From: an uncultured Lachnospiraceae bacterium
GTDB taxonomy: Bacteria > Bacillota > Clostridia > Lachnospirales > Lachnospiraceae
NCBI GenBank assembly: GCA_947564645.1
Contig: CANOCU010000037.1
Location: 1 to 37,391 of the forward strand
Reading direction: 5' to 3'
DNA length: 37,391 nt
Shown here: piece by piece, positions 1 to 37,391 of the stretch
How the letters are laid out: each line of letters opens with the position of its first letter
How positions within the stretch are numbered: the stretch's first letter is position 1
The notes under the pieces: generated by a model
The model's input: only the letters and a program-made list of their open reading frames with translations
Databases searched by the model: none
What the model was told of the DNA's origin: nothing
Position numbers and translations under genes: made by a program

Positions 1-67
1 AAGGGAGCCGTTACAGCTACCCTTATAGCATACCTAATTTTACAAAGCGTTACAGGTTAATACAGTC

Positions 68-97
68 TTGATGATACAGTAAAGAGGTTGTTATAAT
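68..97 (+). promoter_or_regulatory. Predicted sigma-A promoter upstream of the AraC-type regulator
   Basis: TTGATG (68-73) and TATAAT (92-97) are separated by 18 bases. Transcription would start near 104 and then run through the hairpin at 119-150 before the regulator gene. The match is by eye to the vegetative consensus. Confidence 0.5.
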
Positions 98-118
98 CAA
101 TACACATACACTTATAGG

Positions 119-150
119 AAAGGCTGATATTAAACGGATATCAGCCTTTT
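119..150 (+). terminator. Intrinsic terminator or attenuator hairpin
   Basis: A 12-bp stem (core GGCTGATAT with ATATCAGCC) encloses a 7-base loop and is followed by TTTT. It probably ends a gene lying before the window. Because a good promoter sits just upstream of it, it could also act as an attenuator in the leader of the AraC regulator. A near-identical hairpin follows the binding-protein gene at 2991-3023. Confidence 0.7.
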
Positions 151-191
151 CCGGTGTAAGAGTCTATTCCATGGGAGGAAGACCAGAGTTT

Positions 192-1037
192 ATGAAGATG
201 GAAACAAGTGAAGCGTTCCGACAGGTTCATCGATACAGCAATCCGGCGCCGATCCTGGTGTTTCGGCATACAAAGGAGAGGCGCACAGGCGTCGATGCCC
301 ACTGGCATGACGATCTGGAGATCAATTTTGTGTCAAAAGGAAAAGTGAGGTTCTATGTGGGCGGGCAGGAGAAGGAGCGTGAGGCGGGCAGGTTCTGCCT
401 CATATGCAGTGGAGAGGTGAATTCTGCGACTCCCGTCTTTGAAAAGCCGGATGATGTTGATACGGGGATCACGTTGCTGATCCAGCACGATTTCCTGATC
501 AGCGTAATCCCTAACTATGACAATCTTACCTTTGCGGACCCGCAGAAAGAGGAGGAAGAGAAGATCGCGGCCTATCTGTTAAGGATCGAGGAGCTGTATG
601 AGGGGCAAAGAGATGTCAGTGTAAGTGTCAACATCCTGGGTCTGGTGTGTCAGATCTTATCGGTCCTGCTGGATCACTGTGCGATCGAGAGAAGCAGTGT
701 GGACGTCAATTACTGGAAGGACTCGGAGCGGCAGAAGATCATTCTGGATTACATCCATTCAAACTATGACCAGCCGCTGCGGCAGGGGGAGCTGGCGGAG
801 AAGTTCCACTTTTCCAGGGAATATTTCTGTCGATTCTTTAAACGCTATACCGGGCAGACCTTTAAGGAATATCTAACCGGATGCCGTCTGACTCATGCGG
901 AGCAGATGCTTCGCAGTTCCATTGTGGAGATTGCCCATTGTAACGGATTCCCGGACGAACAGTCTTTTATCAGGGCCTTTAAGAATCAGTACAAGGAATC
1001 ACCGGGAAAATACCGTAAGGCATTGATTGAGAGATGA
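192..1037 (+). CDS. AraC-family transcriptional regulator, sugar type
   Basis: This is a two-part AraC regulator. The N-terminal half holds a cupin-like sensor stretch (HWHDDLEINFVSKG, then GRFCLICSGE). The last 100 residues form the paired helix-turn-helix DNA-binding domain (LRQGELAEKFHFSREYFCRFFKRY, then IVEIAHCNGFPDEQSFIRAFK). ATG 192 is preferred over the in-frame ATG 171 because GGGAGGAAG (173-181) lies inside the longer reading and is well spaced for 192. It stands directly before the solute-binding protein and GH3 genes in the same direction. In this family that arrangement usually means control of neighbouring sugar uptake and hydrolysis genes. The ligand is unknown. Confidence 0.9.
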   Translation: MKMETSEAFRQVHRYSNPAPILVFRHTKERRTGVDAHWHDDLEINFVSKGKVRFYVGGQEKEREAGRFCLICSGEVNSATPVFEKPDDVDTGITLLIQHDFLISVIPNYDNLTFADPQKEEEEKIAAYLLRIEELYEGQRDVSVSVNILGLVCQILSVLLDHCAIERSSVDVNYWKDSERQKIILDYIHSNYDQPLRQGELAEKFHFSREYFCRFFKRYTGQTFKEYLTGCRLTHAEQMLRSSIVEIAHCNGFPDEQSFIRAFKNQYKESPGKYRKALIER

Positions 1038-1173
1038 TTGAGAGATAAAAAGAAAACTGGTCAAAAAATCCCTATAAAGTGGATAATTTGTCCATGGTAC
1101 GCAGGAGAATCTTCATATTAAAATGGAGACAGCGTAATAAAGAACAGAATTTTTTTGCAGGAGGATGAGAAAC

Positions 1174-2913
1174 ATGAGACGTAAGAAGATTTTGGCCCTG
1201 CTTGCAGTGAGCGCGATGCTGGCAGGCACACTCACCGGCTGCGGCGGCGACAGTGGAGCAGCAGGGGATACGGGAAGCACCGGCGGCACAGAAGCGTCGG
1301 CAGATTCCGGCACGGAAGCGGATGCGGGCGGCGATGCCCAGGCGGAGGACGGCGGTGAGGACCTGTCCCCGATCACCTTTGAGTATTACAATGCGGACGG
1401 TAAGGACGACGGCTGGAGTGATACGCCGGTAGGCTCCGCCATCGCGGATGCGACGGGCATCAGGCTGGAGATCAGCTATCCGGTATCCAGTACCGGAGAC
1501 CCGGCGGAGGACGTGGCGCTGATGATCGCCAATGATGATTATCCGGATCTGATCTATTCCAAGACATCTGCTGCCAGTCTTTACGAAGCGGGCGCCCTGA
1601 TCGATATGACGGATCTGATCGATCAGTATGGCCCGAATATTAAGAAGATGTACGGCGACGAGTTCGAGAAACTGAAATGGAGTTCCGATGACCCGGGTAT
1701 CTATCAGCTGTCCTATGCCGGCGTGGGCGGCAGATACTTTACCTCAGGAGGAACCTGTCAGATTCAGTATGCAGTGCTGAAGGAGAACAATTATGAGTAT
1801 CCCACGACATTGGAAGAGTATGAGGCGATGATCAAGTCTTACCTGGCGGCGCATCCGACCACAGACGACGGTCTGGAGATGATCGGTATCTCCATGAGCG
1901 CTGCTGACTGGCACTGGATGATCACGTTGTCGAATCCGGCGGGTTATATCGCGGATGCGGCGCCGGATAACGGCTCCTGGCTGGTGGACGAGGATTATAA
2001 CTGTATCTTTAAACAGAAGAGTGAGAATGAGAGAGAATATTTCAGATGGCTGAGCCGCATGTACGACGAAGGCATTCTGGATCCGAACTTTGCGACGCAG
2101 ACCGATGATGATTATATCGCAAAGCTGGTCAGTGGCCGTGTGGTTGCGATCACGGATTCTCTCTGGCATTATTATCAAGCTCATGCTACTTTGAACGCAG
2201 AAGGCAAACTGGATAAGACATTTTGTGGTCTTCCGGTGACACTGCATGCCGATCAGAAGGCGCCCAGCCTGATGTACCAGGGTCTGCAGGTCGGATACGG
2301 GATCGCGATCACCAAGAGCTGTGAGGATCCGGTGCGCGCGATCAAGTTCTTAGACTATCTGTGTTCCGATGAAGGCGCTATTCTTTACCGCTGGGGTATC
2401 GAGGGTGAGCATTATTTTCTGGATGAGAACGGCATGAGATACCGTACCGAGGAAGAGATCACGAAGGCGAAGACGGATCCCGATTATGGTAAGAAAACGG
2501 GAATCGGCAGCTGCGTGGGCTTCCCGATCTATGGCGACGGTGTGCAGGATGCCAACGGGGACTACTATACGCCGACCAACAAGCAGTCCATCATTGCAGA
2601 GTACAACGAGGAAGAGAAGGCTGCCTGCGAGGCGTGGGGCGTGGAGATGCTGACGGATATCTTCCCGCAGCCGGAGGAGTTCGAAGTACCGCCGTACTCA
2701 CCGTTGTGGGCTTATGGGGTTCCGCAGGAGATCAACAATACCGTGACGATCCTGAACGAGATCTTATTCCCGGCGCTGATCAAGTGCGTGACGGATCCGG
2801 TGGATTCCTTCGACGCTAACTGGGATGCGATGCTCGCGGACCTGGAGGCAAACGGTATGCAGGAAGCAAGCGATATGATGACAGAGTTCCTGGCGACCAA
2901 GCTGCCGCAGTAA
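1174..2913 (+). CDS. Extracellular solute-binding lipoprotein, family 1 (LplA-like)
   Basis: The protein carries a lipoprotein signal: basic start MRRKK, hydrophobic stretch, and lipobox LTGC followed by a Gly/Ser/Ala/Asp-rich linker. The mature part of about 550 residues has the length and style of the large LplA/YtcQ-type oligosaccharide-binding proteins. It would sit on the outer face of the membrane and deliver a glycan to an ABC permease. ATG 1174 is chosen over 1165 because AGGAGG (1159-1164) touches the earlier ATG but is ideally spaced for 1174. No permease or ATPase gene is adjacent, so partners probably lie before the window or elsewhere. Context with GH3 and AraC supports a plant or host glycan substrate, not identified. 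Confidence 0.88.
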   Translation: MRRKKILALLAVSAMLAGTLTGCGGDSGAAGDTGSTGGTEASADSGTEADAGGDAQAEDGGEDLSPITFEYYNADGKDDGWSDTPVGSAIADATGIRLEISYPVSSTGDPAEDVALMIANDDYPDLIYSKTSAASLYEAGALIDMTDLIDQYGPNIKKMYGDEFEKLKWSSDDPGIYQLSYAGVGGRYFTSGGTCQIQYAVLKENNYEYPTTLEEYEAMIKSYLAAHPTTDDGLEMIGISMSAADWHWMITLSNPAGYIADAAPDNGSWLVDEDYNCIFKQKSENEREYFRWLSRMYDEGILDPNFATQTDDDYIAKLVSGRVVAITDSLWHYYQAHATLNAEGKLDKTFCGLPVTLHADQKAPSLMYQGLQVGYGIAITKSCEDPVRAIKFLDYLCSDEGAILYRWGIEGEHYFLDENGMRYRTEEEITKAKTDPDYGKKTGIGSCVGFPIYGDGVQDANGDYYTPTNKQSIIAEYNEEEKAACEAWGVEMLTDIFPQPEEFEVPPYSPLWAYGVPQEINNTVTILNEILFPALIKCVTDPVDSFDANWDAMLADLEANGMQEASDMMTEFLATKLPQ

Positions 2914-2990
2914 GAGATTGCTTGCACGAGCATTTGACTACATAGTATAACGGTTACTATATTCCACATTAATAGGCATATACATCGGGA

Positions 2991-3023
2991 AAGGGCTGAT
3001 ATTCGCAGGATATCAGTCTTTTT
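2991..3023 (+). terminator. Intrinsic terminator after the solute-binding protein gene
   Basis: The core CTGATAT/ATATCAG stem is extended outward by A-T, G-C and G-T pairs to 12 bp. Loop TCGCAGG (3003-3009) is followed by a T-run (3019-3023). It separates the binding protein from the GH3 gene. A further imperfect hairpin with CCGG ends lies at about 3066-3099 in the GH3 leader and may be an operator or leader structure. Confidence 0.75.
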
Positions 3024-3158
3024 CCTAAATAGGGCGGTGCAGAGGCATAGCCGAACTGTATTTTAGCCGGGATAACATATGCAATTTGTATGGTTACCGG
3101 ATGGCATAAGGAACAGGTAAAATAGATAAAAGAAACAGCAGGAAGGAGAGACAAGCGT

Positions 3159-6110
3159 ATGGAAAAGAGAAACACCCCATTCTGGGACAGCGCGCTGCCG
3201 ATCGAAAAGAGGATCGACTGGCTGCTGTCCAAGATGACGATCGAGGAGAAATGCAGTTGTCTGTCGTCGGCAATGCGGCCTATTGAGCGGCTGGGGATTC
3301 CTGGCATGTCCTTTGGCGGAGAGGCGGCTCACGGCGTGGAAGCCCGGAATGACCAGAATACATTGGGCGGGCCGGAGCCTACCACGTCTTTCGTACAGCC
3401 CATCGGCATGAGTGCTACCTGGGATCCGGATCTGATCCGACAGGCCGGGAAGGTGACCGGTACGGAGGCGAGAGTCATCTACCACAGGCATCCGGACCGG
3501 GGACTGAGCCGCTGGGCGCCCACGGTGGATCTGGAGCGGGATCCCAGATGGGGCAGGACGGAGGAAGGATACGGGGAGGATCCGGTTCTTACCGGAGAGA
3601 TGGCTTCCGCTTATGTACAGGGGATGCAGGGCGATAACAGCCGTTATCTGCGGGTGGCGGCGACTCTGAAGCATTTCTATGGCAACAATACGGAAGTGGG
3701 CCGGGGGTGGAAGAATGTATCCATCGATCCCCGGAACAAATATGAACTGTATCTGGAGCCTTTTCGCCGGGCCATCGAGAAAGGCGGCGCGGAAGCGATC
3801 ATGACGGCCTACAATAAGATCAACGGTACGCCGGGAATGCTCAACGACGAGGTGCAGAAGATCCTTAAAGATGAGTATGGCTTACAACATGCCGTGAGCG
3901 ACGGCGGCGCCACGGCCCTTGTGGCACTGCTGCATCATACTTTCGGCACCGACGCGGAGACGGTGGCTGCTGCGGTGAAGGCAGGCGTGGATACCATGTC
4001 CGACAATCCGGTGATGGTGGAGCAGGCGGCGAAGGAAGCCTGGGAACTGGGTCTGTTGACGGAGGAAGAGATCGACAGGGCGCTGCGCTGTGCCTTCCGT
4101 ACCAGACTGCGTCTTGGCATCTATGACGCACAGCCGGGCAATCCTTATGACAGGGTGACGGAGGCGGATCTGGATTCCGAGGAGAGCCGTGCGGTGTGCC
4201 GGCAGGTTTCCAGAGAGGCGGTGGTGCTCTTAAAGAATGAGGAAGGGTTCCTGCCGCTTGATCAGGGGCAGGCGGACGATCTGGCGCTGATTGGGCCGCT
4301 TGGCGACGCCTGGTATCAGGACTGGTACGGCGGCGAGCCGCCTTTTCGAAAGACGCTTCTTGCTGGGATGAGGGAACTGACGGGCGCAGAGATCGCCCAT
4401 GCGGACGGACAGGACAGAGTGGTGTTCTGCCGCGGAGAACAGGGAATCGCCGTGGCCGAGGACGGGACGCTGCGGATCAGCGGTCAGCCGGACGTGTTTA
4501 TCCGGGAGGACTGGGGATCCGGCAGTTATACGTTCCGCTGCGTGCGGACAGGCAAGTATATGAATTCCAGGCTGTACGGCGGGCCGGACAGTAAAGAAGA
4601 GCCGGGACGGATCGCGGCGGAGAAGGATTCGGCCATGGACTGGTTCGTGATGGAGATCTTCCATGTGGAGACGAGAGCGGACGGCAGCGTAATATTGACC
4701 AACCGTTTCGGTATGCCCGTGCAGGTACGCGAGGACGGCAGCCTCTGGGCCGCTATGGAGGGAGAAGGCACTGCCTTTACCATGGAAACGAAAGAGGACG
4801 GTCTGCAGACGGCGCTTAAGCTGGCGGGCAGCAAGAAGAAAGTGGTGCTGGCGCTTGGCTGTAATTCGATGATCAATGCCAAGGAGGAAGTGGACCGGGA
4901 TACCATCGAGCTGCCGCCCGCGCAGCAGAAGCTGCTGGAAGAGGTCTATGCGGTGAACCGGAACGTAGTACTGGTGCTTTACTCCAATTATCCGTATGCG
5001 ATCCGCTTTGCCAAAGAGAAACTGCCGGCCATCCTCTGGAGCGCTACCGGCGCGCAGGATATGGGATGCGCCATGGCGGAGACGCTGTTTGGACACAATA
5101 ACCCGTCGGGACGACTGAACCTGACCTGGTACAAGGGGGACGATCAGCTGCCCGACATCGACGACTACGATATCATCGGTAAGGAGCGCACCTACCGGTA
5201 CTTCGGGGGAGAGGTGCTCTATCCCTTCGGTTATGGCTTAAGTTATACGCAGTTTGCTTATTCGGATCTGGCGGTCACGGTTCGGGACGGCGTGAACCTG
5301 CATATCACCCTGCGGGTGGAGAATACCGGGTCACGGACCGGGGATGAGGTGGTGCAGATCTACGGCACGGCGCCCGCATCCAGAGTGAAGAAGCCGCTCA
5401 GGCAGCTGTTGGGCTTTCGGAAGATCAGGAATGTGATGCCCGGAGAGAGCCGCAGCGTGGAATTGACGATCCCGATCGAGGAATTTCGGTTCTATGATGT
5501 GATCAGCAGACGGCTTATGGTGGAAAAGGGCTGCTATACGATCTTCACAGGGCCCTCCGACAATGCAGCTGCATTGAAGATACAGGTGGAACTTCCCGGA
5601 CAACAGACAGGGACACGCTGCCTGCGACATAGGACGGCGGCGGATCATTATGATACGTATGAGAATGTAGTGCTGACGGAGGGACACTTCGGATTTAAGG
5701 CAGTGACCGTGCACGATCCCGCGGACAAGAGCGTGCTGCGCTATGGTGACTGCAGGCTGGAAAAGGGTGCGGAGGCGCTGCTTCTGCACTGTAAGAGCGA
5801 GAAGAAGAGCAGTGTCACGGTCTTCGTGGACGGCCGGCAGGCGGCCTTCTGGGAGGGAGACACGGCTTCCTATGAGCAAAACGCAATGCCGCCGATGGAC
5901 GAGAAGGCAAGGGCGGAAGCTAAGCTTCGCGCAGCCAGCTGGCATCCCATCTACACGGACGTGCGGCTTTCTCTGGATGCCGATGTGATAGAAGGGGTCT
6001 TACAGGCGGAGAAAGCCGTGGAGATCCGACTGGAACTGACGGGAGATATCAGACTGTGCAGTCTTCACGTGGCGTATAAGGCGGACAGCTCTCCCGCTGA
6101 GCATAACTGA
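3159..6110 (+). CDS. Glycoside hydrolase family 3 (beta-glucosidase/xylosidase type) with extra domains
   Basis: This cytoplasmic-type GH3 enzyme has no signal peptide and would release terminal beta-linked sugars from imported oligosaccharides. The N-terminal TIM barrel (about 20-330) shows WGRTEEGYGEDP (131-142), KHFYGNN (171-177) and the likely nucleophile Asp248 in VSDGG. The alpha/beta sandwich starts near 353. It is interrupted at about 415-545 by a beta-rich insert with trefoil- or fascin-like turns (SGSYTFRCVRTGKYMNSR). YPFGYGLSYTQF near 688 leads into an Fn3-like domain (about 702-800). A last segment of about 180 residues looks like a beta-sandwich, perhaps CBM6-like. Total length of 983 exceeds the usual 700-850. 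A strong SD (GGAAGGAG, 3141-3148) supports the start. Substrate cannot be read from sequence. Confidence 0.92.
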   Translation: MEKRNTPFWDSALPIEKRIDWLLSKMTIEEKCSCLSSAMRPIERLGIPGMSFGGEAAHGVEARNDQNTLGGPEPTTSFVQPIGMSATWDPDLIRQAGKVTGTEARVIYHRHPDRGLSRWAPTVDLERDPRWGRTEEGYGEDPVLTGEMASAYVQGMQGDNSRYLRVAATLKHFYGNNTEVGRGWKNVSIDPRNKYELYLEPFRRAIEKGGAEAIMTAYNKINGTPGMLNDEVQKILKDEYGLQHAVSDGGATALVALLHHTFGTDAETVAAAVKAGVDTMSDNPVMVEQAAKEAWELGLLTEEEIDRALRCAFRTRLRLGIYDAQPGNPYDRVTEADLDSEESRAVCRQVSREAVVLLKNEEGFLPLDQGQADDLALIGPLGDAWYQDWYGGEPPFRKTLLAGMRELTGAEIAHADGQDRVVFCRGEQGIAVAEDGTLRISGQPDVFIREDWGSGSYTFRCVRTGKYMNSRLYGGPDSKEEPGRIAAEKDSAMDWFVMEIFHVETRADGSVILTNRFGMPVQVREDGSLWAAMEGEGTAFTMETKEDGLQTALKLAGSKKKVVLALGCNSMINAKEEVDRDTIELPPAQQKLLEEVYAVNRNVVLVLYSNYPYAIRFAKEKLPAILWSATGAQDMGCAMAETLFGHNNPSGRLNLTWYKGDDQLPDIDDYDIIGKERTYRYFGGEVLYPFGYGLSYTQFAYSDLAVTVRDGVNLHITLRVENTGSRTGDEVVQIYGTAPASRVKKPLRQLLGFRKIRNVMPGESRSVELTIPIEEFRFYDVISRRLMVEKGCYTIFTGPSDNAAALKIQVELPGQQTGTRCLRHRTAADHYDTYENVVLTEGHFGFKAVTVHDPADKSVLRYGDCRLEKGAEALLLHCKSEKKSSVTVFVDGRQAAFWEGDTASYEQNAMPPMDEKARAEAKLRAASWHPIYTDVRLSLDADVIEGVLQAEKAVEIRLELTGDIRLCSLHVAYKADSSPAEHN

Positions 6111-6264
6111 CACGGATCACCTTGGTGGCAGCCGGACAGCCGGGGGTGTAGACCTGGATGCCTGAAACCGTAAAGTTATCGGCCGGATGCCCTGCAGCGG
6201 GGTGCAGGGCACCGTGAATAGTAATCAAGATATTTTCTGACAGTTAACAGGTTAAGCGGGAGAA

Positions 6265-6293
6265 TTGACAAACAATCCGGGAAAATGTATGAT
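6265..6293 (+). promoter_or_regulatory. Strong predicted sigma-A promoter of the carboxylesterase gene
   Basis: A perfect TTGACA (6265-6270) lies 17 bases before TATGAT (6288-6293). Transcription should start near 6300, immediately before the palindromic repeat at 6307-6343. The palindrome would therefore be in the 5' untranslated RNA or in a position to act as an operator. Confidence 0.75.
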
Positions 6294-6306
6294 AAATAAC
6301 TGGGAA

Positions 6307-6343
6307 CTATAGTAAACGAAATTTCTCATGCCGTTAACTATAA
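6307..6343. repeat. 37-bp imperfect palindromic repeat, copy A
   Basis: One end reads CTATAGTAAACGAAATTTC and the other GTTAACTATAA. In inverse orientation it matches the element at 8051-8087 at almost every position outside a short variable centre. A and B flank the carboxylesterase gene in opposite orientation. Confidence 0.75.
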
Positions 6344-6449
6344 AACGATAAACTTACGGCGGGCGGCAGGATATAATAACGTCTGCTATGAAAATGAGAA
6401 CGATAAATAATACAAAATAACCAGAATCATAAACAAGGAGGCAGTAAGA

Positions 6450-8012
6450 ATGGAGAAGAAATTTATTTACGATGACAAGACCGCCATTGTAGAGACGCAG
6501 AAAGGAAAGGTACGTGGTTATTTCTATGACGACATGTACATATTTAAGGGCATTCCTTACGCGAAGGCGAAGAGATTTCACGCACCGGAGCCGGTAGATG
6601 CCTGGGAGGGGGAGCTTACGACGATCAACTACGGACACGTGTGCCCGCTCTTAGATGAGCCGCAGCCGGGAATCGGAGAGATGATGGTGCCCCATCGTTA
6701 TTGGCCCATGAGCGAGAACTGCCTGAATCTGAACATCTGGACGCCGGGACTGGACGGGGAGAAGCGTCCCGTCATGGTATGGCTGCACGGCGGCGGATTC
6801 TTCGCCGGTTCTTCGATCGAGCAGATCGCCTATGAAGGGGAGAATATGTGTAAGCTGGGACAGGTGGTCGTGGTATCCGTGAACCACAGGCTGAATGTGC
6901 TTGGTTACTGTGATCTGTCGGCTTTCGGTGAGGAGTATGCGAATTCCGGCAATGCGGGAACGGACGATCTGATCGCGGCGCTTCAGTGGCTGCATGACAA
7001 TGTGGAGAAGTTCGGCGGCGACCCGGAGAACGTGATCGTATTCGGACAGTCCGGCGGCGGCGCGAAGGTGACCACACTGCTGCAGACACCGGCAGCGGAC
7101 GGCCTGATCGCCAAGGGCATCAACATGAGCGGCGTGCTCGGCGGCGCGATGGCGGACTGCAAGGGAAGCGGCGAGAAGCTGGTGCGGGCCATGATGGAAG
7201 AGTTGAAGATCGAAGATGTGAAAGCGTTAGAGACGGTTCCGTTCGCCGATCTGGCTGCAGCTTACAATAAAGTAAAGCCGGATCTGGAGAAAGCGGGAGA
7301 ATATGTGGGCGGTGCGCCTTTCGTCAATGATTTCTATAAGGGCGAGCCGGTCTCCAACGGATTCCGCAAAGAGACGGCACATGTCCCGCTAATGGTAGGC
7401 AGTGTGTTCGGCGAGTTCGGTTCCTTTGCGCCGGCGCCCTATGACCGCCGCACCATGACGACGCAGGACGGCATCCAGTATATGAAGAAGGAAGCGGGCG
7501 ACGTGGATGTGACGGAGCTGATCGCATGTTTCCAGAAGGCATATCCGGAGCGCAACCCGGTGGATCTTATGACCATGGATTTCTTCTTCCGTGCGCCGGA
7601 GATCGACTATATCAGGGAGAGAAGCAAATGCAACGACAAGACCTGGTCTTATCTGTTTAACCTGGATATGAACTTTGACGGCGGCAAGACGCCCTGGCAC
7701 TGTGCCGATATTCCTTATTTCTTCCACAATACGGAGTTTACGCCTTACACCCAGGAGGAGGGCGTAACGGAGCGTGTGGAGAAGCTGATCTTCGATTCCG
7801 TGATGGCATTTGCAAAGACCGGCAATCCGGAGAATCCGGAGATGCCCAATTGGCCTGCCTGCACGCCGGAGGAGGAAGCTACGCTGGTGATCGGCAAGGA
7901 TTCCGAAGTGAAGGTGAACTTCGACCACGAGCTGGTGCCGATGCTTGCCAGTGTTATGGGCCCCATCTATGCCAGAAATATGGAGAAGAGGATGCAGGAC
8001 GTACAGCATTAA
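6450..8012 (+). CDS. Type-B carboxylesterase (para-nitrobenzyl esterase-like)
   Basis: This is an alpha/beta-hydrolase of the carboxylesterase type B family, 520 residues, the usual full length. The oxyanion-hole motif HGGG is at 113-116. The nucleophile is Ser201 in FGQSGGG, where most relatives have FGESAGG. The likely acid is Glu322 and the likely base His417 in WHCADIPYFF. There is no signal peptide, so it should act in the cytoplasm. SD AAGGAGG (6435-6441) supports the start. Lying after GH3, it may remove acyl groups from imported glycans; this is inference, since the family is substrate-promiscuous. It has its own promoter and is bracketed by inverted 37-bp repeats. Confidence 0.92.
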   Translation: MEKKFIYDDKTAIVETQKGKVRGYFYDDMYIFKGIPYAKAKRFHAPEPVDAWEGELTTINYGHVCPLLDEPQPGIGEMMVPHRYWPMSENCLNLNIWTPGLDGEKRPVMVWLHGGGFFAGSSIEQIAYEGENMCKLGQVVVVSVNHRLNVLGYCDLSAFGEEYANSGNAGTDDLIAALQWLHDNVEKFGGDPENVIVFGQSGGGAKVTTLLQTPAADGLIAKGINMSGVLGGAMADCKGSGEKLVRAMMEELKIEDVKALETVPFADLAAAYNKVKPDLEKAGEYVGGAPFVNDFYKGEPVSNGFRKETAHVPLMVGSVFGEFGSFAPAPYDRRTMTTQDGIQYMKKEAGDVDVTELIACFQKAYPERNPVDLMTMDFFFRAPEIDYIRERSKCNDKTWSYLFNLDMNFDGGKTPWHCADIPYFFHNTEFTPYTQEEGVTERVEKLIFDSVMAFAKTGNPENPEMPNWPACTPEEEATLVIGKDSEVKVNFDHELVPMLASVMGPIYARNMEKRMQDVQH

Positions 8013-8050
8013 GCATGTGGTTAAGCTTGTGACTGGACAAATGTAAGATA

Positions 8051-8087
8051 TTATAGTTAACGATATTAGAAATTTCGTTTACTATAA
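8051..8087. repeat. 37-bp imperfect palindromic repeat, copy B
   Basis: It starts TTATAGTTAACG and ends AATTTCGTTTACTATAA, so it is itself near-palindromic. It follows the esterase stop codon by about 40 bases. No T-run follows, so it is not an ordinary intrinsic terminator. Confidence 0.75.
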
Positions 8088-8101
8088 GATACGTGTAATG
8101 A

Positions 8102-8137
8102 GCAGATACCCCGCCAGATGCCTGGCGGGGTATCTGC
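8102..8137 (+). terminator. Perfect 16-bp hairpin after the esterase gene
   Basis: GCAGATACCCCGCCAG pairs perfectly with CTGGCGGGGTATCTGC around an ATGC loop. It is the strongest hairpin in this gap and probably ends the esterase transcript. A U-tract is missing, so termination in the classical way is uncertain. Confidence 0.5.
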
Positions 8138-8279
8138 CTGTACGAACGGCAACTACTGAAAAACCATTGAAAATATACAAAACCAATTGCCATGCTCCGT
8201 AAAATACAGTATGATATTAGAATGAGTGAAAGATCATAAGTTCTATCATGATACCGGAATCGTTAAGGAGGAAAGAGAA

Positions 8280-11200
8280 ATGTACCATTGTCATGTTCAT
8301 TTTCATTTAGTGGGCATTCGACAGGATGTATTTGCGGTGATCGAGGCGATGCCTCCACAGGCATGTTTTACGCATGAGTTCACGAAGAGCGAAGCAGCCG
8401 GGGAAGCTGCTGCGGCCGGTGCGGATGTGATTCTGGCCGATCTGCGGGACATGGATGTGGAGGAGACGGTGCGCAGACTGACCGCAGACAGGGGGGAGGA
8501 TACAGAGCTCATTCTGCTTGCAATGAGGGAGCAGCTTCCGCTTTTGACAAAGTGGCTGCAGACGGTGAAGGATTTATGGCTGCTGCCCATGACAGAGGAG
8601 GAGATCCGGTTTCGTTTCCTGAGATGGCAGCAGACCTACAAGATGAGTAAGGATTACTGGCAGACCAGCCACTATCTGGAGGCGACGATCAACAATATTC
8701 CCAATCTCATCTGGTACAAGGACAAGGACGGGGTACATGAGAAGGTCAACGACAGCTTCTGCAGTACGGTAAATAAGACGAAGCAGCAGGTAGAGGGACA
8801 GCGGCACGCCTATATCTGGGATGTGGAGGAGGATGATCCGGCCTGTATCGAGTCAGAGAGACAGGTCATGGAGAAGGAGCGGACTTTTGTCTCCGAAGAA
8901 TGTGTGAAGACCGGGGAAGGCACCAGACTGCTGACAACCTACAAATCTCCGCTGTATGATCTTGACGGCAGCGTGATGGGTACCGTGGGGGTGGCCATTG
9001 ACGTGACGCAGGAGCGGGCGTACGAGCAGGAGATCATGCAGAAGAACCATACGCTGGAGATGATCTTCAATAATATTGAATGTGGCGTGATGTATCACAG
9101 TCTGGACGGTACGCAGATTATGAGCGTCAACCAGGCGGCGCTTGATATCCTGGGCTACGAATCGTTAGAGGAGATGGAAGCCGACGGGTTTGATATGGTC
9201 GCTGCATCTGTCGTGGAGGAGGACCGGGAGGAACTGCTGGAGAAGATCAGAGGCCTGCAGGAGGAGGGAGACAGCGTCAGCGTGGAATACCGTGTGCGCC
9301 ATAAAGACGGTGAAGTCCGGTATGTGATGGGCAACGTCAAGCTGATGCGGGAGAATGACGAGCTGCGTTACCAGCGTTTCCTTCTGGACTGTACTGCCAG
9401 GAAACTGCAGGAGGAGGAGAACGAGAAGCGTCAGGCGGAGCTTGTGCAGGCGCTGAGCATAGACTACAAGGTAGTCTGCTTCTTTGACTTGGAATCCGGG
9501 ATCGGTAAGCCGCTCCGTGTGGAGGAAGACAGCCGCCGGTTCAGGGAAGCATTTGAGAGGAAGCTTTCCTTTAAAGAGAGCATGGCATTTTACATAGGGG
9601 AATATGTCTGCGAGGAGGATCAGGATATGGTGCGGCAGGCAGTTTCCGAAGACAAGATCGAGCAGGGACTGTCGGAAGGCAAGCAGTATCATGTGAATTT
9701 CCGCACCAAAGGCAACGGTGAGCCGGAGTATTATCAGATGAAGATCGTAAGGGCGGGTCTGGCGGAGGAGCGGAAGAGTATCGTGCTTGGTATCCGCAGC
9801 GTGGATAAGGAGATCCGCAGCGAGATGGAGCAGAGGAGCCTCTTAAAGGATGCGCTCATGCAGGCCAACAGAGCCAGCAAGGCCAAGAGCGTGTTCCTCT
9901 CCAACATGTCCCATGACATCCGGACGCCGATGAACGCCATCGTAGGCTTTACGTCTCTGGCGATGAAGCATATCGACAGCAGGGAGCGGATGGAGGAATA
10001 TCTGAAGAAGATCATGACGTCCGGGAATCACCTGCTCAGCCTGATCAACGACGTGCTGGATATGAGCCGCATCGAGAGCGGCAAGATCCGTTTGGACGAG
10101 AAACCGTGCAGCCTGCCGGAGATCCTGCACAGTATCTGCAATATCGTACAGGCAGATGTACACGCGAAACAGCTGGAATTACATATCGATACGCTGGATA
10201 TCCGGAATGAGGAGATCTACTGCGACCAGCTGAGGCTGAACCAGGTGCTGCTCAATCTGCTTGGCAACGCCGTCAAATATACCGGCGCCGGCGGCACCAT
10301 CAATATGCGGATCACGGAGAAGGGCGGCGCGCCGAAAGGCTTTGGAAACTATGAGTTTTCCGTCAAGGATAGCGGCGTGGGTATGAGCGATGAATTTGTG
10401 GAGCATATCTTCGAGCCTTTTGAGCGGGAGAGAAACTCCACGATCAGCGGTATCCAGGGCACCGGTCTCGGGATGGCCATCACGAAGAACATTGTGGATA
10501 TGATGAACGGTACCATCGAAGTAAAGTCTGAGCTGGGAGTGGGGTCCACGTTCATCGTCTCCTTTACATTCCGGATCCATGAGGTGGAGCGGGAGGCACA
10601 GGAAATCCCCGAGTTAAAGAACTGCAGGGCGCTGGTGGTGGATGACGACTTTAACACCTGTGACAGCGTTTCCTATATGCTGGGACAGATCGGGCTGCGT
10701 GCGGAATGGACCCTGTCCGGTAAGGAGGCGGTGCTGCGCACGAAGCAGGCCAACATGCGTGAGGACGGTTATCTGGTCTATATCATCGACTGGCTGCTGC
10801 CGGATATGAACGGCATCGAGGTGACCAGAAGAGTCAGAAAAGTGATGGGGGACAATGTACCGGTCATCGTCCTGACGGCCTACGACTGGTCGGATATCGA
10901 GGAGGAGGCCAAGGAGGCCGGCGTCACGGCTTTCTGCAGCAAGCCGTTGTTCATGTCGGAGCTGCGTACTTGTCTGCGCTCCGTTATAGGAGCCGAGGCG
11001 GCGGATGAGGAAGCGCAGGAGAGCGAGACGGTACAGTTCCAGGCCGGCCGGATCCTGTTGGCAGAAGATAACGAGCTGAATCAGGAGATCGCCGTGGAGA
11101 TACTAAATGGCGCCGGCTTCACGACGGAGGTTGCGGAGAACGGGCAGATCGCGTTGGAGATGCTTAAGAAGTCCGAACCGGGTTACTACCAGCTGGTGCT

Positions 11201-11426
11201 GATGGACGTCCAGATGCCGGTGATGAACGGTTATGAGGCGGTGCGGGAGATCAGACAGTTAGAGAACGGGAAGCTGGCTTCCATACCGGTGATCGCCATG
11301 ACGGCCAATGCCTTCGAGGAAGATAAGCAGGAAGCGCTGCGCAACGGCATGGACGGGCATATCGCGAAGCCGATCAACATTGAGGTTCTGTTTGATACGC
11401 TGAATAAGGTATTGACCAAAGCATAA
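8280..11426 (+). CDS. Soluble hybrid sensor histidine kinase with pseudo-receiver, PAS domains and two receivers
   Basis: ATG 8280 follows AAGGAGGA (8265-8272) at ideal distance, giving 1048 residues; an upstream in-frame GTG at 8226 lacks this. Domains in order: a receiver-like but degenerate N-terminus (1-115; VILADL keeps the Asp, but the usual Lys-Pro is LLPM); PAS (about 130-250); PAS (about 255-375); a third PAS-like region (about 390-510); HisKA with SHDIRTPMN, phospho-His545; ATPase domain with NLLGNAVKYT, DSGVGM and GTGLGMAI; receiver 1 with Asp837 (IIDWLLPDMNG); receiver 2 with Asp976 (LMDVQMPVMNG). There is no transmembrane segment, so the signal is cytoplasmic. It lacks an HPt domain, and a free HPt protein is encoded at 12702. 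No output domain is visible. Confidence 0.93.
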   Translation: MYHCHVHFHLVGIRQDVFAVIEAMPPQACFTHEFTKSEAAGEAAAAGADVILADLRDMDVEETVRRLTADRGEDTELILLAMREQLPLLTKWLQTVKDLWLLPMTEEEIRFRFLRWQQTYKMSKDYWQTSHYLEATINNIPNLIWYKDKDGVHEKVNDSFCSTVNKTKQQVEGQRHAYIWDVEEDDPACIESERQVMEKERTFVSEECVKTGEGTRLLTTYKSPLYDLDGSVMGTVGVAIDVTQERAYEQEIMQKNHTLEMIFNNIECGVMYHSLDGTQIMSVNQAALDILGYESLEEMEADGFDMVAASVVEEDREELLEKIRGLQEEGDSVSVEYRVRHKDGEVRYVMGNVKLMRENDELRYQRFLLDCTARKLQEEENEKRQAELVQALSIDYKVVCFFDLESGIGKPLRVEEDSRRFREAFERKLSFKESMAFYIGEYVCEEDQDMVRQAVSEDKIEQGLSEGKQYHVNFRTKGNGEPEYYQMKIVRAGLAEERKSIVLGIRSVDKEIRSEMEQRSLLKDALMQANRASKAKSVFLSNMSHDIRTPMNAIVGFTSLAMKHIDSRERMEEYLKKIMTSGNHLLSLINDVLDMSRIESGKIRLDEKPCSLPEILHSICNIVQADVHAKQLELHIDTLDIRNEEIYCDQLRLNQVLLNLLGNAVKYTGAGGTINMRITEKGGAPKGFGNYEFSVKDSGVGMSDEFVEHIFEPFERERNSTISGIQGTGLGMAITKNIVDMMNGTIEVKSELGVGSTFIVSFTFRIHEVEREAQEIPELKNCRALVVDDDFNTCDSVSYMLGQIGLRAEWTLSGKEAVLRTKQANMREDGYLVYIIDWLLPDMNGIEVTRRVRKVMGDNVPVIVLTAYDWSDIEEEAKEAGVTAFCSKPLFMSELRTCLRSVIGAEAADEEAQESETVQFQAGRILLAEDNELNQEIAVEILNGAGFTTEVAENGQIALEMLKKSEPGYYQLVLMDVQMPVMNGYEAVREIRQLENGKLASIPVIAMTANAFEEDKQEALRNGMDGHIAKPINIEVLFDTLNKVLTKA

Positions 11427-11453
11427 GATACATGATAAAGATTACTTTCCACG

Positions 11454-11486
11454 AAAAAGGGGAACCGGCGCATCGGTTCCCCTTTG
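11454..11486. terminator. Bidirectional intrinsic terminator between convergent genes
   Basis: A 12-bp stem, AAAGGGGAACCG (11456-11467) with its complement (11474-11485), has loop GCGCAT. T-runs exist on both strands (TTT on +, five T on -). It serves the hybrid kinase gene and the convergent hemerythrin gene. Confidence 0.85.
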
Positions 11487-11503
11487 ATACTGTTTCCGGA
11501 ATG

Positions 11504-12406
11504 TTATTTCTGGATATAATCAACGCACATGGCGATATAGCCGCGGCTGTCCACGTTGAACAGCAGACTGCAGGCCGGCGCCTGTTTATAGAAGATCTTG
11601 GAAAACTGATCGAAGGTCAGCAGGTCGGATTTGTCCAGCGTATATTTGACATTCTCCGGGAAATACTTGTTCAGGTAATCGACGAGCTGTGCCGAGAGCA
11701 TCTGCATGGCGTCGATCACGGTCCGGTCGATCCGCTTGATATCCATCTCCAGAATATTATTCAGGGTGAGGATTGCCACGGACTCCTCGAAGACGAGATG
11801 TACCTGCTGTTTCTGCTCGGACTTATGGCTGTAGGTCAGGCGGTAGCAGAGAGGCTTGCCGACCTTGAAGCCTTCTCCGCCATAGTGCTGGCTGACCAGC
11901 TGGACGGGTGTGCGACACATGGTCTTTAATCCCTGGGTGGTCGCCTTGATGATGGAATCCATCTTGTCGTCGGTTGATTTATGTACCCACTTGTTGGCGT
12001 TTCTTCCGGTGATGGCCCGGTCCTCGACCATGATGTGGCCGGTGAGCCAGCCGACACAGATGCCGATGAAATGCTGAACGGATTCGATGGAATAATTCTG
12101 ATCCTCCAGCTCAGCCTCCAGAGTGGGCAGGGTGTTGTCCCGGAGATTATCATGAAGGCTCTTGTGCATGGGCAGCCCCGCATAGGCGATGGACTGCATA
12201 TAAGCCTCTTCTTCCGCAAAATGTTTGACGGTATAGCTCTTGAAGTATTTGATGCCTTCCTTGCAGGCATGCTGCTGCTTCGCCGGATTCTCGGTGAAGG
12301 CGATCAGTTTATTCACGATTGAAAAAAGTTTCTGGTGTGCCTTGTCGATCTCATCCACACCCAGATTGAAACGGTCATTCCACTTGATCTCTGCCATGGT
12401 TTCCAT
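11504..12406 (-). CDS. Bacteriohemerythrin fused to a CheX-like C-terminal domain
   Basis: Residues 10-140 form a hemerythrin four-helix domain with the full diiron ligand set: His24, His62 and Glu66 (HFAEEE), His81 and His85 (HKSLH), His124 and Asp129 (HIMVED). Such domains bind oxygen or sense oxygen/iron. Residues about 150-300 are a second domain whose pattern (IIKATTQGLKTM, VHLVFEESVAILTLNNIL, IDAMQMLSAQLVDYL) resembles CheX/CheC-type phosphatases of receiver domains. The Glu and Asn used in catalysis by CheX appear replaced by Met and Ala in my alignment, so it may bind rather than dephosphorylate. It sits between the hybrid kinase and HPt genes on the opposite strand. The hemerythrin call is firm; the CheX call is tentative. 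Confidence 0.85.
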   Translation of the reverse strand: METMAEIKWNDRFNLGVDEIDKAHQKLFSIVNKLIAFTENPAKQQHACKEGIKYFKSYTVKHFAEEEAYMQSIAYAGLPMHKSLHDNLRDNTLPTLEAELEDQNYSIESVQHFIGICVGWLTGHIMVEDRAITGRNANKWVHKSTDDKMDSIIKATTQGLKTMCRTPVQLVSQHYGGEGFKVGKPLCYRLTYSHKSEQKQQVHLVFEESVAILTLNNILEMDIKRIDRTVIDAMQMLSAQLVDYLNKYFPENVKYTLDKSDLLTFDQFSKIFYKQAPACSLLFNVDSRGYIAMCVDYIQK

Positions 12407-12600
12407 TCTCCTTATCTCCTTATCGTTTTATGATATATTGTTATACTCGCGGCGGGTGCAATTTGTCCGGAGTATTGCCGGGACATAACAGGGAAGGGGC
12501 AGCTATGTCCGAATCGTATACGCGGCAACAACATGATTTTAACATGACGGAAGAGATTTCTCAATGGAGTAAAATGAGAAAATAATCTTTCAGAAAAGAC

Positions 12601-12629
12601 TTGCCATTTGTGCAAAAACAACGTAATCT
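12601..12629 (+). promoter_or_regulatory. Predicted promoter of the HPt gene
   Basis: TTGCCA (12601-12606) and TAATCT (12624-12629) are 17 bases apart. Transcription would begin near 12636, about 65 bases before the HPt start. Confidence 0.45.
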
Positions 12630-12701
12630 AAATATGGAAGTTCTCATTTCGCCAGGGGCGAAATCTAAAGAATAAGGAAAGTCAGGATAAGGGGACGAGC
12701 A

Positions 12702-13049
12702 ATGAAAGAGAAATTACAGACAGTCGGCGTAAAATATGATGAGGTGCTTAAGCGTTTCATGGGGAAAGAAGACTTTTACCTGAGAATGCTCAAGAAATTC
12801 CTCGACGATAAGAACTATGAAGGGTTAAAGGCGGCAGTGGAAGAGAAGCGCTGGACGGATGCCTTTACGTATGCCCACACGGTGAAGGGTCTGTGCGGAA
12901 ATCTTGGTCTGGACGGCATTCTGGAATATGCGGTTCCGTTGACGGATGAAGTGCGTTCAGAGCCTTATGATGAGGAGAAGATCGTAGGGTATATGGAGCA
13001 GGTGACGAGAATGTATGAGCAGACACGGGAGGTGATCCTGTCTCTGTAG
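12702..13049 (+). CDS. Histidine phosphotransfer (HPt) protein
   Basis: This 115-residue protein is a single four-helix HPt domain. The phospho-accepting histidine is His59 in AHTVKGLCGNLGL, the standard HxxKG pattern. HPt proteins carry phosphate between receiver domains and have no enzymatic activity. The nearby hybrid kinase (8280-11426) has two receivers but no HPt of its own, so this is its most likely partner. The gene has its own promoter and terminator and so is a separate transcript. The final receiver that would take the phosphate is not in the window, unless it is one of the kinase's own two. Confidence 0.9.
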   Translation: MKEKLQTVGVKYDEVLKRFMGKEDFYLRMLKKFLDDKNYEGLKAAVEEKRWTDAFTYAHTVKGLCGNLGLDGILEYAVPLTDEVRSEPYDEEKIVGYMEQVTRMYEQTREVILSL

Positions 13050-13169
13050 GCGGGACACAGGCATCGCGGAACATTCTGTCAGGATCAGACAGGCAGGATC
13101 AGGCATGATAGGGACATGATATGGAAGAGATCAGGCAGCGACAGGGAGGCCTGTTATCTGCGCACAGAG

Positions 13170-13194
13170 GGCAGGTTCGGCGGACCTGCCTTTT
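13170..13194 (+). terminator. Intrinsic terminator after the HPt gene
   Basis: GGCAGGTTC (13170-13178) pairs with GGACCTGCC (13182-13190) with one G-T wobble and a 3-base loop, followed by TTTT. Confidence 0.8.
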
Positions 13195-13213
13195 CCTGCT
13201 CATGCTGCTCATG

Positions 13214-13263
13214 CATGACGGATCATACATGACGGATCACACATGACGGATCATACATGATCC
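13214..13263 (+). repeat. 14-bp tandem repeat, about 3.5 copies
   Basis: Three units of CATGACGGATCAYA (13214-13227, 13228-13241, 13242-13255) are followed by a partial unit CATGATCC. They differ at a single position (T or C). It lies between genes and codes for nothing obvious. Confidence 0.85.
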
Positions 13264-13322
13264 AATACAGGAATCATAATAAAATTTTAAGAAATAGGGA
13301 GGGTGGAATTAAGATTTTGCTT

Positions 13323-13351
13323 CTATAGTTAACGACAGTGGAAATTGCGTC
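13323..13351 (+). repeat. Truncated copy C of the 37-bp palindromic repeat
   Basis: CTATAGTTAACGACAGTGG continues as AAATTGCGTC and aligns with the left three quarters of copy B. The right palindromic arm (TTTACTATA) is missing, so it cannot form the full hairpin. Confidence 0.55.
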
Positions 13352-13471
13352 TTCGGTCTTGTGGAAGCTGCCGTATATGGCTTCTGCATGAGCCGGAAAA
13401 CGTGATAAGGTATAAGATAGGATTGTGTCCTTCGTGGAGACAGGGCGGAAGGGAAAGGGAAGCAGGATCAG

Positions 13472-14227
13472 ATGGGAAAGAGGATGATGAGTTTAGTTTG
13501 TATTGTGGCGGCGGTTTTTTGTTTTGCCTACTGCGCGGTGGTGTTTATGATCAGATCCGGCAGCCGGTTCTATCTCGTATGGGCGGCAGGTGGGATCTTT
13601 CTGGTGCTCCTGGCCTGTATGCTGCATTTCGGGCTGTGGGAACGGGTGCCTCTCATACTGCGGCGCATCTTCTGTGTGCTCGTGGCTGTGGGCGCCGTGC
13701 TGTTCGTGATCGTGGAGGGGTGTATCATCAGTCATTACCGGGATCAGGGGGAGGAGAATCTGGATTACATTATCGTTCTCGGTGCGCAGATGAAGGAGAA
13801 GGGCCCCAGCGCGGTGTTACAATTCCGTCTGGATGCGGCCTATGAGTATCTGTCGCGCAATGCGGATACGGTCTGTATCGTGTCCGGCGGACAGGGAAGG
13901 AACGAGCCCTGCAGCGAGGCGGAGGGGATGTATGCGTATCTTACAAAGAAGGGGATCGCGCCGGAACGGATCCTCAGAGAAGACCAGTCCACGGATACGT
14001 CGGAGAACATCGCTTACAGCGCCAAACTGATCGGCCGCACGGATATCAGCGTGGGGATCGTCACCAACAACTTCCACGTGTTCCGCGGCCTCCAGCTGGC
14101 CAAGGCGGCCGGGTTTGAGAATGTGTGCGGCATTGCGGCGCGCTCCAATGTATATTTTCAACTGAACAATATGGTGCGGGAGTTTTTCGGTATTATGAAG
14201 GATTTTGCATTTGGGAATTTTTCGTAA
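13472..14227 (+). CDS. YdcF-family (DUF218, SanA-like) membrane protein
   Basis: The first 90 residues hold about three hydrophobic segments (MSLVCIVAAVFCFAYCAVVF; VWAAGGIFLVLLACMLHF; IFCVLVAVGAVLFVIVEGCI). The rest is the DUF218 fold: YIIVLGAQM, then VSGGQGRNEPCSEAEGM, REDQSTDTSENI and IVTNNFHVFRGLQLAK. In SanA/YdcF relatives this domain is linked to cell-envelope functions and may bind nucleotide-like ligands; the reaction is unknown. Length of 251 is typical for Firmicutes versions with membrane anchors. The ribosome binding site is weak (GGAAGCAGG). A large palindromic element follows its stop codon directly. Confidence 0.85.
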   Translation: MGKRMMSLVCIVAAVFCFAYCAVVFMIRSGSRFYLVWAAGGIFLVLLACMLHFGLWERVPLILRRIFCVLVAVGAVLFVIVEGCIISHYRDQGEENLDYIIVLGAQMKEKGPSAVLQFRLDAAYEYLSRNADTVCIVSGGQGRNEPCSEAEGMYAYLTKKGIAPERILREDQSTDTSENIAYSAKLIGRTDISVGIVTNNFHVFRGLQLAKAAGFENVCGIAARSNVYFQLNNMVREFFGIMKDFAFGNFS

Positions 14228-14397
14228 CAGTTCAGCCATGAGATAATTTGCGGTCTGTGCGAGGGTACTTGCACACAAAGCGCTGACTGCAAATTATTTC
14301 ATGAGCGGAACGCCCTCAAATGAATAAAAGGTGCACCGCAAAGCGGTGTCGGATGCGAAGCAGACGCTTTTATGAATGATGAGGGCTGAACTGTTAC
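14224..14397 (+). repeat. Complex palindromic element A with multibranched fold
   Basis: A perfect 14-bp outer stem (14224-14237 with 14384-14397, GTAACAGTTCAGCC) encloses two long arms. Arm 1 pairs 14238-14255 with 14285-14302 over 18 bp (two G-T pairs) and holds a TGTGC/GCACA hairpin. Arm 2 pairs 14312-14330 with 14367-14386 and holds a CACCGC-AAA-GCGGTG hairpin (14334-14348). The GGC at 14384-14386 can belong either to the outer stem or to arm 2, so the two compete. It starts at the end of the YdcF gene and is followed by AATTTT, so it may also terminate transcription. Confidence 0.75.
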
Positions 14398-14425
14398 AAT
14401 TTTCATAAAAAATATTTCTGCCAGA

Positions 14426-14454
14426 TTGGATTTGCAGTGGAGATATGGTATGAT
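14426..14454 (+). promoter_or_regulatory. Predicted promoter of the TPR lipoprotein gene
   Basis: TTGGAT (14426-14431) and TATGAT (14449-14454) are 17 bases apart. The expected start point falls at about 14461, on the first ATG of the gene, which raises the question of a leaderless message or a later start codon. Confidence 0.45.
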
Positions 14455-14459
14455 TGTAG

Positions 14460-15590
14460 ATGAGAACAGAAGATGCATTCAAGAAAGCGACGATAGATAA
14501 ATTGAAAAACAGACATAGATGGATGGCCGGTCAGGGCGGCCGGGGACAGTGTACGCGGCGGTGTGCAGCGTTGCTTTTCATGACAGCGGTACTGCTTATG
14601 GGCTGCGGAGCGCAGGAACAGTTAAGTTATACGAAACAGGGCATGAATGCGGTGGAGGCGCTGGAGTATGAGGAGGCGCTGGGATATTTTGAGACCGGCC
14701 TGGACAAAGGTGAGGACAAGCGGGCAATCTACCGCGGGATGGGGCTGGCTTTCATGGGCATGACCCATTATGAGGATGCGGTCCTTTACCTGGAGGCGGC
14801 GCTTCATGAGAGCGGCGGCCGGGTGGAAGATCTGGATTTTGACCTTAATTATTATCTTGCTACAGCGTATTTCAGGAGTGGAAGGCCTCAGGATGCAGTG
14901 AATGCCTATAATGCCATTCTTGAATTGCGGCCTAAGGAGAAGGATGCCTTCTATTTGAGAGGCTATGTGAAATTGTCCCAGAATAATTTTGAGGCGGCGC
15001 AGAAAGATTTCGACGCGGCTGTGGCGTTGGACGGTAAGGATTATGATCAGATGATCCGTATCTATACGGCATTGGAGGAATACGGGTATAAGGAAGCGGG
15101 CATGGTCTATCTGCAGAAGGTGATGGCACAGAATGAGAAGTCCATCTCCGATTATGATATGGGCCGTATGTGCTATTACATGGGTGATTATGAGAAAGCG
15201 AGGGATTATCTTTCCAGGTTGGAGTCGTCGAAGGATTACGGCGCGGCGCTGTATCTGGGCAGGACCTATGAGGCCCTTGGGGATTATAACTATGCTTCCG
15301 GTATCTATGCGGCTTTTACGGAGAACGACCAGACCAGGGCGGAGATCTATAATCAGCTGGGACTGTGCAGAATGCAGATGAAGGACTACAGTGCGGCTCT
15401 GGAGGCTTTTCAGGCGGCTATGAACATCGAGGATAACGGGATGATGCAGAGCCTCAAGTTCAACGAGATCGTGGCCTATGAGTATATGGGAGATTTCAAG
15501 ACGGCGTCGGCGCTGATGAACAGTTATCTGAAGTCCTATCCGGATGACGCGGTGGCGAAGCGGGAGTATGAATTTCTGCGGACGCGGTAA
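14460..15590 (+). CDS. Tetratricopeptide-repeat lipoprotein
   Basis: A hydrophobic stretch ending in lipobox LLMGC (about residues 38-49) marks a lipoprotein. The rest is an array of about eight TPR helices pairs, for example YEEALGYFETGLDKG, YEDAVLYLEAAL, PQDAVNAYNAILEL, FEAAQKDFDAAVAL, YEKARDYLSRLE and YSAALEAFQAAMNI. TPR arrays bind other proteins, so this is likely a membrane-anchored scaffold on the outside. The start is uncertain. ATG 14460 gives a long pre-signal tail and has no good SD. ATG 14523 (MAGQGG) gives a more normal signal peptide but also lacks an SD. Partners are unknown. Confidence 0.85.
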   Translation: MRTEDAFKKATIDKLKNRHRWMAGQGGRGQCTRRCAALLFMTAVLLMGCGAQEQLSYTKQGMNAVEALEYEEALGYFETGLDKGEDKRAIYRGMGLAFMGMTHYEDAVLYLEAALHESGGRVEDLDFDLNYYLATAYFRSGRPQDAVNAYNAILELRPKEKDAFYLRGYVKLSQNNFEAAQKDFDAAVALDGKDYDQMIRIYTALEEYGYKEAGMVYLQKVMAQNEKSISDYDMGRMCYYMGDYEKARDYLSRLESSKDYGAALYLGRTYEALGDYNYASGIYAAFTENDQTRAEIYNQLGLCRMQMKDYSAALEAFQAAMNIEDNGMMQSLKFNEIVAYEYMGDFKTASALMNSYLKSYPDDAVAKREYEFLRTR

Positions 15591-15612
15591 ACTGCTGCTG
15601 TGTGTTTGTGCA

Positions 15613-15641
15613 TTGACAAGTAAAATGGCCGATGGTACTAT
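15613..15641 (+). promoter_or_regulatory. Strong predicted promoter of the Nudix-pyrF-pyrE operon
   Basis: Perfect TTGACA (15613-15618), 17-base spacer and TACTAT (15636-15641) preceded by TGG as in extended -10 promoters. The leader would be under 30 bases, too short for a PyrR-type attenuator, and none is seen. Confidence 0.75.
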
Positions 15642-15674
15642 TTTAAATAATAACAGGGAAGGTATGGTAAGGGA

Positions 15675-16079
15675 ATGAAGAATACTTATGTGCGGGTAAA
15701 AGGCATTATCAAAAAGGGTGACGAGTATCTGGTGATCAGAAGATGGGTGGATGACCATATTCCGAACCCTTATGTGTGGGAATTTATCGACGCGGAGGTA
15801 CAGCACGGCGAGGCGCCGGACGATACGGTGCTGCGTGCCATCGAGGAACTGCTGTCGGTGGAGGGAAGGATCGAGCGGGTCGAGTATACGTGGTCGAATC
15901 TGCTGGGGGATACCCACTGTGTAGGCATCGCTTATCTGTGTTCTATCGAGGAGGATGAGGAAGCGAATATCGTGCTGGCGGAGGAATACGGCGAGTGGAA
16001 GTGGATCACCAGGGAGGAGTTCCCGAAGTACATAGAGAATACGTACGTGTTGCATGATTTGGAGGGCAGGGCGCTGTGA
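15675..16079 (+). CDS. Nudix-like hydrolase with degenerate Nudix box
   Basis: The 134-residue protein has the Nudix fold order (VKGIIKKGDEYLVIRR, then YVWEFIDAEVQHGE, then WKWITREEFPKYI). The Nudix box, normally Gx5Ex7REUxEExGU, reads AEVQHGEAPDDTVLRAIEEL here. The first Gly is Ala, the Arg-Glu pair is Arg-Ala and the last Glu is Leu. Metal binding and catalysis may thus be weak or altered. Its stop codon overlaps the GTG start of pyrF, so the two are likely translationally coupled. A role in nucleotide clean-up or as a ligand-binding regulator of pyrimidine synthesis is inference. Confidence 0.8.
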   Translation: MKNTYVRVKGIIKKGDEYLVIRRWVDDHIPNPYVWEFIDAEVQHGEAPDDTVLRAIEELLSVEGRIERVEYTWSNLLGDTHCVGIAYLCSIEEDEEANIVLAEEYGEWKWITREEFPKYIENTYVLHDLEGRAL

Positions 16080-17035
16080 TCAATAGACTGGTAGAGAAGA
16101 TCAGGAAGACAGGGGCTCCCATCGTGGTGGGCCTGGATCCGACGTTAAAGTTTGTGCCGGAGCATATCAGGAAGAAAGCTTTTGCGGAATACGGGGAGAC
16201 GATGAAGGGCGCGGCAGAGGCAGTCTGGCAGTACAACAAGGCCATCGTGGACGCCATCTGTGATCTGATCCCGGCGGTGAAGCCGCAGATCGCCATGTAT
16301 GAGCAGTTCGGCGTGGAGGGTGTGATCGCTTTTCAGAGGACGGTGGAATACTGTAAGGAGAAGGGTCTGGTAGTCATCGGCGATATCAAGCGCGGCGATA
16401 TCGGCTCCACCTCGGAAGCCTATGCGGTGGGTCATCTGGGGCAGGTGCAGGTGGGCAGTACCCTTTGCAGGGGCTTTGATGAAGATTTTGTGACGGTGAA
16501 CCCTTATCTTGGTTCCGACGGGGTGAAGCCTTTTATAAAAGTATGCCAGGAGGAGAAGAAGGGAATCTTCGTCCTGGTGAAGACATCCAATCCCAGCAGC
16601 GGCGAGTTTCAGGACAGGCTGATCAAAGCTTCGGGGGCGGACGGGAACGAGAAAGAAGAGCGGCCGCTGTATGAGATCGTGGGAGAACAGGTGGCGGCCT
16701 GGGGTGCGCAGTGTATGGGCGATTCCTACAGTTATGTGGGGGCCGTGGTGGGTGCAACCTATCCGGAGCAGGGGAAGATCCTGCGTAAGATCATGCCGAA
16801 AGCCTTTATCCTGGTGCCGGGTTACGGCGCGCAGGGCGGTAAGGGTGCGGATCTGGTGCACTTCTTCAACGAGGACGGCTTAGGCGCTATCGTCAACTCT
16901 TCCCGAGGCATCATAGCCGCTTATCAGCAGGAGCAGTACGCCGGATACGGCCCGGAACATTTCGCGGATGCATCGAGAGCGGCGGTGCTTTCCATGAAGG
17001 AGGATATTGCCCGGGCGCTGGCCGCCAGAGGGTAA
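16076..17035 (+). CDS. pyrF: Orotidine 5'-phosphate decarboxylase
   Basis: It converts OMP to UMP, the last step of UMP synthesis. The sequence shows the TIM-barrel signatures GLDP (Asp21) and the catalytic charged network DIKRGDI (Asp103, Lys105, Asp108), plus the phosphate-binding PGYGAQGGKG. The length of 319 fits the longer PyrF subfamily rather than the 240-residue type. Start is GTG 16076, overlapping the preceding Nudix stop (GTGA), so translation is probably coupled. pyrE follows after about 60 bases. Confidence 0.96.
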   Translation: MINRLVEKIRKTGAPIVVGLDPTLKFVPEHIRKKAFAEYGETMKGAAEAVWQYNKAIVDAICDLIPAVKPQIAMYEQFGVEGVIAFQRTVEYCKEKGLVVIGDIKRGDIGSTSEAYAVGHLGQVQVGSTLCRGFDEDFVTVNPYLGSDGVKPFIKVCQEEKKGIFVLVKTSNPSSGEFQDRLIKASGADGNEKEERPLYEIVGEQVAAWGAQCMGDSYSYVGAVVGATYPEQGKILRKIMPKAFILVPGYGAQGGKGADLVHFFNEDGLGAIVNSSRGIIAAYQQEQYAGYGPEHFADASRAAVLSMKEDIARALAARG

Positions 17036-17075
17036 CGGACAGAAGAAGGGGTGTGAACATGCCCGAAAGCGTATA

Positions 17076-17091
17076 AGATGCGGATACGGAG
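17076..17091 (+). repeat. 16-nt leader repeat before pyrE
   Basis: AGATGCGGATACGGAG ends in the GGAG of the pyrE ribosome binding site. The identical 16 bases recur before purM at 21504-21519. Confidence 0.75.
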
Positions 17092-17097
17092 GATAAG

Positions 17098-17775
17098 ATG
17101 GAAACATACAAACAGGAGTTTATCGAGTTCATGGTGGACAGCCAGGTGCTCAAATTCGGTGATTTTACGTTAAAGAGCGGCCGGAAGTCGCCCTTCTTCA
17201 TGAACGCAGGCGCTTATGTGACGGGAGCGCAGCTGCGCAAGCTGGGAGAATACTATGCGAGGGCGATCCACGATCATTACGGGTTGGATTTCGATGTGCT
17301 GTTCGGGCCGGCCTATAAGGGAATCCCGCTGTCGGTGACTACAACCATGGCCATCAGCGAGCTGTACGGCAGGGAAGTCAGGTACTGTTCCAACAGGAAG
17401 GAAGTGAAGGATCACGGCGACACGGGCATTCTGCTGGGCAGTAAATTAAAGGACGGCGACAGGGTGGTGATCATCGAGGATGTGACCACTTCCGGCAAGT
17501 CCATCGAGGAGACTTTCCCGATCATAAGGCAGCAGGCCGACGTGGAGATCAAGGGCCTGATGGTATCCCTGAACCGCATGGAGCGGGGGCTGGATACGGA
17601 GAAGAGCGCCCTGCATGAGATACAGGAGAAATACGGATTCGAGGCCAATGCTATCGTTACGATGGAGGATGTGGTGTCCTGCCTTTACAATAAGCCGTAT
17701 CAGGGAACAATCTATATCGACGATACATTAAAGCGTGCGATCGATGCATACTATGAACAGTATGGGGCGAAGTGA
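17098..17775 (+). CDS. pyrE: Orotate phosphoribosyltransferase
   Basis: It joins orotate and PRPP to make OMP, the substrate of PyrF encoded just upstream. The PRPP-binding motif reads VVIIEDVTTSGKSIEE, with the OPRTase features KSGRKSPFFMNAG and GPAYKGIPLS. Length of 225 is normal. GGAGG lies just before ATG 17098. Co-transcription with pyrF is likely, since no terminator is seen between them. Confidence 0.96.
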   Translation: METYKQEFIEFMVDSQVLKFGDFTLKSGRKSPFFMNAGAYVTGAQLRKLGEYYARAIHDHYGLDFDVLFGPAYKGIPLSVTTTMAISELYGREVRYCSNRKEVKDHGDTGILLGSKLKDGDRVVIIEDVTTSGKSIEETFPIIRQQADVEIKGLMVSLNRMERGLDTEKSALHEIQEKYGFEANAIVTMEDVVSCLYNKPYQGTIYIDDTLKRAIDAYYEQYGAK

Positions 17776-17809
17776 GAGAGCTTTGCCGGCGGATCTGGAG
17801 GAGAATGTG

Positions 17810-17962
17810 ATGGAAGAGAGAACCTATAAGGTGATGGGCGGTTCCGGCGCGCTCAATATTGCAGTCGGTGTGGTGGCGCTCGTGGTGGGTGTGGCGAGCG
17901 GCGTGCTTCTGCTGATCAGCGGTGCCAAGCTGCTGGCCGGAAGAAGCAAGATTTTGTTTTAG
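17810..17962 (+). CDS. Small membrane protein, 50 residues
   Basis: ATG 17810 follows CTGGAGGAG at good spacing and gives 50 residues; a longer upstream reading overlaps pyrE and is less likely. The sequence is MEERTYKVMGGSGAL followed by a long Gly/Val-rich hydrophobic stretch that could be one or two short membrane helices, and a basic tail (KLLAGRSKILF). The function is unknown. It is 34 bases after pyrE and probably the same transcript. Confidence 0.7.
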   Translation: MEERTYKVMGGSGALNIAVGVVALVVGVASGVLLLISGAKLLAGRSKILF

Positions 17963-18066
17963 GACAGTTTCTTAGATGGTGTGTCAATGACAAATGGGTG
18001 TTTTCGGGGAAGACGAAGATGCCCATTTCAAAATTGTGGTTGAATGAATGGCAGGGAGTTTTGGCG

Positions 18067-18384
18067 GTGAAGAAGAACAGTTATATGTTTACCAATAAGG
18101 AGCATACACAGAAAGGCATCATGTCCACGATCCTGGGTGTGATCTCGCTGGCGACGCTGGGGTATGCTGTTTTTATGAGCTATCGCCGGGTGGGAGACGT
18201 GCCCCTGCAGTATGGGGCGGCGGCTATGCTTGTCATGATCTATGCTTTTGCGGGGATTGTGCTGGGACTGGTCTCCAAGACAGAGCGTGATAAGTTCTAT
18301 CTGTTTACTTATGTGGGAATCCTGCTGAATGTGCTGGCGCTGGCGGTGATCAGCGTGATCCTGTATGCGGGAGCCTATGCGTAA
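18067..18384 (+). CDS. Small integral membrane protein, about 105 residues (possibly DUF6142)
   Basis: GTG 18067 follows CAGGGAG and gives 105 residues; an upstream in-frame GTG at 17998 adds 23 residues without a clear ribosome site. Three hydrophobic segments are visible: STILGVISLATLGYAVFM, YGAAAMLVMIYAFAGIVLGL and FTYVGILLNVLALAVISVIL. The pattern resembles small Lachnospiraceae proteins grouped as DUF6142; this is from memory and unverified. It follows the 50-residue membrane protein in the pyr region. Confidence 0.75.
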   Translation: MKKNSYMFTNKEHTQKGIMSTILGVISLATLGYAVFMSYRRVGDVPLQYGAAAMLVMIYAFAGIVLGLVSKTERDKFYLFTYVGILLNVLALAVISVILYAGAYA

Positions 18385-18521
18385 AGCGCTGTGCGGCAGC
18401 TTATAATATGGAATGTAATGATATGCGGCTAATGAAATGATATGTGACTGTGTGACGCTGTTGTCTATGGAGCGGTGGCAGAAGAATATAGCCGTAAAGA
18501 GGCAAATGGAGGGCGATGATC

Positions 18522-20690
18522 ATGGAAGATCTGTATATTTCGGAAGAGGACAGGAATGACCTGGAGCGGGAACGCTATGAGCTGGCCATAGAGCGGATCC
18601 GGGAGATACCGGGTGAGAAGGTCTGCGGCCAGAGACTGCAGAGATATTTTGACAATATGGCGGCGTTCGTCCTTTCTGTGGATGAGGCGTGGCAGGTGGT
18701 GGAGAGCGGGCGGCTGCGGCAGATGACGATGGAAGAGCTGCAGACGCTCAACAGGAAACTGTATGAGGATATTCTGCCGGAGCGCTATGAAGAAAGCTAT
18801 GCCAATCCGGAATATGCCGTAAGTTGTCTTGGTGAGTCAATCGGACAGATGCTGTCCTTCCTCTGTGCGGAACTGCGGGGGATGATCCCGGCGGCCTTTG
18901 AGCAGAACCGGTTTGCCATGGTGATTCGGATGGAGCTGCTGTTAGAGGTTTATCAGGCGTGTCTGTGTGCGGCCCGGGAAGAAGACGGCGGGGAAGACGG
19001 GAAGCGGCAGACTGAGGGCGGTGAAGCGCAGACAGATACGGCGGCAGAGGATGTCTGTGGGGAAGTTTTTCCGGATACAGAGCAGCTGCGGCAGATTCTG
19101 TACTGGTATGTGAGTGATTATTTTGAGCCGGAAAGCTGTGAGAAGGTGGCGAAACTTGTCTGCCCGGAAAGGGATCCTGCCCTGCAAATCGTGATGGACA
19201 GTGACCTGACGGATCTGCGTTATCTGTATTATTACGGCGAGTATGTGACGGAGAATGAACTGCGCACGGCGGCGCACTTAAACCGGATGCCGGAGGAGAA
19301 AATCGCTCTGATGGCGGATACCTATACGGAAGGATACCGGATCGGCTTCGAGATGGGGAATAAGGATATCTCGATCAAGAAGACGGTGAATGTGCGGTAC
19401 TGTCTGGGATTCGAGCGGATGATCCGGCGTGCGGTCCACAATTTTGACCGGATCGGTCTGCAGTCTACGATCTACCGTTCGGGAGCGAACATCTTCCAGG
19501 GCCGCAGCGTCAATAAGAACGGATATTTTGGGGCCAACCCCAACAAGCAGTTCGATTATGACCACAGGGAAGATCTGGCTCTGGTACTTAATAAGCAGCT
19601 TGTGGAGCGCAGACTGGAGTGTATGCGCGGCGCCTTTGAACAGTATAAGGAGCAGGCGAGAGCGCATGGCGGTCCGGCGGTAGTGGAGATCTTCGGGGAG
19701 AAGCCTTTCGTGCCGGAGACAAAGGAGGCGGCCTGCAGGCTGTCAAAGAAGCAGCAGAAGCTTTCCGTAGAGTACGCCTCGAAAGCAGGCGCGATGCAGA
19801 ATGTGTATATTCCCGGTGAGGAGCGCAGCTTTACGATCATTGCCTTCCCGGTGCCGGAGATCGGGGCGCAGTATGAGGAGATCTTCGACGATATCGTGCG
19901 CATCAATACACTGGACTATAAGCTGTACCAGGGAATCCAGCAGAGGATCATCGATGTGCTGGATCAGGGTGTGACCGTGTTGGTCAAGGGAAGCGGAGCC
20001 AACCGGACGGATCTGACAGTCAGCCTGCATGAGCTGAAGGATCCGGCGCGGGAGACGAACTTCGAAAACTGTGTGGCGGATGTGAATATTCCGGTGGGAG
20101 AAGTGTTCACGTCCCCGGTGCTTCACGGTACGAATGGCATCCTGCATGTGACAAGGGTCTTCTTAAATGAGCTGGAATATAAGGACATCTGGCTGAAATT
20201 TGAGAACGGGATGATCGTGGATTATGGCTGTGCCAATTTCCCGTCCGGGGAGGAGAACCGCAAATATATCAAGGACAATGTGCTGTTCCATCACGATACG
20301 CTGCCGCTTGGCGAGTTTGCCATCGGTACAAATACCACAGCTTATGTGACGGCACGCAGGTATGGGATCGAGGATAAGATGCCGATCCTGATCGCGGAGA
20401 AGACAGGGCCGCATTTCGCGGTGGGAGATACTTGTTATTCCCACGCGGAGAATGTGCGGGTGTACAATCAGGACGGGAAAGAGATCATCGCCAAGGATAA
20501 TGAAGTGTCGATCCTGCGCGAGACGGATGTTGGCAAGGCATATTTCCAGTGTCATACGGATATCACGATCCCTTATGATGAGCTTGGAGAGCTGACCGTG
20601 CAGACAAAGAGCGGCGAAAGGATCCCGGTCATCCGGAACGGACGGTTCGTACTGGAGGGATGTGAGGAACTGAATAGGGCATTTGGGTAA
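18522..20690 (+). CDS. M29-type metallo-aminopeptidase with long N-terminal extension
   Basis: The C-terminal 380 residues match the M29 aminopeptidase (AmpS/PepS) pattern. Likely metal ligands are Glu598 (LGEFAIGTN), His631 (GPHFAVGD), His641 (CYSH), and His678 with Asp680 (CHTDITI). M29 enzymes remove N-terminal amino acids with a two-metal centre. The usual length is about 370-410, but this protein has 723 residues, so roughly 300 N-terminal residues are extra. They look helical and acidic and match nothing I recognise. ATG 18522 fits SD GGAGGG (18508-18513) better than ATG 18516, which is only 2 bases away. It is flanked by gaps and is probably its own unit. Confidence 0.82.
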   Translation: MEDLYISEEDRNDLERERYELAIERIREIPGEKVCGQRLQRYFDNMAAFVLSVDEAWQVVESGRLRQMTMEELQTLNRKLYEDILPERYEESYANPEYAVSCLGESIGQMLSFLCAELRGMIPAAFEQNRFAMVIRMELLLEVYQACLCAAREEDGGEDGKRQTEGGEAQTDTAAEDVCGEVFPDTEQLRQILYWYVSDYFEPESCEKVAKLVCPERDPALQIVMDSDLTDLRYLYYYGEYVTENELRTAAHLNRMPEEKIALMADTYTEGYRIGFEMGNKDISIKKTVNVRYCLGFERMIRRAVHNFDRIGLQSTIYRSGANIFQGRSVNKNGYFGANPNKQFDYDHREDLALVLNKQLVERRLECMRGAFEQYKEQARAHGGPAVVEIFGEKPFVPETKEAACRLSKKQQKLSVEYASKAGAMQNVYIPGEERSFTIIAFPVPEIGAQYEEIFDDIVRINTLDYKLYQGIQQRIIDVLDQGVTVLVKGSGANRTDLTVSLHELKDPARETNFENCVADVNIPVGEVFTSPVLHGTNGILHVTRVFLNELEYKDIWLKFENGMIVDYGCANFPSGEENRKYIKDNVLFHHDTLPLGEFAIGTNTTAYVTARRYGIEDKMPILIAEKTGPHFAVGDTCYSHAENVRVYNQDGKEIIAKDNEVSILRETDVGKAYFQCHTDITIPYDELGELTVQTKSGERIPVIRNGRFVLEGCEELNRAFG

Positions 20691-20710
20691 TGGACTTCAT
20701 GCCATGATTA

Positions 20711-20719
20711 TGGTATACT
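20711..20719 (+). promoter_or_regulatory. Extended -10 promoter element before the pur genes
   Basis: TGGTATACT (20711-20719) fits an extended -10 box. No good -35 is seen at 17 bases. No purine or PRPP riboswitch is recognised in the short leader. Confidence 0.4.
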
Positions 20720-20761
20720 GATTGCGTCATGGTAACGGATTTCCATTATGTGGGAGGTGAA

Positions 20762-20956
20762 ATGATACCAAATAATGCAGAAATAATCTCGAGAGCGATC
20801 GATGATTTTACGAAAGTACAGAAACGTATGTTGTTAGCGCGGGAAGAGAATGCTGTTAAGACATATGCGGATCTTAAGGACGATTATGTTTCACTGAAGG
20901 TTCTTTTGACAAGTCTTGGAGTTAACCTGACCGCGATAGATAAGATCAACGAATAA
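20762..20956 (+). CDS. Small conserved-looking protein before purE, 64 residues
   Basis: ATG 20762 is preceded by a near-perfect ribosome site, GGGAGGTGAA (20752-20761), so the longer reading from 20729 is rejected. The product begins MIPNNAEIISRAIDDFTKVQ and continues as charged helical sequence (MLLAREENAVKTYADLKDDY), suggesting a small soluble coiled or helical protein. No known domain is recognised. It lies 15 bases before purE and shares its transcript, so a role in purine synthesis or its control is possible. Confidence 0.75.
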   Translation: MIPNNAEIISRAIDDFTKVQKRMLLAREENAVKTYADLKDDYVSLKVLLTSLGVNLTAIDKINE

Positions 20957-20971
20957 CAGGAGGACACACGG

Positions 20972-21475
20972 ATGGCACAGGTAGGTATTGTAATGGGAAG
21001 CGATTCCGATCTGCCCGTTATGGCAAAGGCAGCGGATATTCTGGAGAAACTGGGGATCTCCTATGAGATGGCGATCATCTCCGCCCACAGGGAACCGGAC
21101 GTATTCTTTGAGTATGCGAAGAGCGCGGAGGAGAAGGGATTTAAGGTGATCATTGCGGGCGCGGGCAAGGCGGCGCATCTGCCGGGCATGTGTGCGGCAA
21201 TCTTTCCTATGCCGGTCATCGGCGTTCCCATGAAGACCTCCGATCTGGGCGGTGTGGATTCTCTGTATTCCATTGTGCAGATGCCCTCCGGTATCCCGGT
21301 GGCTACGGTGGCCATCGGCGGCGGATTAAATGCAGGTATCCTGGCGGCGAAGATCCTGGCGACCTCTGACGAGGCGCTTTTGCAGAAGCTGAAAGAGTAC
21401 ACGCGCAGGCTGGGTGAGAGCGTTCAGGAGAAGGACGCCAGACTGCAGGAAGTGGGCTATAAGAATTATACATAA
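20972..21475 (+). CDS. purE: N5-carboxyaminoimidazole ribonucleotide mutase (AIR carboxylase, PurE)
   Basis: PurE moves the carboxyl group to make CAIR in purine synthesis. Visible motifs are the phosphate site GSDSDLPVM, SAHREPD, AGAGKAAHLPGM and the C-terminal IVQMPSGIPVATVAIGGG. These fit the small bacterial PurE fold at its normal size. AHREP and GKAAHL differ slightly from the more common AHRTP and GGAAHL. purK is not in the window. A clear SD (AGGAGGA) precedes ATG 20972. Confidence 0.95.
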   Translation: MAQVGIVMGSDSDLPVMAKAADILEKLGISYEMAIISAHREPDVFFEYAKSAEEKGFKVIIAGAGKAAHLPGMCAAIFPMPVIGVPMKTSDLGGVDSLYSIVQMPSGIPVATVAIGGGLNAGILAAKILATSDEALLQKLKEYTRRLGESVQEKDARLQEVGYKNYT

Positions 21476-21503
21476 CGGATTATAATATAGAACGGACAGG
21501 CAC

Positions 21504-21519
21504 AGATGCGGATACGGAG
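21504..21519 (+). repeat. 16-nt leader repeat before purM
   Basis: AGATGCGGATACGGAG, identical to 17076-17091 before pyrE, stands just before the AAAGGAG ribosome site of purM. Confidence 0.75.
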
Positions 21520-21539
21520 AAAGGAGCACGGTTATAAAT

Positions 21540-22565
21540 ATGGATTATAAGTCAGCGGGAGTTGATATTGAGGCTGGGTACCAGTCGGTAGAATTGTTGA
21601 AGGAGCATGTCAAAGGGACGATGCGGCCGGAAGTGCTGGGAGGCCTCGGCGGCTTTTCGGGTGCCTTTTGTCTGGATAAGATCAAGGAGATGGAGCACCC
21701 GGTGCTGTTGTCCGGCACGGACGGCGTGGGGACGAAGATCAAGCTGGCGTTTCTGATGGATAAACATGACACGGTGGGCATCGACTGTGTGGCCATGTGT
21801 GTCAACGATGTGGTGTGCGCCGGCGGGGAGCCGCTGTTCTTCCTGGATTATATCGCCTGCGGCAAGAATTATCCGGAGAAGATCGCCACGATCGTGGGCG
21901 GTGTGGCCGAGGGCTGTAAGCAGGCCGGCGCGGCGCTCGTGGGCGGTGAGACGGCGGAGCACCCGGGCCTGATGCCGGAGGAAGAGTACGATCTGGCCGG
22001 CTTTGCGGTGGGTGTGGTGGATCAGAAGGATCTGATCACGGGAGAGCAGATCAAACCCGGTGACGCCCTGATCGGCATTGCGTCTTCCGGTGTTCACAGC
22101 AACGGTTTTTCCCTGATCCGCAAGGTGTTCGAGATGACGAGGGAGAGTCTGGATACATACTATGAAGAGTTGGGAGCGACTCTGGGGGAGACGCTTCTGA
22201 TACCTACGAGGATCTATGTGAAGGCATTAAAGGCCGTGCGCGATGCGGGTGTGACCATCAAGGGGTGCAGCCACATCACCGGCGGCGGATTCTATGAGAA
22301 TATCCCGCGGATGCTGCCGGCGGGGACGATGGCGGCAGTACAGAAGGACAGCTATCCGGTGCCGCCGATCTTCAGGCTTCTGCAGCAGAAGGGCGGCCTG
22401 GAAGAGAAGATGATGTATAACACGTACAATATGGGTCTGGGCATGGTGCTGGCAGTAGAGCAGGCGGATGTACAAAGCGCGGTAAGCGCGCTGCAAGGGG
22501 CCGGTGAACAGGCTTATCTGATCGGGGAAGTGACGGCAGGCAGCGAAGGGGTTGTGATACAATAA
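21540..22565 (+). CDS. purM: Phosphoribosylformylglycinamidine cyclo-ligase (AIR synthetase)
   Basis: PurM uses ATP to close FGAM into AIR. The 341-residue sequence shows the family hallmarks [67 protein letters not shown] and [15 protein letters not shown]. Length is normal. It follows purE by about 64 bases and its TAA overlaps the purN ATG by one base (TAATG), indicating coupled translation. Confidence 0.97.
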
Positions 22566-23191
22566 TGCTTAAGACAGTGGTGTGTGTGTCCGGCGGGGGC
22601 ACCAATTTACAGGCGATCCTGGACGGGATAGCACAGGGCGCGATCCGGAATGTGCAGATCGTGCGGGTGATCAGCAATAACAGGAAGGCGTATGCCTTGG
22701 AGCGGGCCGCTTTGGCAAGGATCGATGCGGTCTGTGTGTCGCCCCGGGACTATGAGGACAGAGAACGGTTCAACGAGGCGTTTTTACAGAAGGTGGAAGA
22801 GGCAGATCCGGATCTGATCGTGCTGGCGGGGTTCCTGGTGGTGATACCGCCGCAGCTGATCAGGCGGTATGAGAACCGGATCATCAATATCCACCCGTCT
22901 CTGATCCCCTCTTTCTGTGGTAAGGGATATTATGGACTTAAGGTGCATGAGGCGGCGCTTGCAAGAGGCGTTAAGGTGACCGGGGCCACGGTACACTTCG
23001 TGGATGAGGGGACGGACACAGGCCCTATCCTGATGCAGAAGGCTGTGGCCGTTATGGACGGGGACACGCCGCAGAGCCTGCAGAGACGGGTCATGGAAGA
23101 GGCGGAATGGGTGATCCTGCCCAGATGTCTTGATCTGATTGCGACCGGCAGGGTGACGGTGACGGACGGGCAGGCGCATATTGCGGAGTAG
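22565..23191 (+). CDS. purN: Phosphoribosylglycinamide formyltransferase
   Basis: PurN formylates GAR with 10-formyl-tetrahydrofolate. Motifs seen are SGGGTNLQAIL near the start, LAGFLVVIPPQLI, the catalytic INIHPSLIPSF, and TVHFVDEGTDTGPIL. The 208-residue length is typical. It overlaps purM by one base. It is followed by an unusual 187-base structured junction before purD. Confidence 0.97.
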   Translation: MLKTVVCVSGGGTNLQAILDGIAQGAIRNVQIVRVISNNRKAYALERAALARIDAVCVSPRDYEDRERFNEAFLQKVEEADPDLIVLAGFLVVIPPQLIRRYENRIINIHPSLIPSFCGKGYYGLKVHEAALARGVKVTGATVHFVDEGTDTGPILMQKAVAVMDGDTPQSLQRRVMEEAEWVILPRCLDLIATGRVTVTDGQAHIAE

Positions 23192-23213
23192 AAGACGCCT
23201 GACAGAAAGGCAG

Positions 23214-23383
23214 GTACGAGGAGGCAAGTATGAAAAGAGAATACCTACAGGTAGCTCTGCGCACTTGCTGCGCTGAGCGTACACGCGCCATGCAGCTTGT
23301 CTGCGTGTGTGCATGCACTTCATATTTGCACCGTACTTTTCATGGGAATTTGTGTCGGGAAGATATGGAGGTGCAAATATGAA
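23214..23383 (+). promoter_or_regulatory. Palindromic purD leader with alternative pairings
   Basis: Segment M (23319-23336) can pair with segment L (GTACG 23214-23218 and GCAAGTATGAA 23224-23234; 16 bp, one wobble, internal loop holding AGGAG). M can instead pair perfectly over 14 bp with segment R (GGTGCAAATATGAA, 23370-23383), which carries part of the purD ribosome site and its ATG. L and R resemble each other. Between L and M lie further hairpins, such as GCTC-T-GCGC with GCGC-T-GAGC and ACACGC with GCGTGT. Only one of L-M and M-R can exist at a time. Regulation is inferred from geometry. Confidence 0.6.
23230..23382 (+). CDS. Candidate 50-residue leader ORF overlapping purD
   Basis: ATG 23230 is preceded by AGGAGG (23219-23224) and opens 50 codons ending at TGA 23380-23382. 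That stop overlaps the purD ATG in an ATGA arrangement. The product begins MKREYLQVALRTCCAERTRA and is Cys- and Arg-rich, matching no family I know. Most of its sequence is fixed by palindromes, so the peptide itself may be unimportant. Ribosome passage would melt the stem that covers the purD start. It may instead be a chance frame through a repeat element. Confidence 0.4.
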   Translation: MKREYLQVALRTCCAERTRAMQLVCVCACTSYLHRTFHGNLCREDMEVQI

Positions 23384-24662
23384 AGTTCTGATTGTAGGAA
23401 GCGGCGGCAGGGAACATGCGATCGCAGCCAGCGTGTTAAAGAGCGCGCGGGTGGAGAAGATCTACTGCGCACCGGGCAATGCGGGGATCGGGCAGATCGC
23501 GGAGTGCGTTCCCATCGGCGCTATGGAATTTGAGAAGCTTGTGGCCTTTGCGAAGGAGCAGGAGATCGACCTGACCATCGTGGGGATGGATGATCCGCTG
23601 GTGGGCGGCCTGGTGGATGTGATGGAGGAAGCCGGGCTTCGCGTCTTCGGACCAAGGAAGAACGCGGCGATCCTGGAGGGAAGCAAGGCTTTCTCCAAGG
23701 ATCTGATGAAGAAGTATCATATCCCGACGGCGGCTTACGAGAATTTCGACGATCCGAAGAAGGCACTTGCCTATCTGGAGACGGCGAAGATGCCGGTGGT
23801 ACTTAAGGCCGACGGTCTTGCGCTCGGAAAGGGCGTGCTGATCTGCAATACGCTTGAGGAAGCGCGGGAAGGCGTTAAGACCATTATGGAAGATAAGAAA
23901 TTCGGCTCGGCCGGTAACCGGATGGTCATCGAGGAGTTTATGACGGGCCGTGAAGTCTCCGTGCTTTCTTTTGTGGACGGGAAGACGATCAGGATCATGT
24001 CCTCGGCCCAGGATCACAAGCGGGCGCTGGACGGCGACCAGGGACTCAACACGGGCGGTATGGGCACCTTTTCGCCCAGTCCTTTCTATACGCAGGAGGT
24101 GGATGCGTTCTGCCGGAAGTATATCTATCAGGCGACGGTGGATGCCATGGCAGCCGAGGGAAGACCATTTAAAGGGGTGATCTTCTTCGGACTGATGCTG
24201 ACGCCGGAGGGCCCTAAGGTGCTTGAGTACAATGCCAGATTCGGAGATCCGGAGGCGCAGGTAGTGCTGCCGCGGATGAAGAACGACATGATCGAGGTGG
24301 CGGAGGCCTGTATCGACGGGAGGCTTGACCAGATCGACCTGCAGTTTGAGGACAATGCCGCGGTGTGCGTGGTGCTGGCGTCTAAGGGATATCCGGTCTC
24401 TTATGAGAAAGGGTTCGTCATCAGTGGGCTGGAACGGTTCGAGAAAGCGGAAGGGTATTACTGCTTCCATGCGGGAACGAAGCAGACTGGGGACGGCATC
24501 GTCACGAACGGCGGCCGGGTGCTTGGCATTACCGCCAAGGGCGCAGACTTAAAAGAAGCGAGAGCCAATGCCTACAAGGCTGCAGAGTGGGTGTCGTTTG
24601 ACAATCGGTATATGCGGTCGGATATCGGAAAAGCGATCGATGAGGTTCCGGTTTCGGAATAA
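23379..24662 (+). CDS. purD: Phosphoribosylamine-glycine ligase
   Basis: PurD joins phosphoribosylamine and glycine with ATP. ATG 23379 opens with the invariant MKVLIVGSGGREHAI and follows GGAGGTG (23367-23373); the longer upstream reading is rejected. ATP-grasp features include KADGLALGKGV, EEFMTGREVSVLSFVDGKT, QDHKRALDGDQGLNTGGMG and LEYNARFGDPEAQVVLPR. The 427 residues are full length. It is separated from purN by a structured leader that can cover its ribosome site. Confidence 0.97.
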   Translation: MKVLIVGSGGREHAIAASVLKSARVEKIYCAPGNAGIGQIAECVPIGAMEFEKLVAFAKEQEIDLTIVGMDDPLVGGLVDVMEEAGLRVFGPRKNAAILEGSKAFSKDLMKKYHIPTAAYENFDDPKKALAYLETAKMPVVLKADGLALGKGVLICNTLEEAREGVKTIMEDKKFGSAGNRMVIEEFMTGREVSVLSFVDGKTIRIMSSAQDHKRALDGDQGLNTGGMGTFSPSPFYTQEVDAFCRKYIYQATVDAMAAEGRPFKGVIFFGLMLTPEGPKVLEYNARFGDPEAQVVLPRMKNDMIEVAEACIDGRLDQIDLQFEDNAAVCVVLASKGYPVSYEKGFVISGLERFEKAEGYYCFHAGTKQTGDGIVTNGGRVLGITAKGADLKEARANAYKAAEWVSFDNRYMRSDIGKAIDEVPVSE

Positions 24663-24739
24663 CGAAGAGCGGCTGTGAATGGCAGGCGTGTTGCGAGCAG
24701 CCTGCGAAAGATTTGTGTAAGGGGAAGGGAGCAGTTAAC

Positions 24740-25222
24740 ATGCCGGACAGAGAAGAGAAAACAGAGAGATTAAAGAGAGACTTGCTGGATGAAGACAACT
24801 ACAACAGACCGACCATCTGTGACGAGTGCGGCGGGATCATGGTCTTCAAGGGTGTGGGGGAGTATAAATGTGAGAAGTGCGGCCGCATCGGATTCGACGA
24901 TTACGGCAAGGCGCGCAATTATATCGAACAGCACCCGGGCGCCACGATGGCGGAGGTAGCCAGTGAGACAGGGGTAGCGCAGAAAGCCATCCGGAGCATG
25001 ATCAAGGAATGTCGTCTGGAGATTGCGCCGACTTCCAACGTATTCATGCGCTGCGAGATCTGCGGGACGACCATCCGTTATGGCAGATTCTGTGCCAAGT
25101 GCGAGACGGCTCATCACAGAGAGATCGAAGAGCGGGCGAGAAAGAAGATGAACATGACCGGATTCAGCACGGAGAAGCCGTCCGGAGAGGACGGCGCGAA
25201 GCGCTTTAAGAGAGACGCATAG
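24740..25222 (+). CDS. Zinc-ribbon / helix-turn-helix protein (YvyF-like)
   Basis: ATG 24740 follows GGGGAAGGGA and gives 160 residues. Two Cys4 zinc sites are visible: CDEC with CEKC (about residues 27-49), and CEIC with CAKC (about 104-124). Between them is a helix-turn-helix segment, TMAEVASETGVAQKAIRSMI. The order ribbon-HTH-ribbon resembles flagellar-operon protein YvyF of Bacillus, but no flagellar gene is near. A role in transcription or nucleic-acid binding is likely. The tail is charged (ERARKKMNM, KRFKRDA). Confidence 0.7.
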   Translation: MPDREEKTERLKRDLLDEDNYNRPTICDECGGIMVFKGVGEYKCEKCGRIGFDDYGKARNYIEQHPGATMAEVASETGVAQKAIRSMIKECRLEIAPTSNVFMRCEICGTTIRYGRFCAKCETAHHREIEERARKKMNMTGFSTEKPSGEDGAKRFKRDA

Positions 25223-25294
25223 GAGAAAACACGATTCAGAGGAGCCGGAGAGGAACTGCTGTGGGAAAGTTTCGTGAGATTGGAGTTTACTAGT

Positions 25295-26590
25295 ATGAGG
25301 AAAAAGAGCAGAGAGAAACAGAAGAGGACGGGAAGATGCGGTTTCCTGCGGGGTGTGCTGGCAGTATTTGCGGTTGCTGCGCTGACATGGTGTCATCCGT
25401 TTGTCAGTCTGGCAGACGTTACAGGCACCGTGAAAGTAGAATCGGCCAATATACGGGGAAGTGCGGACTCTACAAGTGCGGCGGTGGGCAGCGTGACCAG
25501 AGGAAAGACCGTGTCGATCAAGAGCGAGACGACGGACGCCTCCGGCGCACTCTGGTATGAAGTCTATGTGAACGCGAATACCACGGGCTATGTGCGTGCG
25601 GACCTGATCGACAGGGACGGTAACGAGTCATTGCCGGCTTCAAACGGCGGCGCCCAACAGACGGAACAGGCGGATGCGTCCCAGGGCGACGGTCAGGCGG
25701 CTTCCGGCGCCTCGACACAGGCAGAGACCGCCATGGATGCCCAGTATGCCAAGGTCAAAGTGCAGGCAGCCAAGATCCGTCCGGAGCCTTCCACCAATAT
25801 TAAGGAGGTGGAGAGTGTGCCGAACGGGACAGAACTGATCGTCAGCGGACAGTCTGCCGGTACAAGTGACGGCAAGACGTGGTACTTTGTCACTTTTACA
25901 GGAGCAGACGGCTCTTCGAAGACGGGGTTTGTCCGTTCCGATCTGGTGGATCTGGGGGATATGGTGCCTGTTCCGGAAGAGGAACCTGCACCGGAGGAAG
26001 CGCCGGTACCGGAGGAACCACAGGAGCCGGTCAGCCAGGACTATGAAGTTGTGCTCAAAGACGGCGAGTGGTGCCTGATTGATAATATAGGCGGCGGATA
26101 TGAGTATAAACTGCAGCCGCTTTTGGATGCTTATAATCTGCAGAGTGATTCTGCAGACGAGGATGCCAGGAATCTGGTAAGGCAGCGGATCGCGATCGTG
26201 GTTTTGGGAGTCGCAGCTGCCATCCTTCTGATCGTAGTGATCATCATGGCCATTAAACTTCGTGATGCCTACTATGAGGATTATGATGATGAGGAAGACG
26301 AAGATGACGAGGACGAGGAAGAAGGAGAAGACGCGGACGAGGTGACGGTAAGGCGCAGGAGTCGTGCGCAAAGAGGAGACAGCGCCCGAGAGGAAGAACG
26401 GCCGGTACGCAGGAATATGAGGGAGCCGGAGACCGCTTCGCGCAGAGCGGCACGGGAGACTGAGACGGGCGATGTGCAGGCAGAAGAGCCGCGTGTGAAA
26501 CCGTCATCCAAGCGCAAGGCAAAGAATTTCCTTCTGGATGACGATGATTTTGAGTTTGAATTTCTAAATATGGATGGTAAAGACTTGTAG
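25295..26590 (+). CDS. Membrane-anchored protein with two bacterial SH3 domains
   Basis: ATG 25295 follows TTGGAG; an in-frame GTG at 25274 is less likely. After a basic N-terminus comes a hydrophobic export segment (VLAVFAVAALTW). SH3b domain 1 is near residues 41-107 (VKVESANIRGSADSTS to GYVRADLID) and domain 2 near 148-217 (VKVQAAKIRPEPSTNI to GFVRSDLVDLG). A Pro/Glu linker leads to a second membrane segment (IAIVVLGVAAAILLIVVIIM) and an acidic cytoplasmic tail rich in Asp/Glu, then Arg-rich sequence. SH3b domains often bind peptidoglycan, so it may report wall state inward. Function unproven. Confidence 0.82.
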   Translation: MRKKSREKQKRTGRCGFLRGVLAVFAVAALTWCHPFVSLADVTGTVKVESANIRGSADSTSAAVGSVTRGKTVSIKSETTDASGALWYEVYVNANTTGYVRADLIDRDGNESLPASNGGAQQTEQADASQGDGQAASGASTQAETAMDAQYAKVKVQAAKIRPEPSTNIKEVESVPNGTELIVSGQSAGTSDGKTWYFVTFTGADGSSKTGFVRSDLVDLGDMVPVPEEEPAPEEAPVPEEPQEPVSQDYEVVLKDGEWCLIDNIGGGYEYKLQPLLDAYNLQSDSADEDARNLVRQRIAIVVLGVAAAILLIVVIIMAIKLRDAYYEDYDDEEDEDDEDEEEGEDADEVTVRRRSRAQRGDSAREEERPVRRNMREPETASRRAARETETGDVQAEEPRVKPSSKRKAKNFLLDDDDFEFEFLNMDGKDL

Positions 26591-26610
26591 AAAGGTTATT
26601 GTGTCCCAAA

Positions 26611-26994
26611 ATGTTTATAGAGATAGATTTTAACAGCGACGAAGCAATCTATATGCAGTTGAGGAACCAGATCATTCTCGGTATTGCGACCTCACGTTTT
26701 CAGGAAGGGGATATGCTCCCTTCGGTCAGACAGCTGGCCGATACGATCGGGATCAATATGCATACGGTCAATAAGGCATATACGGTACTGAAACAGGAGG
26801 GGTATGTCAAGGTAGACCGCAGAAAGGGAGCTATGATCGCCATAGACATTGACAGGATGCAGGCGCTTGAGGAAATACGCAGAGAGCTTCAGGTAACGCT
26901 GGCAAAAGCGAGCTGTAAGAATATTTCCCGGAAAGAGGTGCATGCTCTTATAGACGAGATCTATAATGATTATGGTGATTGTACAGGGATGTGA
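26611..26994 (+). CDS. Short GntR-family regulator (YtrA type)
   Basis: About 127 residues: a winged-helix domain (IYMQLRNQIILGI, then LPSVRQLADTIGINMHTVNKAYTVLKQEGYV) with a short C-terminal helical tail and no ligand-binding domain, as in the YtrA subgroup. ATG 26611 gives a family-like start (MFIEIDFNSDEAIYMQ). An in-frame TTG at 26599 sits closer to GAAAGG and cannot be excluded. It lies 37 bases before clpC in the place where many Firmicutes have the repressor ctsR, so it may control clpC. That is inference. Confidence 0.85.
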   Translation: MFIEIDFNSDEAIYMQLRNQIILGIATSRFQEGDMLPSVRQLADTIGINMHTVNKAYTVLKQEGYVKVDRRKGAMIAIDIDRMQALEEIRRELQVTLAKASCKNISRKEVHALIDEIYNDYGDCTGM

Positions 26995-27031
26995 CCTATT
27001 ACATTATGCAGGAGAAAGGAATGGACAATTG

Positions 27032-29482
27032 ATGCAGCCACAGTTTACGGACAAGGCAAAAGCAGCATTGATGCTGGCTGAGAGAGCAGCCAGAAGTTTA
27101 CGGCAGAGTTATGTTGGAAGCGAGCATATATTGATCGGCCTGCTTCGGGAAAATACAGGCGTTGCGGCCACCGTATTATTGAATAACGGAGTGGATGTTG
27201 TACAGCTGAAGGAAATGATAAAGGATCTGATCGCGCCGGAGAGTTCCGTTTTGATCGCAGAAAGAGATGGTTATTCTCCACGTGCGCAGAGCATCCTGGA
27301 TGAGGCGCACAGGCAGGCAGAGAGATTTCGCAGCGATAAGACCGGAACGGAGCACATCCTGCTTGCGATGTTAAAGGAAGGAGAGAACGTAGCGGTCAGA
27401 CTGCTCAATACCATGGGAATATCCATACAGAAACTGTATGTGGACGTACTGGTAGCCATGGGAGAGGACGGAGCGCTTTATAAGGAAGACCTTGGACGGA
27501 AGCAGGGAAGGAAGAAGAGCGGCACTTCCACACTGGAGCAGTACAGCCGCGATCTGACGGCACTTGCAAGAGAAGGCAGGCTGGATCCGGTGATCGGCAG
27601 GGAAGAGGAGATCACGAGAGTGGTTCAGATCTTAAGCCGCAGGACGAAGAACAATCCCTGTCTGATCGGAGAGCCGGGGGTAGGTAAGACCGCCGTGGTG
27701 GAAGGGCTTGCATCCAGGATCGTGACGGGCGATGTGCCTTTTACGGTACAGAACAAGAGAGTGCTGACTCTGGATCTGTCCGGCATGGTAGCCGGCAGTA
27801 AATACCGCGGTGAGTTTGAAGAGCGGATCAAGAAAGTGATCCGGGAAGTGATAGAGGACGGGGAGATCGTACTATTCCTGGACGAGATGCACACGATCAT
27901 CGGCGCAGGAGGTGCAGAAGGTGCTATTGATGCCTCCAATATATTGAAGCCGTCTCTTGCCCGGGGCGAGATACAGCTGATCGGTGCGACCACGATCGCC
28001 GAGTATCGGAAATACGTGGAGCGGGACGCGGCATTGGAACGGAGATTTCAGCCGGTTACCGTGGAAGAGCCGACGGTGGAGGAGGCGGAAAATATTCTCC
28101 GCGGCATTGCCCACAAGTATGAGGAGCATCATCGTGTTACGATCACGCCGGAAGCGATCAGCGCCGCCGTGGCGCTTTCCGCCAGATATATCAACGACAG
28201 GAATCTACCGGATAAGGCGATCGACTTGATAGACGAGGCGGCAGCGGCGGTACGGCTTAAAGTGACAGGACAGCCGGATAAGCTGCGGGAACTGGCGGAC
28301 GAGATCAAGAAGATTGATCTGCAGATCGAGCGTTCCATTCGTATGGAGGCATTTACCCAGGCGGCAGAGCTTAAGAAGAAACAGGGAGAATGCATTAAGA
28401 AATACGAACGTCTAATTAAGCGGATGGAGCGTGAGGAGGAGAAGCGCACTTACGTAGTCGGTGAGAATGAGATTGCGGAGGTGGTGGCTCTCTGGACGAA
28501 GATCCCGGTGAAGAAGCTGGCTGAGAAGGAGAGTGAGCGCCTGCTGAAGCTGGAATCCATCCTGCACAAGCGGGTGATCGGGCAGGAAGAGGCCGTGACT
28601 GCCGTCTCCAAGGCCATGCGCAGGGGCAGGGTAGGCCTGCAGGATCCCAACCGCCCGATCGGTTCCTTCCTCTTCCTGGGACCCACCGGCGTGGGCAAGA
28701 CGGAATTGAGCAAGGCGCTGGCGGAGGCCATGTTCGGGTCGGAGAATGCGCTGATCCGGGTGGATATGTCGGAGTATATGGAAGGGCATTCCGTTTCCAA
28801 GATGATCGGCTCGCCGCCGGGATATGTGGGCTTCGAGGAGGGCGGACAGCTGTCGGAGAAAATACGCCGCAATCCTTATTCGGTGGTACTGTTTGATGAG
28901 ATCGAGAAGGCGCATCCGGATGTGTTCAATGTCCTGCTGCAGGTGTTGGACGACGGACATATCACGGATTCGAAGGGGAGAAAGGTCAGCTTCAAGAATA
29001 CGATCCTGATCATGACTTCCAATGCAGGGGCGCAGCGGATCATCGATCCCAAGAATCTTGGTTTCGGAACGCAGCAGACGCAGCAGCAGAATTACGATAA
29101 GATGAAGTCCAATGTTATGGAGGAAGTGAAGAGACTCTTTAAACCGGAATTTATCAATCGTATCGACGAGATCATGGTCTTCCATCCGCTCAATAAGGAT
29201 GATATGAAGAAGATCACCACGCTCTTGTCCGGGAATCTGATCAGACGATGCAGGGAGCAGATGGATATTCAGCTGACGATCACGCCTGTCGTGAAGGAAT
29301 GGCTGATCGAGAAGCATATGGATACGAAGATGGGAGCAAGGCCGATGAAGAGGGCTATCCAGTCCGAGATCGAGGATGCGCTGGCGGAAGAGATCCTGGC
29401 AGGACGTGTCAGAAGCGGGGAACAGGTATCGGTTGGACTTAAGAACGAGCAGATCGTGTTCACGGCGCGGAAGAATGCGTAA
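27032..29482 (+). CDS. clpC: ATP-dependent Clp protease ATP-binding subunit ClpC
   Basis: This AAA+ unfoldase feeds substrates to ClpP. Domains: Clp N repeats (1-150; [36 protein letters not shown]); first AAA+ with Walker A GEPGVGKT (213-220) and ALERRFQ; a UVR-like middle region ([18 protein letters not shown]); second AAA+ with Walker A GPTGVGKT (550-557), [21 protein letters not shown] and NRIDEIMVF. Length of 816 is normal. ATG 27032 begins [10 protein letters not shown] as in relatives; AGGAGAAAGG lies upstream. The upstream gene is a GntR regulator; mcsA and mcsB are absent. Confidence 0.96.
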
Positions 29483-29553
29483 CACGCATACTGCGGTAGT
29501 ACGGAAAACAGAAGACGGAATAAAATAAAACAGAGAACCTGGAGGAAAATACA

Positions 29554-29976
29554 ATGGCAGTAGTAGAAGAATTATTGCGTACCGAGGAAAATGGCGCCAT
29601 CAGCTTTGGCAACTATAAGCTGGATACCAAAGCTAAAGTGGAAGATTATGAGCATGGCGGGGACCTGTACAAGGTAAAAACATACCGGAAACTGACAAAG
29701 TTGGAGAAGAACGGAATGTTTGCCTATGAATCCGAGCCGGGAACGAGTGTGCTGCAGTTTGAGGAGACGGAAAGCGGCGTCAGCTTTCTGGTGGAGGGCG
29801 ATGCGGATGCACAGATCACGGTGGGCCTTGAAGAAGATACGCAGTACAATGTCAGCGTGGGAGACGTCAGGATCGGCGCGATGAAGACAAACTTAAGCGG
29901 TAAGCTGAGCATCAGCGTTGAATTGGAAAATACCGGAGAAGTTACGGTTAAGATGGAAAAGATCAAGAATGGCTAA
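29554..29976 (+). CDS. Beta-rich hypothetical protein, 140 residues, before radA
   Basis: The protein starts MAVVEELLRTEENGAISFGN and alternates short beta-like strands (DLYKVKTYRKLTKLEKNGMF, LSISVELENTGEVTVKMEKI), with no signal peptide or membrane segment. Similar Lachnospiraceae proteins are sometimes labelled endosialidase in databases, as I recall. I see no catalytic motif supporting that name and do not adopt it. It is preceded by CTGGAGGAAAA and its end overlaps radA by 8 bases, so the two are translationally coupled. Confidence 0.75.
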   Translation: MAVVEELLRTEENGAISFGNYKLDTKAKVEDYEHGGDLYKVKTYRKLTKLEKNGMFAYESEPGTSVLQFEETESGVSFLVEGDADAQITVGLEEDTQYNVSVGDVRIGAMKTNLSGKLSISVELENTGEVTVKMEKIKNG

Positions 29977-31336
29977 GGGAAAAGGGACAACGGTTTTTTA
30001 TTGTCAGAATTGCGGTTATGAATCTTCCAAGTGGATGGGGCAATGTCCCGGATGCAGGGAGTGGAACACGATGACGGAGGAGAAGGCGGCTCCTGTGACC
30101 CGGGGCGGCAGTCACGGTGTACATAAGAGAGAGACGGGCAGTCCCTCCAGTCTGTCAATGGTCAGCATACAGGAGGAAATTCGTATGCTGACCCATATGG
30201 AAGAATTAGACAGAGTGCTGGGCGGCGGGATCGTGCCCGGCTCTTTGACGTTGGTAGGCGGTGATCCGGGAATCGGGAAGTCTACACTGCTCTTACAGGT
30301 CTGCAGGAATCTGGCGGCAGACGGAAGAAAGGTGCTGTACATATCAGGAGAGGAATCTTTGCGGCAGATCAAGATCAGAGCCAACAGGCTGGGCGAGTTT
30401 TCGGACGATTTGCTTTTACTGTGTGAGACAGGGCTTTTGACTGTGGAACAGACGATCCGCAGCGTGATGCCGGATGTGGCGATCATTGATTCCATACAGA
30501 CCATGTATGACGAAGAACTATCCGCCGCGCCGGGGAGCGTGTCACAGGTACGGCAGACGACAGGCGTTCTGCTGCAGCTTGCAAAAGGACTGAATGTTTC
30601 CGTTTTTATCGTGGGCCATGTGACTAAGGAGGGGACCGTGGCAGGTCCGAGAGTCCTGGAGCATATGGTGGATACGGTGCTGTATTTCGAGGGCGACAGA
30701 CATGCTTCCTACCGTATCCTGCGCGGCGTTAAGAACCGGTTTGGCTCCACGAACGAGATCGGTGTATTTGAGATGAAGACGGAAGGGCTTGTCGAAGTGA
30801 AAAATCCTTCGGAATTTATGCTGAGCGGTAAACCGGAAGGGGCGAGCGGATCGGTAGTATCCTGTTCCATGGAGGGAACGCGCCCGATCCTTCTGGAAAT
30901 ACAGGCACTTGTGTGCCGCAGCAATTTCGGTATACCGCGCAGACAGGCGATCGGTACGGACTTTAACCGGGTCAATCTGCTGATGGCCGTGTTGGAGAAA
31001 AGACTGAATCTGCAGATGTCGGATTGCGATGCCTACGTGAACCTGGCGGGCGGTATACGGATCGTGGAGCCTGCCATCGATCTGGGGATAGCCATGGCCG
31101 TGGTGTCCAGTTTCAAGAACAGGGCGATAGACGACAGGACGATCGTCTTCGGAGAGATCGGCTTAAGCGGCGAGGTACGGGGCGTTTCCATGGTGGAACA
31201 GAGAGTGTCGGAGGCGGCCAAGCTGGGATTTACGACCTGTGTCATACCGGAAGTCAACAGAAGCCATGTACATCCGATCGAAGGGATCAGGCTGATCGGC
31301 GTAAGAACAGTTCGGGATGCGGTTGATTTGATATAA
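29969..31336 (+). CDS. radA: DNA repair protein RadA (Sms)
   Basis: RadA is a RecA-like ATPase that helps branch migration in recombination. The sequence has the N-terminal zinc finger (Cys12, Cys15, Cys26, Cys29), Walker A GGDPGIGKS (97-105), the RadA signature KNRFG (255-259) and a C-terminal Lon-like region (AYVNLAGGIRI, GEIGLSGEVRGVSMVEQR). Length of 455 is typical. ATG 29969 lies inside the end of the previous gene with only a weak ribosome site, which points to coupling. Confidence 0.97.
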   Translation: MAKGKGTTVFYCQNCGYESSKWMGQCPGCREWNTMTEEKAAPVTRGGSHGVHKRETGSPSSLSMVSIQEEIRMLTHMEELDRVLGGGIVPGSLTLVGGDPGIGKSTLLLQVCRNLAADGRKVLYISGEESLRQIKIRANRLGEFSDDLLLLCETGLLTVEQTIRSVMPDVAIIDSIQTMYDEELSAAPGSVSQVRQTTGVLLQLAKGLNVSVFIVGHVTKEGTVAGPRVLEHMVDTVLYFEGDRHASYRILRGVKNRFGSTNEIGVFEMKTEGLVEVKNPSEFMLSGKPEGASGSVVSCSMEGTRPILLEIQALVCRSNFGIPRRQAIGTDFNRVNLLMAVLEKRLNLQMSDCDAYVNLAGGIRIVEPAIDLGIAMAVVSSFKNRAIDDRTIVFGEIGLSGEVRGVSMVEQRVSEAAKLGFTTCVIPEVNRSHVHPIEGIRLIGVRTVRDAVDLI

Positions 31337-31395
31337 ATTATAACGAAAATGTAACATCTTTACACAAAAATTTAATATTTCTTAATTTTTATATG

Positions 31396-31422
31396 TTCAA
31401 ATATGTTTTTTTATGGTAGGAT
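31396..31422 (+). promoter_or_regulatory. Possible promoter of the LCP gene
   Basis: TTCAAA (31396-31401) and TAGGAT (31417-31422), the latter preceded by TGG, are 15 bases apart in an AT-rich stretch. The short spacer makes it tentative. Confidence 0.3.
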
Positions 31423-31549
31423 ATTGGAAGTGTATTTTTTGTCATGTCGTTTAATAGGATGACATTGGGATTTTACGATGCACATAGACAGAAGATTCTT
31501 ATGGCATAATAGTGGAGTGACACCGTGAACTTGGACAAAGGAGTTATAT

Positions 31550-32749
31550 ATGGACAAGCAGACACAGGATTCTCAGAAGCAGACAAAGAGTAAGGATCCT
31601 ACAGATAACAGGCAGACTGAAATTACCAGCGGGCAGGCCGGAGCGGCTAAGAGTGCAGATCCTCCGGCAGGAAACGAAAGCAGGGATGTCAGGAAGAGGC
31701 GCAGATGGATCAAGAATATTCCATTGCTGATCGCAGAGATCTGTATCCTGGCGATCGCGATCTGTATCATGTATATCGTTGTGACCACCACGGATGAGGT
31801 GGAGCGCAAGGAGATCGATAAGGAGCAGATCGTCATCAACGAAGAGGTGAAAGAGACTCATAAGGAAGAAGAGAAGCATGTCTCCAAGGGATACCGCAAT
31901 ATCGCGCTGTTCGGTGTGGACGCCAGAGACGGAGAGCTTGGCCGGGGTACCAGAAGCGATACGATCATCATAGCCAGTATCAATCAGGATACGCAGGAGA
32001 TCAAACTGGTCTCTGTATTCCGGGACACCTTCTTAAATCTGAGCAATGATTCTTATAACAAATGCAATGCGGCCTATGCACAGGGCGGCCCGGAGCAGGC
32101 CATCAGCATGTTGAATACGAATCTGGATCTGGATATTACGGATTACGTGACGATCGGGTTCGGTGGATTGATCGATTCGGTGGATGCCCTGGGCGGGATC
32201 GAGATGGAAGTTACGGATGCGGAGATCCTGCATTTGAATAATTATCAGCTGACGATGTCCGAGGAGCTGGGGGTGGATTATACACCGATCAAGCACAGCG
32301 GAAAGCAGTTGTTGAACGGAATGCAGGCTACCGCATACTGCAGGATACGATATACAAAAGGGGATGATTTCCGAAGGGCGGAGCGGCAGAGAGATGTTCT
32401 GACGGCGATGATGGAGAAAGCCAAGAACTCGTCTGTCAGTTCTTTAAAGGAAATGGTCACGGCTATTTTACCGGAGGTGGAGACGTCTCTGGGGGTAAAT
32501 GAGATCATCAGTGTTCTGGGCAGCCTGGCAGGATATAATGTTGTGGCCAGTGACGGTTTCCCGTTCGAGGATGGGCGCAGAGGCGCTACGGTCGGCAGTA
32601 AGGGAAGCTGTGTTATTCCGGATGACCTGGAGGAGAATGTGATAGAGCTGCATGAGCTTCTGTATCCGGAGGTCACCTACAGACCGTCCAGACAGGTGAT
32701 CATGATCAGTGACGAGATAGATTCACTGACTGCAGAATACGTGCAGTAG
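31550..32749 (+). CDS. LytR-CpsA-Psr (LCP) family protein
   Basis: LCP enzymes attach wall polymers such as teichoic acids or capsule to peptidoglycan on the outer face of the membrane. A polar N-terminus (about 60 residues) precedes one membrane helix (IPLLIAEICILAIAICIMYI). The LCP domain follows: RGTRSDTIIIASINQDT, LVSVFRDTFL, VTIGFGGLIDSVDALGGIEM and CRIRYTKGDDFRRAERQRDVL, with the conserved Arg and Asp residues that bind polyprenyl phosphate. The 399-residue length fits. SD AAAGGAG precedes ATG 31550. A terminator follows at 32844. Confidence 0.93.
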   Translation: MDKQTQDSQKQTKSKDPTDNRQTEITSGQAGAAKSADPPAGNESRDVRKRRRWIKNIPLLIAEICILAIAICIMYIVVTTTDEVERKEIDKEQIVINEEVKETHKEEEKHVSKGYRNIALFGVDARDGELGRGTRSDTIIIASINQDTQEIKLVSVFRDTFLNLSNDSYNKCNAAYAQGGPEQAISMLNTNLDLDITDYVTIGFGGLIDSVDALGGIEMEVTDAEILHLNNYQLTMSEELGVDYTPIKHSGKQLLNGMQATAYCRIRYTKGDDFRRAERQRDVLTAMMEKAKNSSVSSLKEMVTAILPEVETSLGVNEIISVLGSLAGYNVVASDGFPFEDGRRGATVGSKGSCVIPDDLEENVIELHELLYPEVTYRPSRQVIMISDEIDSLTAEYVQ

Positions 32750-32843
32750 CGGTAATACGGTAATAAGCGTTATATGACAAGAATGTTATGAAGCGAATCA
32801 TGTGGAATGAAATAGATTAATTGAATGTTCGGAGATGTTTATG

Positions 32844-32877
32844 GCAGTGGTTGGATACATTCCGACTGCTGCTTTTT
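32844..32877 (+). terminator. Intrinsic terminator after the LCP gene
   Basis: GCAGTGGTTGGA (32844-32855) pairs with TCCGACTGCTGC (32861-32872) through G-C, A-T and three wobble pairs, loop TACAT, then TTTTT (32873-32877). Confidence 0.75.
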
Positions 32878-32920
32878 GTCGTACAGGAGACTTCTCTGTG
32901 CATTCGATGGGGGTCTGAGA

Positions 32921-34705
32921 ATGAGAAAATTACTTGTGTACTTAAAGGATTATAGGAAAGAGACGATACTGGCGCCGCTTTTTAAGATGCTGGAAGCCAC
33001 TTTCGAGCTGTTCGTGCCGCTCGTGATGGCGGCGGTCATCGATCAGGGGATCGGCAACGGCAATGTCTCCTATGTGCTGCGCATGGGCGGCGTGCTAGTG
33101 TTACTTGGCGTGATCGGGCTTGTCTGCTCCATTACTGCCCAGTATTTCTCGGCGAAGGCGGCGGTGGGTGTTTCCACGAAGCTGAAACATGCACTTTTTG
33201 CCCATATCCAGGGACTCTCCTACACGGAGATCGACACTCTGGGGACGGCGACCATGATCACCCGGATGACTTCCGATGTGAACCAGGTGCAGAGCGGTGT
33301 GAATATGGTGCTGCGCCTGTTCCTCCGCTCGCCCTTTATCGTGTTCGGCGCCATGGTGATGGCGTTTACCATCGACGTGAAGGCGGCGCTTATCTTCGTG
33401 GTGACGATCCCTGCGCTCTCGGTCGTGGTCTTCGGCATTATGATGTGGACGATGCCGCTGTTTAAGAAGGTGCAGGCAGGGCTGGACAGCGTGCTTGGCG
33501 CCACCAGGGAGAATCTTACGGGGGCCAGGGTCATCCGGGCCTTTAACAAGGAACAGGAGGAGATCGAGGCTTTTGAACAGAAGAACAGCGCATTGGCGCA
33601 TATGCAGCTGTTCGTGGGCAAGATCTCCGCACTGACCAATCCGGTCACTTATATCATCATCAATGTGGCCACGGTGGTGCTGCTCTATACGGGAGCGGTG
33701 CGGGTGGACGAAGGGACCATCACCCAGGGCGAGGTGGTGGCGCTGGTCAACTATATGTCCCAGATCCTGATCGAGCTGGTGAAACTGGCGAACCTGATCA
33801 TCACCATTACCAAGGCGCTAGCCTGCGCCAACCGGATCCAGAGTGTGTTTGAGATCAGGTCCGGTATGGAATGGAAACAGAAGGTGACGGAAACCGCGGC
33901 AGGACAGCATAGTAAGCGGCAGGCGGATGAGACCAGTCCAGACGAGCAGCGGCCGGAAGGGGATGAAGTCGTATTCGACCATGTCTGCCTGACCTATGCG
34001 GGCGCCGGGGCGGAATCGCTGACGGATCTGAATTTCCGTGTCAAAAAGGGACAGACGGTGGGGATCATCGGCGGCACCGGTTCCGGTAAGACCTCGTTGG
34101 TCAATATGATACCGCGCTTCTATGACGCGACGAAAGGGCATGTCCGGATCAAGGGCCGGGACGTGCGGGAATACGGGATGGAAGAACTGAGGGAGATGAT
34201 CGGCATCGTACCGCAGAAGGCGGTGCTCTTCCAGGGAACCGTCAGGGAGAATATGCAGTGGGGCAAAAACAATGCGACGGATGCGGAGATCTGGCAGGCC
34301 ATCGAGACGGCCCAGGCGAAGGAATTCGTGGAACAGAAGGACGGCAGGCTGGATGCGGCCATCGCGCAGACAGGACGGAACCTTTCCGGCGGCCAGAGGC
34401 AGCGTCTGACCATCGCCCGGGCGCTGGTGGGACGGCCGGAGATCCTGATCCTGGACGACAGCGCCTCGGCGCTTGACTATGCCACGGACGCGGCGCTGCG
34501 GCAGGCGATCCGGAATATGGAAGGCGATATGACCGTCTTTATCGTGTCCCAGCGGGCGTCCTCCATTCAGCATGCGGATCAGATCATCGTGTTGGACGAC
34601 GGGGAGATGGCGGGTATCGGGATCCATGAGGAGCTGCTTGAGCGGTGCGAGGTGTATCAGGAGATTTACTACTCGCAATATCCGAAAAAGGAGGTGCGCA
34701 GTTAA
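32921..34705 (+). CDS. ABC exporter half-transporter A (degenerate ATP site)
   Basis: Each half joins six membrane helices (about 1-310) to an ATPase domain. Here Walker A is GGTGSGKTS (384-392), signature LSGGQ (488-492) and Walker B ILILDD (ending Asp512-Asp513). The catalytic Glu after Walker B is Asp513, the mark of the degenerate site in heterodimeric exporters such as TM287/288 and BmrC/D. ATG 32921 begins MRKLLVYLKDYRKETI as in relatives, behind a G-rich stretch; the longer upstream reading crosses the terminator and is rejected. The second half follows one base after its stop. Substrate is unknown; family members export drugs, lipids or peptides. Confidence 0.93.
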   Translation: MRKLLVYLKDYRKETILAPLFKMLEATFELFVPLVMAAVIDQGIGNGNVSYVLRMGGVLVLLGVIGLVCSITAQYFSAKAAVGVSTKLKHALFAHIQGLSYTEIDTLGTATMITRMTSDVNQVQSGVNMVLRLFLRSPFIVFGAMVMAFTIDVKAALIFVVTIPALSVVVFGIMMWTMPLFKKVQAGLDSVLGATRENLTGARVIRAFNKEQEEIEAFEQKNSALAHMQLFVGKISALTNPVTYIIINVATVVLLYTGAVRVDEGTITQGEVVALVNYMSQILIELVKLANLIITITKALACANRIQSVFEIRSGMEWKQKVTETAAGQHSKRQADETSPDEQRPEGDEVVFDHVCLTYAGAGAESLTDLNFRVKKGQTVGIIGGTGSGKTSLVNMIPRFYDATKGHVRIKGRDVREYGMEELREMIGIVPQKAVLFQGTVRENMQWGKNNATDAEIWQAIETAQAKEFVEQKDGRLDAAIAQTGRNLSGGQRQRLTIARALVGRPEILILDDSASALDYATDAALRQAIRNMEGDMTVFIVSQRASSIQHADQIIVLDDGEMAGIGIHEELLERCEVYQEIYYSQYPKKEVRS

Positions 34706-34706
34706 A

Positions 34707-36464
34707 ATGGCGAAATCAGAGAACAGCGGCGGGCAGAGAGGAACACTGCGTAAGGTGCTGCGGTATATTAGAAAATATTGGGTATATCTGGCGTTATCGA
34801 TCATGATGGCGGCGCTCACCGTGACCTTGACCTTGTATCTGCCGATCCTGACCGGCCGGGTGATCGACCTGATCATCGATAAAGGAAGGGTGGATTTCGA
34901 CGGTGTATTTGCCATCCTGCAGCAGATGGCGGTGGTGATCGGGATCACGGCGGTGGCGCAGTGGGTCATGAACATCTGTAACAATAAGATGACCTACCGC
35001 ATCGTGCAGGATATCCGGGACGAGGCGTTTAAGCGGATCGAGATCCTGCCGCTTAAGTATATTGACGGGCATTCCTACGGGGAAGTGGTGAGCCGGGTGA
35101 TCGCGGACGTGGACCAGTTTGCGGACGGCCTGCTGATGGGGTTCACGCAGTTCTTTACGGGCGTCATTACGATCCTGGGCACGCTGGGCTTTATGCTCAG
35201 CGTCAATGTGGGCATCACGGGCGTGGTAGTGCTGATCACGCCGTTGTCCTTCGTGGTAGCGGCTTTTATCGCCAGGAAGACCTTCGTCATGTTCCGGGCG
35301 CAGTCGGAGACGAGAGGAGAGCAGACGGCGCTGATCGAGGAGATGATCGGCAACCAGAAGGTGGTGCAGGCCTTTTCCCATGAGGATGAAGCGCTGGAGG
35401 AATTTGATGAGATCAATGACAGGCTGGGCAAATGTTCTCTCAAAGCGATATTCTATTCCTCGATCACTAACCCGTCCACGAGATTTGTCAATAATCTGGT
35501 TTATGCCGGCGTGGCGGTGACGGGCGCGGTCTTTGCGATCAAGGGCGGAATCAGTGTGGGGCAGCTGTCCTGTTTTCTGACCTATGCGAATCAGTACACG
35601 AAGCCTTTTAACGAGATATCGGGAGTGGTGACGGAACTGCAGAACGCTTTGGCATGTGCGGCGCGTATCTTTGAACTGATCGAGGAGGAACCGCAGATTC
35701 CGGACCGTGAGGGCGCGGCTGTCCTGACAGACGTGGAGGGCAGAGTAGATCTGCAGCATGTGGAGTTCTCCTATGTGCCGGACAGGAAGCTGATCACGGA
35801 TTTTAATCTGTCGGTGCGGCCCGGACAGCGGGTGGCAATCGTCGGACCTACGGGCTGCGGCAAGACCACGGTCATCAATCTGCTGATGCGTTTCTATGAT
35901 GTGCAGTCCGGCAGAATCTGCGTGGACGGTGCGGATATACGTGATGTGACCAGAAGCAGCCTGCGGGATCATTATGGTATGGTGCTCCAGGAGACATGGC
36001 TGAAATCAGGCACGATCCGGGATAATATTGTGATGGGGAAACCGGAAGCGACTGAAGGAGAGATCATTGCCGCGGCGAAGGCGTCCCATGCGCACAGCTT
36101 TATCAAGCGGCTGCCGCAGGGATATGATACGGTGATCGGCGAGGACGGCGGCAGTCTCTCACAGGGACAGAAACAGCTGTTGTGTATCACGAGAGTCATG
36201 TTGTGTCTGCCGCCCATGCTGATTCTGGATGAAGCGACTTCCTCCATTGATACGAGAACAGAGATCAGAATACAGAAGGCTTTCGCCACTATGATGCAGG
36301 GCAGAACCAGTTTTATCGTGGCGCACAGGCTGTCCACGATTCGCGAGGCGGATGTGATCCTTGTCATGAAGGACGGTAATATTATCGAGCAGGGAAATCA
36401 TGAGACGCTGCTTACGCAGGGCGGGTTCTATGCGACGCTCTACCAGAGCCAGTTCGCGGGATAA
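34707..36464 (+). CDS. ABC exporter half-transporter B (catalytic ATP site)
   Basis: The 585-residue partner has a membrane domain (about 15-320) and ATPase domain with Walker A GPTGCGKTT (380-388), Walker B LILDE with Glu509, and the H-loop AHRLST. Its signature reads LSQGQ (484-488) instead of LSGGQ. In the dimer this altered signature faces the Walker motifs of half A, so both defects fall in the same ATP site, while the other site is complete. ATG 34707 follows AAAGGAGGTG (34687-34696). It is co-transcribed with half A. Confidence 0.93.
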   Translation: MAKSENSGGQRGTLRKVLRYIRKYWVYLALSIMMAALTVTLTLYLPILTGRVIDLIIDKGRVDFDGVFAILQQMAVVIGITAVAQWVMNICNNKMTYRIVQDIRDEAFKRIEILPLKYIDGHSYGEVVSRVIADVDQFADGLLMGFTQFFTGVITILGTLGFMLSVNVGITGVVVLITPLSFVVAAFIARKTFVMFRAQSETRGEQTALIEEMIGNQKVVQAFSHEDEALEEFDEINDRLGKCSLKAIFYSSITNPSTRFVNNLVYAGVAVTGAVFAIKGGISVGQLSCFLTYANQYTKPFNEISGVVTELQNALACAARIFELIEEEPQIPDREGAAVLTDVEGRVDLQHVEFSYVPDRKLITDFNLSVRPGQRVAIVGPTGCGKTTVINLLMRFYDVQSGRICVDGADIRDVTRSSLRDHYGMVLQETWLKSGTIRDNIVMGKPEATEGEIIAAAKASHAHSFIKRLPQGYDTVIGEDGGSLSQGQKQLLCITRVMLCLPPMLILDEATSSIDTRTEIRIQKAFATMMQGRTSFIVAHRLSTIREADVILVMKDGNIIEQGNHETLLTQGGFYATLYQSQFAG

Positions 36465-36482
36465 GAGATATAATACACTGAT

Positions 36483-36724
36483 CGAAGGGCACGCTGCGCA
36501 AATTGCTCTCTTGTGTCGGCTTCGTCGAATGAATTTTCTAAATATTCCGACAGGGTAATCGCATGTGGACGCAACCGCCCTTTACTCGCCATCCGGGCTC
36601 GGAACGGGCTTTTGCGGACATCCATGCCCGCAAATTGCTGATGGTGTGCGGAATATTAAGAAAATCTCAATCTCCTGCGCATGACGACTGCGTGAGCAAT
36701 TTGCGCAGCGTGCCCGGACGTTCG
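36483..36724. repeat. Complex palindromic element B between convergent genes
   Basis: A perfect 22-bp inverted repeat (36487-36508 with 36694-36715; ends GGGCACGCTGCGC) is extended by CGAA (36483-36486) with TTCG (36721-36724). Inside, an AT-rich stem pairs about 36534-36549 with 36649-36664 (AATATTCCG with CGGAATATT). Deeper still is a GC-rich arm (ACGCAA near 36569 with TTGCGG near 36611). No open frame is convincing. It separates the ABC exporter and the minus-strand lipoprotein gene and may act as a two-way terminator or a mobile element. Confidence 0.75.
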
Positions 36725-36726
36725 AG

Positions 36727-37224
36727 TTATTGCATGTAGTAGGAGGCGTCCTCGTTATAATCCATATAGCGGGATGTGATCTCCGAGATGACACCGTCTT
36801 CCCATGTGAATGTCAGGTAGTAGTAGACTACCGTATGGGATTGCAGATAGTCCTCGGAAGTCAGGAATGTCAGGAGACCGGATTTCTCGATCTCATTCTC
36901 CTCACAGAAGACGTCGGGGTCAACGGGCAGACCGTCGATAAAGAAAGTGGGCAGCAGACATGTGACAGAATCCCCGAAAGGAATCTCTTCTGTGGGAAAT
37001 ACCTGATATTCGCCGCCGTTCACAGATGTGAAAATACGATATTCGCCGTAAGCGGCGAGAAAAGCTTCAGGGGTGTCTCCGACAGATACCCCTTTATTTG
37101 TTGTATTCGTATCTAAATCCAGTTCATAATCCACTGCCGAAAGCAGGGGCGTGACTTTACCGCAGCCCGTGAGCAGGCTGAAGGTCATAACGACGGCAGC
37201 GAACATTACAGCAGGTTTTTTCAT
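36727..37224 (-). CDS. Small hypothetical lipoprotein
   Basis: The 165-residue protein has a clear lipoprotein signal: MKKPAVMFAAVVMTFSLLTGCGK, Cys at residue 21. The mature part is acidic and shows no recognised domain (DTPEAFLAAYGEYRIFTSVN, TFFIDGLPVDPDVFCEENE, VYYYLTFTWEDGVISEITSR). The periodic polar/aromatic strands suggest a beta-rich fold. AAAGGA lies about 11 bases before the start. It is on the minus strand, convergent with the ABC exporter and downstream of tRNA-Trp, whose terminator separates them. Confidence 0.75.
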   Translation of the reverse strand: MKKPAVMFAAVVMTFSLLTGCGKVTPLLSAVDYELDLDTNTTNKGVSVGDTPEAFLAAYGEYRIFTSVNGGEYQVFPTEEIPFGDSVTCLLPTFFIDGLPVDPDVFCEENEIEKSGLLTFLTSEDYLQSHTVVYYYLTFTWEDGVISEITSRYMDYNEDASYYMQ

Positions 37225-37308
37225 GATAGGACAGTCCTTTCGTAATACTTCCGGTCTATATGCCTTGTGACAGCGACTGCAGGCCGGCGGTCCGTATGTA
37301 AGAAACGC

Positions 37309-37336
37309 AAAACCCGTGAGCGGTTACTCACGGGTT
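37309..37336 (-). terminator. Intrinsic terminator of the tRNA-Trp transcript
   Basis: On the minus strand AACCCGTGAG pairs with CTCACGGGTT around TAACCG, with a T-run at the stem end. It lies a few bases after the tRNA 3' end. Confidence 0.85.
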
Positions 37337-37340
37337 GTAA

Positions 37341-37391
37341 CAGGGGCAGTAGGAATCGAACCCACATCGATGGTTTTGGAGACCACTGTTC
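37341..37391 (-). tRNA. tRNA-Trp (CCA anticodon), 3' part, cut by the window end
   Basis: Read on the minus strand, the anticodon stem GTGGT/ACCAT encloses loop CTCCAAA with anticodon CCA, which decodes tryptophan. The T arm is GTGGG-TTCGATT-CCTAC and the acceptor strand TGCCCCT with discriminator G. This closely follows the Firmicutes tRNA-Trp I remember. The terminal CCA is not encoded (the DNA reads TTA). The D arm and 5' acceptor strand lie beyond the window. Confidence 0.93.

Follow-up and report, generated by a model that had tools for sequence, protein, structure and literature searches.

Mobile DNA usually avoids genes or breaks them. Palindromic non-autonomous elements derived from IS200/IS605 have no inverted repeats, and they are characterized by hairpin ends and a short target motif. 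Several described systems combine small dispersed repeats or mobile units with open frames. According to the available parts of two reviews, Rickettsia palindromic elements (RPE) are small, dispersed, palindromic repeats with an open frame, which are tolerated in protein genes (PMC10969869, PMC2229807). ERIC/RU-1, RU-2 and other enterobacterial MITEs measure 100–200 bp, are rich in hairpins, carry open frames and have no transposase, as far as the accessible text describes them (PMC2759123, PMC2229807). In integrons, ORF-11 and ORF-17 of attI1 and the short ORFs of attC are recombination-site ORFs that couple the translation of the next gene and relieve a hairpin barrier (available sections of PMC8876359). 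Finally, termination-reinitiation at ATGA is established for operons, where stop and start overlap by 4 nt and translation of the upstream gene opens structure over the next start (accessible part of PMC6728339).

The window analysed here, a stretch of 37,391 nt from an uncultured Lachnospiraceae bacterium, contains directly before purD one copy of a dispersed repeat of about 150 bp (23227–23381). Within the accessible parts of the literature, RPE and the enterobacterial MITEs with ORFs are the nearest repeats to it, and the integron attI1/attC ORFs are the nearest mobile coupling device. Like RPE, it is small, dispersed and palindromic, with an open frame allowing insertion, but RPE, as far as their available descriptions go, are read in frame inside the protein, whereas this repeat is located at the start codon, leaves the protein without extra residues and brings an SD and a start codon as well as a distinct leader ORF; the copies compared with empty sites were located at start codons or gene ends, and an in-frame intragenic insertion of the RPE type was not found among them. 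Size, hairpins, open frame and the absence of a transposase are shared with ERIC and the enterobacterial MITEs in the text available, but ERIC has terminal inverted repeats and ORFs fused to other ORFs, and the same text describes neither start-codon targeting nor a supplied SD. The short ORFs of integrons and the leader of the repeat both precede the next gene at a hairpin barrier; in the accessible account, integrons keep cassettes and integrase at one platform, whereas the repeat has its ORF inside a stand-alone dispersed unit at many native genes. The layout of an ATGA coupling unit was likewise found, with a leader ORF ending in the next start codon and a hairpin over that start; what differs from operon coupling as outlined in the available text is that a mobile-looking unit can break up a native ATGA and leave a new one at either end. 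The repeat also resembles IS200/IS605-derived elements in the traits named above, but no matching transposase or ends were identified. In the open literature, as far as its text was available, we found no repeat bringing its own SD and start codon to dispersed native start codons, which does not prove that none exists.

The purN-purD junction

The features of the junction, all on the plus strand, are as follows.

22565–23191, +, purN, the upstream neighbour, named from its position and similarity across relatives
23220–23232, +, left ribosome site GGAGG (23220–23224) with ATG (23230–23232), which now start the leader ORF
23227–23381, +, repeat copy, profile positions 2–153 (152.7 bits in nhmmer with a profile built from 28 full copies)
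23230–23382, +, leader ORF of 50 codons ending in ATGA (from the ORF list and phase analysis)
23254–23278, +, hairpin 1, GCTC-T-GCGC/GCGC-T-GAGC, nearly invariant, its core common to another repeat family
23285–23312, +, hairpin 2, variable in length, with compensatory changes (helices 3 and 4)
23322–23332, +, 5' arm of the right-end hairpin (helix 5), which reaches 23319 at purD
23353–23365, +, small hairpin TGTC/GATA immediately 5' of the right SD (helix 6, 90.5% of cells paired)
23367–23381, +, right-end SD GGAGG (23367–23371) with ATG (23379–23381), supplied by the repeat and now the start signals of purD
23370–23380, +, 3' arm of the right-end hairpin, which reaches 23383 at purD
23379–24662, +, purD, phosphoribosylamine-glycine ligase (Pfam GARS_N from residue 1)

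Judged from the strong left SDs of the gene-start copies described below, we regard the left GGAGG and ATG as probable start signals of the host side.

The original prediction for this region was a translation-dependent switch in front of purD, and the pairings on which it was built were recovered. Segment 23319–23332 (TTCATATTTGCACC) is the perfect 14-nt reverse complement of 23370–23383, with a duplex energy of −19.3 kcal/mol, and 23214–23234 can pair at −18.2 kcal/mol with this internal segment plus the adjoining 3' stretch, though in an interrupted and bulged helix. With one internal segment in common and energies this close, the two pairings are mutually exclusive and nearly equal, as had been claimed. 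The 50-codon ORF running into purD (ATG at 23379) through an ATGA overlap was confirmed as well. The fold of the whole region gave a z-score of −2.15 against shuffled sequences, 8 of 200 of which folded equally well; single-sequence structure at the purD leader is thus moderate at most, being weak and not decisive. A search of Rfam with the purD leader region returned no match at the gathering level, and the matches below the cut-off were to microRNA and lncRNA families only.

A dispersed repeat family

BLAST of 23192–23383 against the genome of origin yielded at least 36 places at E<1e-3 and at least 51 at E<=10; these counts include the query and some places that are two pieces of one copy, the weak places include hairpin arms matching the opposite strand, and the numbers are lower bounds, 40 of 62 candidates having been scored. 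The eight next best copies in this genome were 79–95% identical. The window itself contained no second copy, all remaining nhmmer matches being at chance level (E 0.13 and above). The search of relatives gave matches in 20 of 98 genomes, and a consensus query matched 23 of the 77 genomes examined within the genus; the own genome is counted in both figures. The copy numbers are again lower bounds: the genus-wide search scored no more than 11 candidates per genome and the family-wide search two where shown, and in genome G023, 40 of 94 candidates were scored. The family-wide search of 397 genomes gave four with a match, namely the own genome and single genomes from three other genera; of these, G297 had full copies and the other two short pieces. 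An exact 26-mer of hairpin 1 occurred in 87 stretches of the genome collection, labelled Lachnospiraceae, Butyrivibrio, 'Clostridia bacterium' or 'uncultured bacterium'. This hairpin core, the sole pattern tried, was absent from viral contigs, and carriage by viruses thus found no support.

Relatives in which purN adjoins purD without any trace of the element had been named beforehand as an outcome that would speak against a purD leader. Among 30 purN-purD loci fetched from 60 genomes, one of which is the window, the 29 others had no detectable copy, and within the 260 nt 5' of purD the profile matched only the copy of the window at E<=10. We regard the repeat before purD as recent or private. 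The junction of genome G051 (locus L184) contains a stretch that by eye looks like a decayed right end and was not reported by the profile even at E<=10.

Repeat anatomy and covariation

Over about 150 bp, 28 full copies could be aligned. They start with the left end (A)AGTATG-AAAAG, followed by the nearly invariant hairpin 1 and by hairpin 2 of variable length; 3' of the latter are the internal segment ATACTTGCACC-GTA-CTTTTCATGGGAATTTGTGTC and then the right end GACATGGAGGTGCAAGTATG(A). A direct (AAG)TATG is present at both ends of the repeat. Being short, multicopy, dispersed and devoid of a transposase gene, the repeat is MITE-like in these traits, but it has no terminal inverted repeats: its two ends, AAGTATGAAAAG and GGTGCAAGTATG, show no inverted match, and a direct TATG is common to both.

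Of the 54 distinct full copies, 48 were aligned for an analysis of covariation. In the right-end hairpin, 96.4% of cells were paired, and double changes were present at 3 of 11 pairs (20 cells), including those of a GGTGC-to-GGGCAC subfamily; hairpin 2 also had double changes. Over the entire structure, the covariation score (0.133 vs. 0.093 in shuffled alignments) and the number of cells with double changes (50 vs. 14) were above all 500 shuffles, whereas the number of pairs with double changes (10 vs. 7.5) was reached by 43 of the 500 and the number of pair types (38 vs. 38.7) by 381. We conclude from these sequence comparisons that the right-end hairpin covaries across the family. The predicted hairpin over the start region is therefore borne out by the full-length copies, and the compensatory changes that had been looked for exist in the repeat family.

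The upstream half of the predicted switch did not hold up. Its element-internal version, the pairing ATGAAAAG/CTTTTCAT, is poorly kept: depending on the pair, up to 13 of 46 copies cannot form it, and two-sided changes occur at just one of eight pairs (three cells), with almost only one-sided changes elsewhere, so that we rejected a conserved left/internal switch. Because the longer upstream pairing uses flank sequence that varies between insertions, it is specific to the purD locus and not a conserved part of the repeat.

A different repeat at L096:4963-4988 and at similar loci (Butyrivibrio sp. LC3010, Reindeer_1_mag_64, RUI497) contains the same hairpin 1 core of about 30 bp (CAGCTCTGCGCACTTGCTGCGCTGAGCGT); this repeat has what appear to be terminal inverted repeats (GTTACTGTTCA...TGAACAGTAAC), and its flanks show short duplications. 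Pieces consisting of hairpins 1 and 2 but lacking the right end were seen at homologous sites in two genome pairs (L262/L263 and L033/L036), where the outer stem of hairpin 1 is changed on both sides relative to the repeat.

Insertion at native start codons

At repeat-free homologous sites, the start codon of the gene is located at the insertion point. At a coaD-like locus, for instance, a relative reads GGGAGAATATT-ATGAAAGC, and the filled site reads GGGAGATTATT-ATGAAAAG...GGAGGTGCAAGT-ATGAAAGC. A relative with a gene start at the homologous place was found for 10 of 14 insertions of the own genome, the other four flank pairs (L041, L053, L056, L066) providing no usable homologous junction. 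For three more insertions (L178, L011, L010), gapless empty sites were available in relatives (L178 vs. G034: 96% identity, 0 gaps), with one ATG as opposed to two when filled. The native junction is in these cases an in-frame ATGA stop/start overlap with the insertion exactly at the native start codon, and in the filled sites an ATGA stands at each end, the leader that separates the two having 46, 48 or 50 codons. By these comparisons, the repeat is placed as an insertion at native start codons. The repeated TATG of the filled sites fits an origin from the target, from a duplication or from the element alike, and the copy at L005 shows extra duplicated letters. The dus locus of relative G009 cannot count as cleanly empty: a stretch at about 1659–1698 of L217 (minus strand) matched profile positions 101–139 with E 0.0015 in a lax profile search, and this stretch before dus, where the own genome has a full copy, is a probable decayed right end.

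A profile search of the fetched loci gave 142 distinct matches. Of these, 59 are full copies, 43 have the right end only and 16 the left end only; the other 24 are middle pieces, among them many that belong to the other repeat family with hairpin 1 in common. A start codon at the right end (within 3 nt) was present in 86 of the 102 copies bearing a right end, and in 56 of these 102, among which same-locus copies in sister genomes are counted separately, an ORF of >=60 codons began at the start codon of the repeat itself or no more than 3 nt away. Such an ORF was opened by 33% of 3837 control TATG sites, which makes for a weak control, as one third of sites do so anyway in gene-dense DNA. Pfam was searched with 30 of the 54 distinct downstream ORFs; 28 of the proteins matched, and the first domain started within 35 residues of the protein start in 24 of them. 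The matches include GARS_N (1–100), Maf (2–191), GatB (7–290), a CoaD-like nucleotidyltransferase (5–134), ATP-cone (1–91) with NRDD, Dus, an MnmA-type HUP domain, a TilS-type PP-loop protein, ILVD and ABC proteins. We read the downstream genes as coding for PurD, GatB, a CoaD-like protein, Dus, MnmA and NrdD, the gene names beyond the Pfam names being our interpretation.

No ORF of >=60 codons was begun by 32 of the 59 full copies. At some copies off gene starts, the left TGA is the stop codon of the upstream gene; such insertions made up 12 of 54, compared to 11% of 488 control TATGA sites, a slight enrichment. Right-only pieces were located at gene starts in 18 of 21 cases when they lacked the 5' hairpin arm and in 11 of 22 when they had it. 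This fits a decay that would keep the right end as the ribosome site of the gene, and it implies that coupling would not be needed in every case. At four loci (L003, L142, L152, L293), the apparent right end of another copy lies directly on the left of the repeat. In the window, 23214–23229 with the ribosome site before the leader (CGAGGAGGCAAGT) also looks like the right end of the repeat and is without counterpart in the purD leaders of relatives, in which no match to 23216–23229 was found; possibly it was left behind by a previous insertion.

The leader frame

Full copies at gene starts differed from the others in the phase of the leader. Of the 27 full gene-start copies, 18 had a leader whose end fell precisely on ATGA and nine did not, vs. 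5 of 22 other full copies with such an ending, and the left-to-right ATG phase was 2 in 21 of 27 vs. 10 of 22; the remaining 10 of the 59 full copies had no usable codon pair and were left out. The ATGA-ending leaders of gene-start copies had seven lengths between 137 and 164 nt, all of which are 2 mod 3. After collapsing copies of the same locus, which was done in the Fisher tests only, the proportions were 17/25 vs. 4/16 for the ATGA ending (p=0.011) and 20/25 vs. 7/16 for phase 2 (p=0.023), p-values that are optimistic, as is the one for the SD below, because the copies are related by descent and their independence is overstated. The leader frame contained 0.19 stops per copy, compared to 2.37 and 1.63 in the other two frames, while the leader peptide is unconserved, its left half being read in two frames in different subfamilies. 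The left SD had a median of −8.6 kcal/mol in 25 gene-start copies vs. −1.8 in 23 others (p=7e-8), and its strength in gene-start copies only is as expected if this SD is the host's own.

Proposed explanation and alternatives

We consider it quite probable that a non-autonomous mobile repeat inserted at the start codon of purD and is translationally transparent there through termination-reinitiation. The sequences show the repeat family, its insertion at native start codons, the SD and ATG that it supplies and its open, phased leader; translational coupling, opening of the hairpin and past mobility with an enzyme for it are what we infer. A short repeat of this kind would land on the start codon of a gene; the SD and ATG of the host would stay on the left and start a leader of about 46–55 codons through the repeat (50 at purD), and the right end would bring a strong SD, a start codon and the ATGA context that makes the leader stop overlap the gene start. 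Ribosomes from the host site would translate the leader, thereby opening the right-end hairpin over the new start, terminate at ATGA and then reinitiate on the gene. The right-end SD could help or act alone, and new ribosomes may use it. As a consequence of leader coupling and the supplied SD and ATG, an insertion would be nearly neutral even at important genes or operon ATGA overlaps. In silico, the purD AUG was unpaired in 1% of the free fold and in 82% or 86% with a ribosome footprint centred at 23312 or 23336, but in only 10% with the footprint at 23324 and in 0% at 23348. For the family (24 copies, one of them without a value), a simulated footprint on the 5' arm shifted the median start-codon accessibility from 0.27 to 0.36, which is a modest effect.

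Much of this pattern could also arise from a small repeat of the usual kind, which would insert wherever an (A)AGTATGA motif occurs and persist only where it is harmless, i.e. at start codons, gene ends and intergenic sites. Its right end would merely happen to contain SD and ATG, the downstream gene would be translated from this SD, and the leader ORF would be incidental. The many full copies that begin no long ORF are in line with such passive survival, as are the copies whose left TGA gives the upstream gene its stop and the fragments at gene starts without leader and 5' arm, for which SD and ATG can suffice. It accounts less well for phase and a stop-free leader being kept more before genes than elsewhere, and for a frame that stays open although its left half is read differently across subfamilies, and we hold this alternative to be somewhat less likely than not. 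Very improbable, by comparison, is an attenuator-like purD leader in which the internal segment picks either the upstream start site or that of purD, as in the original prediction. Its basis is the near-equality of the duplex energies in the window copy, against which stand the 29 relatives lacking a detectable copy, the occurrence of copies before many unrelated genes, the unconserved flank sequence serving as upstream partner and the absence of an Rfam match above the cut-off; a purD riboswitch or attenuator was rejected on the junctions and the Rfam result. Of the regulatory leader as first proposed, the leader ORF placed for ATGA coupling and the hairpin over the start have stood, whereas its specificity for purD has not.

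Returning to the transparent insertion of a mobile repeat, a wider reading is that it represents a class of translation-adapted mobile elements, an idea that we see as evenly poised. The attachment motif of such elements would mimic a translation start and hence target start codons and operon ATGA sites, the phased leader and SD-ATG would keep the invaded gene translated and coupled to its old signals, and the right end would be kept as a ribosome site after decay. A gene is most sensitive at its start codon, and this is the place that the repeat apparently occupies and where it would be tolerated by bringing a translation start and a coupling ORF. If true, this would be one route to the origin and spread of new 5' leaders, small ORFs and ribosome sites, and the copies, with their empty and decayed versions, would represent a natural insertion series for testing termination-reinitiation.

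Mobility

Searches by pairing left with right ends and by shared flanks revealed no autonomous element with the ends of the repeat among the fetched loci. One candidate origin is a relic of an IS200/IS605-type (HUH Y1) element, with hairpins at single-stranded ends and insertion 3' of a short TATG target that is repeated at the right end, without target duplication. The missing terminal inverted repeats, the subterminal hairpins and the same short motif at both ends would agree with this origin. Of the 11 carrier genomes searched, 5 contain Y1 transposase genes, and an IS of this type in G023 has TGAAT at both ends. We nevertheless consider it unlikely, given that a Y1 gene was found neither in the own genome (a draft, 91% complete) nor in five other carriers, that no autonomous element with such ends was present among the loci fetched, and that the L005 copy has its extra duplicated letters. 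An IS110 guide-RNA element was rejected because the own genome has no IS110 (DEDD) transposase, which was over the cut-off in four of eight carriers searched. The IS200-like element of G023, seen at L246 and L250, has in its TGAAT a short direct end motif, as does the repeat.

Other features of the window

Two further elements were recorded on the minus strand near the end of the window, a TwoAYGGAY RNA (RF01731) at 36517–36682 with 105.3 bits and a partial tRNA at 37341–37391, which is truncated by the window end.
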